Source: Hyphomonadaceae bacterium (GTDB lineage: Bacteria > Pseudomonadota > Alphaproteobacteria > Caulobacterales > Aquidulcibacteraceae). From it: 64,000 bases of DNA. Made by a program: the position numbers and the translations under genes. Positions 1 through 64,000 of this stretch are shown piece by piece (within the stretch, counting starts at the first letter, position 1; every line of letters begins with the position of its first letter). The stretch is taken from positions 474,501-538,500 of the forward strand of contig JAHBYF010000004.1 in the NCBI GenBank assembly GCA_019636095.1, written 5' to 3'. The notes below the pieces were generated by a model. That model did not search any database. It had not been told where the DNA came from and saw only the letters and a program-made list of their open reading frames with translations.

Positions 1-747
1 CGAGACCATGGCGTTGCCGCCGACAGCGGCCATCGCGCCGCCTGGCGTGAACGGGCCGTCCTTCACTTTGTAGCCCTTGACATCCCACGGCGCGATCGCC
101 TTCGGGTTCGCCTTCACCCACGCCTTCGCGGCTTCGACAGTTTTGCCCGGCGCGACGACTTCATTGATGAAGCCGAGCGACTTTGCATCCTGCGGCGACT
201 TATCGGCGCCTTGCAGGATCATCATCGCGGCGTTCTGTACGCCGATGAGGCGCGGCAGACGTTGCGTGCCGCCAGCGCCTGGCAACAGGCCGACCTTTGA
301 CTCAGGCAGGCCGAACTTGATCTTCGGATTGTCAGCAGCGACGCGGTAGTGGCACGCGAGCGCGATTTCGAGACCGCCGCCGAGGGCGAGGCCTTCAAGC
401 GCGATCGCGACAGGCTTGCCGTTGGTTTCGAGAGCGCGGAGCGAGCGGTTGAGCGTGAAGCTCTGATCGAATTGCTTCTTCAGGCGCTCTTCTTCCGACT
501 TCGGCGCTTCTTCCTTGGCGGCGCCGCGTTGGTTGAGTTCGCCGAGATCGGCGCCGGCGCAAAAGCCGGTCGTCTTGCCGGAGGTAATGACGGCGCCCTT
601 GATCTTGTCGTCGGACTTCAGCGTCTCAACGAGCTGGATCAATTCGCGCATCACCGAGCCGGTGATGGTGTTCATGGAGCGGCCCGGCACGTCGAACGTG
701 ATGAGCGCGATGCCGTCGCTGTCGACGTCGATTTTGAAGTTTTCCAT
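1..747 (-). CDS. fadJ: FadJ-type fatty oxidation protein, N-terminal part (cut by window edge)
   Basis: This is the crotonase half of a multifunctional beta-oxidation enzyme (enoyl-CoA hydratase, probably fused to 3-hydroxyacyl-CoA dehydrogenase). The 249 visible codons stay open to the left edge, so the C-terminus is missing. Crotonase signatures are clear: oxyanion-hole region CAGADLGEL around residues 63-71, ALGGGLEIAL at 121-130 with Glu127, and GLPESKVGLLPGAGGTQRL from 146 with Glu149. The start ATG at 747 has GAGGGTAGG upstream. It is the last visible gene of a minus-strand operon with thiolase and acyl-CoA dehydrogenase, which supports fatty-acid degradation. The NAD-binding half is not visible, so a stand-alone hydratase cannot be excluded, although the sequence after the crotonase core looks like the FadJ linker. 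Confidence 0.88.
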   Translation of the reverse strand, partial: MENFKIDVDSDGIALITFDVPGRSMNTITGSVMRELIQLVETLKSDDKIKGAVITSGKTTGFCAGADLGELNQRGAAKEEAPKSEEERLKKQFDQSFTLNRSLRALETNGKPVAIALEGLALGGGLEIALACHYRVAADNPKIKFGLPESKVGLLPGAGGTQRLPRLIGVQNAAMMILQGADKSPQDAKSLGFINEVVAPGKTVEAAKAWVKANPKAIAPWDVKGYKVKDGPFTPGGAMAAVGGNAMVS

Positions 748-759
748 CGGACCTACCCT

Positions 760-966
760 CTACCTATTCCCATCGTTCTTACGCTGCGGCGGATTTTTGT
801 TGTCGTCCTCCTTCGGCGCCATCGCCACGCCGAAGGAAGTGCCCAGCCCGGCGCCAATAGCGACGCCGAGGCTGAGCCAAAGTCCGAGATTTCCGGTGGC
901 CACACCGACGCCAACGCCGATAGCGACGCCGACGCCGATGCAGGTCGCGAAAATCCCGCCGTTCAT
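760..966 (-). CDS. small glycine-rich membrane protein, 68 aa
   Basis: A short protein whose residues 5-50 are a glycine/valine/alanine-rich hydrophobic stretch with repeated GVGVAIGVG-type spacing, resembling a glycine-zipper membrane segment or two packed helices. It is followed by a charged tail rich in K, N, D and P. The ATG overlaps the thiolase stop by one base (TAATG), and the gene ends 12 bases before the fadJ start. It is therefore translationally embedded in the beta-oxidation operon. No family was recognised and I assign no function. The overlap and the strong hydrophobic pattern argue that it is a real gene. Confidence 0.6.
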   Translation of the reverse strand: MNGGIFATCIGVGVAIGVGVGVATGNLGLWLSLGVAIGAGLGTSFGVAMAPKEDDNKNPPQRKNDGNR

Positions 967-2180
967 TAGTTCACCCGCTCAATCACAGTTGCGGTGCCCA
1001 TGCCGGCGCCGATGCAGAGCGTGATGAGCGCGCGTTCTTTGTCGGCGCGTTCGAGTTCATCGACCATGGTGCCGAGGATCATCGCGCCGGTAGCGCCGAT
1101 AGGGTGACCCATAGCGATAGCGCCGCCATTGACGTTGACCTTCTCCATGTCGAGATCGAGCGCCTGCACCCAACGCAACACGACCGCGGCAAAAGCTTCG
1201 TTGAGCTCCCAGAGGTCGATGTCTTGCTTGGTGAGACCGAGTTTCTTCATCAGCTTGTGCGTGACGTGCTCAGGGCCGGTCAGCATGATCGACGGCTCGG
1301 AGCCGATCGAAGCGCCGCCGACGATGCGCGCACGCGGCTTCAAGCCCAGCGCATCACCCATCTCCTTGGTGCCGATCAGCACGCCTGCGGCGCCGTCAAC
1401 GATGCCTGATGAGTTGCCGGCATGGTGGACGTGGTCGACCTTTTCGATTTCCGGATAACGCTGCTGAATGACACCGTCGAAACCAGGCATCATTTCGCCT
1501 TGCGTTTTGAACGACGGCTCAAGCGCACCGAGCGATTGCAGTGTCGTTTCCGGGCGCATGAATTCGTCGTGGTCGAGCAACGTTACGCCGAGTTGGTCTT
1601 TCACCGGCACAATCGACTTCTTGAAGCGACCTTCCTTCCAGGAGCGCGCTGCGCGCTGTTGCGATTGGACGGCGTAGGTATCGAGATCGGTGCGTGAGAA
1701 GCCATACTTGGTAGCGATGGCGTCAGCCGCGACGCCTTGCGGCGTGAAGTATGACTTCATCGCGATCGAGGGGTCTGTCGCCCATGAACCGCCGGTCGAG
1801 CCCATCGGCACGCGGCTCATGCTTTCGCAGCCGCCGCCGATGGCGAGTTCGGCTTCGCCGGATTTCACTTTCGCGGCGGCGATGTTGCACGCTTCGAGAC
1901 CGGAGGCGCAGAAGCGCTCGACCTGCACGCCGGCGACGGTCTGCGCGTAGCCGGCGTTCAGAACGGCGATACGCGGGAGATTGCCGCCTTGCTCGCCGAT
2001 TGGCGACAGCACGCCCATGTAGACGTCATCGACCTTCGACGTATCGAGATTGTTGCGATCGCGGATCGCCTCAAGCACCTGCGTCGCTAGTTGCAGCGAG
2101 GTTTGCTCATGCAGCGAGCCGTTCGCTTTGCCTTTGCCGCGCGGCGTGCGCACCGCGTCATAAATATAGGCCTCAGCCAT
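966..2180 (-). CDS. acetyl-CoA C-acyltransferase (thiolase)
   Basis: A thiolase that cleaves 3-ketoacyl-CoA to acetyl-CoA plus a shortened acyl-CoA in beta-oxidation (404 residues, normal length). Active-site residues are visible: nucleophilic Cys91 in [10 protein letters not shown], His359 in [11 protein letters not shown] and Cys389 in TLCIGAGMG. The start is placed at the ATG that begins [18 protein letters not shown], which matches family N-termini; a longer upstream frame would add a basic, unlikely extension. It lies between the osmC-like gene and the 68-residue peptide gene and upstream of fadJ. The gene order suggests FadI/FadA function rather than polyhydroxybutyrate PhaA, but substrate length cannot be read from sequence. 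Confidence 0.93.
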
Positions 2181-2269
2181 CTTCCGTACTCCAACGTTGC
2201 GGCGGGTACGCCGCTTCACCCTGGATGGGACCGGAGTCGTCCCGTGGCGTTGCCGCCTACTCCGCTGAC

Positions 2270-2294
2270 CGCTTCGCTCGGGCTGAGCGAAGCG
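2270..2294. terminator. perfect 10-bp hairpin between osmC-like gene and thiolase gene
   Basis: CGCTTCGCTC at 2270-2279 and GAGCGAAGCG at 2285-2294 form a perfect 10-bp stem with a five-base loop. It sits in the 120-base gap between the OsmC-like stop and the thiolase start. There is no T-run on the minus-strand side, so it may be an RNA-stabilising or attenuating hairpin rather than a classical terminator. Confidence 0.45.
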
Positions 2295-2300
2295 CGGTAG

Positions 2301-2771
2301 CTAGTGCGCCTCCCCACCGCCGATGGCGATGTCGCCTCGGAACGAGTTGGCGATGAAACAACGTTCGTGCGCTTTGTGGTGCAGTTCGCGCACTTCTTCA
2401 GGTTGCGGCTGCTTTTCACCGCTCCACAGAATATGCGGATCGAGCCGCACTTGCGTGACCGCGATCTTGCCGCGATCGTCCTTTCCCATCACGCCGGAGG
2501 CGCGATCCTCGTACGCGTCGACGACAAAGCCCGCGTGACGCGCGAGATCGAGAAACCAGAGCATGTGGCAGGTTGAGAGCGAAGCCACGAGAAGCTCTTC
2601 GGGATCGACGGCGTCTTCGCGCGCGTACGGCGCTTTCACCACGGACGGCGACGCCGATCCAAGCACGGTGATGCCGCCATCGAAGGCAATTTCATGCGCG
2701 CGTGAATAGTGGCCGGCGGCAAAATCGTCTTCGCCGCGTTGCCAGGTGATGGTGGCGGTGTGGACCGCCAT
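2301..2771 (-). CDS. OsmC family protein
   Basis: An OsmC/Ohr-type small peroxidase-like protein, 156 residues. The two conserved cysteines that reduce peroxides in this family are present: Cys68 in SLSTCHMLW and Cys138 in HERCFIANS. Its ATG overlaps the acyl-CoA dehydrogenase stop by one base (TGATG), so it is co-translated with a flavin enzyme. The link is plausible because acyl-CoA dehydrogenases can leak peroxide, but that is inference. It resembles the OsmC-like branch more than organic-hydroperoxide-specific Ohr; substrate unknown. Confidence 0.88.
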   Translation of the reverse strand: MAVHTATITWQRGEDDFAAGHYSRAHEIAFDGGITVLGSASPSVVKAPYAREDAVDPEELLVASLSTCHMLWFLDLARHAGFVVDAYEDRASGVMGKDDRGKIAVTQVRLDPHILWSGEKQPQPEEVRELHHKAHERCFIANSFRGDIAIGGGEAH

Positions 2772-4564
2772 CAGAACTGCTCCGCCGCGAGCGCCATTAC
2801 GGGCCCTGCGCCGCTCTTCAACTTTATCAGATGCGCCCCGGCGTCAGGCAGCATGCGAGTGATGAAGTAGCGGCCGGTGGCGATCTTGGTGTCATAGTAT
2901 GGATCGCCGGCGCCGCCGTTTTTCTTCGCGGCGTAAGCGGCCTTGGCTTGCAGCGTCCACATATAGGCGAGCGCGGTCAGGCCAACGACATTGAGGAAAT
3001 CGTGGCTCGCTGCGCCGGCATTGTCGAAGTTCGACATGCCGTTTTGCATCAGCCACATAGCGCCGTCTTGCATCTGCGCCTTGGCGCCCTTCAGCGCTTC
3101 GACGAATTCCTTGAGATCCGCGTCGTCTTCGTGGTTGTGCACGAAATCGTCGATTTCGTTGAAGAAGGCGAAGATGGCGCGGCCGCCATTGGCGCCGAGC
3201 TTGCGGCCGACCAGGTCGAGCGCCTGAATGCCGTTGGCGCCTTCGTAGATCATCGCAATCCGCGCATCGCGCACAAATTGGCTCATGCCATGTTCTTCGA
3301 TGTAGCCGTGGCCGCCGAAGATTTGCTGACAATTGGTGGCGTTGGCGTAGCCTTTGTCAGTGAGATAGCTTTTCAGCACCGGCGTCATCAGGCCCATATA
3401 GTCTTCGGCCTTCTCGCGCACTTTCTCATCCGGCGAGACGAGTAAGAGATCGCCGTGGATCGCGGTCCAGAACGCAAACGCGCGCGCACCTTCGTTGAAG
3501 GCTTTTGTGTCCATCAACATGCGGCGGATATCGGGATGGACGATAATCGGATCGGCGGGACCGTCGGGATTTTTCGCGCCAGTGATAGAGCGCCCTTGCA
3601 GGCGATCCTTCGCGTAGGCGACGCCGTTTTGATATGCGACCTCCGATTGGCTGAGCCCCTGAAGGCCGACACCGAGGCGCGCCACGTTCATCATCGTGAA
3701 CATGGCGTGGAGACCCTTGTTCTCCGCGCCGATGAGATAGCCGGTCGCGCCGTCATAGTTCAGAACGCACGTCGAATTGCCGTGGATGCCCATCTTTTCT
3801 TCGATCTTGCCGCAGACGACGCCATTGCGCTGACCTGGCGCGCCATCCTTGTTGAGCAAGAACTTGGGCACGATGAAAAGCGAAATGCCTTTCGTGCCCT
3901 GCGGCGCGCCTTCGATGCGCGCGAGCACGAGGTGAATAATGTTTGATGCGAGATCGTGTTCGCCGGCGGAGATGAAAATCTTTTGGCCGCTGATGCGGTA
4001 GGAGCCATCGGCTTGCGGAATGGCTTTGGTGCGCAGCATGCCAAGATCGGTGCCGCAATGCGGCTCCGTCAGGTTCATGGTGCCGGTCCATTCACCGGTG
4101 ACAAGCTTCGGCAGGTAGGTCTTCTTCTGTTCGTCGCTGCCGTGGTGGTGGATGGCTTCGTAGGCGCCGTGGCTCAGCCCCGGATACATGCCGAACGCCA
4201 TGTTCGCCGACGACACCATCTCATTCCAGGCAAGCGCAACGACGTGTGGCATGCCCTGGCCGCCATAGTTCGGATCACTTGAAAGCGCCGGCCAGCCGGC
4301 GTCGACAAGCTGTTTGTAAGCGTCCTTGAAGCCCGGCGGGGTTGTCACTGAGCCATCATCGGCGCGCGCGCAGCCGTGCTCGTCGCCAACCCTGTTCAAC
4401 GGCGCCAGCACGCCCTCACAGAATTTCGCCCCCTCTTCCAACACCTGATCAATAAGATCGATCGGCGCGTCCGAAAAAGTCGGCAGATTGGAGTAGCGCT
4501 CGATGTCGAGCACGTCCTTCAGGAGAAAGCGATATTCGCGAAGCGGCGCCGTGTAGCTCGGCAT
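2771..4564 (-). CDS. acyl-CoA dehydrogenase with C-terminal extension domain (DmdC-like)
   Basis: An FAD-dependent acyl-CoA dehydrogenase of 597 residues, longer than the usual 380 because of an extra C-terminal domain of the Acyl-CoA_dh_C type. The N-terminus (PLREYRFLLKDVLD) is typical of the subfamily annotated as 3-methylmercaptopropionyl-CoA dehydrogenase or long acyl-CoA dehydrogenase. The FAD/substrate region includes NLTEPHCGTDLGMLRTKA, and the catalytic base is probably Glu441 in YEGANGIQALDL. It is the first enzyme gene downstream of the merR gene and heads the beta-oxidation operon. DmdC-type and generic fatty-acyl substrates cannot be distinguished here. Confidence 0.92.
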   Translation of the reverse strand: MPSYTAPLREYRFLLKDVLDIERYSNLPTFSDAPIDLIDQVLEEGAKFCEGVLAPLNRVGDEHGCARADDGSVTTPPGFKDAYKQLVDAGWPALSSDPNYGGQGMPHVVALAWNEMVSSANMAFGMYPGLSHGAYEAIHHHGSDEQKKTYLPKLVTGEWTGTMNLTEPHCGTDLGMLRTKAIPQADGSYRISGQKIFISAGEHDLASNIIHLVLARIEGAPQGTKGISLFIVPKFLLNKDGAPGQRNGVVCGKIEEKMGIHGNSTCVLNYDGATGYLIGAENKGLHAMFTMMNVARLGVGLQGLSQSEVAYQNGVAYAKDRLQGRSITGAKNPDGPADPIIVHPDIRRMLMDTKAFNEGARAFAFWTAIHGDLLLVSPDEKVREKAEDYMGLMTPVLKSYLTDKGYANATNCQQIFGGHGYIEEHGMSQFVRDARIAMIYEGANGIQALDLVGRKLGANGGRAIFAFFNEIDDFVHNHEDDADLKEFVEALKGAKAQMQDGAMWLMQNGMSNFDNAGAASHDFLNVVGLTALAYMWTLQAKAAYAAKKNGGAGDPYYDTKIATGRYFITRMLPDAGAHLIKLKSGAGPVMALAAEQF

Positions 4565-4602
4565 ATTCCCTGCTCCCTATTTTTTCTTCGCTTCTACGCG
4601 CC

Positions 4603-5058
4603 TTAGTGCGCGTCTTCGAGCCGCTTCTTGGCTTCAGCTTCAAAAGCGCGGGCTGCGCCCATGGCGGCGGCGGTCGCAGGTTTCGACAGGAACCGCTCAA
4701 GCTTGGCGACGCTGTCGTGAAGAATTTCGATCGCCGCATCGATGTCTTCGCGCTGCGCTTCGAGCGCAACGATGCGCTGTTTGTACTTCTTGAGCGCCGT
4801 CTGCGCCTGGGCGCGCTGATCAACTTTGTAGAGGTCCAGAATTTCTTTGATTTCGATCAGCGAGAGACCAACGCGCTTGCCGCGCAGGATCAGCTGCAAC
4901 TTGGCGCGGTCGCGATGCGAATAGACGCGGTTCATGCCGTCTCGACGCGGCGTCAGCAGGCCTTTGTCCTCATAAAAACGGAGCGCTCGAGGCGTGACCT
5001 CGAACTCCCGGGCCAGCTGCGAAATGGTGTAGGTGCGCTCAGCTTTTGATGAAGTCAT
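4603..5058 (-). CDS. MerR family transcriptional regulator
   Basis: A MerR-type DNA-binding regulator, 150 residues. The winged HTH is at residues 10-50 (YTISQLAREFEVTPRALRFY), followed by a long coiled-coil dimerisation helix at about 85-120. There is no metal-binding cysteine cluster at the C-terminus, so it is not a metal sensor of the MerR/CueR kind. It resembles the LiuR/AcdR-like group that controls acyl-CoA catabolism. The ATG at 5058 with GAGGGACC upstream is preferred over an upstream frame start. It lies 38 bases before the acyl-CoA dehydrogenase gene, so it probably autoregulates the operon. Confidence 0.88.
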   Translation of the reverse strand: MTSSKAERTYTISQLAREFEVTPRALRFYEDKGLLTPRRDGMNRVYSHRDRAKLQLILRGKRVGLSLIEIKEILDLYKVDQRAQAQTALKKYKQRIVALEAQREDIDAAIEILHDSVAKLERFLSKPATAAAMGAARAFEAEAKKRLEDAH

Positions 5059-5136
5059 GGGAGGTCCCTCGGGTTTACCCAGCGGCCTCAAGCTAGTTTC
5101 CGTTTACGGTAGGGTCAATCGAAGTTGACGGCCCCG

Positions 5137-6321
5137 TCACGTATTTCCGCTAAGCGACAGTAAATCCTGAGAAATATCTTCAGGAGTTTGGCAGCCGTTG
5201 AGCGCCATGGTGATGTCTAACTCCGCCAAGAGGTATTCCATGACCGCCTTCACGCCCTGCTCACCGCCGAGCGCCAAGCCATAGACATAAGGACGCCCAA
5301 TGCCAGTGGCCTCCGCGCCGAGCGCCAGCGCCTTGAAGATATCGGATCCGCAGCGAACACCGCTGTCGAAGAAGAGCTTGGTTTTGCCCTTCACGGCCGC
5401 AGAGACGCCAGCGAGCGCATCAAGCGCGCCGATGGCGCCATCGACTTGCCGGCCGCCATGGTTGGAGACCATCACGCCGTCATAGCCTTCGCTCACGGCC
5501 TTCCGCGCATCGTCAGCGCGGATAATTCCTTTGAGAACGACGGGAAGTTTCGTCCACGATCTGATCTTTGCGATGCGCTTCCAGTCGACGCTTGGGTCCG
5601 AGAACATCTGGGTGAATTGAACGGCGGCGGCGAGCGGGTTTTCTTCCGGTGTTTGCGCAAGCAGACCCCTGAACACTGGGTCAGAGGTATATTGTGCAAT
5701 GCCCTGTCCACGCAGGAACGGCGAGAAGCCGAGATCGAGGTCGCGCGGGCGCCAACCAAGTATGAGCGTGTCGAGGGTGATGAAGATGGCGCGGCAACCG
5801 ATCGCCTCGGCGCGTTTGACGAAGCTCTCGGCCAACGCGTCCGACTTGCCCCAATACAATTGATAGAAGCGCGGGCCGTCGCCGTTCGCTTCAGCTATTT
5901 TTTCCATCGAATTTGATGCCTGAGACGAAATGATCATCGGCAGATTGAGCGCGCTCATGGCGCGGGCGACGGCGAGATCCGCTTCCGGGTGCATCATCTC
6001 CAAGACGCCGATCGGGCAGGAAAAGATCGGCGCCGCAACACGCGCGCCAAATATTTCGCAACCGAGATTTCTGACGCCGGCGCCGCCAAGCATGCGTTGC
6101 GCGATCGGAAAACGGGCAAACGCAGCACGGTTTGCTTCGGCCCCGGTTTCCAATCCGGCGCTGCCAGCGGTGTAGGCCCACGCTTCGGGAGTCATTTTCT
6201 TCTGCGCCGCTGCTTCGAGACCGATGAAGTTGGTCGGAATCTCCGGCGCCGCACCGCTTAAGCCACGAAGATAGACACCGCCCTGCGTTTCGGGTCCGAA
6301 TTGGCGCGGTGTGTCAGACAT
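5137..6321 (-). CDS. FMN-dependent alpha-hydroxy-acid oxidase/dehydrogenase
   Basis: A member of the lactate oxidase/glycolate oxidase/LldD family, 394 residues, a TIM barrel using FMN to oxidise 2-hydroxy acids. The diagnostic active-site motif SNHGGRQVDG is present with catalytic His288 and substrate-binding Arg291; Lys264 in VVLKGIIRADD is the FMN N1 lysine. No signal peptide is seen. It is transcribed away from the podJ-like gene and shares a 151-base divergent region with it. Substrate (lactate, glycolate or another acid) and electron acceptor cannot be decided. Confidence 0.92.
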   Translation of the reverse strand: MSDTPRQFGPETQGGVYLRGLSGAAPEIPTNFIGLEAAAQKKMTPEAWAYTAGSAGLETGAEANRAAFARFPIAQRMLGGAGVRNLGCEIFGARVAAPIFSCPIGVLEMMHPEADLAVARAMSALNLPMIISSQASNSMEKIAEANGDGPRFYQLYWGKSDALAESFVKRAEAIGCRAIFITLDTLILGWRPRDLDLGFSPFLRGQGIAQYTSDPVFRGLLAQTPEENPLAAAVQFTQMFSDPSVDWKRIAKIRSWTKLPVVLKGIIRADDARKAVSEGYDGVMVSNHGGRQVDGAIGALDALAGVSAAVKGKTKLFFDSGVRCGSDIFKALALGAEATGIGRPYVYGLALGGEQGVKAVMEYLLAELDITMALNGCQTPEDISQDLLSLSGNT

Positions 6322-6395
6322 GGCTAATTCCCGTTTACCACTTTACCCGCCATTAACACGCCGACGCCTTTCATCGACACTGCAAAGTCGTGGGC

Positions 6396-6416
6396 GATTC
6401 TCGAATTCTTCGAGTC
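6396..6416. promoter_or_regulatory. paired GANTC sites flanking a palindrome upstream of podJ-like gene
   Basis: GATTC at 6396-6400 and GAGTC at 6412-6416 flank the palindrome CTCGAA-TTC-TTCGAG at 6400-6414, 57 bases before the podJ-like start. GANTC is the CcrM methylation site in Caulobacterales, and Caulobacter podJ is a known GcrA-controlled gene. A GcrA/CcrM-responsive promoter is therefore a reasonable inference, not proven. Confidence 0.4.
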
Positions 6417-6472
6417 TGCCCCAGGGGTTGGCGTGAACCGTGGACGCACGGTGACAACGCGGCGAGGGCTAC

Positions 6473-9400
6473 ATGAGCGGTGCGCAAAGCTGGAGCGTCA
6501 AAGGTATTGACCCCAAAGTGAGAGAAGCAGCGCGAGAAGCTGCGGCGCGTCAGGGCATGAGCCTGGGCGAATATCTGAACCAAGCGCTTGCCTCCGGCCA
6601 GATCGGTGGCGGTGGCGCGCAGTCACAACCACAGCACACGCCGCAACAACAGCAGCGCGCGCCCCGCACGCGCACATTCGGCACGCAGCACGCTGATTAT
6701 GATGGCGACGACGATTGGGGCGTTGGCGGCGGCCCGCGCACCACCGATCCGACACGTCTCGCCCAGCGCATTGAATCCATCGAACGTCGGACGCAGTTGG
6801 CCGTCACTGGCCTCGACCGCGCTGTGTCGACAATCGACCGCTCGGTGCTTGGTCTCGCCGCGCGCATTGAAGACGCCGAAGCCGCGTCAAGCGAAGCCGC
6901 AGAGCGCATCGCCGAAGCGCTGGAGCAATTCCGCACCGCCGGCGAGACGCTCAGCGGCCGGGCCACCGATATCGCCGACGTCAAGCATCGCCTTGAGCAG
7001 CAAGTTGCGGTTGCCGAAGAAGTGGCGCGCCGCGCCGAAGCTGCGGCCTCGTTCCTCACCAACGAGATGAGCAACGGCGGCAACGTCCTCGCACGCACGC
7101 TGGCCGAGGCACGCACAGTTGCAGAAGAAGCGGCGCGGCAAGCAAACGAAGCTTCGATCGACGCCGTCACAGAGCTGCGCCGCCTGCAAGAGCAACTGAG
7201 CGAGCGCCTGACTGAAAGCGAAACGTCAACGCGACGCGCTATCGAGAGCGCGGTTGCTGAAGTCCGCACCGAAACATCAACCGAAACGCGCGGCGCGCGG
7301 GAAGCGCTGCTTGAAGAAGTCGTGCGTCTCGAAAGCGAGATTGCCAAGCGCGTCGGCGGCGTCGATGCACTGAAGGCTGAACAAGCGTCGCTCATACAAC
7401 GCATCGAACGCGCTGAAGCTGGCGCGCGCGAAAGCACGGCGGGCCTGCGTCAGGCGGCGGGCGCCGCGATCGCGGACCTGCGCAATGCTCAACTCACGCT
7501 CACGGCGCGGGTGAAGCAAGTTGAAGACATAGCCGGCGCTTCGGGGGCGATCGATCTCAACGATGTGCGCCAATCACAACAGGACATTGCCGAACGCCTG
7601 ACGGCGCTCGAAACGAAAGCCGATACGAGCCCCCTCAGCGGCGCGCTTGCCGCGTTCGAAGCGCGGATTGCCAGCGTCGAGGCCGCGTCAGCCAAAGCTG
7701 AGAACGGCGGCCATCTCGGCGAAACAGTCGATTCACTTGATCGCGCACTGCAGCGTCTCGCCGAAAAGCTCGACGAAACGGAATCCACCGCCAACACGGC
7801 AATCCGTCATATTGAAGAGACGGTGTCCTCGCTCAGCGCCCGCTTTGAACAAGGCGGCGCCGTGCAGGAGACCGAAGCTGTTCGCGCCATGCTGGAACAG
7901 CGTCTCGACACGATGGCGCAATCGGTGCGTGAAGAGATCACGCAAGAACTGCACGCGGTCATCAACGGCGAAGAAGGCGTTGAAGGCGCGCTCACCGACG
8001 TGAACAAGCGCCTGGCCGCTGCTGAGCGCCGCCAAGCGCAAACGATCGAAGCGATCTCGATCGAAATCAAGCGCATGTCGGAGAGCGTCGACCAGCGACT
8101 GCGTACGGTTGAATCGCGCAACGACGATGCCGCGGCTTCCGCAGTGCGCGAAGAGTTGACGCGGATGTCAGCCACTTTGGCGAAGCGCTTTGACGAGATT
8201 GAGCAGCGGTTCGATGAAGTGGAGCGCCGCGAAGCTTCCGCCTTCGACCGCATGGGGTTGGAAGTCGGTCGCCTCTCCGAACGTCTTGAAGAGCGCGTCG
8301 GCGCGGTTGAGCAGCGCAGTGCGCAAGCGATCGAGCACGTGGGCGAACAAGTTGCGCGCATGGCCGACCGCTTCAATCAGCGCCAAGATATCCTTGCGCG
8401 CGAGTTGGGTGAGCGGATGCTCGATAGCGAAGAACGCGCAGGTCAGCGTGTGTCGGAAGCGATCAGCTCAATCATGGAGCGCCTCGCCGAGGTCGAAGAG
8501 CACAGCCAAGAAGCGATCGCGCCGGTGCAAAAGGCGGTGTCGAACGTTGCTTCCAAACTAGAAGAGTTTGAGAGCGGCCGCACGCCAGCGATCGAGCCGG
8601 AACCCGCCATCACGATGACGATCCCGACGCCATCGCGCCGAACCGAGGATCAGCCGTTTGATCGTTCCAGCTTCCCCTCTTTCGACGCGGAGTCGGATTC
8701 ATTCGACCTGAGCAATCCGGAGCCGCAGCCCTACACTTCGCCGCGGGATGCGGCACAACCGATGCGCGCCGCACCGCTGCCGCCACGCACGCCGGTTGGG
8801 GAAGCCTCGGACGATCACGAAATCTACTTCGCCGAGGACAATCAGATTGACGATCTTTTGGTGGACGACGACGCGACGGAAGAGGCGTTCGTCCCGCCGG
8901 AATACAAGTCCATCGAAGTATCGCCGGACGACGATCTGCTGATTGACGACCCATCGCTCGAAGAGAATGAAGCCGTTGCGGCGCCGCCCATTGACGACGA
9001 TCCGTTCTGGTCGCCTGAAGACGACTTGCCGCCGCAATCAATTGAAGACGCTGTCGCCCCGCTAGTGGCGCCGGAGCCGGCAACGCACGACGTGCCGTTG
9101 GCCAATGGCGTCGAGGAGCAGCCGCTTTCGCTTGAGATGACGGAGCTGCCGCCGTTGCCGGAAGAACCGGTCGCGCCGGTGAAGAACGATTACCTCGCCA
9201 ACGCGCGCAAAGCGGCACAGGCACAGTCGCTGCCGAAGACGCGGCCCGACACGACAAAAGAAACACCCAAGCTCAGCTTGCGTGGATCGAGCCGGATTGT
9301 GCTCTGGGGGGCTGCGAGCCTGGTGGCGGTCGCCCTGGTTGGCGGCGCATACTATTTCAAGAACCGTGCTGGCCACGCCGAGCCGCAGACCGATGCGGAG

Positions 9401-10222
9401 CCAGCGCCAATGCCGGTGACCGGCATAGCGCCGACGACCGAAGCTTCGCCGACTGACCCGTTTGCGGAAGCACCCGCCGAAGGCGTCGCGCCCGAAGCGG
9501 GAGCCACCGAGGGTGACGCGCCTGTTGCGTCGCCAGCGGGCCCGCCTGTGGCAGAGAATACGACGACGACGCAACCCGTGGTCGCCGGCCCGCTACCCGC
9601 GCGCAACGTCTCACTTGAGCAAGCAGCGCAATCCGGCGATCTCACGGCGCAATACGAATTGGCGCTGCAACGCATCAGCGCCGGACGCACCGCCGAAGGC
9701 GTAACGATGCTGCGCCGTGCTGCCGACCGTGGCTTCGCGATGGCGCAGTATCGCCTTGCCAAGCTCTATGAGCGCGGTGAAGGCGTGCCAGCGGATCTCA
9801 CGATCGCGCGGCAATGGACGGAGCGCGCTGCAGGCGCCGGCAACCGCCGCGCCATGCACGACCTCGGCGTCTATTTCGCGCGTGGCGAAGGCGCGCCGTT
9901 GGATGAAGCGGCTGCGTTCCGCTGGTTTCGCCAGGCGGCGGAGCTGGGGGTTGCGGATAGTCAGTACAATCTCGGCGTCCTCTATCAGCAGGGCCGCGGT
10001 GTGAACGCTTCCGTCTCTGAAGCCTTGTTCTGGTTCATGGTCGCCGCCCGTCAAGGCGACCAAGACGCCGGCGCCCGAGCGACGGCCCTGGAAGCGCAAC
10101 TTCCTCCACAGCAGGTTGAGCAAGCCCGCGCCCGCGCCCAGTCATTCCGTCCACGCGCCTCAAGCGCCGTCGCCAACGGCGAGTTCGGGACTCGCGCCTG
10201 GAACACTAGGCCGGCGGCCTAA
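6473..10222 (+). CDS. podJ: PodJ-like polar organising protein with Sel1 repeats
   Basis: A 1249-residue inner-membrane polarity protein. Residues 6-40 (SWSVKGIDPKVREAAREAAA) match the conserved PodJ N-terminus. Residues from about 90 to 720 are a long charged coiled coil, broken into heptad-rich blocks. A proline/acidic linker spans 720-930. A single membrane segment lies near 941-962 (WGAASLVAVALVGGAYYF). The periplasmic part has about four Sel1-type repeats (about 1044-1220), with motifs such as AQYRLAKLYERGEGVPAD. Caulobacter PodJ ends in a peptidoglycan-binding domain; here the protein stops soon after Sel1, so that domain seems absent. ATG at 6473 follows GGCGAGGGC. Expected role: marking the new pole for pili and holdfast factors. 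Confidence 0.85.
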   Translation: MSGAQSWSVKGIDPKVREAAREAAARQGMSLGEYLNQALASGQIGGGGAQSQPQHTPQQQQRAPRTRTFGTQHADYDGDDDWGVGGGPRTTDPTRLAQRIESIERRTQLAVTGLDRAVSTIDRSVLGLAARIEDAEAASSEAAERIAEALEQFRTAGETLSGRATDIADVKHRLEQQVAVAEEVARRAEAAASFLTNEMSNGGNVLARTLAEARTVAEEAARQANEASIDAVTELRRLQEQLSERLTESETSTRRAIESAVAEVRTETSTETRGAREALLEEVVRLESEIAKRVGGVDALKAEQASLIQRIERAEAGARESTAGLRQAAGAAIADLRNAQLTLTARVKQVEDIAGASGAIDLNDVRQSQQDIAERLTALETKADTSPLSGALAAFEARIASVEAASAKAENGGHLGETVDSLDRALQRLAEKLDETESTANTAIRHIEETVSSLSARFEQGGAVQETEAVRAMLEQRLDTMAQSVREEITQELHAVINGEEGVEGALTDVNKRLAAAERRQAQTIEAISIEIKRMSESVDQRLRTVESRNDDAAASAVREELTRMSATLAKRFDEIEQRFDEVERREASAFDRMGLEVGRLSERLEERVGAVEQRSAQAIEHVGEQVARMADRFNQRQDILARELGERMLDSEERAGQRVSEAISSIMERLAEVEEHSQEAIAPVQKAVSNVASKLEEFESGRTPAIEPEPAITMTIPTPSRRTEDQPFDRSSFPSFDAESDSFDLSNPEPQPYTSPRDAAQPMRAAPLPPRTPVGEASDDHEIYFAEDNQIDDLLVDDDATEEAFVPPEYKSIEVSPDDDLLIDDPSLEENEAVAAPPIDDDPFWSPEDDLPPQSIEDAVAPLVAPEPATHDVPLANGVEEQPLSLEMTELPPLPEEPVAPVKNDYLANARKAAQAQSLPKTRPDTTKETPKLSLRGSSRIVLWGAASLVAVALVGGAYYFKNRAGHAEPQTDAEPAPMPVTGIAPTTEASPTDPFAEAPAEGVAPEAGATEGDAPVASPAGPPVAENTTTTQPVVAGPLPARNVSLEQAAQSGDLTAQYELALQRISAGRTAEGVTMLRRAADRGFAMAQYRLAKLYERGEGVPADLTIARQWTERAAGAGNRRAMHDLGVYFARGEGAPLDEAAAFRWFRQAAELGVADSQYNLGVLYQQGRGVNASVSEALFWFMVAARQGDQDAGARATALEAQLPPQQVEQARARAQSFRPRASSAVANGEFGTRAWNTRPAA

Positions 10223-10264
10223 AGCGCTGTCGGCGCGAATAAGCGTCAAACTGGCGTTGCTTCG

Positions 10265-10295
10265 GCCCGCGACCCTTATCATAAGGGCCGCGGGC
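10265..10295. terminator. strong hairpin downstream of podJ-like gene
   Basis: GCCCGCG (10265-10271) pairs with CGCGGGC (10289-10295), and CCCTTA (10273-10278) with TAAGGG (10282-10287), with one A-C mismatch and a three-base loop. This 13-bp stem lies between the podJ-like stop and the TauE start. No T-run follows, so it may be a factor-dependent or 3'-end-protecting hairpin. Confidence 0.5.
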
Positions 10296-10327
10296 GTGGC
10301 GCTTGGCGCTGAGTTCAGAGCAGAATT

Positions 10328-11242
10328 TTGATTTATTTGCCGATCGCCGAAATGCCGGTGGCCGTGCTGCTCATTTTTTTGGTGAGCGGGACCGTCGGCT
10401 TCGTGTCCGGGCTTGTGGGCGTGGGCGGCGGCTTCATCATGACTCCAGCACTGCTGTTCCTGGGCGTGCCGGCGCCAGTCGCGGTGGCGACGGGTGCGAG
10501 CCAGATCGCAGCAACGTCATTCTCAGGGATCATGACGCAGACCCGACGCCGCTCAGTTGATTGGCGCATGGGTCTGCTGCTCTCGCTAGGCGGCGTTCTC
10601 GGCAGCTCCGCCGGTGTCGCATTGTTCGAGCGCTTGTTACGCCTGGGTCAGCTCGATCTGCTGGTGTCAATTCTCTATTTGCTGCTGCTCTCCAGCGTTG
10701 GCTTCTTGATGGTGCGCGAGAGCTATCGGTTTTGGCGCGGACATCCGCAGAAGAGCGTCTCGGTGCTGCGACGGCCGCTCAAGACGGTCGCGCACACCCT
10801 GCCCTTCCGCCTGCGCTTTCCACGCTCGGGCCTCTATATCAGCGTACTGCCTCCGCTCGGGATCGGATTCACCATCGGCGCAATCTCGGCGATCATGGGC
10901 ATTGGCGGCGGCTTCATTCTGATCCCAGCAATGATCTATCTGCTGCGCATGCCGACCAACGTCGTTATCGGCACGTCGCAATTTCAGGTGCTGGTGATTT
11001 CGTCGCTGATCGTAGTCCTGCAATCGATCGCGACGCAAACGGTGGACCTCGTGCTGGCGCTGCTGTTGATGGCGGGCGGCGTTGTTGGCGCGCAAATTGG
11101 TGCGCGCGTAGGCGCCGGCATCAAGGCAGAATATGTGCGCGGCATTCTGGGCGCGTTGCTCATGGCGGCGAGCATTAAATTCCTGTTCGATCTGGTGATT
11201 CCGCCGGCGGAATTGTACGTGCTCGGGGGAGGGTTGATGTGA
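10328..11242 (+). CDS. TauE/SafE family sulfite/sulfonate exporter-like permease
   Basis: A 304-residue integral membrane protein of the TauE/SafE family with about eight membrane helices and the internal repeat typical of the family: GVGGGFIMTPALLFLG around residue 34 and GIGGGFILIPAMIYLL around 195. The start is a TTG at 10328. The resulting N-terminus, MIYLPIAEMPVAV, matches close family members, so TTG is preferred over the ATG seven codons later. It overlaps the next gene by four bases (GTGA). Family members export sulfite, sulfoacetate or related small anions; the substrate here is unknown. Confidence 0.9.
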   Translation: MIYLPIAEMPVAVLLIFLVSGTVGFVSGLVGVGGGFIMTPALLFLGVPAPVAVATGASQIAATSFSGIMTQTRRRSVDWRMGLLLSLGGVLGSSAGVALFERLLRLGQLDLLVSILYLLLLSSVGFLMVRESYRFWRGHPQKSVSVLRRPLKTVAHTLPFRLRFPRSGLYISVLPPLGIGFTIGAISAIMGIGGGFILIPAMIYLLRMPTNVVIGTSQFQVLVISSLIVVLQSIATQTVDLVLALLLMAGGVVGAQIGARVGAGIKAEYVRGILGALLMAASIKFLFDLVIPPAELYVLGGGLM

Positions 11243-12051
11243 GACGCCTCCTCATCGCGCTGTCGCTGGCGCTGCTCGTCGGAGCACCAGCGTCGGCGCA
11301 ACAACAGCCTGGCAGCGACGTCGCTGACGATTTGCCCGCAGCGGTCGCCGAAGAGCAGATCACCGTCAGCTCCACGTACGGCGGCTCATACATCACCGTG
11401 TTCGGAGTCAACCCGGATCGGCGCGGGCGCGGCGACATCGTCGTCGTGCTGCGCGGCCCCAACGAGCCGGCGACAGTGATGCGCAAACGCCGCGTGCCCG
11501 ATGGCAACTTCCCGTTTGGCCTTTGGATCAACGGCGACCCTGTGCAATTCAGCGAAGCGCCAGCGTTCTTTGCGGTGCTGAGCAGCCGACCGCTGCGCGA
11601 GATCGCCAGCGCAGACTCGATCTGGCGCTATCAGCTTGATCCGGCAGCCTCAGCCCGGCTGGCGAGCGCGGTGCCTTCGGGCGGAGACCCTTCAGCGTAT
11701 CGCGCGGCCCTGGTGCGGTTGCGAGCGGAGCAAGGGCTCTATCAATGGTATCGACGCCCGCCGCGGGAAGGCGAACGCGGCGGCCTCACCGCCTATCCTG
11801 GCGGCCTCTTCCGCGCCGTCGTGCGGCTGCCTGCGAATGCACCCATCGCCCAGTATCACGCGGACACTTACCTCTTCCGCGACGGCCGCTTGATCTCGCG
11901 GCAGCGCATTCCGATCACGATCGCGCGCATCGGGGTCGAACGCACGATCCACGATCTCGCGACGAACGTGTCCTGGCTCTACGGGGTTGTGACTGTGATG
12001 CTCGCGTTGTTGGCGGGGTGGGGCGCGGCTGTGATGTTCCGGCGTCCGTGA
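11239..12051 (+). CDS. TIGR02186 family periplasmic/membrane protein
   Basis: A 270-residue protein with an N-terminal signal peptide (LLIALSLALLVGAPASAQ), a beta-rich periplasmic domain and one C-terminal membrane segment (WLYGVVTVMLALLAGWGAAV). This architecture and the pairing with a TauE permease match the alphaproteobacterial TIGR02186 (Alph_Pro_TM) family, whose function is unknown. The start is GTG at 11239, overlapping the TauE stop as GTGA, which indicates translational coupling. It probably works as an accessory subunit of the permease; that is inferred from conserved neighbourhood only. Confidence 0.88.
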   Translation: MRRLLIALSLALLVGAPASAQQQPGSDVADDLPAAVAEEQITVSSTYGGSYITVFGVNPDRRGRGDIVVVLRGPNEPATVMRKRRVPDGNFPFGLWINGDPVQFSEAPAFFAVLSSRPLREIASADSIWRYQLDPAASARLASAVPSGGDPSAYRAALVRLRAEQGLYQWYRRPPREGERGGLTAYPGGLFRAVVRLPANAPIAQYHADTYLFRDGRLISRQRIPITIARIGVERTIHDLATNVSWLYGVVTVMLALLAGWGAAVMFRRP

Positions 12052-12524
12052 GCACAAGGCCGCCCATTCTCCCGCGCGCTGCGCTGCGCCTTGGCTTTCT
12101 GGGTCTCGTACCACTCGCGGTCTCGGCGCTCATCTCGCTTTCGGCGCATGAAGCGACGGCGCGTTTGGGCGCGATCAGCTTCTCGCTCTACGCGGCCGTG
12201 TTGCTCTCGTTTCTCGGCGGCGTGCGCTGCGGCATCGAGATCATGCGCGCGCCGGATGCGCCGAACGGCTTGCGCCTGCTCTATAGCGCGCTACCCGCGC
12301 TTGCAGGCTGGGCGCTGGCGACGATGGTGGTTTACTTCACGCCGGTGCTGGGCGCGGCGGCCATCTTCGCTGGACTCTTTGCGGTACAGGCGATGTGGGA
12401 CTATCGCAGCGCGCGCGATGCGGGCGCGCCCGAATGGTATCCAATACTGCGTCAGGTGCTAACCGGCGGCGCGATGATCATCTGTATGATCATTCCGCTC
12501 GCGACGGCGATGCACCGGTTCTAG
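12048..12524 (+). CDS. DUF3429 family membrane protein
   Basis: A 158-residue protein with four to five predicted membrane helices, matching the DUF3429 family: PRAALRLGFLGLVPLAVSAL near the start, then FLGGVRCGIEI and a C-terminal membrane helix. I place the start at GTG 12048, which overlaps the TIGR02186 stop as GTGA, continuing the coupling seen in the two upstream genes. The stop TAG lies inside the palindrome CTAG at 12521-12524, which is also the stop of the convergent pdeM gene. Function of the family is unknown. Confidence 0.85.
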   Translation: MSTRPPILPRAALRLGFLGLVPLAVSALISLSAHEATARLGAISFSLYAAVLLSFLGGVRCGIEIMRAPDAPNGLRLLYSALPALAGWALATMVVYFTPVLGAAAIFAGLFAVQAMWDYRSARDAGAPEWYPILRQVLTGGAMIICMIIPLATAMHRF

Positions 12525-13282
12525 TCGCCAACCAGCCTTTCGTTCGGCGCGGGCAGCACGCGGTCTTTGCCGAGCACGAGCGCTGTTGCGCCATCAGGGA
12601 AGATTTTTGCGAAAGCGTCGTCGCAGACATTGAGGTCGCCGGTATATGCGCCGAAGGCTGGCATCACTAGGCGCTCGCCATCGGTGGCGAAGCAGCGGCG
12701 GCGGACGCTGCGGCCACGGCCGACGACGCGGGCGCACGGATGCAAGTGGCCGGCGATTTCGCCGGGCGCTGCGGCTTCGGTGGGGTGATGCTTCAACACG
12801 AGCGCGCCGACGTGCAAGGTGTCGTGGTACGCGCCGCCGAGCGTCTCCGGTGCTCGCCCATCGTGGTTGCCTTCGACCCACACCCAGTCGCAGCGCGACA
12901 TCAGCAAGCGCAGCAGTTCGCGATCGCGGGCATCCATGCGCGCGGGACCGCCGCTATCGTGAAAGCTGTCGCCGAGCGAGACGATGATGTCGGGCTGCAG
13001 ACGCAGCATGAGGTCGGTGAGCTTCAGCAGCGCGGCGTGCGTGTCGTACGGCGGCAACATCTGGCCGCGCAGCGCGAAAGACGAGCCCTTCTCCAAGTGG
13101 ATGTCGGAGACGATAAGCGTCTTCGCGTCGCCGATCCAAAGCGCGCCATCGGGCAACGCCGTCACCAAAGTATCGCCAAGGCGCATCTCGACGCTGTCGC
13201 CGACGATCGCCATCGGCGGCACGGCCTGCGCTGGTCTGCGCGGGCGCTGTGGCTTCGGGGCGGACTGCGACAGGAGCGGCAT
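12521..13282 (-). CDS. pdeM: ligase-associated DNA damage response endonuclease PdeM
   Basis: A calcineurin-like metallophosphoesterase of 253 residues. Metal-binding motifs are visible in order: Asp60-x-His62 in VSDIHLEKG, Asp105 in SLGDSFHD, Asn139-His140 in EGNHDGR, then KHHPTE and GHLHP. This arrangement and length match PdeM, the nuclease associated with the bacterial ligase/Lhr DNA repair cassette. Its usual partner, the Lhr-like helicase, is upstream on the same strand but separated by an alkylsulfatase gene. The first 20 residues are basic and proline-rich and may be disordered; a later start at Met24 is possible. Confidence 0.88.
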   Translation of the reverse strand: MPLLSQSAPKPQRPRRPAQAVPPMAIVGDSVEMRLGDTLVTALPDGALWIGDAKTLIVSDIHLEKGSSFALRGQMLPPYDTHAALLKLTDLMLRLQPDIIVSLGDSFHDSGGPARMDARDRELLRLLMSRCDWVWVEGNHDGRAPETLGGAYHDTLHVGALVLKHHPTEAAAPGEIAGHLHPCARVVGRGRSVRRRCFATDGERLVMPAFGAYTGDLNVCDDAFAKIFPDGATALVLGKDRVLPAPNERLVGD

Positions 13283-13305
13283 GCGCCTCGATCAAACCGG
13301 ATTCG

Positions 13306-15222
13306 TCACGGCGTGACGATGGGAAAATTGGGGTCCGGGGTGTCGAATACATCGCCCAGACCTTCAAGCGACCTTCTGCTGCCCTGGATGCGGATTTGTC
13401 CGGATAACACGGCGCGCGCCATCGATTGCGTCGCCATGGCTTGCAGGAATACCGCACGCGGCGAGGTGATGGTTGGGCCGGCGACGGTTTGATCACGCTC
13501 ATGAACCAAGACGCCGTTTTCGATGGTCACCGCGAAGCGCTCGTTTCGCTCCGGGAAGACGAGATTGAAGGCGTAGTGACGATTGCCGAGGCGTTCAGGA
13601 TTGAGACGCACGGCGAGCAGATCAAGAATGTAGCTCGTCGGTGTCGAGCCGATGAGATCAGCACTCACCACGGCTGGCGGCCGATCCGGCGTGCCCTGCT
13701 CCAACTCGCGCGCGGCCACAAGATACATGTTGCGCCAGATCCCGCTCTCGGCCTGATAGGCCATCTGGCGATGGGTGCGGGCGAGCAATTGGCGCGCAGC
13801 TGTGTTCTGCGGATTGTCGAACACGAGGTTGTTCAACACACGCGCGGCCCAGCGATAGTCGCCTTCATCAAAGGCACGCTGACCTTCAGCGAGCACACGG
13901 TCCTCGCCACCCATGGCGCGGACGAAGCGAACCGCTTCCTCGGCTGGCGGCAGCGGATTGAGGTCCGCCGGGTTGCCATCGTACCAGCCCATGTAACGCT
14001 GATACACAGCTCGTGAATTGTGCATCATCGTGCCGTAATAGCCGTGATTAAACCAACGCGCGGCGAGTGAATCGGGCAGCCGCACTTGATCAGCGATTTC
14101 GCGGTCGGTGTAACCGGCGTTCATCAGCCGCACACTTTGGTCGTGGAGATATTTGTACGCATCGCGGTGGCTGGCGATGAAGTCACGGACGCGGTCGCCG
14201 CCGAAACGCGGCCAAGCGTGGCTCGTCACCATGATTTGCGTGCGATCACCAAACAGACGCAGCGATTCCGTCAGATAATCGGCCCAAGCCTTCGCATCGC
14301 GCACAAGCGCGCCGCGCGGCGTGAGGACATTGTGCATGGTAGCGTTTGCGTTCTCCGCCAAGCACAACACGCCAAAGTCCGGGAAGAAGAAATTCATTTC
14401 CGCCGGGGCCTCGGTGTCCGGCGTGACCTGGAACTCGATGCGAACGCCATCGACGGTGAGCGTTTCGCCCGTGTGCGTAATCGAGCGCGTTGGCGGGATA
14501 AGCGTGAACGTGCCAGCCGAAACGGCGAGGCCGATGCCAGAGGTCATCTGCCCTTCCGGCCCCGGCGAGAGACCAGCGCCGAACTGATACATGGCGCGAC
14601 GGCCCATGGCGTTTCCGGCGATGACGTTTTCCGTCACCGCGTGCTCCATGAAACCTTCGGGAGCGATGATCTCGACGCCGGTGGGGTCAGGGACGACGCC
14701 GCGAACGCCGCCAAAGTGATCAAGGTGCGAGTGTGTGTAGATCACCGCACGCACCGGGAGATCGCCGAGCGTGCGACGCGCCAGCGCTATACCTGCTGCG
14801 GCGGTTTCGGCGCTTGCGAGCGGATCGATGATGATAAGGCCCGCCTCACCAACGACGATGGTCATGTTCGACACATCGAAACCGCGGATCTGATAAACGC
14901 GATCGGCCACGCGGAATAGGCCCGCGCGCGCCAGCAATTGCGCGTGACGCCAGAGGCTGGGGTTCACGGTGTCCGGGGCGGCGCCTTGCAGAAAGTTGTA
15001 GGCGGTGAAATCCCAAACGACGCGGCTGCCGTCGGCGGTTCGGATTTGCGGTTGGTCATAGGCGGCGATGAAACCGCGCGTTGCGAAATCCTCATCCTCC
15101 CGATCGCCCCACGGCAACGTTTGCGAAAACGCGGCGTTGGCGGCGCGCGTCGCATCGCTCACTTGAGCGTTCGCCGCGCCGGTGAACGCGCACATCAAAG
15201 CTACCGCTAAAACCGCCCGCAT
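13306..15222 (-). CDS. secreted alkylsulfatase (SdsA1-like, metallo-beta-lactamase fold)
   Basis: A 638-residue linear alkyl/aryl sulfatase predicted to hydrolyse long-chain sulfate esters such as dodecyl sulfate. Signal peptide: MRAVLAVALMCAFTGAANA. The zinc-binding motif THSHLDHFGG is at 163-172 (His164, His166, Asp168, His169). A middle helical dimerisation domain follows, then a C-terminal SCP2-like lipid-binding domain from about 520, as in SdsA1. The start ATG has AAGGGGGAAG upstream. It lies between the helicase gene and pdeM, has no evident link to DNA repair, and looks like an insertion into that locus. Confidence 0.9.
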   Translation of the reverse strand: MRAVLAVALMCAFTGAANAQVSDATRAANAAFSQTLPWGDREDEDFATRGFIAAYDQPQIRTADGSRVVWDFTAYNFLQGAAPDTVNPSLWRHAQLLARAGLFRVADRVYQIRGFDVSNMTIVVGEAGLIIIDPLASAETAAAGIALARRTLGDLPVRAVIYTHSHLDHFGGVRGVVPDPTGVEIIAPEGFMEHAVTENVIAGNAMGRRAMYQFGAGLSPGPEGQMTSGIGLAVSAGTFTLIPPTRSITHTGETLTVDGVRIEFQVTPDTEAPAEMNFFFPDFGVLCLAENANATMHNVLTPRGALVRDAKAWADYLTESLRLFGDRTQIMVTSHAWPRFGGDRVRDFIASHRDAYKYLHDQSVRLMNAGYTDREIADQVRLPDSLAARWFNHGYYGTMMHNSRAVYQRYMGWYDGNPADLNPLPPAEEAVRFVRAMGGEDRVLAEGQRAFDEGDYRWAARVLNNLVFDNPQNTAARQLLARTHRQMAYQAESGIWRNMYLVAARELEQGTPDRPPAVVSADLIGSTPTSYILDLLAVRLNPERLGNRHYAFNLVFPERNERFAVTIENGVLVHERDQTVAGPTITSPRAVFLQAMATQSMARAVLSGQIRIQGSRRSLEGLGDVFDTPDPNFPIVTP

Positions 15223-15252
15223 CGCTTCCCCCTTGTTGGTTTTGTGGGAACG

Positions 15253-15276
15253 TGCGCCGCTGTGACGCGCGGCGCA
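15253..15276. terminator. 8-bp hairpin between helicase and alkylsulfatase genes
   Basis: TGCGCCGC at 15253-15260 pairs perfectly with GCGGCGCA at 15269-15276 across an eight-base loop. It lies just past the helicase stop and before the alkylsulfatase start, so it could end helicase transcription on the minus strand. No clear T-run is visible. Confidence 0.4.
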
Positions 15277-15290
15277 AGGCGTCCGTTGCG

Positions 15291-17924
15291 TCAGCTCATC
15301 GCTTCGGCGATCAATGAGGCCGCGTCTTCCAGAACCGCCTCGTCGGCGCCGCCGCGGACGCCGACTTTTCCCATCTCCAGCATGACCGGTGCGGCGAAGG
15401 GCGAGACGTGCGGCAGATCGCGATGCACGATCTTGCCCTTGATGCGCGCCAGGAGCGCGCCGACGCGTTTGATGTCGAGATAGCCCTCACCGGCGTCGGC
15501 GAAGGCGGCCTGCATCAGAATATGATCGGGCTCGTATTGTTTGAGCACGTCGTAGATCAAATCGGCGGAGAACGTGACTTGGCGTCCGGTCTTGCGTTCA
15601 GCGCCAGGGGCGTTGCGGCTGATCATGCCGGCGATGACAGCGCATTTCGAAAATGTCGATTTCATCAGCGTACTTTCGCCGAGCCAAGATTCGAGATCGT
15701 CACCAAGCATGTCTTCGTCGAAAAGCTGGGTGAAATCGATGTCGCCCATTGGCTCTAACCCCCAAACGGCCATGGCGTACTCGCTGGCGAGGAAACCGAT
15801 GGGGTTCTTGCCGAGGCGCTCAAGGCGGCGTGTGACCAGAACGCCGAGCGTCTGCTGCGCGAGGCGGCCTTCGAACGGATAGCAAACAAGATAGTGCTTG
15901 CCGCCGCGCGGGAAGGTTTCGATCAACATTTCGTCCGGCGCGGGCACAACCGAGCGGCGTTTCTGCATCTTGATCCATTCGCGCACCTGCGGCGGCAGAG
16001 CCTTCTGCCGCTTCGGCTCATGCAGCATGAGTCGCACGCGATCAGCCAAGAATGTCGAGAGCGGAAACTTGCCGCCGGCGTAGGACGGCACCTTCGGACT
16101 TTGCTGATCGCTGGCGCGGACGACGAGCGCGTCGGTTTCGCGTACGCCGATCAGGCGTAGAATTTCGCCGGCGAATAGGAACGTATCGCCAGGCGCCAGG
16201 CCTTCGATGAAATATTCCTCGATCTGACCCAGGCGCCGGCCGGCGACGAGTGGCGACGGCCCCTCTTTCTTCGGCGTTCCAGGCCGCGGACGCGCACCGG
16301 CGCGATGCGCCAAGCGGACGTCCAGCATCTCGGACTCCACAATGGCGCCGACATTCATGCGATGTTGCTGGGCGACGGAGGCATTGCGCGCACGCCAGCG
16401 ATTGGTGTGCGGGTCTTGGACGATGCGGCGATAGCGATCATAGCTGCGGAGCGCATAGCCGCCGGTGGCAACGAGATCGACGCTGCGATCAAATTGCGCG
16501 CGGGCGAGATTTTGGTAGGGCAGCGTGCTGACAATCTCGGCGTAGAGTTCGTCCGCGTCGAACGGTTCGCCGCAGGCGCAGCCCATGACGTGCTGCGCGA
16601 GACAGTCAAGGCCTCCAATACGGCGCGACTCGCCATCCAAGGCGCCCTCCTTCACCGCTTCCTGCGCTGAGCGGCATTCGAGGACTTCGAAACGATTGCT
16701 TGGCGCGAGAAGGGCGCGCGAGGGTTCGTTGTAGCGATGGTTGGCGCGGCCAATGCGTTGGACAAGGCGCGCGCAGCCCTTCGGCGCACCGATCTGGATG
16801 ACAAGATCAACGTCGCCCCAGTCGATGCCAAGGTCGAGGGTGGACGTGCAGACAACGGCGCGAAGCTTGCCATCGGCCATCGCGGCTTCGACCTTACGCC
16901 GCTGCGCGACATCGAGAGAGCCGTGGTGGAGCGCGATAGGTAAGCCGTCATCATTCACGCGCCAAAGCTCTTGGAACGTCATCTCCGCTTGCGCTCGGGT
17001 ATTGACGAAGACCAGCGCCAGTTTGGTGCGCTTGATCGTCTCGTAGATTTCCGGAATGGCGTGGCGGGCTGTGTGACCTGACCAAGGAATGTGCGCGTCA
17101 GAATCAAGCACATCGATGACAGGTTGCGCGCCCGGAGGGGCGCGGACGATGATGTCCGTGCCTTCTCCCCTTCTCCCTTGCGGAGAAGGGGTCGGGGGAT
17201 GAGGGGCGCTCAAACGCCCCGGCGCCTGCACGTCGGAACGCCCCTCACCCGGCCGCTGCGCGGCCACCCTCTCCGCAAGGGAGAGGGTTGAAGCGTTGCC
17301 CATCAGCCATCGCACCAGGCCTTCTTCATCCGCGACCGTTGCACTCAGGCCGATGCGCCGATGCGTGGGCGCCCAGCGTTGCAAGCGCGCCAGAGCGAGC
17401 GCAAGCAGATCGCCACGCTTCGTCGGCGCGAGCGCGTGAATTTCATCGATGATGATTGCTTGTAGGTCTTCAAAAAAGACGCTCGCGTGCTCGGATGCGA
17501 TGAGCAAGGACAATTGCTCGGGCGTGGTGAGCAAGATGTCCGGCGGTTGCGCACGTTGGCGTTGGCGTTTGGACGGCGGCGTATCGCCGGTGCGGCTTTC
17601 GATGCGCACGCCAAGCTGCATTTCGCTCGCGGGCGTATTGAGGTTACGGGCAACATCGGTCGTCAGCGCCTTCAACGGCGAAATGTAGAGCGTGTGCAAG
17701 CGGTGCGGCCGGCGCGAGCCTTCGGCCTTCAGTGGCGCCAACTCAATCAGGCTCGGCAAAAAGCCGGCCAAAGTCTTGCCAGCGCCGGTTGGCGCGATCA
17801 GCAAGGTGGACAAACCGGCTTGCGCGCGCGAGATGAGTTCGAGTTGATGGGGCCGCGGGGCCCAGCCGCGCGCGGCAAACCATTCCTCGAATGGCGATGG
17901 CAACAAAGGCGCGCGGGCGTCCAC
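15291..17924 (-). CDS. ligase-associated DEXH helicase (Lhr-type) with in-frame repeat insertion
   Basis: A superfamily 2 helicase of about 877 residues. Motifs: Walker A APTGAGKT near residue 45, DEIH box IIIDEIHALAP near 160, SAT motif GLSATVADEEG near 195, and motif VI QRIGRANHR in the second RecA domain, then a long Lhr-core C-terminus. It matches the ligase-associated DNA damage response helicase, the partner of PdeM, an MBL exonuclease and an ATP-dependent ligase; the last two are not in this window. Between the SAT motif and the second RecA domain, about 44 residues (APHPPTPSPQGRRGEG and flanks) are encoded by a palindromic repeat. Start: GTG 17924 chosen; TTG 17942 is an alternative. 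Confidence 0.9.
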   Translation of the reverse strand: MDARAPLLPSPFEEWFAARGWAPRPHQLELISRAQAGLSTLLIAPTGAGKTLAGFLPSLIELAPLKAEGSRRPHRLHTLYISPLKALTTDVARNLNTPASEMQLGVRIESRTGDTPPSKRQRQRAQPPDILLTTPEQLSLLIASEHASVFFEDLQAIIIDEIHALAPTKRGDLLALALARLQRWAPTHRRIGLSATVADEEGLVRWLMGNASTLSLAERVAAQRPGEGRSDVQAPGRLSAPHPPTPSPQGRRGEGTDIIVRAPPGAQPVIDVLDSDAHIPWSGHTARHAIPEIYETIKRTKLALVFVNTRAQAEMTFQELWRVNDDGLPIALHHGSLDVAQRRKVEAAMADGKLRAVVCTSTLDLGIDWGDVDLVIQIGAPKGCARLVQRIGRANHRYNEPSRALLAPSNRFEVLECRSAQEAVKEGALDGESRRIGGLDCLAQHVMGCACGEPFDADELYAEIVSTLPYQNLARAQFDRSVDLVATGGYALRSYDRYRRIVQDPHTNRWRARNASVAQQHRMNVGAIVESEMLDVRLAHRAGARPRPGTPKKEGPSPLVAGRRLGQIEEYFIEGLAPGDTFLFAGEILRLIGVRETDALVVRASDQQSPKVPSYAGGKFPLSTFLADRVRLMLHEPKRQKALPPQVREWIKMQKRRSVVPAPDEMLIETFPRGGKHYLVCYPFEGRLAQQTLGVLVTRRLERLGKNPIGFLASEYAMAVWGLEPMGDIDFTQLFDEDMLGDDLESWLGESTLMKSTFSKCAVIAGMISRNAPGAERKTGRQVTFSADLIYDVLKQYEPDHILMQAAFADAGEGYLDIKRVGALLARIKGKIVHRDLPHVSPFAAPVMLEMGKVGVRGGADEAVLEDAASLIAEAMS
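17167..17287. repeat. inverted pair of palindromic repeat units inside the helicase gene
   Basis: Unit B (17167-17191) is CCCCTTCTCC-CTTGC-GGAGAAGGGG, a perfect 10-bp hairpin. Unit A (17267-17287) is CCCTCTCC-GCAAG-GGAGAGGG, an 8-bp hairpin. The loops are reverse complements, and each unit has a matching GAGGGG or CCCCTC flank (17201-17206 and 17241-17246). The units are thus inverted copies of one element. Such CTCTCC-GCAA-type repeats are familiar as intergenic elements in many proteobacteria; here the pair lies in coding sequence and keeps the frame open. Confidence 0.8.
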
Positions 17925-18007
17925 GCCCTCTATGTAGCGCAACGGCGCCCAGATCGAAGCCCCTGCCCGCCGTTGAGTGGCCGCAATTGGCGTGGCATTG
18001 TCGCGGC

Positions 18008-18679
18008 ATGTTCGGTTGGTTCCGCCTCGTTGCGTTTATAGCGGTCGCCGGCTTTGCTGCGGCCACCGCGGCGCAAAACGTTGGCTCGGCGCTGCTGACG
18101 CAGGCGGTCACCGCAACCCAAACGGCGAAGACGGACTACGCGTTCGACTTTGAACTCGACACCGCAAAGACCAACTGGCGTGCGCACTTTGATCCGGCGG
18201 CGAGCCCCCGCTTGCGCCTGGTCACGCCGCAGCGCAGCGACCTCGCCAATGACGAACGGCGCGCGTTTGACCGGATGGCCGAGGACTTCGAGGGCGTTTC
18301 ATGGTGCGCGAGCGAAGGCATGGGGCGCGTCGCCGACGTGCGGTTGCTGCGCGAGGATGAGACGAGCGCTACTTATACGTTTCAGCCGACACGCGAAAGC
18401 GTTCGCGGCGAGCAAGCGCGACGCTTCGCCGACCGCCTGCGCGGTGAGGTTACAATCCAAAAAGCGACGCCTGACATCACCCGCGTACGGCTCTATGTGC
18501 CGGAGGCGTTTAGCCCAATGCCGCTTGTGCGGCTTGACGCTCTCAACATCGTCATCACCTGCCAAGCGGCGCCGAACGGACGCCGTTATGCGGCGGAAAC
18601 GACCAGCCGCGTGCAAGGCAGCGCATTCGGCCAGACGTTTGACGAACGCTCAATACAACGCGCGCGGAATCTCCAATGA
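18008..18679 (+). CDS. secreted hypothetical protein
   Basis: A 223-residue protein with an N-terminal hydrophobic signal (FRLVAFIAVAGFAAATAAQ) and likely cleavage after AAA or TAA, so it is probably periplasmic. The mature part mixes beta and charged segments, with two cysteines (SWCASEG and VITCQAAP) that could form a disulfide. No family recognised. The start ATG at 18008 is chosen because it puts the signal peptide at the N-terminus. Its stop overlaps the next gene's start (ATGA), so it belongs to a three-gene overlapping operon with a two-helix membrane protein and an NTF2-like protein. Confidence 0.7.
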   Translation: MFGWFRLVAFIAVAGFAAATAAQNVGSALLTQAVTATQTAKTDYAFDFELDTAKTNWRAHFDPAASPRLRLVTPQRSDLANDERRAFDRMAEDFEGVSWCASEGMGRVADVRLLREDETSATYTFQPTRESVRGEQARRFADRLRGEVTIQKATPDITRVRLYVPEAFSPMPLVRLDALNIVITCQAAPNGRRYAAETTSRVQGSAFGQTFDERSIQRARNLQ

Positions 18680-19362
18680 ATTACCAGACGTTAGATCCGG
18701 CGCGCATCATCGCGACGTTGGATCGCCTGAGGGATCGCATAACGCGTCGCTTTCCCGAGTCCGGGCTAAGCCAGGTAAGCGAGCAGCTTGCACAAACGGC
18801 ACGGCGCACGCACACGCGCGCCGTGGAAATTTCCGCCAATAATTGGCCGCTGCGCTTCGCCGTCACGGCGATCATAGTTGGCGGCGCGGCGGCCATCGTC
18901 TGGGCGGTTCGCCTGCTTCATATCGAAAATGTCGAGACCAACGTCGGCCTGCTGCAAACGCTCGAAGCGGCTGTCAACTTGGTCATCCTGTTCGGCGGCG
19001 CGACCTGGTTTCTGGTTGGACTAGACGACCGCCTGAAGCGTCAGCGAGCGCTGGAACAGCTGCACACTCTGCGCTCGATGGCCCACGTCGTGGACATGCA
19101 CCAACTCACCAAAGACCCCTACGCGATCACGTTGGAAGGCGAAGCGTCGCTGACACCCCAGGAATTAGCGCGCTATCTCGACTATTGCGCCGAGATGCTG
19201 GCGCTGATCGCCAAGCTGGCTGCACTCTACGCCGATCGCGTGCGCGACCCCGTCGTCATCGATGCGGTGACGGAAGTCGAAAACCTGACCACGGGCTTGT
19301 CTCGAAAGATTTGGCAGAAAATTTCGTTGATCGCCAACGTACGTGGAGACGCCGCAACATGA
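18676..19362 (+). CDS. two-helix membrane protein of unknown function
   Basis: A 228-residue protein. Residues 1-55 are a soluble amphipathic region; membrane helices lie near 58-76 (RFAVTAIIVGGAAAIVWAV) and 98-115 (AVNLVILFGGATWFLVG). The C-terminal 110 residues are cytoplasmic and helical, with a conserved-looking LHTLRSMAHVVDMHQLTKDP segment and a helical bundle around YLDYCAEMLALIAKLAALY. Some proteobacterial proteins of this layout are annotated only as hypothetical. It overlaps both neighbours by ATGA, so the three proteins are probably made in similar amounts and may act together. Function unknown. Confidence 0.75.
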   Translation: MNYQTLDPARIIATLDRLRDRITRRFPESGLSQVSEQLAQTARRTHTRAVEISANNWPLRFAVTAIIVGGAAAIVWAVRLLHIENVETNVGLLQTLEAAVNLVILFGGATWFLVGLDDRLKRQRALEQLHTLRSMAHVVDMHQLTKDPYAITLEGEASLTPQELARYLDYCAEMLALIAKLAALYADRVRDPVVIDAVTEVENLTTGLSRKIWQKISLIANVRGDAAT

Positions 19363-19787
19363 GCCAGTTGGCCGAACAGCGCATTGCACTTGTCGCCAAG
19401 CACATGGCCTCGGAGATCACACACGATTTCGAGACGACGATGTCGACGTTTGACCATCCACGCTACGAACTGTTCGGCGGCGGCCAAGTGTTCGATGGCG
19501 CAGATGCGGTGATGAATTATTTTAAGAATTCTCGCCGAGCTTTCCCGGATCAGGCCAACGAACCCATCCAGCTGCGAGCCATGGAGGATGCGGTGCTGGC
19601 GGAATTCTGGCTGACCGGCACGCACCAAGGCCCCATACAAACGCCGCAGGGAGAACTGGCGCCGACAGGCAAGAAAATCCGTGTGCGGATGGCGGCGGTA
19701 TTCGAGTTCGCTCCTGGCGGAACGGGCATCATCTGCGAGCGAGTCTACTTTGATTCCGCAACCATCCTGCGCCAACTTACTAATTGA
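19359..19787 (+). CDS. NTF2-like (SnoaL-type) protein
   Basis: A 142-residue protein with the cone-shaped NTF2-like fold signature of SnoaL/ester-cyclase relatives: an N-terminal helix (EQRIALVAKHMASEITHDFE), FDHPRYELFGGG, then GADAVMNYFKNSRRAFPD and a long final strand pattern RVRMAAVFEFAPGGTGIICE. The family includes enzymes and small-ligand-binding proteins; no catalytic assignment is possible. ATG at 19359 overlaps the upstream stop as ATGA. It is the last gene of a three-gene operon; a 90-base gap then separates it from the response regulator gene. Confidence 0.78.
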   Translation: MSQLAEQRIALVAKHMASEITHDFETTMSTFDHPRYELFGGGQVFDGADAVMNYFKNSRRAFPDQANEPIQLRAMEDAVLAEFWLTGTHQGPIQTPQGELAPTGKKIRVRMAAVFEFAPGGTGIICERVYFDSATILRQLTN

Positions 19788-19877
19788 GATTAACGATCCG
19801 TCGGCCGCGGTCTTTCAACGAAAACAAAATAAATCGGAACTAGCATCTCAGGCTGTCTTGGGAGCTGGGGCCGATAT

Positions 19878-20780
19878 ATGCAGGGGGTAGATCAATTCGA
19901 TCCGTCTAACCTGACTGCGCTCGTCCTCGACGAAAATCACTACGAACGCGGCATATCGGTAGATCAATTGCGCGCCATGGGCTTCGGTCGCGCCATCGGC
20001 ACGGCGAACACGATGGAAGCCTGGGAAGCTGTGCGACTCTGCAATCCTGATGTCATTCTGATGGATTGGATCGACGGGACCGGAGGTGACGGCCTCGAGT
20101 TCGCGCGACGTATCCGTAAGAGCGAAGAGACGCTCAATCGGGCCGTGCCCATGTTCATGCTAACCACGCGCGGCGCGGCAGCGGACGTGGAACTGGCGCG
20201 CAGGGCCGGAATCGACGGCTACTTGCGTAAGCCGATCTCGGCGCTTGCACTGCAGCAACGGGTGAAGACGGTTATCTCCCACCCGCAGCCATTTGTGGTC
20301 ACGGCAAGCTATGTCGGACCATGCCGCCGTCGGCCACGGCCAGACCTCAACTATCTCGGTCCCTTGCGCCGCCTCGACGACAAGGCTCCCGAGCAACTCG
20401 TCAAGGGTGAGGCTGAAATACTGGACCTCAAGGCAGAGCTCGCGCGTGCAAGCGTTGCCGCACTTGAGGTCGCGGCAAAGACGTTGCAGCCGGGCGACTC
20501 TGTACAAGCGCGCGTCGTCTATCGCGCCGTGCAGGAACTCATCGACGTCGGCGAGCAGATCGGCGATCAGAGCCTAGTGCTCGGAGCAGGCGAGATGGCG
20601 CGATACCTCCAGGCGCAAGGCGCAACCGACCGCCTCGATCCGGAAGTCGTGCGCACGCACGTAGCTGCGCTGCACCAGTTGGCTCACCTCCCCCACGCGC
20701 TTTGCGAAGAACGCCAGCGGGTTGCGGCCAGCTTGAAGCGCATGGTTGATAAGAAGCTGAAACAGGCCGACGCGGCTTAG
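19878..20780 (+). CDS. atypical response regulator with helical C-terminal domain
   Basis: A 300-residue protein with an N-terminal receiver domain (residues 10-130). Phosphoacceptor Asp63 (LMDWIDG), Thr96/Thr97 (MLTTRG) and Lys118 (LRKPIS) are in place, and the acidic pair is Asp18-Glu19. The C-terminal 160 residues are helical (LKAELARASVAALEVAAKTL) and show no DNA-binding, GGDEF, EAL or kinase motif. Such proteins usually act by phospho-dependent protein contacts. ATG 19878 follows GGGAGCTGGGG. There is no adjacent histidine kinase, so the partner is unknown. Confidence 0.82.
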   Translation: MQGVDQFDPSNLTALVLDENHYERGISVDQLRAMGFGRAIGTANTMEAWEAVRLCNPDVILMDWIDGTGGDGLEFARRIRKSEETLNRAVPMFMLTTRGAAADVELARRAGIDGYLRKPISALALQQRVKTVISHPQPFVVTASYVGPCRRRPRPDLNYLGPLRRLDDKAPEQLVKGEAEILDLKAELARASVAALEVAAKTLQPGDSVQARVVYRAVQELIDVGEQIGDQSLVLGAGEMARYLQAQGATDRLDPEVVRTHVAALHQLAHLPHALCEERQRVAASLKRMVDKKLKQADAA

Positions 20781-20853
20781 GCTGATCCGCGTGCCACGCA
20801 CGCGCGTACGACCTCTCGGACCATCCGAAGCATTGCACGCCAAGGAACGAGAG

Positions 20854-21255
20854 ATGCTGACCTATATAATCGCTTGGATCACGACGTCCGTTGTTTTTCT
20901 CGGCCTGGACGCCACTTGGCTCTCAACAATGAACAAGGCGCTCTACAAGCCAGTGATGGGCGAGATGATGCGTCCTAGCCCCGACTTCGGTGCGGCGGGC
21001 GTATTTTATCTCATCTATATCAGCGCGATCGTGTTCTTTGCCGTAGCGCCGGGACTGGAGAAAGCGAGCTTGAGCAAGGCGCTGATCAATGGCGCGATTC
21101 TCGGGTTTGTTGCCTACGCCACCTATGATCTGAGTAACCAGGCAACGCTGAAGTTTTGGAACTTGAAGCTGACCCTTGTCGATATGGCGTGGGGCACACT
21201 TGCAACGGCGGCGGCGGCAGCGATTGCTTACGCCGTGTCGTCTCGATTTGGCTGA
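20854..21255 (+). CDS. DUF2177 family membrane protein
   Basis: A 133-residue protein with four membrane helices matching DUF2177: IIAWITTSVVFLGLDATWLS near the start, GVFYLIYISAIVFFAVAPG, ALINGAILGFVAYATYDLSN and a C-terminal helix. ATG at 20854 has AAGGAACGAGAG upstream; the longer frame lacks a ribosome site. The 3' end overlaps the convergent UMF1 transporter gene by 28 bases. Family function is unknown. Confidence 0.88.
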   Translation: MLTYIIAWITTSVVFLGLDATWLSTMNKALYKPVMGEMMRPSPDFGAAGVFYLIYISAIVFFAVAPGLEKASLSKALINGAILGFVAYATYDLSNQATLKFWNLKLTLVDMAWGTLATAAAAAIAYAVSSRFG

Positions 21256-22643
21256 GGCGGGCTTACGAAGAAGAGCAGCGACAGCCCCGCCAGCAATAAC
21301 AGCGCGATCGATGCAAAGCCGCCGCGTAGACTATGGTAGGCGGTCGTGAAGTACGCAACCAAACCGGGCGCGAGCCAGGCGGTTGCCGAACCGGAGAGCG
21401 CGTAGAGACCAAAAACCTCGCCTTCCATGCCTGCCGGCGCCAAGCGCGCCATCAGAGCCCGGCTCGATCCGTAGGCGGCGGTGATCGAAACCGCGATGAC
21501 AACTGCGAATGCGAGATATGCCAACTCGGGCGCCGTGGCGAACAACGGACTATCCCAGACCACGACATTCGGTTCGGTTGGCATGAAGAAAATCGAAGTC
21601 GGCGACATCGAGACCATGAAGATCAAGCACACCAGCGTGACGCCGATTTCAATGACGACGGCGCGCTTCAGCCCCACTGCATGATCCAGCCAACCACTTA
21701 CGATGCCGCCCAGCACCGCGAAGATGCTGAGCAAGATGCCGTAGGAAAGCATCTCTAGCAGACCCCACCCCATGACGCCTGAGGCGTAGACGCCACTAAA
21801 TATGAGGATCGCGGTCTTTCCGTCCGCGTAAAGCATCCGCGCAACGAGAAAGAGCGCTGTATTACGATAATGATTGAGCTTTCTGATCGTGCGGATGACG
21901 TTGCCGACGCCGTGGCGCATGGCGTCACCCAACTTTTCGCCGGTTGTCGTCAGATCAGGCGTGTAGAGAAAGAGTGGGATCGCAAAAAGGATAAGCCAGA
22001 TCGCGCACAAGATCGTCACAACGCGATCCGGTTCATGCTGAGCGCGATCGAGCCCGAACAACGGTGCGTCTGGCACAAACGGCAGCGGCACCTGTCCCGG
22101 CAACGCGATGGTCACCAGCACAAACACGAGGAGAAGCACCGACGCCGCGTTGCCCAGAGACAGTCCCAGTCCCGACACGCGAGAAAGCACAGCGACAGGT
22201 GCGGCGCGCGTTAGCATCGAGTTGTGCAGCACCTCAGTATAGACGAACGCAACGCCCGACGCTGTCGTCACCGCTCCCAACAGCCAGAGTGGCAAGCCGG
22301 CGTTGCCCGGCAGAGCCCACCACATCGCACCGATGCAAATGGCGAGCGCAGCTATGGCGGCGGCAAGAAGCGGCTTGCGGCGGCCCATACGATCCGCCGC
22401 AGCTCCAAGAAACGGCGACGTGATCGCAATGATGATCCCCGCGGTCGCGTGCCAACCGGCTATCATCGCTTGGCCACGTACAGGATCACCGATCACCACG
22501 TTCGAAACGTAAGGCGCGAACACGTAGATCGTACCGAGGATGACCCACGGATTGCGGGCCCATTCGAACAGCGCCCAGCTCCACGCGCCGCGACTGATCT
22601 CTTGCCCCGGCAGCGGAGACGAAAGGCCGGGGGCTATGGTCAT
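21228..22643 (-). CDS. MFS transporter, UMF1 (Atg22-like) family
   Basis: A 471-residue transporter with about 12 membrane helices. The N-terminal WSWALFEWARNPWVILGTIY is the UMF1 hallmark, and loop 2-3 carries GAAADRMGRRKPLL, the MFS motif A. UMF1 relatives include yeast Atg22, a vacuolar amino-acid effluxer; bacterial substrates are not established. It is followed upstream on the same strand by an esterase gene that ends one base before its start, suggesting an operon of TetR, esterase and transporter. Confidence 0.88.
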   Translation of the reverse strand: MTIAPGLSSPLPGQEISRGAWSWALFEWARNPWVILGTIYVFAPYVSNVVIGDPVRGQAMIAGWHATAGIIIAITSPFLGAAADRMGRRKPLLAAAIAALAICIGAMWWALPGNAGLPLWLLGAVTTASGVAFVYTEVLHNSMLTRAAPVAVLSRVSGLGLSLGNAASVLLLVFVLVTIALPGQVPLPFVPDAPLFGLDRAQHEPDRVVTILCAIWLILFAIPLFLYTPDLTTTGEKLGDAMRHGVGNVIRTIRKLNHYRNTALFLVARMLYADGKTAILIFSGVYASGVMGWGLLEMLSYGILLSIFAVLGGIVSGWLDHAVGLKRAVVIEIGVTLVCLIFMVSMSPTSIFFMPTEPNVVVWDSPLFATAPELAYLAFAVVIAVSITAAYGSSRALMARLAPAGMEGEVFGLYALSGSATAWLAPGLVAYFTTAYHSLRGGFASIALLLLAGLSLLFFVSPPQPNRDDTA

Positions 22644-23678
22644 CTAGAGATTGCCTTTGAGAGCGGCGGCGGTTTCGCGTGCGATCTGCCGGATCGCGGC
22701 TTCGGCCGCCGGCGCTGCGGACGGAAACGCTACGAAGCCGTGCGGCAGCGAGTCGAAGCGCGTGTAGGACACTTTGACACCAGCCTCTTGCAAGCGCTCG
22801 GCGTAAGCAGCGCCCTGATCCAGCAGCATGTCGAAGCCTGCTCCATAGATGAGCGCTGGCGCGAGCCCACGCAGATCCTGCGTCCGTCCCGGTGAAACGC
22901 GCGGATCGCTCGGGTCAGCATTCTCGGGCAAATATTGCTTCACGAAGAAGTCGATGGTCTCGGCGGTGAGCGGCCACGCGTCGGCAAAATCGTGCATGGA
23001 CGGCGTCTCGGACACGAAATCGATGCCGGGATAGATGAGCAGCTGCACAACGGGCGGCTTTGTCTTGCGCATCTCTTGCGCGATGATGGCGGAGAAGAGC
23101 CCGCCCATGGAATCGCCGCCGACCGCCGCCTTGCCGACCGGCGCGCCGTAGCGGGCGGCGTTGTCGACGGCCCAGCTATAGGCGGCGATGCAATCGTCGA
23201 GCCCGGTCGGATATTTGAACTCGGGCGCAAGCCGGTAGTCGACTGAGAGCACCGGCGCACCGGCTTGCTTGGCGATCAGCCCGCACAAACGATGGCAACT
23301 TTCGAGCGAGCCGATCACGCCGCCACCGAAGTGAAGGTACACCATCATCGCGGCGGAGTTGTCGCGCACGGTCGGCAGATAGAGCCGGCATGGCACAGAA
23401 TGGCTACGGCCGGTCACGTAGACTTTCTCGACGCGCACGCCGGAGACTCTGCCGCCGCCGAAGAGTTCAGCGCCTGCTTCCGTTTGCGCACGCAGAATCT
23501 GGACGTTCATCTGGTCCCAAGGGATCGCGCGCTGGCGCGCTTGCGCTTCCAAGAATTGCATACGCGGGTCGAGTGTCATGCCGCGCACCGTGCGTGGACT
23601 TCCACCCGATGCTTTCACCAATGCTTCGTCGGAACGCGACAGAGCAAGATGCACAAGCGCTTTGCGCAACCAGGACAA
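22644..23678 (-). CDS. alpha/beta hydrolase, hormone-sensitive-lipase family
   Basis: A 344-residue carboxylesterase of the HSL (AB hydrolase-3) type. Oxyanion motif YLHFGGG at 114-120 (Phe replaces Gly in the usual HGGG), nucleophile Ser190 in GGDSMGG, acid probably Asp283 in GFDMLLD, and His313 in LPHGFVAF. The start is TTG at 23678; it is supported by AGGAG seven bases upstream, just past the tetR stop. The gene lies between the TetR regulator and a UMF1 transporter, so all three may be regulated together, for example in handling an ester. Confidence 0.88.
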   Translation of the reverse strand: MSWLRKALVHLALSRSDEALVKASGGSPRTVRGMTLDPRMQFLEAQARQRAIPWDQMNVQILRAQTEAGAELFGGGRVSGVRVEKVYVTGRSHSVPCRLYLPTVRDNSAAMMVYLHFGGGVIGSLESCHRLCGLIAKQAGAPVLSVDYRLAPEFKYPTGLDDCIAAYSWAVDNAARYGAPVGKAAVGGDSMGGLFSAIIAQEMRKTKPPVVQLLIYPGIDFVSETPSMHDFADAWPLTAETIDFFVKQYLPENADPSDPRVSPGRTQDLRGLAPALIYGAGFDMLLDQGAAYAERLQEAGVKVSYTRFDSLPHGFVAFPSAAPAAEAAIRQIARETAAALKGNL

Positions 23679-23693
23679 CGCGATGCTCCTAGA

Positions 23694-24317
23694 TCAATCT
23701 TTGCGGGCCGCGCCGATGAGGCCCTTGAGCAAGAGGCCGGTTACGAAGTCTGCCGCAGCGTCAATATCGTGCGGCGAACGGCGCAACATGGCCGACCCCA
23801 CCTCTTGCGCGATGCCGATGCAGGCGCAAGCCAGATAATCAGCATCGACGCGTGGCGCGTCGCCATGGGCGATCGCATCTTCGAGGCTTTGACGGACTTC
23901 CTGGTAAACAGCCGTCATTTCCGGCGTGTCCATGCGCAAGATGTGCGGGCGCCGCTCTTCGATGGGGCGGCCTTCGAGGAGGTTGTCCTGCACAATGAAA
24001 TGGAAATAGGCGACAAAGGCGGAGTGGAGATAATCTTCGAAGCTTCTGGCGTTTTCGCGCGCCATGCGCAGGATCGGCCGGAAGCGCCGCGCACCGTCGT
24101 CCGCCAGCGCATCGAAAACTTCTTCCTTCGACTTGAAGTAATTGTAGAAGGTGCCGCTCGCGAGATCGGTGCCGCGAATGATGTCGCGCACTGTCGCGGC
24201 TTCATAGCCGAGCTCCGCGAACACGCCGCGCGCCGCGACCAAAATCGCTTGCCGGTTCGCGACCTTGGTCTTCTCCCGCTTCCCTATTGGCTCGACGTTC
24301 GACGTCGTTTGGCTCAT
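23694..24317 (-). CDS. TetR/AcrR family regulator
   Basis: A 207-residue TetR-type repressor. Residues 20-70 form the HTH domain, with TVRDIIRGTDLASGTFYNYF as the recognition part and the typical FKSKEEVF ending. The ligand-binding C-terminal domain is helical and has no recognised signature. It starts the minus-strand run TetR, esterase, UMF1 transporter and is divergent from two thioesterase genes. Two overlapping palindromes in the shared 102-base region are candidate operators. The regulated set may therefore be both arms; a fatty-acyl or ester ligand is a guess from neighbours. Confidence 0.88.
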   Translation of the reverse strand: MSQTTSNVEPIGKREKTKVANRQAILVAARGVFAELGYEAATVRDIIRGTDLASGTFYNYFKSKEEVFDALADDGARRFRPILRMARENARSFEDYLHSAFVAYFHFIVQDNLLEGRPIEERRPHILRMDTPEMTAVYQEVRQSLEDAIAHGDAPRVDADYLACACIGIAQEVGSAMLRRSPHDIDAAADFVTGLLLKGLIGAARKD

Positions 24318-24349
24318 CTTCTGCCCCGGATGACTCTCTGGTCATACCA

Positions 24350-24373
24350 CGTCACAAAAGTGACGAAACGTCA
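24350..24373. promoter_or_regulatory. candidate TetR operator: two overlapping palindromes
   Basis: CGTCAC-AAAA-GTGACG (24350-24365) and TGACG-AAA-CGTCA (24361-24373) are both perfect inverted repeats and share GTGACG/TGACG. They lie between the divergent tetR and thioesterase starts, where an autoregulatory TetR operator would be expected. Binding is inferred from position and symmetry only. Confidence 0.5.
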
Positions 24374-24419
24374 ACTTGCGACAATGGCCGGGCGCGCCGG
24401 GCGCTGGTAGCACCCTCCC

Positions 24420-24914
24420 ATGAGCGACGATCCAACCTCCTATGCCTCGCCTGGCGATGACCCGCTGCAGCGGGTGCGGGCGATGATCCAGTTCACCCCA
24501 CAAGCCAAGGCGCTGGGGATGGAAGTGACCAAGATCGAAACGGCGCGGGTTTGGGGGCTCGTGCCCTATCGCGAAGAGTTCGTCGGCGATCCGGAGACCG
24601 GTGTCATAGCCGGCGGCGTGATCACGACGTTTCTCGACACGCTTTGCGGCACAGCGGCGGTTGCCGCGATGGAGCATCCGACAACCGTCGCCACCATCGA
24701 TCTGCGCATCGACTACATGCGCCCGGCGACGCCGCAGAAGAGCGTGCTGGCCGAGGCGCATTGCTACAAGCTTGGCCGAAGCGTCGCGTTCGTGCGCGCT
24801 GTGGCTTACGACGACACGCCAGATAATCCGATCGCGCACGTGGCGGCGGCATTCATGGTCAATTCGAATAATGGTCGAAAGTTCGGCGCGAACTTGCGGA
24901 CGAAGAAGTCATGA
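24420..24914 (+). CDS. PaaI-type hotdog-fold thioesterase (first of pair)
   Basis: A 164-residue hotdog thioesterase. Typical features: a central helix region GGVITTFLDTLCGTAAVAAM with the expected position for the catalytic Asp (LDT), and the strand ATIDLRIDYMRPATPQKSVL, which matches the PaaI/DUF4442 signature (DLRIDYMRP). Such enzymes hydrolyse acyl-CoA esters. It is divergent from the tetR gene, with the candidate operator between, and overlaps the next thioesterase gene by ATGA. The tandem pair may form a heteromer or act on different acyl-CoAs. Confidence 0.88.
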   Translation: MSDDPTSYASPGDDPLQRVRAMIQFTPQAKALGMEVTKIETARVWGLVPYREEFVGDPETGVIAGGVITTFLDTLCGTAAVAAMEHPTTVATIDLRIDYMRPATPQKSVLAEAHCYKLGRSVAFVRAVAYDDTPDNPIAHVAAAFMVNSNNGRKFGANLRTKKS

Positions 24915-25342
24915 GCGAGACGCCGCAACAACGTGTCGCCGCTGCGATCGAGCGCGTGCCGTATGCGCGCTTTCTTGGGATACGCGCGGAGCTTAAGGGC
25001 GATGAGCTGACGTTGATCATGCCGTTTAGCCAGCATTTGATCGGCAACCCGCTCTTGCCGGCCTTGCATGGCGGGGTTGTGGGCGCGTTGTTGGAGGTCA
25101 CGGCGCTGACGCAGCTGGCGATTGCATCGAAGAGCGAGCGCTTTCCGAAGACGGTGGATATCGGGATCGACTATCTACGCTCGGGACGACCCGTGGATAC
25201 CTACGCGCGGGCGAAGGTCGTAAAGATCGGGCGGCGTATCGCGAACGTGCAGGCGGAAGCGTGGCAAGGCGAGCGGACGCAGCCGATCGCCACCCTGCAC
25301 GGCCACTTCATGACGCCGGAGACGGAAGACGCGACGGCGTGA
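24911..25342 (+). CDS. PaaI-type hotdog-fold thioesterase (second of pair)
   Basis: A 143-residue hotdog thioesterase, related to but shorter than the upstream one. The helix GGVVGALLEVTALTQLAIAS carries Glu where the first protein has Asp, and TVDIGIDYLRSGRPVDTYAR is the matching strand motif. The ATG overlaps the upstream stop (ATGA), so the two are co-translated. The change from Asp to Glu in the helix fits the two alternative catalytic acids known in the superfamily and suggests different specificity. Confidence 0.88.
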   Translation: MSETPQQRVAAAIERVPYARFLGIRAELKGDELTLIMPFSQHLIGNPLLPALHGGVVGALLEVTALTQLAIASKSERFPKTVDIGIDYLRSGRPVDTYARAKVVKIGRRIANVQAEAWQGERTQPIATLHGHFMTPETEDATA

Positions 25343-25344
25343 GC

Positions 25345-25764
25345 ATGACGAATCAACGGCGGCAAATTGACGATGCTCTTCGACGCCAACGTTGGCAGTC
25401 GTTTGCGTCCGATGTTCGAGGTGGTTGGTGGATTGCTGTTTTCCTGATCGCCCTAATCGCAACAGCGGGCTACTGGGTCGCATCGCCGCGACGGGAAGTT
25501 GATAGAGTCTTTGGCATTCTGACGTCCGCCCACATGCCCTCCAGCGAGACCGGTGGAGATCCGATATACGCCACCGCGCGCCTGGAAGACGGCGATCTTG
25601 TTTCAGTCGTCCTTCCGGCTGACATGCCATATCTCAGCGCTAGATTCATGGAGTTGCGCGTCATTCGTCGCGATTGGTGGCCCAGAACACGAAGCTACCA
25701 ATTTGTGCGTTATGTTGATGCGCCGCCTGCTAATTCAACACTCCAAATAGATAGAGCAAAATAA
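25345..25764 (+). CDS. single-pass membrane protein of unknown function
   Basis: A 139-residue protein. Residues 1-28 are basic and polar; a membrane helix follows at about 29-47 (WWIAVFLIALIATAGYWVAS); the remaining 90 residues are extracytoplasmic and beta-rich (DPIYATARLEDGDLVSVVLP). No family recognised. ATG 25345 is chosen; GTG 25339 is an alternative that would overlap the thioesterase stop as GTGA, the pattern common in this genome. Its 3' end is antisense to the 30-residue microprotein gene at 25730-25822. Confidence 0.65.
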   Translation: MTNQRRQIDDALRRQRWQSFASDVRGGWWIAVFLIALIATAGYWVASPRREVDRVFGILTSAHMPSSETGGDPIYATARLEDGDLVSVVLPADMPYLSARFMELRVIRRDWWPRTRSYQFVRYVDAPPANSTLQIDRAK

Positions 25765-25822
25765 TCACCGGCAGCGGGATGCCGATGACCCAGAGAACAC
25801 AACCTTTGCCGAGTTCACCCAC
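25730..25822 (-). CDS. 30-residue membrane microprotein
   Basis: A short gene starting with GTG at 25822 and ending with TAG at 25730-25732. The product reads GELGKGCVLWVIGIPLP then VIILLYLFGVLN: a short polar start, one cysteine and a single membrane helix containing a proline kink. The ribosome site GAGGAG (25831-25836) is ideal at eight bases and overlaps the stop of the upstream membrane-protein gene 25835-26485, so the two are translationally linked. It overlaps antisense the end of 25345-25764. The near-perfect ribosome site and the wholly hydrophobic reading frame make chance unlikely. Function unknown. Confidence 0.7.
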   Translation of the reverse strand: MGELGKGCVLWVIGIPLPVIILLYLFGVLN

Positions 25823-25834
25823 AATGCATTCTCC

Positions 25835-26485
25835 TCAAACTTTTGGCGTCGATTGATAGGGAACGGCATCGTCAAGACGCGGACGGGCTTCCCACTTCGG
25901 ATGATGGGCGCCGAGCCAACCGCCGGCGATCGAACCGGCAAGACCAAGCGATAGCGCGCCCACTGTCCACCATGAGAGCGCGGCGAGCGCGTCTGCGGTG
26001 TCTCCCGCGGTGGCGAGGTCAGCGGGATTGGCGCCCTGCCCGTCGGTTGCATCGCTCAACTCACCGATGGTTTCGGCAACGCCCGATGGAAGCGCATCAC
26101 CGCTCACGGCTTGGCCTGCGGCAAAGGCTGCGAGCGTTACTGCGACGGCCACAGCGAAGGCCCAGACGAGGAAGCCTGTGAGCAAGCCTCCGAAGTGATC
26201 CGGATAGCGCGCACTGCGCGAGGCGATGTAGGCGCCAGTTTGGAACGCAACGAGCTGCGCGAACATCACGTAGAGCCCGCCGCCAATTGAGATGGTCTCG
26301 TCCTGGCTGTTGATCTCATAGGGATTGAAGGCTGCAGCGCCGATGGCGAGCCCCAATACATTGAGCAGGAAAGCGATTGCGATGGCAGCAACGGCGCCCG
26401 CGACAATTGTCGGCCATTGCACAAGCGGATGCGCGTAATGGCGCCCAGTCACCGTGTAGTCGGGATCAAATCTGTAAGCGATCAT
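25835..26485 (-). CDS. multi-pass membrane protein of unknown function
   Basis: A 216-residue protein with three to four membrane segments: QWPTIVAGAVAAIAIAFLLN, GGLYVMFAQLVAFQTGAYIA, LTGFLVWAFAVAVAVTLAAF and a C-terminal WWTVGALSLGLAGSIAGGWL. The layout resembles alphaproteobacterial proteins loosely annotated as PhnA-like, but the name gives no function. It is followed 12 bases later by the 30-residue microprotein, whose ribosome site overlaps this gene's stop region. The two may form one membrane complex. Confidence 0.72.
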   Translation of the reverse strand: MIAYRFDPDYTVTGRHYAHPLVQWPTIVAGAVAAIAIAFLLNVLGLAIGAAAFNPYEINSQDETISIGGGLYVMFAQLVAFQTGAYIASRSARYPDHFGGLLTGFLVWAFAVAVAVTLAAFAAGQAVSGDALPSGVAETIGELSDATDGQGANPADLATAGDTADALAALSWWTVGALSLGLAGSIAGGWLGAHHPKWEARPRLDDAVPYQSTPKV

Positions 26486-26599
26486 GGCGTATCTCCGACC
26501 GACGAAGTGTCAGGCCGGTAACGAGATGCGCAGCGCTTAGTTCCGTTTAGCGCGCACGATTCCGCCAGCACGCGAAAGGATTGCGGTTCCCGCTCGCGG

Positions 26600-27478
26600 T
26601 CAGGCCGCCTGCTTGCGGTGTGTCAGTGCGGCGAAGTCGCTGAGCAGCGATTCCGTCAAGCTTGCGGGCTTGAACGGCAGGCCCGCTATCTCGCGCACGG
26701 GCGTAATCTCAGCCGCTGAGCCGGTCAGGAAGCATTCGCTGAAACCAGCCAGTTCGTTCGGCCAGATAGCGCGTTCCACGACTTCAATGCCGCGCGCTTT
26801 GGCGAGACCAATGACGGTTTGACGCGTGATGCCGTTCAAGAAACAGTCCGGTGTCGGCGTGTGCAGCACGCCGTCCTTCACAAAGAAAATGTTGGCGCCA
26901 GTGCCTTCAGCGATCTGGCCGCGCCAGTCGAACATCATGGCGTCATCGAAGCCCGCATCGGTCGCGGCGTGGCGCGAGAGCGTGCAGATCATGTAGAGGC
27001 CGGCGGCCTTCGAGTTGCACGGCGCGGTGTCGGGCGCAGGCCGGCGCCAGGGCGCGATCATCAGGCGCACGCCCTTCATCTTGTCGGCGAAGTAATCGCC
27101 CCACACCCAGGAGGCGACTGCGACGTGGACGTCGTCGCGCTTGGCCGAGACGCCCATCTGCTCGGAGCCGCGCCAAGCAACGACACGCATGTAGCAATTC
27201 GGCGTCTTCTGGCGCGACACCAATTCGGCTTTGACGCGATCAAGCTCTTCGGCGCTGTAGGGAAGTTTGAAGCCAAGCAGCCGCGCTGATGTATGAAGGC
27301 GTTCGCTGTGTTCGCGGCTTTTGAAGATCACCCCATCGTAGGCGCGCTCCCCCTCGAACACGGCGGAGGCGTAGTGCATGGCGTGCGTGAGGACATGGAC
27401 GCGGGCGTCGCGATGCGGGATGAATTCGCCGTCCATCCACATCCAACCATCGCGATCGTCGAAAGACTGCGCCGCCAT
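26600..27478 (-). CDS. ilvE: branched-chain amino acid aminotransferase
   Basis: A fold-type IV PLP aminotransferase, 292 residues, catalysing the last step of valine, leucine and isoleucine synthesis and the first step of their breakdown. The N-terminal WMWMDGEFIPHRDARVHVLT and VFEGERAYDG motifs are typical; Lys157 in PCNSKAAGLY is the PLP lysine, and the Glu of AEGTGANIFF binds the pyridine nitrogen. The ATG follows AGAGGAGGAACGG, a very strong ribosome site. It is divergent from the response regulator gene. Confidence 0.93.
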   Translation of the reverse strand: MAAQSFDDRDGWMWMDGEFIPHRDARVHVLTHAMHYASAVFEGERAYDGVIFKSREHSERLHTSARLLGFKLPYSAEELDRVKAELVSRQKTPNCYMRVVAWRGSEQMGVSAKRDDVHVAVASWVWGDYFADKMKGVRLMIAPWRRPAPDTAPCNSKAAGLYMICTLSRHAATDAGFDDAMMFDWRGQIAEGTGANIFFVKDGVLHTPTPDCFLNGITRQTVIGLAKARGIEVVERAIWPNELAGFSECFLTGSAAEITPVREIAGLPFKPASLTESLLSDFAALTHRKQAA

Positions 27479-27514
27479 CCGTTCCTCCTCTATGATCGGA
27501 CCTTGCCGATCCGC

Positions 27515-27634
27515 TGCGCCGGTGGGATTGTGCGGCGCAACAGGGTTGGTTTTCCGAGGTATTGTGTGTCTCGCGGCATGATTGTCAACGAACCCGGACT
27601 TGGCCTAGCAAGAGATGCCTGCCTTTCGGGCATC
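27515..27634. promoter_or_regulatory. divergent region with two hairpins between ilvE and response regulator gene
   Basis: TGCGCCG (27515-27521) pairs with CGGCGCA (27533-27539), just upstream of ilvE on its own strand. GATGCC (27614-27619) pairs with GGCATC (27629-27634), upstream of the response regulator. Both are short stems with loops of nine to eleven bases and could be leader structures. Evidence is structural only. Confidence 0.25.
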
Positions 27635-27684
27635 GCGGGTTATCTTGTGCCCCTGTGCGGCCATCTTTGCCGGGGCCGCCGCAT

Positions 27685-28392
27685 ATGAATGCCGCGCCCG
27701 CCTTCGACGCCCTCGACCGGCCGCCGCATCTGCTCTTGGTCGATGACGATGACCGCATTCGCGAATTGCTGAAGAAGTACCTGTCGCAGGCGGGCGCGCG
27801 CGTCTCGGCCGCGGCGGACGCGGCAGGGGCGCGAAAGCTTCTGGACGGGATGGATTTCGACCTCTTGATCCTCGATGTGATGATGCCGGTTGAAGACGGC
27901 TTCTCGCTGGCGGAGAGCGTGCGGAAGACGTCGAAGGTCCCAATTGTACTGCTGACGGCGCGCGGGCTAGCCGAAGATCGCATCCGCGGGCTTTCGATCG
28001 GCGCCGACGATTATGTGCCGAAGCCGTTTGAGCCGGCGGAGCTTACGCTACGCATCAACGCCATCCTACGCCGTACGCTCGCAACCCGCGGCGAAGCCCC
28101 TGAGATCGTCACCTTCGGGCCATTCAGCTTCAACGGCGCGCGCGGGGAACTCGCGCGCGAAGGCGCGACCGTGCGCCTCACCGAAGCTGAAGTCGCCTTG
28201 TTACGGATCCTCGCTACGCGTCCCGGTGAAGTCGTCAGCCGCGAAGAACTCGCAAAGCGAACCGGCGCGGGCCTTGAACGTTCCGTGGATGTGCAGGTGA
28301 CGCGGTTGCGGCGGAAAGTGGAAGCGGACCCACGCGCGCCGGTCTTTCTGCAAACGGTGCGCGGTGTGGGTTACAGATTGGCGGCGGATTGA
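27685..28392 (+). CDS. OmpR-family response regulator
   Basis: A 235-residue two-component transcription factor. Receiver domain residues 14-130: acidic residues Asp20-Asp22, phosphoacceptor Asp64 (LILDVMMP), Thr91 and Lys113 (PKPFEPAEL). The C-terminal winged helix from about 140 ends with the usual VTRLRRKVEADPRAP and GVGYRLAAD. ATG at 27685 begins the receiver with a ten-residue lead. Its stop overlaps the ATG of the kinase gene (TGATG), so they form a cognate pair. Target genes are not evident; ilvE is divergent. Confidence 0.93.
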   Translation: MNAAPAFDALDRPPHLLLVDDDDRIRELLKKYLSQAGARVSAAADAAGARKLLDGMDFDLLILDVMMPVEDGFSLAESVRKTSKVPIVLLTARGLAEDRIRGLSIGADDYVPKPFEPAELTLRINAILRRTLATRGEAPEIVTFGPFSFNGARGELAREGATVRLTEAEVALLRILATRPGEVVSREELAKRTGAGLERSVDVQVTRLRRKVEADPRAPVFLQTVRGVGYRLAAD

Positions 28393-29735
28393 TGGACGCG
28401 TCGCCAAAACCGCGGATGCGCTTTCGCGACGTCCTGCCGAAGGGTCTCTACTGGCGCACATTGCTGATCATCGTGGCGCCAGCGGCGTTGCTTCAGCTGA
28501 TCATCACACTCGTCTTCTTGGACGATCACTGGCAAGCCACGTCAAAACGCATGAGTCAGGGCGTCGCGGCGGATGTCGCGCTTATTATCCAACTCTACGA
28601 ACGCAATCCGACAGCAGAAAATTTCGAGCAATTGCGTGAATATGCGATGCGGCCGCTGCGCTTGGAGATCGATTTGCAGCCCGGCGCAGAATTGGCCATC
28701 CCGCGCTGTCGCGCCTGGGGCTCGACACTAGACCGCTACCTGCTGCGGTCGCTGCAGACCGACATCAACCGCGAAGTTTTCTACGATTCCACCTGCCCCG
28801 GCCCGCAAGTGATCATTCGCGTGCCGATTGAAAACGGCGTGTTGCAATTGAAAGCTTACCGGGATCGCGTGCAGGCTCGATCAGGGCCGCTGTTTGTGGC
28901 GTGGATTTCAGGAGCGACGATCTTTCTCATCGTCGTGTCGGTGATCTTTATTCGCAATCAGGTGCGGCCGATTGAAAACCTTGCCGACGCGATGGAGCGC
29001 TTCGGACGCGGCGAAGACACAGGCTACATCCGCGCACGCGGTGCGCGGGAGGTGCGTGGCGCGACTTTAGCATTTCAGGATATGCGCCAGCGAATACGAA
29101 AACACATAGACCAGCGCTCACAATTGCTGGCCGGCGTCAGTCACGATCTGCGGACGCCGCTGACGCGATTGAAGCTGCAATTGGCGATGATGCCGCAATC
29201 ACCCGAGATCGACGACATCAAGCGCGATCTTGCTGAGATGGAGCAGACGCTCGATGAATATCTCGCGTTCGCCAAAGGCATCTCGGACGAAACGCCGGAA
29301 CTCGTCGACATAACGCAGGCTGTCACCGAACTTATCGCCGACGCTGCACGTGGCGGCGCTGACGTCGCCACTATAGGCGAACAAGCAAAAGTCGCGATGC
29401 CAGGCCGCGCGCGCGCTCTGAAACGTTGCCTTGCGAACCTCATCGACAACGCTGCCGCACACGGTGACCGCGTCCGGGTCGCCGTTTCGAGCACGGACCA
29501 ATTCATCACCGTCAGCGTCGATGATAACGGTCCGGGAATTCCAGAAGAACTCTACGAAGAGGCGTTTCGCCCCTTCTCGCGTCTGGATGAAACGCGGTCG
29601 CGTAACCAGAAAGGCGTGGGCCTTGGGCTTGCCATCGCACGAGATGTCGCGCGCAGCCATGGCGGCGATATTCTGTTGAGCCGCAGTCCCTTGGGCGGTC
29701 TGCGCGCATCGCTGCGATTGCCGCGTCCCGCATAG
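28392..29735 (+). CDS. EnvZ-type sensor histidine kinase
   Basis: A 447-residue membrane kinase, the partner of the upstream regulator. Helix 1 is near residues 22-43 (LIIVAPAALLQLIITLVFL), a periplasmic sensor of about 110 residues follows, and helix 2 is near 166-186 (FVAWISGATIFLIVVSVIFI). A HAMP domain follows. The H-box is LLAGVSHDLRTPLTRLK with His251; N-box LIDNAAAHGDRV, G1 DDNGPGIPEE and G2 GVGLGLAI complete the ATPase domain. Start ATG 28392 (TGATG overlap) is preferred; TTG 28389 is possible. The stimulus is unknown. Confidence 0.93.
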   Translation: MDASPKPRMRFRDVLPKGLYWRTLLIIVAPAALLQLIITLVFLDDHWQATSKRMSQGVAADVALIIQLYERNPTAENFEQLREYAMRPLRLEIDLQPGAELAIPRCRAWGSTLDRYLLRSLQTDINREVFYDSTCPGPQVIIRVPIENGVLQLKAYRDRVQARSGPLFVAWISGATIFLIVVSVIFIRNQVRPIENLADAMERFGRGEDTGYIRARGAREVRGATLAFQDMRQRIRKHIDQRSQLLAGVSHDLRTPLTRLKLQLAMMPQSPEIDDIKRDLAEMEQTLDEYLAFAKGISDETPELVDITQAVTELIADAARGGADVATIGEQAKVAMPGRARALKRCLANLIDNAAAHGDRVRVAVSSTDQFITVSVDDNGPGIPEELYEEAFRPFSRLDETRSRNQKGVGLGLAIARDVARSHGGDILLSRSPLGGLRASLRLPRPA

Positions 29736-29773
29736 GCCCTGTGGATAAAAACCTCTTCAGGTGCGCGCGCTGC

Positions 29774-29799
29774 TAGCGCCAAACCCCCGATTGGCGCTA
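29774..29799. terminator. 9-bp hairpin downstream of histidine kinase gene
   Basis: TAGCGCCAA (29774-29782) and TTGGCGCTA (29791-29799) form a perfect nine-base-pair stem with the loop ACCCCCGA. It lies between the kinase stop and the start of the Hsp70-like gene, so it could separate the two transcription units. No T-run follows. Confidence 0.45.
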
Positions 29800-29827
29800 A
29801 GCGCCGCAGCGTCGTATAGGGCATGTG

Positions 29828-31195
29828 ATGGACGATACCGGCGAACGCGATTGGACCTCCCGGGCGAGGATTTGCATCGACTTCGGAACAGCTTTGTCGA
29901 AGGCGGCGATCTGCCTGGACCCAATGTTGCCACTGGAAGTTGGGGTGAAGCCGCTGCCGATCGGCGCCATCTCCGGCGCCGAGCATCCGTTGCTGACGCC
30001 CTCGGTGCTCTATGTCGACGACGGGCGGGTTTATTTCGGGCCACATGCGCTGCAGCATGCCCATCGCGGCGTCGACACCGCGCGCGACCCGCTGATTTCG
30101 TTCAAGACGGTGCTGGGCGCCACCAATGTGCAGGACGCACTGCAAACCAAGCTGCGCCCATCGATGGACCCGACTGGCACATTCAAGCACCGCGACGCGC
30201 TCGTGCTCTACATCGCCTATCTCGACCAACTCATCCGCGAGGCGCTCGATCTCGCACCGAACATGCCGAGCGGCGTGATCAATGCGAAGCGTCGCTATAC
30301 GAGCCCAGTGTGGCGCCCGGGCAGCGGCATCGATCAATCCTTTGAGGCGATCTTTAACGAAGCCGCCACTGTTTCGCAGATGCTCGGGCGCCAGTTCCTG
30401 CTGCAAGGCGAAGGAATCTCGATCGCACAGTGCAAACAGGCGCTCGATCGTGCGGCGGCCGCGCCCGGCAACGGTAATCTCGAGACAGGTATCTTCGAGC
30501 CGCACGCGGCGGCGGCGGCGGCCCTGGCGTTTACGTCGCAACCGACGCGCTTCGTCATCGTTCTCGATATCGGCGCCGGCACCAACGACATCGCCGCGTT
30601 TGATTTTGACGAGAGCGTCGAACCGCCGTCGCTCAGCGAAGTCAAAGAAGCGCGCCAATGCAGCGCTCTTGCGGGCGACGAAGTCGATCGCATCCTCATC
30701 GAACTCATCCTGCGCAAGGCAGGGTTTGACCGCAACAACCCCGATGACATGCGCACCTTGCGCGCCGCACGCCTCACGGCGCGCGACTTGAAGAAGGACA
30801 TCTTCCGGCACGGCAAATGCACAATGCGGGTTGGGCGAAAGCAGATCACCGTGGTCGCCAAGGAATTGGCCGAAGATCCGAACTTCCGGACCTACCAGCA
30901 GGCGCTGGCGCAAACGATCGCGGCCAGCCTGCGTGTTGTCGGGCAACGCGCGCAATCAGTCGGGGCGACCACGATTGACGTTGTGCTCGCGGGTGGCGGT
31001 TCGCACCTGCCCTTCCTGCCAGCGCTCGTGCAACACGCGGGCAATAGCGTTGCGCCGGGCGTGCAACTGCGCATCGGCGCGCTCTCACCCGCCAACCCGC
31101 TATACACCAGCATTGATACTTCGCTCCGCGAAGTCTTCCCGCAGATCGCCATGGCAGTCGGCGGGGCGCTGGTGGAGATGATGCCGGCGCGATGA
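29828..31195 (+). CDS. stand-alone Hsp70/actin-fold ATPase
   Basis: A 455-residue protein with the actin/Hsp70 nucleotide-binding fold and little else. Phosphate-1 motif CIDFGTALSK (IDFGT at 17-21), phosphate-2 LDIGAGTNDIAAFDF (Asp247), adenosine motif LAGGGSHLPFL (GGGS at 389-392). The middle AGDEVDRILIELIL matches the DnaK GDDFD-like helix, and LTARDLKKDIFRHG follows as in Hsp70. There is no substrate-binding domain after the ATPase, so a DnaK chaperone cycle is unlikely. ATG 29828 is used; GTG 29825 is possible. It overlaps queE by ATGA. Function unknown. Confidence 0.82.
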   Translation: MDDTGERDWTSRARICIDFGTALSKAAICLDPMLPLEVGVKPLPIGAISGAEHPLLTPSVLYVDDGRVYFGPHALQHAHRGVDTARDPLISFKTVLGATNVQDALQTKLRPSMDPTGTFKHRDALVLYIAYLDQLIREALDLAPNMPSGVINAKRRYTSPVWRPGSGIDQSFEAIFNEAATVSQMLGRQFLLQGEGISIAQCKQALDRAAAAPGNGNLETGIFEPHAAAAAALAFTSQPTRFVIVLDIGAGTNDIAAFDFDESVEPPSLSEVKEARQCSALAGDEVDRILIELILRKAGFDRNNPDDMRTLRAARLTARDLKKDIFRHGKCTMRVGRKQITVVAKELAEDPNFRTYQQALAQTIAASLRVVGQRAQSVGATTIDVVLAGGGSHLPFLPALVQHAGNSVAPGVQLRIGALSPANPLYTSIDTSLREVFPQIAMAVGGALVEMMPAR

Positions 31196-31944
31196 GCGCT
31201 CAGCTCAAGCTCGCGCGCAACGATGAGGGCGAGCCGGAGATATTCCGCTCTATCCAAGGTGAAGGTCCCGCGATTGGCAGGCCGCGGACGTTTGTGCGCC
31301 TCTCCGGCTGCAATCTGCACTGCGTATGGTGCGATACGGCTTACACTTGGAACTGGACCGGCACGCCGTTTGAACACGAGAGCCGCAAGAAGTTCGATCC
31401 AAGCGCCGAGATGATCAAGCTCAGCGCCGTCGATGCGGCTGCGTTGATTCGCGCGCTGCCGAGCGAAGGCGTCGTCATCACCGGCGGGGAGCCATTGCTG
31501 CAAATGGATGCGCTGGTCGAGGTGATTGATGCGTTGCGCGCGCACGATCCTCGGCGTCTCGTTGAAATTGAGACCAACGGTTCGATTGCGCCCAGTGACG
31601 GGCTGATTGATCGGATCCACTCTTTCGTGGTGTCGCCAAAGCTGGCGCATTCAGGGAATGATGCGAACTTGGCGCTGAAGCCAGACGTATTGCGCCGCTA
31701 CGCGCAGCTTCCGACCGCTGTTCTGAAGTTTGTGGCGAAGGATGCGGGTGACATCGAAACGGCGGCTGAAATCGCGGATCGCTACGGCTTTCCGGCGCAG
31801 CGCATTTACATCATGCCGGAAGGCACAACATCGGATGAGCTTCGAACGCGCGGTTCAGCGCTGATCGACGCAACAATTGCGCACGGCTTCAACTATTCCG
31901 ATCGCCTGCACATCCATCTGTTCGGACAAAGGCGCGGCGTTTAG
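31192..31944 (+). CDS. queE: 7-carboxy-7-deazaguanine synthase (QueE)
   Basis: A radical-SAM enzyme of 250 residues that makes 7-carboxy-7-deazaguanine from 6-carboxy-tetrahydropterin, in the queuosine/deazapurine pathway. The cluster motif is Cys40-x3-Cys44-x2-Cys47 ([16 protein letters not shown]). Other QueE features: [16 protein letters not shown] near the N-terminus, ITGGEPLLQ, and [10 protein letters not shown]. No queC, queD or queF lies in this window. It overlaps the Hsp70-like gene (ATGA) and shares the stop TTAG with the convergent dioxygenase gene. Confidence 0.93.
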
Positions 31945-32921
31945 ACGACGTCGCGCGCGAGATCCGGGAAGACCTTCGAGACTTTGCCCATCAAGTAGTC
32001 GCCGTACGTGCCGCTGAAGGCATGCACATTGGCCCGATCCCAGCGTTCGCTGCTGTCGTCGCGCGGATTGGCGCGCGCTGGCAGCGGCACGATTTTGGTA
32101 TTCCAGCCGGGATCGAAGAAGAATGGAAATGAAAGACGGCTCTTGCCGCTGACGTTGCGCACGCGATGCGGCGTCGAGCGATAGACGCCACCGGTAAGGC
32201 GATCGAGCATATCGCCGATGTTGCATACAAGAGCGCCTTCAATCGGCGGCGCCTCGATCCAGCCATTTGGCGTCTTCACCTGCAGGCCGCCGTGCTCGTC
32301 TTGCGCGAGCAGCGTCAGCAATCCGTAGTCAGTGTGTTCGCCGACACCCCAGCTTTCGTCGTCACCTGCGGGATATTCGAAGATGCGAAAAAGCAAGGTC
32401 GGATCAGCGGTGTAGGTTTGGCGGAAGTATTGCGCGTCGAGCCCCAAACTCAGCGCCACCGCTTCCATGATCGCGTGTGCCGAGCGCGTTGCTTCATGCA
32501 TAAAGCGCAACACGGCAGGTCTCAGTTCCGGCACAGCCTCGGGGAAGAGGTTTGCGCCATGGAGCGCCAGGCCAGCGCGCACGCGCGGATCGTCTGGGCC
32601 AAGCTCTTCGCCAAAGTAGAGGCCTTGTTTTCTGTCCGGCTTGCCACTCGTCAGCTCGCCGCCGACAGGAAAATAACCGCGCCAAGCGCGACCGCTGCGC
32701 GCCATGGCGATCTTCATTTTTTCCGCTTCAGGAAGGACGAAGAATTTGCGGCTTGCGACATCGAGCGCACGCAGCGTTTCAGCGCCAATCGCATGTCCTT
32801 TTACGTAGAAGAACCCCAGGTTGCGACACGCCGCGCCGATCTGATGGCCGATCTGCTTTGCATCGCTGCCAGAGAGCAATGGCGCGACATCAATAACAGG
32901 GAGAGCTTCTTCGTTCGACAT
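31941..32921 (-). CDS. isopenicillin N synthase-like 2OG-Fe(II) dioxygenase
   Basis: A 326-residue non-haem iron dioxygenase. Iron ligands: His196 and Asp198 ([12 protein letters not shown]) and His252 (STPHRVRN). Arg262 in SRLSFPFFF fits the 2-oxoglutarate-binding RxS motif. The N-terminal [12 protein letters not shown] is typical of the family, which includes plant hormone oxidases, ethylene-forming enzymes and many uncharacterised bacterial oxygenases. The substrate cannot be predicted. ATG 32921 is chosen because it begins the conserved N-terminus. The stop overlaps the queE stop by TTAG. Confidence 0.9.
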
Positions 32922-33063
32922 AACAACACATAATGGTGAGTTCAGCGTGCGACAGGCATAGCTACCCCAAGCGGAACACCCGCACCTCGGGTCTGCGAAT
33001 ATCAACCTACATGTTTTGGCCCGACCCAACGACCCCAGCTAGGCCTGCAGGATTGCGGGTCGA

Positions 33064-33117
33064 CGGGCCGGACCGGCGAGACGATCTACCCCGTCGCACA
33101 AACGCTGGTCCGGCCCG
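33064..33117. repeat. 11-bp inverted repeat downstream of sthA
   Basis: CGGGCCGGACC (33064-33074) is exactly complementary in inverted order to GGTCCGGCCCG (33107-33117), with a 32-base spacer. It lies in the 217-base gap between the sthA stop (33139) and the dioxygenase start. A terminator or protein site is possible; the spacer holds no gene I can see. Confidence 0.4.
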
Positions 33118-33138
33118 CATTCCGGCGGGCCAGCCGGC

Positions 33139-34611
33139 CTAGCCGCGCGCAGCCTTGTTGATCCGCTCGACGGCCAGCGCCGCGAGTTCTTGCAGATCGT
33201 GCACGGCCGGGGTTTCGCGCGCCGGCATTCGGTTGAACGCGTCCAACGCCGCGATCTTGTAGGCCTCGGCGAGCGTCGGGTAATTGAATGTGTTCTCTAC
33301 GAAATAGTCTAAGCCGCCATCAAGGTTCAGCACGGCCTGGCCAATATGGATCAGTTCCGTCGCGCCTTCGCCAACGATGTGAACACCTAGCAAACGGCGC
33401 GTGTTCAGATCGAAGATCATTTTCATAAAGCCAGAGTTCAGCCCCATGATGTGGCCGCGCGAAGTTTCGCGGAAGCGCGCGATACCGGTTTCATATGGAA
33501 TGCGCTTTTCGCGGACTTGCTCCTCAGTCATGCCGATCGTGGAAATTTCCGGCACCGAGTAGATGCCGTAGGGAAAGAATTCGGGCGGCGCGTGCGCTTC
33601 GGCGCCGAAGGCGTGACACGCGGCGATGCGGCCCTGCTCCATCGAGGTTGAAGCGAGGCTCGGAAAACCGATGACATCGCCGACAGCGTAGATATGCGGA
33701 ACGATGGTGCGGAACGTCGCTTTGTCCACGAGGATGCGGCCACGATCGTCAGCTGCCAGGCCCGCGGCTTCGAGATTCAACGAAGCTGTGGCGCCGGCGC
33801 GGCCTGCAGCGAACAGCACCACATCGGCGAAGATCTGACGCTGATCTTCAAGCTGCACGAGGCAGGCCTCTGGGCCGAGCTTCTCGACACTCACTGCCTT
33901 GCTATTGAAGCGCAGGCTGACGCCACGATCGCGCAGATCGTGGATGAACTCATCCACCAGTTCGCGATCCACAAACCCAAGCAGGCTCGGACTTGGCTCG
34001 ATCACGGTGACTTTCACATCGAGCGCCGAGAAGATGGTCGCGTACTCGATGCCGATGACGCTGGCGCCGATGACAGCCAGCGAGCGCGGTAAACGCTTCA
34101 ATTCGAGGATTTCGTCCGCGTCGACAACAGTCTCGCCGTCAAACGGAATATGCGACGGGCGATACGGCGCGGTGCCGACGGCCAGGATGATGCGATCGCC
34201 GTGGAAATGGCGAACGTCGCCTGCCTCCCCGGTCACTTCAACCGCATTGGGACCGAGGAAACGCGCAGCGCCCGACGTCCAGGTGACGTTGTTGCGCGCG
34301 AACTGATGCTCCAGCACTTCGACCTCGTGGTCGAGCGTGATGTGGAGGCGGCGGCGGAGATCGTCTGCTGTGATATCGGCCTTATTGCGGTGGGCGCGAC
34401 CGTAGAAACCGCGCTCACGCCAGCCAGACAGGTTCAACACCGTTTCGCGCAGTGTTTTCGACGGGATCGTTCCGGTGTGAACACAAACGCCGCCGACGCG
34501 GCGGCCGCGTTCGATCACCAGAACGCTCTTCTTGAGCTTGGCGGCTTGCACCGCGGCGCGCCTTCCTGCCGGGCCGGAGCCGATCACAATGAGGTCGAAG
34601 GTTTGCGACAT
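33139..34611 (-). CDS. sthA: soluble NAD(P) transhydrogenase
   Basis: A 490-residue flavoprotein of the pyridine nucleotide-disulfide reductase fold, moving hydride between NADPH and NAD. The FAD motif VIGSGPAGRRAA is at 9-20. The disulfide region reads GGVCVHTGTIPSKTL: Cys43 is present, but Thr48 replaces the second cysteine, which is the signature distinguishing SthA from lipoamide dehydrogenase. NAD(P) motif LAVIGASVIGIEYA follows, then the dimerisation domain. ATG 34611 begins MSQTFDLIVIG; the longer frame is unlikely. Length is close to the 466 of E. coli SthA. Confidence 0.92.
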   Translation of the reverse strand: MSQTFDLIVIGSGPAGRRAAVQAAKLKKSVLVIERGRRVGGVCVHTGTIPSKTLRETVLNLSGWRERGFYGRAHRNKADITADDLRRRLHITLDHEVEVLEHQFARNNVTWTSGAARFLGPNAVEVTGEAGDVRHFHGDRIILAVGTAPYRPSHIPFDGETVVDADEILELKRLPRSLAVIGASVIGIEYATIFSALDVKVTVIEPSPSLLGFVDRELVDEFIHDLRDRGVSLRFNSKAVSVEKLGPEACLVQLEDQRQIFADVVLFAAGRAGATASLNLEAAGLAADDRGRILVDKATFRTIVPHIYAVGDVIGFPSLASTSMEQGRIAACHAFGAEAHAPPEFFPYGIYSVPEISTIGMTEEQVREKRIPYETGIARFRETSRGHIMGLNSGFMKMIFDLNTRRLLGVHIVGEGATELIHIGQAVLNLDGGLDYFVENTFNYPTLAEAYKIAALDAFNRMPARETPAVHDLQELAALAVERINKAARG

Positions 34612-34712
34612 GAGGCGGGAACTTTGGATCGCTCCGCTCGCCAACACGTTAATTTGCCTATTGTCGGAAACGAAGATTGCCGTTCGTCCTTCGATCAAAC
34701 AGGAGAAGCCTC

Positions 34713-35393
34713 ATGAGAAAAGTGATCGTCGGCGCGTTCGTATCCATGGACGGCGTGATGCAGGCGCCGGGCGGGCCGGACGAGGATCCGACCGGCGGCT
34801 TCAAGTATGGCGGCTGGGTTGCTCCGATGGCGGATACGGACCCCGTGTTCGGCGAGGAAATCGGCGCGCTGTTCAGCCAACCCTACGATCTGCTGCTGGG
34901 GCGCAAGACCTACGAGATCTTCGCGGCGCACTGGCCCTATGCCGAAGGCGGCCCCGACGACGAGATCGCAAAGCAGTTCAACCGCATCACCAAATACGTC
35001 GCTACGCGTTCGGGCGATGTAGACACGAGCTGGGTCAACACGGTCGTGCTGAGTGACGGCGCCGAGGCCGTCGCGAAACTGAAACAAACCGCCGGCCCGG
35101 CGCTGGTGACGCAAGGCAGCACGGAGCTCGTGCACGCCCTGCTCGCTGCCGGGCTTGTGGACGAAATTCGCACCTTCACGTTCCCGGTGTTGCTCGGCAA
35201 AGGCAAACGCTTGTTCGACGCTTCGAGCCAGGCCTCGGCCTACAAGCTCGTGCACAGCCAGGTCTCGCCACTGGGGCTCATCGCCGCCACCTACGTGCCG
35301 AATGGCGAGGTGCAGCACATGACGATCCGCGGGGCGGAAAATCCGTCCAAGGCCGAACTGGCGCGGCGCGAACGGATGAAGCGCGAAGGCTAG
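34713..35393 (+). CDS. dihydrofolate reductase-like protein (RibD C-terminal family)
   Basis: A 226-residue NADPH-type reductase of the RibD C-terminal/DHFR superfamily. Starts RKVIVGAFVSMDGVMQAPGG, with the family's SMDG motif; LLGRKTYEIFAAHWP is the co-factor-side helix and LVTQGSTELVHALLAAGLVDE the second Rossmann segment. These small paralogues are common and their substrates are unknown; it is not folA. The start has AGGAG 7 bases upstream. Its stop TAG sits in the palindrome CTAG (35390-35393), shared with the convergent small gene. Confidence 0.88.
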   Translation: MRKVIVGAFVSMDGVMQAPGGPDEDPTGGFKYGGWVAPMADTDPVFGEEIGALFSQPYDLLLGRKTYEIFAAHWPYAEGGPDDEIAKQFNRITKYVATRSGDVDTSWVNTVVLSDGAEAVAKLKQTAGPALVTQGSTELVHALLAAGLVDEIRTFTFPVLLGKGKRLFDASSQASAYKLVHSQVSPLGLIAATYVPNGEVQHMTIRGAENPSKAELARRERMKREG

Positions 35394-35602
35394 AGGGTGA
35401 AGCTGGCCAGCTTGTTGGAGAAGTTGGTGGCGACGTGGGAGATGCCGTCGTTGAGGCGGTTCAGCTCCGGGGCCAGGTGCTCGTCATATTGGATCGACAC
35501 CATCGCCAGAACCATGAAGGCCAACCCGGCAAGACCCCGCCAGTGCGCGTCCAGCGCAGCGCGGAAATTCTGCTTCAGTTCAATCGCAGCGATCTTGAAC
35601 AT
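35390..35602 (-). CDS. 70-residue single-pass membrane protein
   Basis: A small protein with a basic start (FKIAAIELKQNFRAALDAHW), one membrane helix at about 24-40 (GLAGLAFMVLAMVSIQY) and a polar C-terminal tail (HLAPELNRLNDGISHVATNF). The ATG is the only one in frame. The stop TAG is inside CTAG at 35390-35393, shared with the upstream reductase on the other strand, a tight packing that supports a real gene. No family recognised. Confidence 0.6.
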   Translation of the reverse strand: MFKIAAIELKQNFRAALDAHWRGLAGLAFMVLAMVSIQYDEHLAPELNRLNDGISHVATNFSNKLASFTL

Positions 35603-35717
35603 GAGCGACGCCTTCTTGGCTAATGCGCTTCAATCTTTGCGCTTCAACCGTAAACAAGTGCTAACTGAGAAGTTAACGCAAGCAGCCGACGCATATGTTT
35701 TGCAGTGAAAGTGCAGC

Positions 35718-36062
35718 TCAATCGTAACGTACAACGTAGCGCTTCTTCATCGGTCTGATCACGCGCCATACGCCGCTGAAGCCGGGCTCGATGATAAAAC
35801 TATCACCTTCGGCATAGCGAACCGCCGCGCCGCCATCCGGAACGAGTTCGCACGCGCCCTCAAGCACGTGGCAGAATTCCCATTCTTCGTATTTTACCCG
35901 CCAAGCGCCGACGCCAGCGCTCCATTCGCCGGCGAAAATCTTGTTGTCACGGGAATAGTCGAGCGTCGCGATTGTCCGTGGCGAGCCTTCGACTAGACGA
36001 TCCGCAGCGACAGGCGCTTCCTCCCGCTCGCCGCTGCCGTTGATGGCGACCAGCTTGCTCAT
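35718..36062 (-). CDS. cupin domain protein (DUF861-like)
   Basis: A 114-residue single cupin. The core reads GEWSAGVGAWRVKYEEWEFC, then GACELVPDGGAAVRYAEGDSF and EPGFSGVWRVIRPMKKRYVV. This matches the DUF861/ureidoglycine-aminohydrolase-like cupins. The usual metal-binding His pair is replaced here by Glu/Glu in EEWEF, common in DUF861. ATG overlaps the upstream tetR stop (ATGA). Enzyme or ligand-binding role unknown. Confidence 0.85.
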   Translation of the reverse strand: MSKLVAINGSGEREEAPVAADRLVEGSPRTIATLDYSRDNKIFAGEWSAGVGAWRVKYEEWEFCHVLEGACELVPDGGAAVRYAEGDSFIIEPGFSGVWRVIRPMKKRYVVRYD

Positions 36063-36673
36063 TGCGGCGGCGGCGCGTCTTCTGGTTTTGCTTTTGCTTC
36101 GAAGCCGGCCCAGCGGCCGAACATTTCTTCGGCGCGGCGGAGGTTGCGGTCGAGCGAGGCCATGGTCTTGGCGAAGTCGCCGGCGCCGTCGGCGCGCCAT
36201 GCAGCGCGAGCCTGGCCGATGATGACGCCGAGCCCTTGCGCCCGGGCTTGGCCGGTCATGCCGTCGGCTTCAAGACCTGCGAGCGCGAGCACCCAGCGAG
36301 CGCAGCGAACGTGGCGCTGGTGCGCGGCGGCCAGCAATGTCGGATCGCGATCGGCGCCTTGCTCCATGGCGGTCACGGCGGCGCGATGCGGCTCCATCGC
36401 TTCGAAGCGGCGCATGATGAGTTCGAACAGCCGGTCGCGCACGCTTTGGGATGGATCAAGCTTATCGAGATTGTCGCCGATGGCGCGATCGAAGGCCTCT
36501 TCCACACAATCCAGCGCCTCGCCCACGCTCGCGCCATAATACTCTGACACCGAGCGGTTGGCGGCGTCGGCCAGCTTTGTCAGCGTCACTTCGCGCCAAG
36601 GTGTGGACGTCGCCAACGATAATGCTGCGCGGGCGAGATCGCGGCGAAGGGCGGGGTCAAGCAGAACGGACAT
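36059..36673 (-). CDS. TetR family regulator (second)
   Basis: A 204-residue regulator. Residues 10-55 form a TetR-type HTH (WREVTLTKLADAANRSVSEY) with a degenerate end (YYGASVGEALDCVEEAF instead of YxYFxxKEEL). The C-terminal helices contain MEPHRAAVTAMEQGADRDP, a pattern also seen in COQ9-like proteins. ATG 36673 is preceded by GAAGG. It overlaps the cupin gene by ATGA and is divergent from the di-iron enzyme gene (104-base shared region), so it may control either or both. Confidence 0.78.
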   Translation of the reverse strand: MSVLLDPALRRDLARAALSLATSTPWREVTLTKLADAANRSVSEYYGASVGEALDCVEEAFDRAIGDNLDKLDPSQSVRDRLFELIMRRFEAMEPHRAAVTAMEQGADRDPTLLAAAHQRHVRCARWVLALAGLEADGMTGQARAQGLGVIIGQARAAWRADGAGDFAKTMASLDRNLRRAEEMFGRWAGFEAKAKPEDAPPPQ

Positions 36674-36776
36674 GAAACCTTCGAACTGGAATTGAGTTGC
36701 GTTTTTATCAAGGCTTGGGTGCACTTGCCCGTCAAGCGGGCGCGCCCAACATCAAGCGCGAGCGTGGGAGAGAAGC

Positions 36777-37694
36777 ATGCCGGATGGGACATTAATGGGG
36801 CGGCTCCGCCCTCACCCCCATCACGACCACGAATTGCAGGCCAAGCTTGCGCACTGGAATCGCGTGCGGCTGGCGCCGCAAACCCCACCCAAAAATTGGC
36901 GCCAGGCGCTAGATCGGGAACGCGACATGCTCGCGCTTGAACGCGAGTTCATAGAACACACCCGCGCCACTCAGGCCAAACGCGCAGCCGCCGCACCACG
37001 AGAGCCGCATGCGTTTATCCAATGGTTTGAAGCGCTGAAGGAAGACGGCCCGGGCCAAGGCGACCCGCTATTTCCTTGGCTCGCTGAAGAAGCCACGCTC
37101 GAAGAGATGCGCTGGTTTGTGGAGCAAGAGGCCGCAGGCGAAGCAGGTTTCGATGATCTTGTCGCCATGTCGCAAGTCAAGATGCCGGCGCCGGCAAAGC
37201 TCGAGCTTGCGCGCAATTATTGGGACGAAATGGGCCGCGGCAACGCCAAGGGCATGCATGGGCCGATGCTAGATGCGCTGGTGCAGGCGTTGAAGGTCAC
37301 GCCACGGATCGAATCCACGCTCGCGCCATCGCTGGCGTTGGGAAATACGATGGCCGCGCTCGCGACCAACAGAGCTTATGCGTATCACGCGATTGGTGCG
37401 CTTGGTGTGATTGAGCTAACGGCGCCGGGACGAGCGACGCTAGTCAGCGAAGCGTTGCGGCGACTGAAGGTGTCGGCGAAGGCGCGGCACTATTTCGATC
37501 TGCACGCGGTTCTGGACATCAAACACTCGGAATCTTGGAACCGCGAGGTTTTTGCTTCGATCGTCTTGGAGATGCCTGACGCCGCACGCTACATCGCCGA
37601 GGGCGCACTGATGCGCTTGCAGTGCGGCGCAGATTGTTTCGACGCATATCGCGCGCACTTGTGGGACGGCGATGGCTCTCGAGCGTCAGCTTGA
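36777..37694 (+). CDS. haem-oxygenase-like di-iron protein (iron-containing redox enzyme family)
   Basis: A 305-residue helical protein of the haem-oxygenase-like diiron oxygenase (HDO/TenA-like) superfamily. The ligand set is complete: Glu in FVEQEAAGE (about 116-118), Glu151 and His161 in YWDEMGRGNAKGMHGPM, and His243, Asp247, His250 in YFDLHAVLDIKHSESW. Residues 1-90 are an extra N-terminal arm. Relatives perform oxidative decarboxylation, N-oxygenation or desaturation. The ATG follows GGGAGAGAAGC. The gene overlaps the next, a methyltransferase, by TTGA, so the two probably act on one substrate, which is unknown. Confidence 0.82.
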   Translation: MPDGTLMGRLRPHPHHDHELQAKLAHWNRVRLAPQTPPKNWRQALDRERDMLALEREFIEHTRATQAKRAAAAPREPHAFIQWFEALKEDGPGQGDPLFPWLAEEATLEEMRWFVEQEAAGEAGFDDLVAMSQVKMPAPAKLELARNYWDEMGRGNAKGMHGPMLDALVQALKVTPRIESTLAPSLALGNTMAALATNRAYAYHAIGALGVIELTAPGRATLVSEALRRLKVSAKARHYFDLHAVLDIKHSESWNREVFASIVLEMPDAARYIAEGALMRLQCGADCFDAYRAHLWDGDGSRASA

Positions 37695-38623
37695 GCGACC
37701 CTCAGGATCAAGCGCTGCGCACGCTGCTGCAGGCGCTGCATCAGCTCAACTACCAATTCGTGACGCCGACTCCGGCAACACACTCGCGGGTTCTTGCTCG
37801 TCTGTCGGCTGCTCCGGGGGGGGCCGATCTGCGGGCGATACTGGGCTGGAGTCAGCCGTTTCATTGGGCCGACGACCCGTACGGACACATCGTCAAACTG
37901 CTTCAGACGGCTGGCGCGCTTGAGCGCGCCGAGAGCGGCGAAATGCGCAGCCTGGTTCGAGTATCAACCCTGGAGGAACAGCTCTATCTGCACTCCGCTT
38001 TTCCCACAGCGCAAAGCGACGCGGTCTTTTTCGGACCAGATTCCTACCGCTACGCAGCCTTTCTCCGCGCGGAACTCCCACAGCTGCACCCACGCCAACG
38101 CTTGGTCGACGTCGGCGCCGGCAGCGGAGTCGGTGGGATTGTCGCCGCCTCTCTCTTGCCAGGCGCGCGGATCACACTCGCCGACATTAACGACAAGGCG
38201 CTTCGTTTCGCGCGGATCAACAGCGCGTTCAACGGTGTCATGGCAGAGTTTGTAAGAACTGACGGGCTCAACGATGTTAAGGGTGCGATCGACTGCATCA
38301 TCGCCAATCCGCCTTACATCGCCGACCCCGCTCACCGCGCCTATCGCGACGGCGGCGGCATGCATGGCGGCGAGCTTTCGCTGCGCTGGGCGCGAGAGGC
38401 GGCGCAGCGGCTCGATCGCGGCGGCGCGTTCTTGCTTTACACCGGCAGCGCGATTGTTGACGGCGAGGATTTGCTCAAGACGGCGTTGCTCAAAGCGCTT
38501 GAGCAGTTCGACGTGACGTACCGCGAGATCGATCCGGATGTGTTCGGCGAAGAGCTGGAGCGCGACGATTACGCGGACGTGGATCGAATTGCGGTTGTCG
38601 GATTGGTTGCAGTCAAGCGCTGA
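37691..38623 (+). CDS. SAM-dependent methyltransferase (MTS-domain, NPPY type)
   Basis: A 310-residue protein with an N-terminal helical domain (residues 1-110) and a Rossmann methyltransferase domain: SAM-binding LVDVGAGSGVGG at 138-149, acidic TLADIND around 162, and catalytic IIANPPYIADP at 203-213. The NPPY motif is typical of N-methyltransferases acting on glutamine side chains or nucleobases. The start is taken as TTG 37691, which overlaps the di-iron enzyme stop as TTGA. A 3' overlap of 11 bases with a convergent gene is seen. Substrate unknown. Confidence 0.82.
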   Translation: MSDPQDQALRTLLQALHQLNYQFVTPTPATHSRVLARLSAAPGGADLRAILGWSQPFHWADDPYGHIVKLLQTAGALERAESGEMRSLVRVSTLEEQLYLHSAFPTAQSDAVFFGPDSYRYAAFLRAELPQLHPRQRLVDVGAGSGVGGIVAASLLPGARITLADINDKALRFARINSAFNGVMAEFVRTDGLNDVKGAIDCIIANPPYIADPAHRAYRDGGGMHGGELSLRWAREAAQRLDRGGAFLLYTGSAIVDGEDLLKTALLKALEQFDVTYREIDPDVFGEELERDDYADVDRIAVVGLVAVKR

Positions 38624-39563
38624 CCATTTTCGCTAGCGCATCTGACAACAACGTCGTCGCCTTCGTGCGGTCGCGCCAGTTCAACACCACGGCGGGGCCG
38701 GTGTCGGTTTTGTTGACGTCGACGACGTAGAGCCGTCCGCTGGCGTGTTCACGCAGGACGTCTAGCCCGCCCCAATCCAGCTTCATCGCGGCGAGGAAGC
38801 GTTTGAGTTGCGCGATCTCGGCAGCCGAAAAGACTTCGTCCGGCGTTTTGACAACAACGCTGGTGTTTTGAATTGAGAACCGCGCAGTCGCGGGCTTTTG
38901 CTTCACGAAGACGACGACAGGCTCTCCGCCGACACAGGCGGCGCGCAGATCGTAGGCCCAACCATCGGCGCTTTCGGTTTTGATCACACGTTGGTAGGCC
39001 CGCCCTGAGACCGGTTGCAGCGGGCATGTCACCAGCCGCCCATCATGGACGCCGTTGGCCTCGCCCTTCTCGACGGCTTCGCCGACGAACGTCGCCGGAT
39101 CAACGGCAAGCGGATAGCCGAAGGCTTCTTCCATCACACGCGCGACATTGCTCTTCGACACATCGCCGACGCCGAAATTGAACGCCTTAGCGTGCTGCGG
39201 TGGGGGCGGCGCCGCCACGGTCTGATCTTCGAAATAGAATGCCGCGTCGGCGCGCTCGGGCGCAGAGGCAAATTCAAAACCGCCCCACACCATAGCAGCC
39301 CAAACGATGTACCAGGGGCGCGGGCGATGTGGCACAAACCAGACGCGCGGGCCGCGCGGCTTTGTCAGCCGCGCCCGGAAGCCGTGCATACGTACGAAGG
39401 CGTAGTAGGTGAACCAGCGCCAAATGTCGGCCCAGAGCTGCCAATCGTTCTTAAAGCGCGTGCCAGTCGATTTGACGTGGACGTAGCCATCTACGAGTTG
39501 GAAATCGGTCCCCCAAAAACCGCGCTGCGTGTTCTTGCCGGGTGCGAGATCAAAGACGGGCAT
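38613..39563 (-). CDS. hypothetical protein with ATP-grasp-like C-terminus
   Basis: A 316-residue protein of unknown family. The N-terminal 90 residues are aromatic-rich and contain a hydrophobic stretch (RPWYIVWAAMVWGGFEF), possibly a membrane-associated segment. The C-terminal half reads KLDWGGLDVLREHASGRLYV then VDVNKTDTGPAVVLNW, which resembles the last strands of ATP-grasp ligases (a DxxR and ExN/DVN metal site). The central segment VGKSNVAR-like DVSKSNVARVMEEAFGY may be the sugar-fold part. ATP binding is inferred. It converges with the methyltransferase gene and is preceded by proC on the same strand. Confidence 0.55.
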   Translation of the reverse strand: MPVFDLAPGKNTQRGFWGTDFQLVDGYVHVKSTGTRFKNDWQLWADIWRWFTYYAFVRMHGFRARLTKPRGPRVWFVPHRPRPWYIVWAAMVWGGFEFASAPERADAAFYFEDQTVAAPPPPQHAKAFNFGVGDVSKSNVARVMEEAFGYPLAVDPATFVGEAVEKGEANGVHDGRLVTCPLQPVSGRAYQRVIKTESADGWAYDLRAACVGGEPVVVFVKQKPATARFSIQNTSVVVKTPDEVFSAAEIAQLKRFLAAMKLDWGGLDVLREHASGRLYVVDVNKTDTGPAVVLNWRDRTKATTLLSDALAKMVSA

Positions 39564-39601
39564 GGACGACTGTCATGCCAAATCGCGGCGTCGCTGAGAA
39601 G

Positions 39602-40420
39602 CTAGCCCTTGCCGAGCTGGCGGGAGCGTTCAGCGGCCGCAGCAACGGCGCGGCGGAGCAATGGCGCCAGCCCATCTCCGGCGCCTAAGACATCGAGCGC
39701 GGCTTCAGTGGTGCCGCCGGGCGAGGTAACTTGCTTGCGCAACATTCCTGGCCCCTCGCCGGTTTCCAGCATAAGGGCGCCAGCGCCGGCAACCGTCTGG
39801 CTCGCAATCCTCATGGCCATGTCGCGATCCAAGCCTTCTTGCTCGGCCGCGGCCGCCAACACCTCCGCGAGCAGAAATACGTAAGCGGGGCCGGAGCCGG
39901 AAACCGCTGTGACCACGTCCATCAGCCGCTCAGCCGCGATGGGCTCAACCGTGCCGAGCGGCAGAAGCAATTGTTCAACGAGTTGGCGATCTTCGGCCGT
40001 GCATGCGGGTGACGTCACATAAGCTGTGACGCCGCGACCTATCCGCGCTGGCGTATTGGGCACACAACGGATGACACGCTGCGCGCCGAGGTCGCGCATC
40101 AAGGTTTCCATCGGAATGCCTGCCATCACCGAGAGGACGCGCGTGTCGGCGCCGACAAAGCGCTTGGCGGTCTCTACAACGGATGGAAATATTTGCGGCT
40201 TCACCGCTAGAACGACGATGTCGACTGGCCCTGCGTGAGGCGGATTGATGACCGCGCCGACAGAATCGAGCGCGCGTTCAAGGTCAGGATCGAAATTGGG
40301 TTCGACGACGGTGAGGGTCAGCCCCCCGCCCTTGCGTACAGCTTCAATCCAGCCGCGCACCAGTGCGCCGCCCATAGCGCCCGCGCCAACGAGAGCAATC
40401 GAGGGCGCGTCGAGGCTCAC
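39602..40420 (-). CDS. proC: pyrroline-5-carboxylate reductase
   Basis: The last enzyme of proline synthesis, 272 residues. N-terminal NAD(P) fold ALVGAGAMGGALVRGW; substrate region VSGSGPAYVFLLAEVLAAAA and TSPGGTTEAALDVL, the P5CR signature. Start is GTG at 40420, overlapping the YbjN-type stop as GTGA. Same order (YbjN gene, then proC) is common in alphaproteobacteria. Confidence 0.94.
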   Translation of the reverse strand: MSLDAPSIALVGAGAMGGALVRGWIEAVRKGGGLTLTVVEPNFDPDLERALDSVGAVINPPHAGPVDIVVLAVKPQIFPSVVETAKRFVGADTRVLSVMAGIPMETLMRDLGAQRVIRCVPNTPARIGRGVTAYVTSPACTAEDRQLVEQLLLPLGTVEPIAAERLMDVVTAVSGSGPAYVFLLAEVLAAAAEQEGLDRDMAMRIASQTVAGAGALMLETGEGPGMLRKQVTSPGGTTEAALDVLGAGDGLAPLLRRAVAAAAERSRQLGKG

Positions 40421-40923
40421 GCTTCTCCGAGTGTTTCAAACAGAGCCGCAGCGGATGAGTCTTCAGCCGACATGCCGCCTAGAATGACATATTGGAACGC
40501 CGGGCTGAAGCGCTCGGCTGCATCCATCGCAGCAGCGAGCATCGCCTGAACTTCGCCAACTGAGATGTCGTCGCGGCCGATCATCGGCATCGCGTGCCGG
40601 AAGATGATCGTACCGTCGTCAGACCAGACGTCGAAATGGCCCAGCCAGAGATTTTCGTTGATCAGCGAAGCAAGCTTCAGCGTCTCAGCGCGACGCGACA
40701 CCGGCGCCTGAATTTCGAAGCCGAGCGTGAACAGCAGCGCCGGGAGTTCGTGCCGGAACGAGAAGTAACCGACGCTTTCACCCCAACTCGTCTTGAAGGA
40801 GAAGTGCACATCGCCGTCCTCGGCGCGTTCGCACAAGAACCGATCATCAGAGCCGAGCACGGTTTCCACCGTATCCATCGGGTCAGAAACAGTTTCGGCT
40901 TCGTCGTCGAGCCAGAGATCCAT
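40417..40923 (-). CDS. YbjN domain protein
   Basis: A 168-residue protein of the YbjN (type III secretion chaperone-like) fold: an acidic N-terminus DLWLDDEAETVSDPMDTVE, HFSFKTSWGESVGYFSFRHE in the sheet, and LINENLWLGHFDVWSDDGTI, which is the family signature. YbjN-type proteins are thought to assist protein folding or stress response; no enzyme activity is expected. The ATG at 40923 follows GAGGGGAC. It is the upstream partner of proC, overlapping by four bases. Confidence 0.85.
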   Translation of the reverse strand: MDLWLDDEAETVSDPMDTVETVLGSDDRFLCERAEDGDVHFSFKTSWGESVGYFSFRHELPALLFTLGFEIQAPVSRRAETLKLASLINENLWLGHFDVWSDDGTIIFRHAMPMIGRDDISVGEVQAMLAAAMDAAERFSPAFQYVILGGMSAEDSSAAALFETLGEA

Positions 40924-41093
40924 GAGCGTCCCCTCTTCGCGAGCGCCTGACCGCCCCTCAGCAGCCAAACCTGAATCTCTTCCGCTTGGATTGCGCGCCT
41001 TAGCAGCGCGTCGAATCAAACCCCGTGCTGACTAGGAAGCGCCACGAGAGTTTCGTAGACCTTAACGTCGCTACTTCTTCATCTTACGCGAAT

Positions 41094-41348
41094 TTATGCC
41101 TTGTCTTTGAGCAAGGCTTCGAGCGCTGCCACGCGTTCTCTCAGAGCATCGGCCTCGGCCCGCGCATCAGCCGCCATCTGCTTCACAATCTCGAACTCGT
41201 CGCGGCTGATCAGGTCCATTTCCGCGACGAAACGATCTGCATGGGCGCGCATGAAGCTTTTCGCCTCAAGCTGGGCGCCTTGCGCCATGCCCATAGCGCC
41301 CGTCATCAAACGGGCCAGATCATCAAACACTGAGCTTGTCGTTTGCAT
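41094..41348 (-). CDS. ubiK: UbiK-type accessory factor (BMFP family)
   Basis: An 84-residue helical protein of the membrane fusogenic/UbiK family. The N-terminal half is an amphipathic helix (SVFDDLARLMTGAMGMAQGA); the C-terminal half is a coiled coil (AEADALRERVAALEALLKDK). In E. coli, UbiK assists ubiquinone-biosynthesis hydroxylases and binds lipid droplets of the Ubi complex. ATG 41348 is selected as it begins the conserved helix; a longer frame is not supported. It is divergent from lgt across 89 bases. Confidence 0.85.
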   Translation of the reverse strand: MQTTSSVFDDLARLMTGAMGMAQGAQLEAKSFMRAHADRFVAEMDLISRDEFEIVKQMAADARAEADALRERVAALEALLKDKA

Positions 41349-41437
41349 GTGGACCGATCCTTTCGGCCTACTTATTAAGCGCCGCGGGGCCGGACAATGC
41401 GGCCAATCAGCTAACACTTAGCCAAAGGTGCGCGCGG

Positions 41438-42490
41438 GTGATCTTAGAAGCGATCCATTTCCCCAATATCGACCCGGCGGCCCTCACGATCCCCGGCTTC
41501 GACCTGTTCGGCAGCCATTGGGGGCCGTTCCCGCTGCGTTGGTACGCGCTTGCCTACATTGTGGGCTTGGTCCTGGGCTGGCGCTGGATGGTGTGGCTCA
41601 TCCGCCGCGACAAGCTTTGGACGCCGGGACGTCCGACGTTGAGCGTGCCGCAAGCCGACGATTTCCTGTTCTGGGCGACGCTCGGCGTCATCCTCGGCGG
41701 CCGCATCGGTTACGTGCTGTTCTACAAGCCCGACATGATCTGGCGGAACTTCATGGAAGTGTTCCAGATCTGGCAAGGCGGCATGAGCTTCCACGGCGGC
41801 CTGATCGGCGTCGCGCTCGCGGCTTGGTGGTTCACGCGTCAGACGCACGTCAACGAAGAGCAATACGCAAAGCTTGCAGCCAAGCACGCGGTTGCTCAGG
41901 CGCCCGCCGGCAAAGAACGCGAATACACGCGCTTCGGCGAAGACAAATGGATCCTGAAAACCGAAGCTGAAGCCGCGCGCGAAAAAGCCAAGACCGACAA
42001 GGTCGATCTCTTGCGCCTCGGTGACATCGCGGCTGCAGCGGCGCCGATTGGTCTCTTCTTCGGCCGCATCGCCAATTTCATAAACGGCGAACTCTGGGGC
42101 CGTCCAACCGACGCGCCGTGGGGGATGATCTTCTGCAACGATCGCTTGCTGCTGCAGGGCGGCGGCGCTTGCGCGGCAGGCATGGAGCCGCGTCATCCGA
42201 GCCAGCTGTATGAAGCCTCGCTCGAAGGCATCGCGCTCTTCACCATCATCAACATCGCGACGCTGCGTTTCGACACCCTGCGCCGTCCCGGCATGAACAC
42301 CGGCATCTTCCTCGTTTGCTATGGCCTCTTCCGCGCGCTGCTCGAAACTGTGCGTGAGCCTGACGCGCACATGCCGGAAGCGCTGCGTGGCTACATAACG
42401 ATGGGCATGCTGCTTTCACTGCCAATGATCCTGGCGGGCGCATGGCTCATCCGGCGCGCGCTGAAGCAACCGAAGCTGGCGTCGGCGTGA
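41438..42490 (+). CDS. lgt: prolipoprotein diacylglyceryl transferase with a ~50-residue loop insertion
   Basis: The first enzyme of lipoprotein maturation, transferring diacylglycerol from phosphatidylglycerol to the lipobox cysteine; 350 residues, inner membrane. Signatures: PLRWYALAYIVGLVLGW, LGGRIGYVLFY, GMSFHGGLIG (His119) and GRIANFINGELWGRPTD (one Gly to Ala change). Between residues about 137 and 187 an extra charged helical stretch (KLAAKHAVAQAPAGKERE and following) separates helices that adjoin closely in most Lgts. Start GTG 41438 has AAGGTG upstream. It leads an operon with MidA-like, PgeF and VanX-type genes. The lipoprotein at 50490 would be a substrate. Confidence 0.92.
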   Translation: MILEAIHFPNIDPAALTIPGFDLFGSHWGPFPLRWYALAYIVGLVLGWRWMVWLIRRDKLWTPGRPTLSVPQADDFLFWATLGVILGGRIGYVLFYKPDMIWRNFMEVFQIWQGGMSFHGGLIGVALAAWWFTRQTHVNEEQYAKLAAKHAVAQAPAGKEREYTRFGEDKWILKTEAEAAREKAKTDKVDLLRLGDIAAAAAPIGLFFGRIANFINGELWGRPTDAPWGMIFCNDRLLLQGGGACAAGMEPRHPSQLYEASLEGIALFTIINIATLRFDTLRRPGMNTGIFLVCYGLFRALLETVREPDAHMPEALRGYITMGMLLSLPMILAGAWLIRRALKQPKLASA

Positions 42491-43530
42491 GCCTCAGAGA
42501 AAAACTTATTGAGCATATTCGCGACAACGGCCCGCTTACGGTCGCGGAATATATGGGCGCGTGCCTTTATGATCCCGACGACGGCTACTACGCCACACGC
42601 CCCGGCATCGGCGGCGCCGGCGCCGACTTCCTGACAGCGCCTGAAGCGAGTCAAATGTTCGGCGAGCTGATCGGGCTTTGGTGCGCGCATGAGTGGGACG
42701 CGCTCGGCAAGCCGGCGTTCAACTGGATCGAGCTTGGGCCGGGGCGCGGCGTGCTGATGGAAGACGCAATCCGGGCAACCACGCGCATCGACGGCATGCA
42801 CGAAGCGGCGACTGTGGTGCTGGTCGAAACCAGCGCGCCACTGCGCGACGAACAAGCCGAGCGCGTGCCAGACGCCGAGTGGGAATCCCGCATCGAAGAG
42901 GTTTCGCCGGGGTCGTGCATCATCGTCGCCAACGAGTTCTTTGATTGTCTGCCGATCCGACAATTCGTGCGCGGCGAAAACAGTTGGCACGAGAAACTCG
43001 TCGGCCTCGATGAAGCTGAGCACCTCACTTTCGGCTTGAGCGCTGCGATCCCTGCGCCAGACACCGAAGATGAAGTTGGCGCCGTGCGCGAGATTGCGCC
43101 CGGCCTCGACAGCATCATCTACGACCTCGAACGGCGCCTTCATGACGCGCCCGGTCGCGTGCTGATCATCGACTACGGCTACGCCAAGCCTGAAGGCGCT
43201 GACACGCTACAAGCGCTTAAGAACCACCAGAAAGTCGATCCGATCGAAACGCCGGGCGAGGCTGATCTGACCGCGCACGTTGACTTCGCGCGCATCGCGC
43301 AGCTTGCGTCGGATGCCAACTTACTGGTGCATGGGCCGATCACACAGGGCGCGTTCTTGCGTGCGCTTGGGCTTGAATTCCGTGCTGAAGCGCTTTCGCG
43401 CGCCAATCCTTCGCACGCCGAGCGGCTGAAACGTGAAGTGCGGCGCTTGACGCATGCCGACGAAATGGGCGCATTGTTCAAAGTGATATGCCTGTCGAGC
43501 CCCAACCTGCCGCCGCCGGCGGGCTTTTGA
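42487..43530 (+). CDS. MidA-like (NDUFAF7-type) SAM methyltransferase
   Basis: A 347-residue class I methyltransferase of the MidA/DUF185 family. Conserved N-terminal GPLTVAEYMGACLYDPDDGY, then AGADFLTAPEASQMFGELIG, SAM-binding IELGPGRGVLMED and VANEFFDCLPIRQFVR. Eukaryotic NDUFAF7 methylates an arginine in complex I NDUFS2; the bacterial role is probably similar but not established. Start GTG 42487 overlaps the lgt stop (GTGA). The 3' end overlaps pgeF. Confidence 0.92.
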   Translation: MSLREKLIEHIRDNGPLTVAEYMGACLYDPDDGYYATRPGIGGAGADFLTAPEASQMFGELIGLWCAHEWDALGKPAFNWIELGPGRGVLMEDAIRATTRIDGMHEAATVVLVETSAPLRDEQAERVPDAEWESRIEEVSPGSCIIVANEFFDCLPIRQFVRGENSWHEKLVGLDEAEHLTFGLSAAIPAPDTEDEVGAVREIAPGLDSIIYDLERRLHDAPGRVLIIDYGYAKPEGADTLQALKNHQKVDPIETPGEADLTAHVDFARIAQLASDANLLVHGPITQGAFLRALGLEFRAEALSRANPSHAERLKREVRRLTHADEMGALFKVICLSSPNLPPPAGF

Positions 43531-44291
43531 GCGCCCCGCCCTCATCGCGCGCCGGCGTGCTCGGCGGCGTGAAGCACGGCTTCTTTGGCCGCGAAGGCGG
43601 CGTGTCGTCGGGAATTTATGCTTCGCTCAACGCGGGCACAGGTTCGAAGGACGACCCGGCGAATGTGTTGGAGAACCGTCGCCGTATCGCGGCGGCATTC
43701 GGCGTGGAGCGCGATCACCTCTGCGGCGTGCACCAGGTCCACTCGCCCACCGCCGTTTTCATCGATGGGCCGTGGACAGCCGAACGGCCACACGCGGATG
43801 CGCTCGTCACAACTACACCGAACCTCGCGATTTCCATTCTCACCGCAGACTGTACCCCGATCTTGTTCGTCGACGCAGACATCAAGGTCATCGGCGCAGC
43901 GCATGCCGGCTGGCGCGGCGCGCTTGCTGGTGTCATCGAAAACACCTTGCGCTTGATGGAAGAGAAAGGCGCAGAGCGCAGTCGAATATCCGCCGCCGTC
44001 GGCCCCTGCATCCACCAAAGTTCCTACGAGGTCGGCCCAGAGTTCGAGGCGGAGTTTATTGCAACTGATGCAGGCTTCGCGCGCTTCTTCGCTCAAGGCG
44101 CGGGCGATCGCCTGCACTTCGATCTTCCGGGCTTTTGCGCATCACGCCTCGAAGCCGCCGGCGTGGCGCAGATCGAAACACTGCCGCTCGATACTTACGC
44201 AGAATCCAAGCGACTCTATTCGCATCGCCGCTCGGTTCACGAGAAAGCGGGCGATTATGGACGCAATTGCAGCGCCATCATGCTCGGATGA
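43527..44291 (+). CDS. pgeF: peptidoglycan editing factor PgeF (laccase-domain)
   Basis: A 254-residue protein of the DUF152/laccase-domain family. PgeF removes misincorporated amino acids from UDP-MurNAc-peptides. Zinc ligands are visible: His72 (HQVHSPTA), Cys109 (TADCTPI) and His126 (AAHAGWRGA). I place the start at TTG 43527, overlapping the MidA stop as TTGA, giving MSAPPSSRAGVLGGVKHGFF. The ATG at 43488 is an alternative that would overlap MidA by 43 bases. It is followed by a VanX-type dipeptidase gene (ATGA overlap). Confidence 0.9.
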   Translation: MSAPPSSRAGVLGGVKHGFFGREGGVSSGIYASLNAGTGSKDDPANVLENRRRIAAAFGVERDHLCGVHQVHSPTAVFIDGPWTAERPHADALVTTTPNLAISILTADCTPILFVDADIKVIGAAHAGWRGALAGVIENTLRLMEEKGAERSRISAAVGPCIHQSSYEVGPEFEAEFIATDAGFARFFAQGAGDRLHFDLPGFCASRLEAAGVAQIETLPLDTYAESKRLYSHRRSVHEKAGDYGRNCSAIMLG

Positions 44292-45067
44292 GCGTCTTCG
44301 GTTCACTCAGCGCGCTACGCCATAAACCCATTCCACCACCGCCGGAACATGGGGCGCGCGGCTATCGCGATCTGCCGATTGCGTTCAATGGCGCTCCGAA
44401 CAAAGAGCCGCTGGTGGCGCTCAGCGATTACGGCCTGCGCGGCGAGAACTTCTACGCGCAGCCGCGCAACCCGCCCTATTACGCTGTCATACCTGGCTCG
44501 ATCACAGCGCTTTCGCTTCGGCAAGGCGCGGCAGAACGCTTGCGGGATGTGAACACGAAGCTGGCGGAGGCACAGCTTGAGCTTTTCGTCTTCGACGCTT
44601 GGCGTCCGCAAGCGGTGCAGGCTTACTTCCATGATCGCTGGCTTCCGGCGGAGCTGCGCAAACGCAAACCGCATCTGAGCGAAGCTAAGCTTGCGGCTGA
44701 AGTCACGAACTATTGGGCCTCACCAAGCACCGGCGCCGACGCGCCCTCGCCGCACGCAACCGGCGGCGCGGTTGACCTCACCATCCGATGGCGCGGCGGC
44801 GATCCGCTGTGGATGGGTTCGTTGTTCGACGACGCCTCGCCGCTCGCACATACGGACCGGTTCGAGACGGAGACCGACGACGCCGAATTTTCCTTCTCAA
44901 ATGAAGAGGCGCGCGCCAACCGGCGGTTGCTCTACTGGCTCATGGTCGATGCTGGTTTCGCTTCCAATCCGTCCGAGTGGTGGCACTTCTCGTTCGGCGA
45001 CCAGATGTGGGCAAAGCTCCGAAACGAACCTGAAGCCCTCTATGCCGGTGCGGAAGCGTCGCAATAG
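44288..45067 (+). CDS. M15 family D-Ala-D-Ala dipeptidase (VanX-like)
   Basis: A 259-residue zinc dipeptidase. The M15D motif SPHATGGAVDLT gives His156 and Asp163, and SEWWHFSFGD gives catalytic Glu230 and zinc His233; Arg106 in FDAWRPQ fits the conserved Arg. No signal peptide, so it is cytosolic like DdpX/VanX. It probably recycles D-Ala-D-Ala rather than confer vancomycin resistance, as no vanH or vanA is present. It overlaps pgeF by ATGA. Confidence 0.9.
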   Translation: MSVFGSLSALRHKPIPPPPEHGARGYRDLPIAFNGAPNKEPLVALSDYGLRGENFYAQPRNPPYYAVIPGSITALSLRQGAAERLRDVNTKLAEAQLELFVFDAWRPQAVQAYFHDRWLPAELRKRKPHLSEAKLAAEVTNYWASPSTGADAPSPHATGGAVDLTIRWRGGDPLWMGSLFDDASPLAHTDRFETETDDAEFSFSNEEARANRRLLYWLMVDAGFASNPSEWWHFSFGDQMWAKLRNEPEALYAGAEASQ

Positions 45068-45076
45068 CACCGATTC

Positions 45077-45094
45077 CGTGGCGCCCAGGCCACG
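45077..45094. terminator. hairpin after VanX-type gene
   Basis: CGTGGC (45077-45082) and GCCACG (45089-45094) form a 6-bp stem with the loop GCCCAG, nine bases after the stop. This may terminate the lgt operon; no T-run follows. Confidence 0.35.
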
Positions 45095-45131
45095 TCACGC
45101 GCCGCTGTCATTAAAGTGCAGCAAAAGCTTT

Positions 45132-45147
45132 CGACTCCGCCGAGTCG
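45132..45147. promoter_or_regulatory. hairpin in the prs leader
   Basis: CGACTC (45132-45137) and GAGTCG (45142-45147) make a 6-bp stem with a CGCC loop, 42 bases before the prs start. It contains a GAGTC (GANTC) site in the right arm. The function is unknown. Confidence 0.3.
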
Positions 45148-45188
45148 GCGCTTAAAGGAGCCATCCATCAAGCGACGGGGCCGCTCCG

Positions 45189-46124
45189 ATGAAATTGTTG
45201 TCCGGCAACTCAAACAATCCGCTCGCCAAGGCGATCGCGGACCATCTCGATACGCCGCTGGCGCAAGCAGAGTTCAAACGCTTCAAGGACAACGAGATCT
45301 TCGTCGAGATTCAGGAAAACGTGCGCGGTGAAGATGTCTTCATCATGCAATCGACGTCGTACCCTGCGAACGACCATCTGATGGAATTGCTGATCGGCAT
45401 CGATGCGCTGCGCCGCGCTTCAGCGCGCCGTATCACGGCGGTCATCCCCTATTACGGCTATGGACGTCAGGACCGCAAAGTCGGCGGCCGCACGCCGATC
45501 TCGGCCAAGCTCGTCGCCAACCTGATCACGACGGCCGGCGCCAATCGGGTGCTGACGCTGGAGCTCCACGCCGGTCAGATTCAGGGCTTCTTCGACATCC
45601 CGACGGACAATCTCTTTTCGACGCCTGTTCTCGAACGCGACATCAAGGAAAGCTGCAAGGACACCACTAAGCTGATGATCGTCTCGCCGGACGTAGGCGG
45701 CGTCGTTCGCGCGCGTGCCTTGGCCAATCGCCTAGGGGCCGATCTCGCCATCGTCGACAAGCGCCGTGAAAAAGCCGGCGTCAGCGAAGTGATGCACATC
45801 ATCGGCGATGTCGAAGGGCGCGAATGCATTCTGGTTGACGATATCGTCGATAGCGGCGGCACGCTCTGCAATGCGGCCGAAGCGCTGCTGAAGGAAAAGG
45901 CGAAATCCGTCTCCGCCTACATCACCCACGGCGTCCTTTCGAACGGCGCGGTGAAGCGAGTCGACGACAGCATGCTTAAAGAATTGGTCGTTACGGATTC
46001 CATCGATCCGAACGGGCGCAAGCACAAGAGCAACAAGATCCGCGAGATTTCGGTTGCAGCACTTATGGGCGACGCGATCTGGCGCATCGCAAACGAACAA
46101 AGTGTCAGCTCGTTATTCGAATAA
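45189..46124 (+). CDS. prs: ribose-phosphate pyrophosphokinase
   Basis: Makes PRPP from ribose-5-phosphate and ATP; 311 residues, normal length. Signatures: [20 protein letters not shown] near the N-terminus, [38 protein letters not shown] and the PRPP-binding loop [18 protein letters not shown]. Cytosolic, essential for nucleotide and histidine synthesis. It appears to be monocistronic: hairpins lie before and after it. Confidence 0.96.
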
Positions 46125-46178
46125 CCGGCTTATGACGGCCAACAAATTGGCAAACCGCCGCTAACCGTGCACAAAAGC

Positions 46179-46193
46179 CACGCTTCGCGCGTG
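46179..46193. terminator. short hairpin downstream of prs
   Basis: CACGC (46179-46183) and GCGTG (46189-46193) form a 5-bp stem with the loop TTCGC in the 158-base gap between prs and the TadG-like gene. A weak terminator candidate. The rest of the gap is AT-richer and may hold the next promoter. Confidence 0.3.
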
Positions 46194-46282
46194 TAGTACA
46201 AAATAAACACGTTCAAGCATGCTAATTGAACCGATCCTTAAGCGCGTTTGATGTCTACTCACGCGCAAAGGACCCCGAACCA

Positions 46283-48121
46283 ATGCGCCGCCGCCGCGTG
46301 TTTAGCCGCAACCGAGATGGCAATGTCGCCATGATGTGGGCGTTGATGGGCACCGTGCTCATCGGCCTCCTGGGCTTAACAATCGACTTTTCCCGGGCCG
46401 TCATGGTTAGGACGGAGTTACAAAGCGCAGCGGACGCGGCCGTCCTCGCCGCCGCGCGCCAACCCGCCAACGTGACCCTAGAGGAACGCACAGCGAGCGC
46501 CCGCGCCTTCTTTGACTCGGAGGCGCCAGCATATGCCGCCACGGCGACCGTCACGCTGACCGATATCGGCGACAACGGATACCGGCTGCGCGCAACCGCC
46601 CCGATGCCAACAAGTTTGGCGCGGCTGATCACCAACCGTGATTGGACAGTCGGCGTGAACTCCGAGGCCGTGCGCGGCGGCATGAACCTGGAAGTCGCAC
46701 TGGTGCTCGACACCACGGGCTCAATGTCAGGCCAGCGCATCAACGATTTGCGCAACTCGGCAGGCGATCTCGTCGATATCATCGTGCAAGCTCAGCAAAC
46801 GCCCTACTATTCCAAGATGGCGTTGGTCACCTGGGCTATGGGTGTCAACGCCGGCCCCTACGCCGCGGATGCGCGCGGTTCGATCACGCCTGGGCGTAGC
46901 ATCAGTGCGGCGGCTTGGGCGAATGGTTCGGCCCGATCGGTAAGCGCGGTGACCAAGGCCAACCCGGCTGTGTTCACCTCAAACGGACACGGCTTTGCCA
47001 ACGGCGATGTCGTCTGGCTCGCCGGCGTCACCGGTACAGGCAGTTGGCCTAACAATCTCAATAGCCGCTGGTACACCGTGCTGAACGCGTCCACGAACAC
47101 GTTCCAATTACGCAACTCGAGCGGCAACGTTGTCAGCACATCCTCTTACAGCGGCAGCTATCCCGGCGGCGCGACGGTCACACGCTGCCTCGAAGCCGCC
47201 TGCCAGGTACGCGTGACCTCGAATAGTCACGGCCTCTCAAATAACGACTGGGTCTGGATCGAGGGCGTCAATGGCATGACGCAGATCAATTCGACGACCG
47301 ACACCGCCTGGCAGGTCAACAACGTCGCGAGCAATGCCTATACGCTGGTTGGTTCGGTGGGCCCAAACTACTCGACATATACGAGCGGCGGCACAGGCTA
47401 TTGCACGACATCGGGCTGCCAATATTATCGCTTCACCAACGCGTCCAACTCCACCCGCATTCTGGAGATCAGCACCTGCGTATCAGAGCGCACGGGCGCG
47501 CAGTCCACAACTGACGTAGCCCCGAGCACGGCGCCGGTCGGCCGCAACTATGCTTCTCCGAACAACCCCTGCGACAGCACCACGGGCGTCATTCCCCTAA
47601 CGACGGACACAACAGCGCTGCACAACCGCATCAACTCGCTGTCCGCATCGGGGTCGACGGCCGGTCAGATCGGCGCCGCGTGGGGTTGGTATATGGTCTC
47701 GCCGAACTGGGGCTATCTCTGGCCAAGCGCCAGCAATCGGCCCGCCGCCTACGGAACGCCTGAAACGCAAAAGATCGTCGTGCTCATGACCGACGGCGCG
47801 TTCAACTCACCGTACTGCGAGGGTGTTATCGCACGCGACGCGCTCAGCGGCTCAGGATCATCGTCCGATCACAACAGCTGCAACGCGACCAACGGCTCGT
47901 CAGCATCGCAAACAATCTCGATCTGCAACGCCATGAAGCAGCGTAACATCATTGTCTACACAGTGGGCTTTCACATCGATAACGACGCTACGGCGCTCTC
48001 GGTGTTCCACCAGTGCGCCACCGATGACTCGCACTTCTACTTGGCCGACGATCGCACAACGCTGCAGAACGCCTTCCAGCAGATCGGCCAATCGATCTCG
48101 CAGTTGCGACTAACACACTAG
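46283..48121 (+). CDS. TadG-like vWA protein with two inserted E1_FCCH-like repeats
   Basis: A 612-residue protein. An N-terminal helix near 15-38 (VAMMWALMGTVLIGLLGLTI) follows a basic stretch (RRRRVFSRNRDGNVA), the TadE/TadG pilin-like pattern. A von Willebrand A domain begins near 135 with the metal site LDTTGSMSG (143-147) and ends after IVVLMTDGAF (497-505). Between these halves lie two tandem repeats of about 70-80 residues (about 220-301 and 308-374), sharing TSN-HG-N-D-VW-GV-G, as in the E1_FCCH domain of phage proteins. ATG 46283 has AAAGGA upstream; TTG 46226 is an alternative. No other tad genes are present. Confidence 0.8.
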   Translation: MRRRRVFSRNRDGNVAMMWALMGTVLIGLLGLTIDFSRAVMVRTELQSAADAAVLAAARQPANVTLEERTASARAFFDSEAPAYAATATVTLTDIGDNGYRLRATAPMPTSLARLITNRDWTVGVNSEAVRGGMNLEVALVLDTTGSMSGQRINDLRNSAGDLVDIIVQAQQTPYYSKMALVTWAMGVNAGPYAADARGSITPGRSISAAAWANGSARSVSAVTKANPAVFTSNGHGFANGDVVWLAGVTGTGSWPNNLNSRWYTVLNASTNTFQLRNSSGNVVSTSSYSGSYPGGATVTRCLEAACQVRVTSNSHGLSNNDWVWIEGVNGMTQINSTTDTAWQVNNVASNAYTLVGSVGPNYSTYTSGGTGYCTTSGCQYYRFTNASNSTRILEISTCVSERTGAQSTTDVAPSTAPVGRNYASPNNPCDSTTGVIPLTTDTTALHNRINSLSASGSTAGQIGAAWGWYMVSPNWGYLWPSASNRPAAYGTPETQKIVVLMTDGAFNSPYCEGVIARDALSGSGSSSDHNSCNATNGSSASQTISICNAMKQRNIIVYTVGFHIDNDATALSVFHQCATDDSHFYLADDRTTLQNAFQQIGQSISQLRLTH

Positions 48122-48134
48122 CCTCTCGCGCGCT

Positions 48135-50372
48135 CTACGATGGCGGTGCGAAATACCGGGCGCTGAAGTGGTAGGCTGGCGCGGCCATCGCACCATTCGC
48201 GGCACTCGTTGTGATCGAATAGCTCACGCCGGAGCATTCCCCCGGCGCGCGCGGGATAGCGTTGTTGAACACCATCAGCGCCGCATCATCGAATTGCGAG
48301 GCGTCGAAAACGCCGGAGCGTCCAAGCGGCACAACCTCGATGCGGCCATCGCGCCGGCCAAGCCCGACCAGTTCCAAGTTCTCTCCGCGCACCGAATACG
48401 TGCGAGGACCACGGACCAAGAGCGCCAGGTAATTTGCGCCGAGTTGTTCGATGCGGCCGCGCGGCGACAACGTACCCTCGCGGCTGATCGTGGCGGCGCG
48501 ATGGACCGTTCGCGCGAAATGCGGCGCAAGCTCGTAGTCACGAGCAAAATTTTGCACGCGCCACCGCTTCAGCGCCTCCGGGATCGTGGTCCCGACCCCT
48601 TCCAGCGCCCGCGACATGGTCTCGAAACCATCGTACTGCACCGCATTTTCCCAGATACGAACGATGAAGCGATCGCCGTAAACATCGGCGAGCGATTGCA
48701 GCAGCGTCCATTGCGCGTAGTTGAAACCAGGCTGGTTAGTGGTCCAACACGTCTCGGGCGAGGCGTAATCGGTCTCGACATAGTCGGTTGCGTCCTGGTC
48801 GGCACCGACCGTGACCGTCTCCGTCCAGGATGCCGTCGCCTCGTAGAGCCAGTTCAGACCTTCAAGTGAATCGTAGCCGAACTGAACCACGTGATTGAAT
48901 TCGTGGGTCGCCGTCGCGCGCATCAGACTTTCCGGCGGCGCCTTTTTGCCCATACCGCGGAAATCGTTGTCGATGACGAGCACGGCGCGGGCGGCCGCAC
49001 GCTCGCGAACGTTTTCGGTGTTACGATTGTCGAACACCATCTCAACCGGCTTGGTGTAACCCATATTGCCGTTAGCCTGGCCGATATAGGCGCGGTAGCG
49101 CCCGTCGGAATCGCGCACCGGCGCCGCCCACCCAAGCCGCTCCACCTGTTCGCGCAACACAACTTCCAGCTCATCCGCGGTCGCTCGCGCGTACGCTTCG
49201 GTCGTCGCATCGCGGCCTTCCAACGTATAATGCACCCGGAAATTCGGCGTTTCGATAATCTGCTCGGTTCCTGTCAGGGTGATTGAATTATCCGCGATCG
49301 CTTGCAGCTCAGTCGCGACGGAGCGATCGACCAAGGACAGCACCAGCCGGAAATTGCCGCTATTGTTCGAGGCTTGATAGCGCGAGAGCTCAAGCGTGTA
49401 GGCGCCCGCGGCGGTCGCGGTGTAGGCGAAGGCTGAATTCAGGGAACCATCGCCACGATCATCATTGATCGCGACCGGAAAACCGTCGGGATCGCTCAGC
49501 GTAAGAACTGTGTCGAGATCGCCTGATGTCGCTTCGCTGAGAGCATAGAGCGTCTGCCCCGCTTCGAGCCGCACGGGAAATTCCAAGGCGGGCTGCGTGG
49601 CGCTTAAACTTCCCTCGTGGCGGGCGATCTCAACGCCTTCTACTGCGGCGAAATTGAACGGTGCATGCGCACGCGGATCGAGCGCGAGCGATAAAGCGAA
49701 TTGGCCGGCGCCGGCGGAATTGTAGGTTCCAGCGACGAGTTCGTAGTGACCCGCGGCAGCGGCTTGATAGATGATCTGAGAGTTCAGCGTGCCATCGCCT
49801 CGATCATCGTTCGTCGCAACGATTGTCCCACTGCTGTCGAGCAGCGTGAGCGTAGTGTCGAGATTGGGCGTGAGCGCTAACGTCGTCGCCACGAAAATAT
49901 CGCCAGCGCTCAAATCGACTGGATAGCGTGCTTCTGGCCGCTGCCGATTGAGGGTGACATTCTCCTCATGCAACACCCGCGCTTCACTGGATAGATCGCC
50001 GCCGGCGCCGAATGAAACATCGAGATCGAACTGTCCGCGCGCTCCATTGTAGCCGCTGACGATCGCTGTGTAGTTCCCGGTCTCGCGCGCCACCTGCACA
50101 ATACGCGACGTGAGAACGCCCGGCTGCGCGTCGTCATTCATCGCAAGCTGCCGGCCATTTGGGCCATTCAACGCGAGCACCGTATCGAGTTCATCCGAAG
50201 CGGTTGTGAGCGTGACGACTTGACCGGCTTCAATCTGGATTTGAAATGACACGCGCGGCGCGCGCGACGTCACTTCGCCACTGAAGTGGCGCGAACCGGT
50301 CTGGCCGGCAGCGCTGCCGGCCATCACAACAAGAGCAATAAATGCGATCCAAGCGCGCACGGACACCCCCAC
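48135..50372 (-). CDS. secreted zinc metalloprotease with three PPC-like repeats
   Basis: A 745-residue exported protein. Signal peptide WIAFIALVVMAGSAAG near the N-terminus. Three beta-sandwich repeats of about 105 residues fill residues 25-350, each with LDTVLTL-type and NDDRGDGxLNS motifs, as in bacterial pre-peptidase C-terminal domains. A zincin domain follows: HEFNH with His490, Glu491 and His494, and a third-ligand Glu511 or Glu518 in WLYEATASWTE, gluzincin-like spacing. Start: GTG 50372 or nearby GTGs at codons 3 and 5. The fold resembles MXAN_6640-type predicted metalloproteases; substrate unknown. Confidence 0.8.
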   Translation of the reverse strand: MGVSVRAWIAFIALVVMAGSAAGQTGSRHFSGEVTSRAPRVSFQIQIEAGQVVTLTTASDELDTVLALNGPNGRQLAMNDDAQPGVLTSRIVQVARETGNYTAIVSGYNGARGQFDLDVSFGAGGDLSSEARVLHEENVTLNRQRPEARYPVDLSAGDIFVATTLALTPNLDTTLTLLDSSGTIVATNDDRGDGTLNSQIIYQAAAAGHYELVAGTYNSAGAGQFALSLALDPRAHAPFNFAAVEGVEIARHEGSLSATQPALEFPVRLEAGQTLYALSEATSGDLDTVLTLSDPDGFPVAINDDRGDGSLNSAFAYTATAAGAYTLELSRYQASNNSGNFRLVLSLVDRSVATELQAIADNSITLTGTEQIIETPNFRVHYTLEGRDATTEAYARATADELEVVLREQVERLGWAAPVRDSDGRYRAYIGQANGNMGYTKPVEMVFDNRNTENVRERAAARAVLVIDNDFRGMGKKAPPESLMRATATHEFNHVVQFGYDSLEGLNWLYEATASWTETVTVGADQDATDYVETDYASPETCWTTNQPGFNYAQWTLLQSLADVYGDRFIVRIWENAVQYDGFETMSRALEGVGTTIPEALKRWRVQNFARDYELAPHFARTVHRAATISREGTLSPRGRIEQLGANYLALLVRGPRTYSVRGENLELVGLGRRDGRIEVVPLGRSGVFDASQFDDAALMVFNNAIPRAPGECSGVSYSITTSAANGAMAAPAYHFSARYFAPPS

Positions 50373-50489
50373 CTGAGCCGGCCCTCGCCGACGATCTCGC
50401 TATTAGACACATTTCGGGAGCCGGCAAAATGTCAGGCCACACGTCGCCCGCGTGATGACGAATGCCGGCCCAGCCGCTAAAGGCGATCC

Positions 50490-51392
50490 ATGCGGAGACT
50501 GGTCATTTTGCTCGCTGTCGCCCTTTCGGCCTGCGCCATCGGCACGTCCAAGGACGAAAACGATCGCTTCCCGACGTCGAGCGCCTACCCGCCCGGTACG
50601 ATGGAGCGGATCACGTTCACGGCAGGAGTCCCCGAGCAGTGGCGGATTTCGGCGTTGCAGACTCCCCTACGCACGGACTCCACGTGGAAGGTGGTCATCA
50701 TTACCGGCACGCCCTCCTGGAGCGAATACTGGGCGCCGACGATCGCTGGGCTGCCGCAAACGCGCGAAATGATCGTCGCCGATCGCCCAGGATTTCGATC
50801 ATCTGAACCGCGCGCGGCGGTGCGTGATCTCGCCAAGCAAGCCGATGCGCTTGCGCCCATGCTGCAGCACCGCGAGGGCCAACGGGTGCTGCTTGTGGGC
50901 CAAAGCTTCGGCGCCCCCGTAGCTACCCTCATGGCCCAACGCTATCCGGACCAGGTTGACGCCGTCGTCCTGGTTTCCGCCTTCTTTGGTGATCGCGGAC
51001 CCACCGCCCGGCGAATGATCGGCGCAGGCAGCCTCTTTCAGGGGATGCTCCCGCGAGACCTTAAGAACTCGATCAGCGAGGTCAGAGCCCAGACCAGTCA
51101 GCTCCCGGCTGTCTGGGAAGCCCTCCAGAACCTCCATCAGCCGGTCGTTTTCGTCCACGGCGACGCCGACACCTTCGTGCCTTTGGCGGCAGACCAGCGC
51201 ATCGCCGCCGAATACGGCCATACCCTGATAACTGTGCCGGGCGGGGACCACTTCCTCAACGCCTGCTGCGTGCCAGCCCTACTGTCGAGCTTTGAGCAGG
51301 CCATCGCCGAAGCCGAGGGCCGGGAGGCGGCTCAGCCCCCAGTGACGCAACCCACCGATCCAGACCCGACCGGTGGGCCCAGCTTGCGGTGA
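50490..51392 (+). CDS. alpha/beta hydrolase lipoprotein
   Basis: A 300-residue hydrolase anchored as a lipoprotein: lipobox LSAC with Cys15 after a short hydrophobic signal (RRLVILLAVALSAC). Nucleophile Ser139 in LLVGQSFGAPVA; Asp in DRPGF and GDADTFVP; His in PGGDHFLN. The C-terminus is polar and proline-rich. It is a substrate of Lgt encoded in this window. Specificity unknown; an esterase or lipase acting in the periplasm is likely. Confidence 0.85.
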   Translation: MRRLVILLAVALSACAIGTSKDENDRFPTSSAYPPGTMERITFTAGVPEQWRISALQTPLRTDSTWKVVIITGTPSWSEYWAPTIAGLPQTREMIVADRPGFRSSEPRAAVRDLAKQADALAPMLQHREGQRVLLVGQSFGAPVATLMAQRYPDQVDAVVLVSAFFGDRGPTARRMIGAGSLFQGMLPRDLKNSISEVRAQTSQLPAVWEALQNLHQPVVFVHGDADTFVPLAADQRIAAEYGHTLITVPGGDHFLNACCVPALLSSFEQAIAEAEGREAAQPPVTQPTDPDPTGGPSLR

Positions 51393-51460
51393 GGCGTCCC
51401 TTCCGCTAGAAGCCCCGCTTCCAATTTTCCCGGCGCCCCGGAAGTTAAGGCTCTACGCCC

Positions 51461-52111
51461 ATGGCTGGCATTGTTCTAAACGTTGAAAAGCGCGAAAAAC
51501 TCGGCACCGGCGGCGCCCGCGCAACCCGCAATGCGGGTCTCATCCCGGGCGTCCTTTATGGCGGTACGCGCGGCTCGGTGCCGATCGAGATTAATGCCAA
51601 GGACGTCGAAATGGCGATCCGTTCGGGTAAGTTCCTCTCGCACATGGTTGAACTCAACCACCAAGGCGAGAAGCAGCCGGTGATCCCGCGCGCCATCCAG
51701 TTCCACCCGGTTACCGACAAGCCGATCCACGTTGACCTCTATCGCGTCGAAGAAAACGCCGAGATCGCGATCGACGTCGTCGTCCACTTCAAGAACCATG
51801 AAGCTTCGCCCGGCATCAAGCGCGGCGGCGCGCTCAACATCGTGCGCCACACCGTCCGGCTGAAGTGCAAAGCCAACAAAATCCCCGAAGAGATCGTTGT
51901 TGACCTCACGGGCCGCGAGATCGGCGACTCGATCCACATCTCCTCGGTCTCGCTTCCCGACGGCGCACGTCCGGTGATCAAAGACCGCGACTTCACGATC
52001 GCGACGATCGCTGGCCGCAAGGTTGAAACCGAAGAGACGACAACGGCCGCGCCAGCCGAAGGCGCCGCGCCGGCCGAAGGCGCCGCCCCGGCGGAGAAGA
52101 AGGAAGGCTAA
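51461..52111 (+). CDS. rplY: 50S ribosomal protein L25 (CTC form)
   Basis: A 216-residue L25, made of the 5S-rRNA-binding N-terminal domain (EKLGTGGARATRNAGLIPGV) and the C-terminal CTC-type extension; the last 25 residues are a low-complexity APAEGAAPAEGAAPAEKKEG tail. Common in alphaproteobacteria. It is followed 42 bases later by pth; the space holds a long hairpin. Confidence 0.95.
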   Translation: MAGIVLNVEKREKLGTGGARATRNAGLIPGVLYGGTRGSVPIEINAKDVEMAIRSGKFLSHMVELNHQGEKQPVIPRAIQFHPVTDKPIHVDLYRVEENAEIAIDVVVHFKNHEASPGIKRGGALNIVRHTVRLKCKANKIPEEIVVDLTGREIGDSIHISSVSLPDGARPVIKDRDFTIATIAGRKVETEETTTAAPAEGAAPAEGAAPAEKKEG

Positions 52112-52152
52112 TTCGCCTTCCCTTCCCAGATCCGGGAAGCTTAGAAGGCGAA
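52112..52152 (+). promoter_or_regulatory. two-part hairpin covering the pth ribosome binding site
   Basis: Outer arms TTCGCCTT (52112-52119) and AAGGCGAA (52145-52152) pair over eight bases; inner arms CTTCCC (52122-52127) and GGGAAG (52134-52139) over six, with an AGATCC loop. The right outer arm contains the AAGG ribosome site for pth, which starts at 52154. The stem begins right after the rplY stop. It could end transcription or hide the ribosome site. Confidence 0.6.
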
Positions 52153-52153
52153 C

Positions 52154-52765
52154 ATGCTGCTCCTCGTCGGCCTCGGCAATCCGGGCGCGAAATACGCAGG
52201 CAACCGGCACAATATCGGCTTCATGGCCGTGGACGCGATTGCGCGCGCGTATTCATTTGGTCCGTGGAAGAAGAAGTTTCGCAGCGAAGTCTGCGAAGGC
52301 TCAATCGATGGCGTGCGGACGCTGCTGATGAAGCCGCAAACGTTTTACAATGATAGCGGCCATGCTGTTGCTGAAGCCTCGCGCTTCTACAAGATTCTGG
52401 AGAAGGACATCGTCGTCTTCTACGACGAGATTGATCTCGCGCCGGGCCGCTTTCGCATGAAGACGGGCGGGGGCGCGGCAGGCAATAACGGCATCCGCTC
52501 AATCTCAGCCTGGCTTGATAGCGACGGCTATCGGCGCGCGCGCTTGGGCACCGGCCATCCCGGTCATGCCGACTTGGTGCACGGCCACGTACTCAGCGAT
52601 TTTGCCAAGAGCGAACGCGACGGCGTCGACAAGTTGCTTGATGCAATCGCGAAGGCGTCACCGCTCCTGGTGCGCGGCGACGACGAAAAATTTCAAGGCG
52701 AAGTCATGCGGCTTGCACCCGCCGAAAAAGCCGGCGGCCGCAAGAAGCCGGGCGAAGACGCCTAA
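52154..52765 (+). CDS. pth: peptidyl-tRNA hydrolase
   Basis: Releases peptide from stalled peptidyl-tRNA; 203 residues. Catalytic His19 in NRHNIGFMAVD, with Asn9 (GLGNPG), LMKPQTFYNDSG, FYDEIDLAPG, and GGGAAGNNGIRSI. Normal length plus a basic tail. Placed immediately downstream of rplY, the usual alphaproteobacterial order, before ychF. Confidence 0.95.
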   Translation: MLLLVGLGNPGAKYAGNRHNIGFMAVDAIARAYSFGPWKKKFRSEVCEGSIDGVRTLLMKPQTFYNDSGHAVAEASRFYKILEKDIVVFYDEIDLAPGRFRMKTGGGAAGNNGIRSISAWLDSDGYRRARLGTGHPGHADLVHGHVLSDFAKSERDGVDKLLDAIAKASPLLVRGDDEKFQGEVMRLAPAEKAGGRKKPGEDA

Positions 52766-52781
52766 CTCAATCGTTGGTGAC

Positions 52782-52859
52782 GTCACGCTTCGACAGGCTC
52801 AGCGTGACGCAATCTTGGCGCCAGTGTTTCAGTAGCGTCACCCTGAGCTTGTCGAAGGG
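52782..52859. repeat. inverted pair of TTCGACA-GCTCAG-type repeats
   Basis: Left unit 52782-52808 reads GTCACGCT-TCGACAGGCTC-AGCGTGAC, with perfect 8-bp ends. Right unit 52837-52859, GTCACCCTGAGCTTGTCGAAGGG on the plus strand, is split here as GTCACCCTGAGC and TTGTCGAAGGG. It is an inverted variant of the left core. Repeats with the core TTCGACAAGCTCAG occur in many proteobacterial genomes as REP-like elements. They sit between the pth and 112-residue genes. Confidence 0.7.
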
Positions 52860-52875
52860 CGGCGCGGACCAAGTC

Positions 52876-53214
52876 CTAGCGGCGCCCGTTGGTCACGAGC
52901 TTGCGGCGTGTGCCGCAAAGGTTGCTGACAGCGCCGGTGACGCCCGCTTTGCGCATCGCCATCTCGGCCTTGGCCATATCCCATTGCGGGACATACAAGA
53001 CGCGGTCGGCGGCATCGACGTGCTTCAGCCGTTTGGCGGCGCGCTCAAGATGGCGCGCGGAGCCTGAACGGTCGGTCTCTTCGGCGCGCGCCTGTTCGCG
53101 CTTGCGCGCGGCGTAACGGCGGCGGCGCGCGAGGTCGGGTTCGAAATACAAGAGATTGTCGGGCGCTGCCTCTGCGTCCTGCAAGAAGCGACGATTCCAG
53201 CGGTGCTGCGCCAT
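52876..53214 (-). CDS. basic hypothetical protein, 112 aa
   Basis: A 112-residue, arginine- and lysine-rich protein (ARRRRYAARKREQARAEETD in the middle), with no membrane segment and a cysteine near the end (SNLCGTRRKLV). The N-terminal AQHRWNRRFLQDAEAAPDNL is hydrophilic and aromatic. ATG 53214 is chosen over a longer frame start at 53364, which adds an unlikely leader. No family recognised; possibly nucleic-acid binding from its charge, but this is only an impression. Confidence 0.5.
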   Translation of the reverse strand: MAQHRWNRRFLQDAEAAPDNLLYFEPDLARRRRYAARKREQARAEETDRSGSARHLERAAKRLKHVDAADRVLYVPQWDMAKAEMAMRKAGVTGAVSNLCGTRRKLVTNGRR

Positions 53215-53379
53215 GTCCGGCCCCCGTCTTGTGGATATGTCACCGATTCGCGGTACAAGCGTTCGCGAAATAAGCCAAGCAAACTGCTGTTTTGCTTCGC
53301 AATCGGAATGAATTTCCGTAGAAGGCCGGTCGGAGAAATTCGGCGTTCGCGCGCCTGATTTCATGAGGGAAACAAGCCA

Positions 53380-54123
53380 ATGCCCATCGCGTTACTGATC
53401 GGTTGGATCCCATCGATCATCTGCGCCATGCACGTCGTGCGCACCGGTCAGCAGATGTATTGGCTGTGGATCTTGGTGATCGGCGGCCCGCTTGGCGCTG
53501 CGCTCTACTTCTTCGCCGTGATGCTGCCCGACCTGATGGGCGGACGCACTGCCCGCAATGTCAGCAAGGCGGCGCGTCAAGCCCTCGACCCCGAACGCGA
53601 CTATCGCAATGCTCTGCGCGCGCTTGAGGACACGCCCACCGTGGGCAACCGGATCAAAGTCGCGCAAGCGGCAGTCGCACTAGGCCGCTGGACCGACGCC
53701 GAAGCGCAATGGGCGCTCTGCGGCGATGGCAATTGGGGCGACGACCCGGTTGTTCTGCTTGGCCACGCGGACTCGCTGCTCGAACTCGGTCAATACGGCG
53801 CTGCGCTAAAAAAGCTTGAGAAACTGAAGGCGCTCGGTAGTGACGGCGAAACGCCGCGCGTCGCACTGGCCTTTGCGCGCGCTTACGAAGGCCTCGGCCG
53901 CAATGACGAGGCGGACACAGCCTATCGCTTTGCGGCGGACCGTGTGCCCGGCCTGGAAGCCGGCGGACGCAACGTTGCGTTCATGGCCAAGGTAGGCCGG
54001 CGCGAAGACGCTGAAATTGGCTTGGCCGAGATCGAGCGCCGTTTTGTTAAAATCTCGCCCGCGCTGCGCGGCGAAGCGCGCCCATGGCGTGATCTCGCAG
54101 CCAAGGCGCTGGGGCGCAGCTGA
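53380..54123 (+). CDS. membrane-anchored TPR protein
   Basis: A 247-residue protein. The first 50 residues carry two hydrophobic helices ([17 protein letters not shown] and [20 protein letters not shown]), as in short N-terminal membrane anchors. The rest is helical with TPR-like pairs ([52 protein letters not shown]). Proposed cytoplasmic scaffold at the inner membrane. It is upstream of ychF; stop and next start are 17 bases apart, suggesting co-transcription. Confidence 0.78.
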
Positions 54124-54140
54124 GTTCAGAAGGACCGAAT

Positions 54141-55238
54141 ATGGGTTTCAAATGCGGCATCGTCGGCTTGCCGAACGTTGGCAAGTCGACGCTCTTCAAT
54201 GCGCTAACGAAAACGGCCGCCGCGCAAGCGGCGAATTATCCGTTTTGCACGATTGAACCGAACGTTGGCGAGGTCGCGATGCCTGAGCCGCGCCTGCAAG
54301 AACTCGCGGCGATCGCGGGCTCGAAAGAGATCATTCCGACGCGGATGAATTTTGTCGACATCGCTGGACTGGTTCGCGGAGCTTCGAAAGGCGAAGGCCT
54401 CGGCAATCAGTTCCTCGCCAACATCCGCGAGTGCGACGCCATCGCCTACGTACTGCGGTGCTTCGAGAACGACGACATCACCCACGTCGAAGGCAAGATC
54501 GATCCGATCGCCGATCTGGAGACGGTCGAGACCGAGTTGATGCTCGCCGACCTCGAAAGCCTCGATAAGCGCATCACCAATCTCGAAAAGAAGGCCAAAG
54601 GCGGCGACAAGGAAGCCAAGCTCACGCTCGACCTCGTGACGCGCGCGAAGGCACTACTCGAAGACGGCAAACCCGCACGTCACACCAAGCGTGCGCCCGA
54701 AGAGCAAAAAGCGTTCGAGATGCTGCAACTCTTGACCGCCCTGCCGGTGCTCTACGTGTGCAACGTCAACGAAGTCGATGCGGCCGGCGGCAACGATCAC
54801 ACAACGCGCGTGCAAGCGCGCGCGAAGCAGGAGAATGCGGCCTGCGTTATCATCTGCGCGCAGATCGAGGCCGAAATCGCGGCGCTCTCTGACGACGAGC
54901 AAGAAGAATTCCTGGCGACCGTGGGGTTGCAGGAACCCGGCCTCACCAAGCTCATCCACGCGGGCTACGACCTCTTGGGCCTGCAAACCTATTTTACCGT
55001 GGGCCCGAAGGAAGCGCGCGCCTGGACAATCCAAAAGGGCTGGACCGCGCCGCAAGCCGCCGGCGTCATTCACGGCGATTTCGAAAAAGGCTTCATTCGC
55101 GCCGAGACGATTTCCTACGACGACTACATCACCTTCAAAGGCGAGAGCGGCGCCAAGGAAGCCGGCAAGATGCGCCTCGAAGGCAAGGACTACATCGTCA
55201 GAGAAGGCGACGTGATGCACTTCCGTTTCAATGCGTAG
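54141..55238 (+). CDS. ychF: redox-regulated ATPase YchF
   Basis: A 365-residue Obg-family P-loop protein that prefers ATP. G1 [14 protein letters not shown] (7-20), G3 [10 protein letters not shown], and NVNEVD in place of the NKxD of GTPases, the hallmark of ATP preference. The C-terminal TGS-like end ([13 protein letters not shown]) is intact. Ribosome-associated, affects translation and stress response. Its stop overlaps the start of the following esterase gene by eight bases. Confidence 0.96.
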
Positions 55239-56037
55239 GCCTTGGCTGCTTGCCGCGCTTCTGGCGCTCATTGCGATTGGCTTCTTTGGATATCAGGTCA
55301 TTGCGCCGCGCAGTCATGTTCTCGCGCCGCCGCGCGCATCTAACGGCGTCGACTACGTGCTTTACGTCCACGTGCCGGCTGCGTGCAGATTGGGCGGCTG
55401 TCACGCACTCTACGTGTTGGACGGCCTCGCTTGGATTCCAACCTTTGCGGGCATTGAAGACGCCCTGATCGCCCGCCATCGCATCGAACCGGTCATATTG
55501 GTTGGCATCGGATACCGGGATGCGCTTAACACGGGCGACTTGCGCAAGCACGACTTCACGCCCGCGTTCGGCCGCGAACCTAACGTCACGGGCGGCGCGG
55601 ACGCATTTTTGTCGGTGTTGCGCGATGAGCTGATCCCTTATGCCGAAGCTCATCTTCCAATCGCGCCGGGTGAGCGCGGCCTCGCGGGGCACTCTTATGC
55701 GGGGCTGTTTGCGGCCTATACGCTCGCTCGGGCGCCCAATCTCTTTGATCGCTATCTGATCATGAGCCCGGCGCTCTGGTTCGACGATGGCAAGATCTAC
55801 GACATCCCCTACGCCCGCGCCGAACATAGTCGCTTCGTCTTCCTTGCCGCCGACACTCCGCGCGGCGAGGTGCGCAGCGACATGGCCAACAACACGCTGC
55901 GTCTGAACGACCTTCTTCTCGGCCAGCCGGATTTGCAGGTTTCCCACGCACTCATTGTCGGCGAGACCCACAACACCATGGTCGCGCCCGCGGCTCAGCG
56001 CGGCATGCTCTCGCTCTACGGAGCAGAAGCACAGTGA
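55231..56037 (+). CDS. alpha/beta hydrolase (esterase family)
   Basis: A 268-residue hydrolase of the Esterase (PF00756, Fes/IroE-like) type. It starts with a hydrophobic anchor ([19 protein letters not shown]), so it is probably periplasmic and membrane-tethered. Nucleophile Ser155 in [13 protein letters not shown]; His in VGETHNTM; the acid is likely in [12 protein letters not shown]. Siderophore-type or other esters are possible. ATG 55231 overlaps the ychF stop region; the next gene starts with GTGA overlap. Confidence 0.82.
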
Positions 56038-57269
56038 CAACCACAGCTCCGCACCGCGCGCTCTCGACGCCTGAGCTCGTCGCCATGGTGGCGGCGCTTT
56101 CGGCGCTGAATGCGCTGGCCATCGACATCATGCTGCCGGCGTTGCCGCAGATCGGAGCGGCCTTTCAGCTCAGCAATGACAATGACCGGCAGCTTGTCGT
56201 CGTTTGCTATGTTGCGCTCTTTGGCGTCGCGCAGCTGATCTACGGGCCGCTGGCGGATGCGTTCGGGCGGCGCAGCGTGTTGATCTATGCGCTCGGCATC
56301 TACATTGCCGGATCAGTCCTTTGCGTCATCGCGCCGAACTTCGAACTCTTTCTTGCCGCGCGCGCAATGCAGGGCGTGGGTGCAGCGGCGACGCGCGTGA
56401 TCGCGACCGCGGTCGTTCGCGACGTCACCGAAGGTCGGCGCATGGCGCAGGTCATGTCGATGGCGATGACTGTCTTCATGATCGTGCCAATCGTCGCGCC
56501 GAGTCTGGGGCAGCTCATTTTGTTCGTCGCGCCGTGGCGCTGGATATTCGGCGCGTTGCTGGTCTACGCGCTGATCGTACTCGCATGGGCGCTGTTACGC
56601 CTCCCCGAAACGCTAGCGCCGGAGAATCGGAGACCCTTCAATCCTGCGGCTATCATTGGCGCCTACGCAGCGGTGCTGCGGGAGCGGCAGACTTTTGGGT
56701 ACATGATCGCGACGACGTTCGTGACCGCGTGCCTGTTCGGTTACATCACGAGTTCTGAACAATTGTTCGTCGACGTGTATCATCTCGGCCCAGCGTTCCC
56801 GTTGGCGTTTGCTTCGATAGCGATCTCAATCTCGGCCGGGACGTTCCTCAACTCGCGCCTCGTCATTCGACACGGCATGCGACGGCTCTCACACACGATG
56901 GTCGTTGCCTTTACCGTCGTTGCGCTTGCCTTGGCGGCGATCACACATCTTGGCTGGGCGAGCTTTCCGGTTTTCACCGCCATGCTTGCACTCGCGTTTG
57001 CGATGTTCGGTTTCATCGCGTCAAACTTCAACGCGCTCGCCATGGAGCCTGTTGGCCGGGTTGCGGGCTCGGCATCGGCACTCTACGGCGCAGTCACCGC
57101 GACCGGCGGCGCGACCTTTGGCGCCCTCATCGCGCGCGCTTTCGACGGTTCGCCAACACCGTTCGCCGTTGGATTAGCGCTATCGGGCGCGGCCGCCTTG
57201 CTTGCGGTAGTGTGGACGGAGCGCGGAAAGCTGTTCGGCGTTGGCCCTGCGATCGTCCAAAGCCGTTAG
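56034..57269 (+). CDS. multidrug efflux MFS transporter (Bcr/CflA type)
   Basis: A 411-residue drug:H+ antiporter with about 12 membrane helices. The N-terminal pattern ALNALAIDIMLPALPQIGAA and motif A GPLADAFGRRSVL are typical of Bcr/CflA; motif C region in MAMTVFMIVPIVAPSLGQLI. Start is GTG at 56034, overlapping the esterase stop (GTGA). Stop in TTAG (57266-57269), shared with the convergent aspartyl protease gene. Substrates unknown. Confidence 0.9.
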   Translation: MTTTAPHRALSTPELVAMVAALSALNALAIDIMLPALPQIGAAFQLSNDNDRQLVVVCYVALFGVAQLIYGPLADAFGRRSVLIYALGIYIAGSVLCVIAPNFELFLAARAMQGVGAAATRVIATAVVRDVTEGRRMAQVMSMAMTVFMIVPIVAPSLGQLILFVAPWRWIFGALLVYALIVLAWALLRLPETLAPENRRPFNPAAIIGAYAAVLRERQTFGYMIATTFVTACLFGYITSSEQLFVDVYHLGPAFPLAFASIAISISAGTFLNSRLVIRHGMRRLSHTMVVAFTVVALALAAITHLGWASFPVFTAMLALAFAMFGFIASNFNALAMEPVGRVAGSASALYGAVTATGGATFGALIARAFDGSPTPFAVGLALSGAAALLAVVWTERGKLFGVGPAIVQSR

Positions 57270-58255
57270 TTCTGCAGCCGCGTCCCGAGCCGCAGAGGAT
57301 CGCGGATATGCAGGTAGACAGCCCCTCGTCCGTAGTCGATCGCGAGCCCGCGCGCCTGCGACAGCACATCCATGCCGATCAGTAAGGTCGGCTCTTGCGT
57401 CAGATCCCAGATCTGAAAGATGTGAAAATCACCCACGTACGCGATGACATTGCGGACTTCGAGTTCGCCCACCGTCATGCGCGGGATCAGCATGGCATTC
57501 TCGAGGATGACCGTGCCTCCAGCCGTGTAGTTGATCGTTTCTTCTCGCTGATTTCGTCGCCGGAGACGTGCATTCATCGCTTCACGCAGCGCCACATTGG
57601 CAAGAGAGGAATCTGAGCCGGTATCGAGCAGCAAATTCACACGAATGCCATTCACGCTTCCACGCACGACGACGAGGTGTCCGAAACGCATATGGCCGCG
57701 TATTTCCGACCACCCGCGCAGCCGCCGCGCCTGATCCGAGCGCACAATCTCAATACAGTTGCGTTCAAAATCCATGCGCAGGCGCCGTCCGCTCATGCCG
57801 TCCACGCCCAGCAACCCCTGCTCGCCGGCAAGCACGCCGCCGCTCAACATTGGCAGCGCTTCCGCATTCAGCGAAACCTCGCCGTACTGAATCTGACGCA
57901 CGTTGACGATCGGCGCGACCGAGACGCCATGCACCGAATGGACATTGTCTGTGCCGAACGGGGTCAAGCCCAGACGCATCGCCAGCTGGTCTGACAATGC
58001 CGAGCGATTGGCGCCTGTATCCACAATGAAGCGGAAGGGACCCTCGCCGTTCACGGTGACAGGCGCTACGACACGGCCCAGGCGATCCGTGCTGGTCGCG
58101 CCCGCGACGAAGTCCTCGCGCGAAGCGTTTTGGTAGGCCGCTAGATCAGGCGCATCAATGCATTGCGCGGCGGCGCTAGCGGCAAAGATCAGCCCGGCGG
58201 CAAAAGCCGCAATCGCACGCGCATGGCCGAACAACCCCATTGCGTGGGCCAACAT
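57266..58255 (-). CDS. secreted two-domain retropepsin-like aspartyl protease
   Basis: A protein of about 329 residues with two active-site motifs in tandem, FIVDTGANRSALS (Asp79) and LLLDTGSDSSLAN (Asp211). A single-copy retropepsin has one motif and dimerises; here the gene holds two copies, so it may fold as a pepsin-like monomer. A signal peptide (HARAIAAFAAGLIFAASAAAQ) precedes. ATG 58255 is given; GTG 58264 and ATG 58240 are alternatives. Role in envelope protein processing is a guess. Confidence 0.82.
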   Translation of the reverse strand: MLAHAMGLFGHARAIAAFAAGLIFAASAAAQCIDAPDLAAYQNASREDFVAGATSTDRLGRVVAPVTVNGEGPFRFIVDTGANRSALSDQLAMRLGLTPFGTDNVHSVHGVSVAPIVNVRQIQYGEVSLNAEALPMLSGGVLAGEQGLLGVDGMSGRRLRMDFERNCIEIVRSDQARRLRGWSEIRGHMRFGHLVVVRGSVNGIRVNLLLDTGSDSSLANVALREAMNARLRRRNQREETINYTAGGTVILENAMLIPRMTVGELEVRNVIAYVGDFHIFQIWDLTQEPTLLIGMDVLSQARGLAIDYGRGAVYLHIRDPLRLGTRLQN

Positions 58256-58314
58256 GAGCCGCACCGCGCACGCACGCCAGTGACAATCGCGAGAGCCCGT
58301 GCGACGGAGAGCCG

Positions 58315-58971
58315 ATGAAGACCACGCTCACCAGCAAGATCGACGGTTTCGGACTTAACGCCATATCCGCGGCGCCGGAAGGCGCGCCGATCGGCGGCGT
58401 TGTGGTGATCCAGGAAATCTTTGGTCTTACCGATCATATCGAAGAGATCTGCGGCGTATTCGCAGCTGCGGGACACCACGCCATCGCGCCCGGCCTGTTC
58501 GATCGTATCGAGAGAGATTTTCATGCGGCGCACGATCAAGACGGCATCCAGAAAGGCATCGGCGCGGTGATGAAGTCGCCGTGGCCGCAAGTGGTCTCGG
58601 ATGTTCAGGCGGCGATCGATGCACTGCCGCAGCCAGCCTATGTCACCGGCTTCTGCTATGGCGGTGCGGTGGCTTGGATGGCGGCGGCGCAATGTACCGG
58701 GCTCAAGGCGTCCTCGTGCTTCTATGGCCGGCTCATTGCCAACCTGCTCGACCACAAACCAAAAATCCCAACCATGCTGCACTACGGCGCGCGCGACGCG
58801 TCGATCCCGCCGGAAAATGTCGAGAGCGTGCGCCTAGCGGCGCCCGACTCGCCTCTCTATCTCTACGACGCCGGTCACGGTTTCTGCCGCGCCGGTAGTT
58901 CGGATTACGACGCCGCCGCGCGTGAGCTCGCGCTCGACCGCACGCTCAATTGGTTCGCGCGCTGGCGCTGA
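58315..58971 (+). CDS. dienelactone hydrolase family protein
   Basis: A 218-residue alpha/beta hydrolase of the carboxymethylenebutenolidase family. Glu34 (VVIQEIFGL), nucleophile Cys114 (TGFCYGGAVAW), Asp161 (GARDASIP) and His188 (DAGHGF) form the expected set. The start has CGGAGAGCCG upstream. Members act on dienelactones in aromatic breakdown or on other esters; no aromatic pathway is present here. Followed by a VOC gene 14 bases on. Confidence 0.9.
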   Translation: MKTTLTSKIDGFGLNAISAAPEGAPIGGVVVIQEIFGLTDHIEEICGVFAAAGHHAIAPGLFDRIERDFHAAHDQDGIQKGIGAVMKSPWPQVVSDVQAAIDALPQPAYVTGFCYGGAVAWMAAAQCTGLKASSCFYGRLIANLLDHKPKIPTMLHYGARDASIPPENVESVRLAAPDSPLYLYDAGHGFCRAGSSDYDAAARELALDRTLNWFARWR

Positions 58972-58985
58972 GGGAGTATGCGCGC

Positions 58986-59384
58986 ATGAGCATCGATCAC
59001 GTGTCTGTCGGCGTCAGCAACATGAAGCGCTCGAAGGCCTTTTATGACGCTGCGCTTGCGCCGCTTGGGATGGCGCCGATTTATCCGGTGGAGATCAACG
59101 GCCAGCTTGTCGGCGTTGGTTACGGCGAACCGAACAAACCAAGCTTCTGGATTCAGCTGCCGATCAACGGCCAAGCCGCCAGCACGGGCAACGGTGTTCA
59201 CATCGCCTTCCGGGCCAATTCGCGCGCTGACGTAGACTCGTTCTTTCTAGCCGCGCTTGAACAAGGCGGCGTCGAAGACGGCCGCCCCGGTCTGCGTACT
59301 GAATATCACCCGGACTATTACGGCGCCTTCGTCCGCGATCCCGACGGCAACAAGATCGAAGCGTGCAGCCACCTGCATGAGTGA
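58986..59384 (+). CDS. VOC (glyoxalase-like) family protein
   Basis: A 132-residue VOC metal-binding protein: IDHVSVGVSNMKRSKAFYDA at the start (His5), HIAFRANSRADVDSFF in the middle (second His), and DPDGNKIEACSHLH at the end (Glu). Fits glyoxalase/dioxygenase fold. Substrate unknown. ATG 58986 is chosen; the eight-base overlap with the next gene (ATGAGTGA) is present at the 3' end. Confidence 0.87.
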   Translation: MSIDHVSVGVSNMKRSKAFYDAALAPLGMAPIYPVEINGQLVGVGYGEPNKPSFWIQLPINGQAASTGNGVHIAFRANSRADVDSFFLAALEQGGVEDGRPGLRTEYHPDYYGAFVRDPDGNKIEACSHLHE

Positions 59385-60561
59385 CGCGCACGTCGCGATC
59401 ATTGGCGCAGGTCCCGCGGGTTTGATCGCGGCGGAGATTTTGAGCGCCGCAGGAAAACGCGTCGTCGTCTATGAGCGCATGCCCAGCGTCGCGCGCAAAT
59501 TTCTGATGGCCGGGCGCGGCGGCTTGAACCTCACGCACTCGGAAGAGTTCGAACGCTTTCTCACACGCTATCGCGATAGCGCTTCGCGGCTGCGCCCGAT
59601 CCTCGAAGGCTTCACGCATGGCGATCTCGTTGCGTGGGCGAATGGCCTCGGCGCTGAAACCTTCGTTGGGTCAAGCGGCCGCGTGTTTCCGGCGGCCATG
59701 AAGGCGTCGCCGCTGCTGCGAGCTTGGCTCACGCGCCTCGCCAAGCAAGGCGTTGAGATACGTACGCGCGTCAACTGGCTAGGTTGGGAGGAAGACGGCG
59801 CGTTGCGATTCAATGAAAATGGCAAACAAGCGTCGGTGCGGACAGACGCAACACTCTTCGCGCTGGGCGGCGCGAGCTGGCCACGCCTGGGCGCAGATGG
59901 TTCATGGCGGGACCCGTTTGAGGCGCGCGGCGTCGAAGTCGCGCTATTCCAGCCGGCGAACGTCGGCTACACCGTGGCGTGGAGCGACCATTTTCGATCG
60001 CGATTTGCCGGACAAGCGCTCAAGAACATCGCCATTCGCCACTTAGCGCGGACATCGTTGGGCGAAGCGATGATCACTGCCTATGGTATCGAAGGCGGCG
60101 CCATCTACGCGCTAACATCCGAACTCCGCGCAGCCGCGCCGACCGGCATTCGCATCGACCTGCGTCCCGATCTCCGCCCGCAGCACGTCATTGAAAAACT
60201 CACCAAGGCGAAACCAGGCGACACGCTCTCTTCTACTCTACGCAAGTCCTTGAACCTGCCGCCGGTCGCGGTTGCACTGCTCTACGAAAACGGCCCGCCG
60301 CCACGCGACCCCGAACAACTTACCAACCTCATCAAGGCGATTCCGATCACGCTCAACGCACCACACGGGATTGATCGCGCCATCTCAAGTGCTGGCGGTG
60401 TGACCTGGAACGCGGTCGACGAGAACCTGCAACTCCGCGTCATTCCCGATGCGTACGTGGCCGGTGAAATGCTCGACTGGGAGGCGCCAACGGGAGGCTA
60501 CCTGCTGCAAGCCTGCTTCGCCACGGGCGTTCATGCCGCGCGCGCGATTTTGCGCCGTTAA
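59377..60561 (+). CDS. TIGR03862 family flavoprotein (HI0933/BaiN-like)
   Basis: A 394-residue NAD(P)/FAD-dependent oxidoreductase. FAD motif VAIIGAGPAGLIAAEILSAA is at 5-24; MAGRGGLNLTHSEE is the HI0933-type signature; C-terminal GEMLDWEAPTGGYLLQACFATG is typical of the TIGR03862 subfamily. Function is not known; relatives include the flavin reductase BaiN. It overlaps the VOC gene by eight bases and is followed by suhB 63 bases later. Confidence 0.9.
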   Translation: MSDAHVAIIGAGPAGLIAAEILSAAGKRVVVYERMPSVARKFLMAGRGGLNLTHSEEFERFLTRYRDSASRLRPILEGFTHGDLVAWANGLGAETFVGSSGRVFPAAMKASPLLRAWLTRLAKQGVEIRTRVNWLGWEEDGALRFNENGKQASVRTDATLFALGGASWPRLGADGSWRDPFEARGVEVALFQPANVGYTVAWSDHFRSRFAGQALKNIAIRHLARTSLGEAMITAYGIEGGAIYALTSELRAAAPTGIRIDLRPDLRPQHVIEKLTKAKPGDTLSSTLRKSLNLPPVAVALLYENGPPPRDPEQLTNLIKAIPITLNAPHGIDRAISSAGGVTWNAVDENLQLRVIPDAYVAGEMLDWEAPTGGYLLQACFATGVHAARAILRR

Positions 60562-60624
60562 CACGTTCCCCAAGGCAGCGCCCGGCCTTGCCGCTCCGGG
60601 CGCCCCCTGCTAGCACCCCGGCCC

Positions 60625-61413
60625 ATGCCGCAAGCCTCCGCCTTGATGAATGTGATGATTGCCGCCGCGCGAAAGGCGGCGCGCCCGATGTCGCGCGACT
60701 TTGGCGAAGTCGAAAATCTGCAAGTCTCGCGCAAGGGTCCGAGCGATTTCGTTTCATCCGCTGACCTCAAAGCCGAGAAGACTCTGTTCGAGGAGTTATC
60801 GAAGGCGCGGCCAGGCTATGGCTTCGTGATGGAGGAGCGCGGCGTCGTTGAAGGCACCGACAAGACCAATCGCTGGCTCGTCGATCCGCTCGACGGGACT
60901 ACCAACTTTCTGCACGGCATTCCGCACTTCGCCATCTCAATTGCCCTGGAGCGCGAAGGCGTGCTTGTCGCCGGCGTCGTTTATAACCCGATCCGCGATG
61001 AACTCTTTTGGGCTGAGAAAGGCCAAGGCGCGTACTTAAATGATCGCCGCCTGCGCGTTGCCGGTCGCAACGATATGCGTGACGCCTTGTTCGCGTGTGG
61101 CACACCGTTCCACGGCAAAGGGGATCACAAGCGCGCGCTCGCGGAAATCGAACGCGTGATCGCAAAAACAGCGGGCGTACGCCGCTTTGGCGCCGCGGCG
61201 CTTGACCTTGCCTACGTCGCCGCCGGACGCTTTGATGGCTATTGGGAACGCGACCTAAGCGTTTGGGACATCGCCGCTGGCGCGGTGCTGGTGCGCGAGG
61301 CCGGCGGGACCGTGAACGAAATCAACGGCGGCGACTTTATGCAGACCGGTTCGGTCGTAGCGGCAAGCGCAAATCTCATCACCCCGCTTACACAAACCGT
61401 CCGCGGTGATTGA
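60625..61413 (+). CDS. suhB: inositol-1-monophosphatase family protein (SuhB-like)
   Basis: A 262-residue Mg-dependent phosphatase of the IMPase family. Metal ligands: Glu70 (FVMEERG), Asp87 and Asp90 (VDPLDGTTNFLHG), and Asp in WDIAAGAVLVREAGG. SuhB acts on myo-inositol-1-phosphate and also modulates NusA-dependent rRNA antitermination in E. coli; similar action here is unknown. The start is ATG 60625. Confidence 0.9.
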   Translation: MPQASALMNVMIAAARKAARPMSRDFGEVENLQVSRKGPSDFVSSADLKAEKTLFEELSKARPGYGFVMEERGVVEGTDKTNRWLVDPLDGTTNFLHGIPHFAISIALEREGVLVAGVVYNPIRDELFWAEKGQGAYLNDRRLRVAGRNDMRDALFACGTPFHGKGDHKRALAEIERVIAKTAGVRRFGAAALDLAYVAAGRFDGYWERDLSVWDIAAGAVLVREAGGTVNEINGGDFMQTGSVVAASANLITPLTQTVRGD

Positions 61414-61489
61414 TCCCACCCGCGCAATTCTAGAGAGTACGCCGTAACGAAAGCTCACCTCCGCCCGGAGGATAAGGGCGGGAGGGACA

Positions 61490-62884
61490 GTGACCCAGAC
61501 ATCGAGCCGCGCGCGCAAAGTCTCAGTCTGGGAGATTGCGGCGTTCGCCGCGCCGGCCGCGCCCATTCTTGCGCTCTCGCTGCCGACGATCATTTTTATC
61601 CCACCCTACTTCGCATCCCATCTGGGCGTTCCGCTCTATTGGGTGTCGGCGATTTTCCTCGGCGTTCGCATGCTCGACATCGTCATCGATCCGACGCTTG
61701 GCAACATACAAGATCGCACGATCCACCCATGGGGCCGCCGGCGGTTTTGGCTCACCGCCGCTTGTCCACCGCTCATGATGTTGATCTGGATTCTGTTCAT
61801 TGGACTTTGGCCGGGCGTGCCGATCGCTATCGCAGCGCTCATCGTGTTTCTGCTCTACACAGCTTACGCGGCGATGACGATCTCGCATCTAGGCTGGGCG
61901 GGCGAACTTGTGCCCACCTACCACGGGCGCACACACGTTCTGGGCGCAGTGCAATTCGCGGGCGCCGCGGGTCAAGTGCTGATGCTGGTGATCGCGGGCA
62001 TCGCGGCCCTCTCTTTTGGCGAGGATCGCGATGGCGCGAACGCAGCGGCCGTCGTCGCCATGGGCTGGACGCTGGTGTTTCTGTTGCCGATAGCGACTGC
62101 CATCGCTGTTGTGTTCGTACCTGAAGAAAAGCGCCCGCCGCAGCAGCACCTGACTCTCACGCAAACGATCAAGACGCTCATCGAAAGCCGCTCAGCTCAG
62201 CGCGTCCTGTTGCCTGATTTCCTGCTCGGCATTGCGCAAGGCGTCTCCGGCGCACTCTTCCTTTGGTACTTTCAATTTGTGCTTGGCTTTACCAACACGG
62301 CGCAGGCGTTGCTGGCGATCTATTTTGTCGCCGCACTCGCGGGCGTGCCACTTTGGTGGTTCGCGGCGCGGCGATGGGGCAAGCACCGTGCGCTCGCTGG
62401 CGCTTTCATCTACACCGCCACGACAACGGCAATCCTTTTCGTCCTGCCCGCTGGCAACCTCACCATTGTGGGGCCCTTCATGTTTGTCGCTGGACTGAGC
62501 AATGGCGGCGGCGTGCTGCTCACCCGCACGATGATGGCCGATGTCGTTGATGAAGACGAACTCAACACCGGCGCGCGCCGCTCGGGCCTCTTTTTCGGTT
62601 TGCTGCTGACGACATCCAAGGCCGGCGCGGCGCTAGGACCGATCACCTACGCCATCCTTGGCGCGGCCGGATTTCAGGCAAGCAGCGGCGCCGAAAATAC
62701 GCCTCAAGCCTTGCTGACGCTTTCGGCGCTCTTCATTCTCGTTCCGATCGTTTTGTGTGTGCTGGCGGCGCTAACGCTGCGCAACTATCCAATCGATGAG
62801 AAGCGGCAGGCAGAACTTCACGCAGCCATCGAAGCGCGCCATTCGGCGAACAATGAAAACACTTTGGGACCGGTCACCAAATAG
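61490..62884 (+). CDS. MFS transporter, GPH (glycoside-pentoside-hexuronide) type
   Basis: A 464-residue transporter with 12 membrane helices. Loop 2-3 reads RMLDIVIDPTLGNIQDRTIH, the GPH hallmark (DPxxGxxxDR), followed by GRRRFWLT. GTG 61490 is preceded by a strong GGAGGGACA. GPH members import melibiose, glucuronides or xylosides with a cation; the substrate is unknown. Its 3' end overlaps the convergent glycosyltransferase gene by 67 bases. Confidence 0.9.
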   Translation: MTQTSSRARKVSVWEIAAFAAPAAPILALSLPTIIFIPPYFASHLGVPLYWVSAIFLGVRMLDIVIDPTLGNIQDRTIHPWGRRRFWLTAACPPLMMLIWILFIGLWPGVPIAIAALIVFLLYTAYAAMTISHLGWAGELVPTYHGRTHVLGAVQFAGAAGQVLMLVIAGIAALSFGEDRDGANAAAVVAMGWTLVFLLPIATAIAVVFVPEEKRPPQQHLTLTQTIKTLIESRSAQRVLLPDFLLGIAQGVSGALFLWYFQFVLGFTNTAQALLAIYFVAALAGVPLWWFAARRWGKHRALAGAFIYTATTTAILFVLPAGNLTIVGPFMFVAGLSNGGGVLLTRTMMADVVDEDELNTGARRSGLFFGLLLTTSKAGAALGPITYAILGAAGFQASSGAENTPQALLTLSALFILVPIVLCVLAALTLRNYPIDEKRQAELHAAIEARHSANNENTLGPVTK

Positions 62885-63585
62885 CGCTTCCACATGCGGC
62901 CCGGCTCGCTCGCCAGACGATGCAGCCACTCAAGGCCTAGACCGCGCATCCATTTGGGAGCGCGCTTGGCGTTACCAGAGAGGAAATCGAGCGCAGCTCC
63001 GACACAAAGCCCGACGCCGCGCGCGTCGCCGCGCTGAGCAATCGCGTAAGCGATCATTTCTTGCTGCGGCGCGCCCACGCAGATGAAGGTAAACCGCGAG
63101 GGCTGGGCCGCCGCAAACGCCGCCGCCCGTACAATGGCCCCCGGCTTCTGCTTCAGGTTCATCGGCGGCTCGTGCCAGCGCACGTCGCGTAGATCGTAGA
63201 CGCGCTTGAGTTCCGCGACATTCTCGCGATCGCCTCCGATGATGGTGACCGGTTCATACTTATCGATGACGGTATCGAAGAGGTGCTCCGCGATATCTGA
63301 TCCTGGGGCAATCGGGAGATTGATCTTGGCTTTGCGTGCAAGACCCTTGAGCACGCGGCTGTCGTTCAGCAGCAGCCAGGCATGGTCATAGAGCGTGCGG
63401 CGCCCAGGCTCGTTGGCAAGACACACAACGTGATCGACGTTTGGCGTCGCAACGTACGAAAATGGAAGGTCAAGGCTCGCACGGACGCTGATCGCATCGA
63501 GCGCGCCATCGAGATCCAACCCGCTGAATTCGAGATTGAGAAAGTTAACCGTGCTCGCAGCGCGAGCGCCTGCATCGAACGCCAT
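62818..63585 (-). CDS. WecB/TagA/CpsF family glycosyltransferase
   Basis: A 255-residue GT26 glycosyltransferase, typically adding N-acetylmannosamine(uronate) or related sugars to lipid-linked intermediates. Motifs: YVATPNVDHVVCLA, LLNDSRVLKGL, and FICVGAPQQEMIAYAIAQ with VGAALDFLSG. No other exopolysaccharide genes are present here. The 3' end overlaps the GPH transporter gene. Confidence 0.9.
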   Translation of the reverse strand: MAFDAGARAASTVNFLNLEFSGLDLDGALDAISVRASLDLPFSYVATPNVDHVVCLANEPGRRTLYDHAWLLLNDSRVLKGLARKAKINLPIAPGSDIAEHLFDTVIDKYEPVTIIGGDRENVAELKRVYDLRDVRWHEPPMNLKQKPGAIVRAAAFAAAQPSRFTFICVGAPQQEMIAYAIAQRGDARGVGLCVGAALDFLSGNAKRAPKWMRGLGLEWLHRLASEPGRMWKRYLVTGPKVFSLFAEWRASMAA

Positions 63586-63607
63586 AGCTATTAACCCAAA
63601 TGCGGCT

Positions 63608-64000
63608 TTAACGCCGTTTGTGCGCTCTATGCAGAAAACGGGCCGGATGAATCGCGTCGCGCGCGAGCTGGCCTAACAGTCCAGGTTCATTGCACATTTC
63701 GCTGGCGAGAACTTCGCCAAGCAAAGGTGCAAGTGTGAGCCCGCGCGCGCCTAATCCGCCGATAACGTAAATACCGTTGTGCGCAGGAGGCGGCGTCTCA
63801 GTCTGAACTTTGCGCCCATGCGCGAGATCGGCGTATTGCGCTAACCATGCCTGCGCATCGGGCAGCAAACCTGCGATCGGGGCTCGATCGGGGGTCGTCG
63901 CGCGTTGCGAGGCGCGCGAGCGCATCGATGGTTCGTCGATCGTTGCGGCGACGTCGGGGGCCAGATCGCGCAACGCGGCGAGATTGCGCGCCCGCGCATC
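63608..64000 (-). CDS. mnmC: MnmC-type FAD oxidoreductase domain, C-terminal part (cut by window edge)
   Basis: The visible 130 residues are the end of an FAD-dependent tRNA-modification oxidoreductase; the reading frame continues past the right edge. The segment ATTPDRAPIAGLLPD followed by GIYVIGGLGARGLTLAPLLG is the typical FAD-domain ending of MnmC, which converts cmnm5s2U34 to nm5s2U34 and is often fused to a methyltransferase domain. Because the start is outside, the full domain set is unknown. Confidence 0.75.
   Translation of the reverse strand, partial: DARARNLAALRDLAPDVAATIDEPSMRSRASQRATTPDRAPIAGLLPDAQAWLAQYADLAHGRKVQTETPPPAHNGIYVIGGLGARGLTLAPLLGEVLASEMCNEPGLLGQLARDAIHPARFLHRAHKRR

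Follow-up and report, generated by a model that had tools for sequence, protein, structure and literature searches.

A REP-dimer-like palindromic element in frame in an Lhr-type helicase, and the turnover of unrelated repeats at its linker

Why does a helicase gene carry two inverted hairpins in frame upstream of its second RecA domain, and did this segment arrive once, arrive repeatedly or become part of the working protein? We address this question for a minus-strand gene in a 64,000-nucleotide stretch of alphaproteobacterial DNA, called the window here. The segment is likely to be a copy of a selfish, non-autonomous REP-dimer-like or REPIN-like element that selection has filtered into tolerant loops. 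The features concerned are the following.

15291 to 17942, minus strand: lhr-type gene for a ligase-associated DEXH box helicase, host of the insertion (TIGR04121, Lhr domains, 5v9x).
17162 to 17293, minus strand: in-frame palindromic element, REP-dimer-like, 132 bp or 44 codons, with the peptide STLSLAERVAAQRPGEGRSDVQAPGRLSAPHPPTPSPQGRRGEG (repeat comparison, folding, low pLDDT).
17167 to 17191, strand not applicable: hairpin unit CCCCTTCTCC-CTTGC-GGAGAAGGGG, in the half without the extra small hairpin (inverted repeats, compensatory changes).
17197 to 17250, strand not applicable: inverted repeat GATGAGGGGCG ... CGCCCCTCACC at the centre, which connects one half to the other (inverted repeat, copy comparison).
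17251 to 17265, strand not applicable: extra small hairpin GGCCGCTGCGCGGCC, in one half of the element only (copy comparison).
17267 to 17287, strand not applicable: hairpin unit CCCTCTCC-GCAAG-GGAGAGGG (inverted repeat, compensatory changes).

The element and its host gene

The host protein (883 residues as listed, counted from TTG) scores 1050.8 bits against NCBIfam TIGR04121 (cut-off 850), contains DEAD, Helicase_C, WH_Lhr and DEAD_assoc domains according to the domain search and has Lhr of M. smegmatis (5v9x) as its top solved structure. Sequence similarity places it with the ligase-associated DEXH helicases in the Lhr group. The insert takes up residues 217-261 approximately, after LSATVADEEGLVRWL on the side of the SAT motif and before IIVRAPPGAQPVIDVLDSDA, and the second RecA domain lies downstream, with a Helicase_C match that begins at residue 298. 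An in-frame position between the SAT motif and this domain had been proposed in a preliminary description of the locus, and it holds: the reading frame is intact through the insert, and the TIGR04121 match consists of two stretches, one on each side, interrupted only around the insert. In an AlphaFold2 model based on an alignment of 48 rows, block means of pLDDT are 72-95 in the RecA domains, and pLDDT is 30-50 over most of the insert (below 50 at residues 219-222 and 230-259), which is therefore predicted to form a disordered loop. The helicase probably carries this loop as 44 translated residues with little effect on its activity.

Both hairpins of the preliminary description are present at the positions it gave. 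They are complementary to each other (90% over 21 nt), the one at 17167-17191 has arms of 10 bp and a loop of 5 nt, and no other inverted pair of that length was found in the whole window at the settings used. Comparison with other copies placed the termini, CTTCTCC... and ...GGGTTGAAG, at about 17162-17293; the borders thus moved by a few bases from the original 17157-17288, and the length of about 44 codons stands. Read on the gene strand, the first part of the element is CTTCAACCCTCTCC-CTTGC-GGAGAGGG followed by the small GGCCGCGCAGCGGCC hairpin, and the second part is the central inverted repeat GGTGAGGGGCG...CGCCCCTCATCC followed by CCCCTTCTCC-GCAAG-GGAGAAGGGGAGAAG. Folded as single-stranded DNA, the element is far more stable than 200 shuffled versions of it (z = -6.6). 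Compensatory changes were found at six pairs among 21 copies, and the small hairpin differs in sequence between copies with its pairing kept, one pair being C-G in 11 copies and G-C in 8. The Rfam search with the element returned a chance match only. A 36-nt match to the element at 43502-43537 (81%, E 0.002) was also judged to be a probable chance similarity.

Turnover at the Lhr linker and in two further loops

Twenty-eight congeneric Lhr genes had readable linkers. Eighteen carry an open insert, eight have a short linker (L047, L048, L050-L053, L056 and L057), and two are broken inside the insert by two stops or a frameshift (L038 in G022, L058 in G023). Insertion is therefore not always harmless, unless the breaks in G022 and G023 reflect assembly or long-read errors. 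Several close homologues lack the segment, as the preliminary description expected, and its proposal that the linker tolerates insertion is in line with the 18 open inserts and the predicted disorder of the loop. The insertion is not a single event: unrelated repeats have entered this linker on many occasions, in this genus and in other Alphaproteobacteria.

On a 33-leaf Lhr tree from which the linker was left out, nine switches between presence and absence of the insert are required. The constant position of the insert in the genus-wide alignment could be read as the mark of a lone insertion in the ancestor of the genus that later diverged, was lost or was gene-converted by other genomic copies. 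Degenerate or half-deleted remnants in G017, G020 and G005 would fit such a history, and gene conversion would make an insert resemble the other copies of its own genome, as seen in the present genome (G000), where the Lhr insert reaches scores of 61-102 with each of the non-Lhr copies tested and no more than 60 with the Lhr inserts from other species. We nevertheless consider a single ancestral insertion improbable, since the site holds at least two unrelated repeat families within the genus, for which mutual conversion is not expected. The sisters G007 and G020, at a distance of about 0.008 in the Lhr tree, have unrelated inserts within nearly identical flanking DNA. Likewise, the sisters G001 and G014 carry different repeat types, and in G001 and G004 the insert is of another repeat family, with 35-40 matches per genome. 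The linker is short in all readable outgroup genera of the family except G041, which also argues against an old insertion, as do repeat-like inserts at the same linker in Mesorhizobium, Rhodopseudomonas pseudopalustris and several MAGs; those of Mesorhizobium form yet another family that is multi-copy there. In other genera and orders, repeat-like inserts of different types occupy this linker (L134, L137, L174, L175, L138, L190, L255, L239 and L095).

The same turnover is apparent in two other proteins, with counts taken by eye from the alignment. At least three types of in-frame palindromic insert fill the UvrC loop after FARMLxERxE and before DGGVDFSKERD, in about 20 of 25 congeners that are fully readable (loci compared: L003 in G000, C10, and L358-L385). 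In RsmE, one loop is filled by in-frame inserts in about ten congeners, among them a further type, WTAGVPAAMP...DAGGP (loci compared: L002, L075 and L388-L415). The UvrC insert of G026 (L369) contains VIPDQVRDD, which looks like a CGTC-type REP nested in another repeat.

We thus favour a selfish element sorted by selection. The closer likeness of the G000 insert to the non-Lhr copies than to any Lhr insert from another species also speaks for it. Such an element, made of two hairpin units in inverted orientation and about 125-132 bp long, would have placed a copy in lhr by insertion rather than by conversion only. Its copies would land in many places, and those within genes would survive where they meet a solvent-exposed loop in that orientation and frame, the only one to be free of stops and to yield a hydrophilic, proline-rich peptide; there they may be nearly neutral. 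One loop each in UvrC and RsmE and, in Lhr, the one that follows the SAT motif would be tolerant in this sense. Through its tolerance the Lhr loop would have been filled, vacated and filled anew many times, with unrelated repeat families at work in one lineage and another. Some proteins would then seem to possess 'safe harbours' for palindromic DNA. A bolder proposal is that these and other loops are true insertion hot spots for unrelated palindromes across the Alphaproteobacteria, owing to targeting by sequence or process and not to mere tolerance, and that DNA-repair genes are preferentially hit. We hold this to be rather unlikely.

Copies in other genes and the common frame

Judged by search matches, the present genome contains about five full copies of the element and several partial ones, and 25 of 30 genus genomes match it (E <= 1e-5). 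The repeat is thus multi-copy and not limited to lhr, as the preliminary description supposed; its further statement that such repeats are normally intergenic is only partly correct, because conserved genes hold three of the five full copies in frame (lhr; uvrC, L003; rsmE, L002). These three have the same orientation, frame and peptide, T-x-SL-x-E-x-VA...EGRSD-x-QAP-x-x-L-x-APHPPTPSPQGRGG. The peptide of the stop-free frame is hydrophilic and proline-rich (SLAEKVA..EGRSD.QAP..LNAPHPPTPSPQGRGG). Orientation and frame are common to all family-matched in-gene copies, namely those in Lhr, RsmE and UvrC and, from other congeners, in PdhB, MnmC, ChrA, PutA and PolA. More in-frame copies were found in UvrD, RsmB, GlyS, IleS, EpmA and a second PolA.

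Stops leave one to four of six frames open in each copy and so cannot by themselves explain the common frame. The chance of a shared frame amounts to a product of 1.9e-7 for 15 copies, a value that is indicative only, as the sample is biased: it consists in part of best matches to an in-gene query, by which in-frame copies are over-represented. The codon-model split into genic and intergenic copies was rough, for it missed the family-confirmed copies in RsmE, MnmC and PutA and flagged spans that contain stops; the in-frame assignments given here therefore rest on family matches. Two long spanning open reading frames (L061 and L064), which had no family match, were taken as spurious.

The common frame bears on whether the segment is read at all. 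Its strong hairpin recalls bypassing elements, and the segment might be left untranslated through ribosome bypass or removed by RNA or protein splicing. We find this hardly credible. Open inserts are stop-free and a multiple of three in length (18 of 20 in Lhr, likewise in UvrC and RsmE), and they share one frame across genes, neither of which would be needed if the segment were skipped. From these lengths and the shared frame we infer that translation runs through the insert.

A constant peptide frame could also be the signature of a selected function, in which the insert would serve as a disordered arm that binds a partner or, at the level of mRNA, as a hairpin that slows translation between the RecA domains. 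The host genes, which encode DNA repair enzymes, RNA-modifying enzymes and tRNA ligases as for other REPs (PMC3733652), would suit such a role. Its absence from eight congeners, however, and the inserts of sister genomes, which agree in neither sequence nor length nor family, make a functional role very unlikely, and the AlphaFold2 model places no structure there. We therefore retain the selfish element as the preferred explanation, and the genus offers natural before-and-after pairs in which to follow how a newly gained disordered loop affects a repair enzyme.

Relation to known palindromic repeats

A literature search for this pattern in free-living Alphaproteobacteria retrieved one REP survey alone (Di Nocera et al. 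2013, PMC3733652). It describes intragenic REP dimers that favour genes for repair and for tRNA synthetases; the GTAG and CGTC super-families are inverted dimers of short hairpins that occur in many copies, some within open reading frames to which they add encoded residues. Hosts listed there are UvrABC, UvrD, PolA, tRNA synthetases and RNA modifiers, and recB of two Xanthomonas species carries different REPs at about the same site (PMC3733652). The present element resembles these intragenic dimers in its inverted hairpins, its many copies in open reading frames and its similar repair, tRNA and RNA-modifier hosts. It differs in that each copy encodes about 40-44 residues and in that unrelated families re-fill one and the same loop in many species, some sisters of which have it empty. 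Unlike in GTAG REPs, no GTAG adjoins either stem in the consensus of 21 copies. CGTC REPs lack a dedicated transposase and are defined by A-T as their first stem pairs together with a tag that reads CGTC, TGTC or CCTC (PMC3733652). The present element is likewise an inverted dimer with no linked transposase among the Y1_Tnp genes, but its first stem pairs are C-G and no CGTC, TGTC or CCTC tag adjoins them.

Two inverted REP-like hairpins separated by a spacer, together with a RAYT-type transposase gene in the same genome (NF047646; L090:1432-2175 in G000, C9), also recall the REPIN/RAYT system. That gene, however, adjoins an array of its own, in which a 73-bp repeat with no relation to the Lhr element occurs about nine times in tandem. 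No full copy of the element was found at any of 30 Y1_Tnp loci in the genus; 26 had no match at all, and the other four (L090, L341, L344 and L345) had partial matches of 40-49 nt to Lhr inserts. Moreover, several element-rich genomes have no Y1_Tnp match. RAYT was accordingly rejected as the mobiliser. Neither a target-site duplication nor a mobilising enzyme was identified for the element, which would presumably be moved by an enzyme.

Palindromes encoded within proteins are best known from Rickettsia. The Rickettsia palindromic elements (Ogata et al. 2000, 2002) are described, in PMC10969869 and PMC3767692, as many-copy palindromes of 100-150 bp that lie in frame in unrelated housekeeping genes, encode a conserved peptide and sit at solvent-exposed sites of the protein. 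The present element is comparable in its 132 bp, its about five full copies plus partial ones and its in-frame occurrence with a common peptide in unrelated genes (Lhr, UvrC, RsmE, PdhB, MnmC, ChrA, PutA and PolA). Its host, however, is GC-rich and outside the Rickettsiales. The likeness drawn in the preliminary description is one of behaviour, by analogy, and REP dimers inside genes (PMC3733652) are the closer precedent. ERIC and RU elements with open reading frames inside genes, as presented in parts of Delihas 2007 (PMC2759123), are similarly small, mobile and read as part of their host genes, but they are enterobacterial repeats and of different sequence, and those parts do not describe turnover at one site. 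The element is a new REP-like family, without GTAG or CGTC tags or RAYT linkage, whose behaviour appears analogous to that of the Rickettsia elements. What it adds to known REPs and Rickettsia elements is the repeated occupation of single loops by multiple families.

According to PMC3767692, the Rickettsia orthologs studied all carried the insert at the site, which left hot spot versus ancestral insertion unsettled. Here, by contrast, empty and differently filled orthologs coexist; a single genus of about 30 genomes shows the site empty, full, broken or filled by another repeat, and the question becomes directly testable. As a caution, where an annotated alphaproteobacterial protein contains an odd stretch rich in proline, in-frame repeat DNA can lie behind it.

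Large internal repeat-like inserts in the Lhr alignment occur mainly in the loop after the SAT motif, rarely in a second loop (residues about 546-563) and nowhere else. This minor site lies in the winged-helix region at 16245-16307 of the window (residues about 546-566) and holds inserts in L033, L054, L055 and L145 (Devosia). The residues GPSPLVAGRR of the present Lhr at this site may be a remnant.
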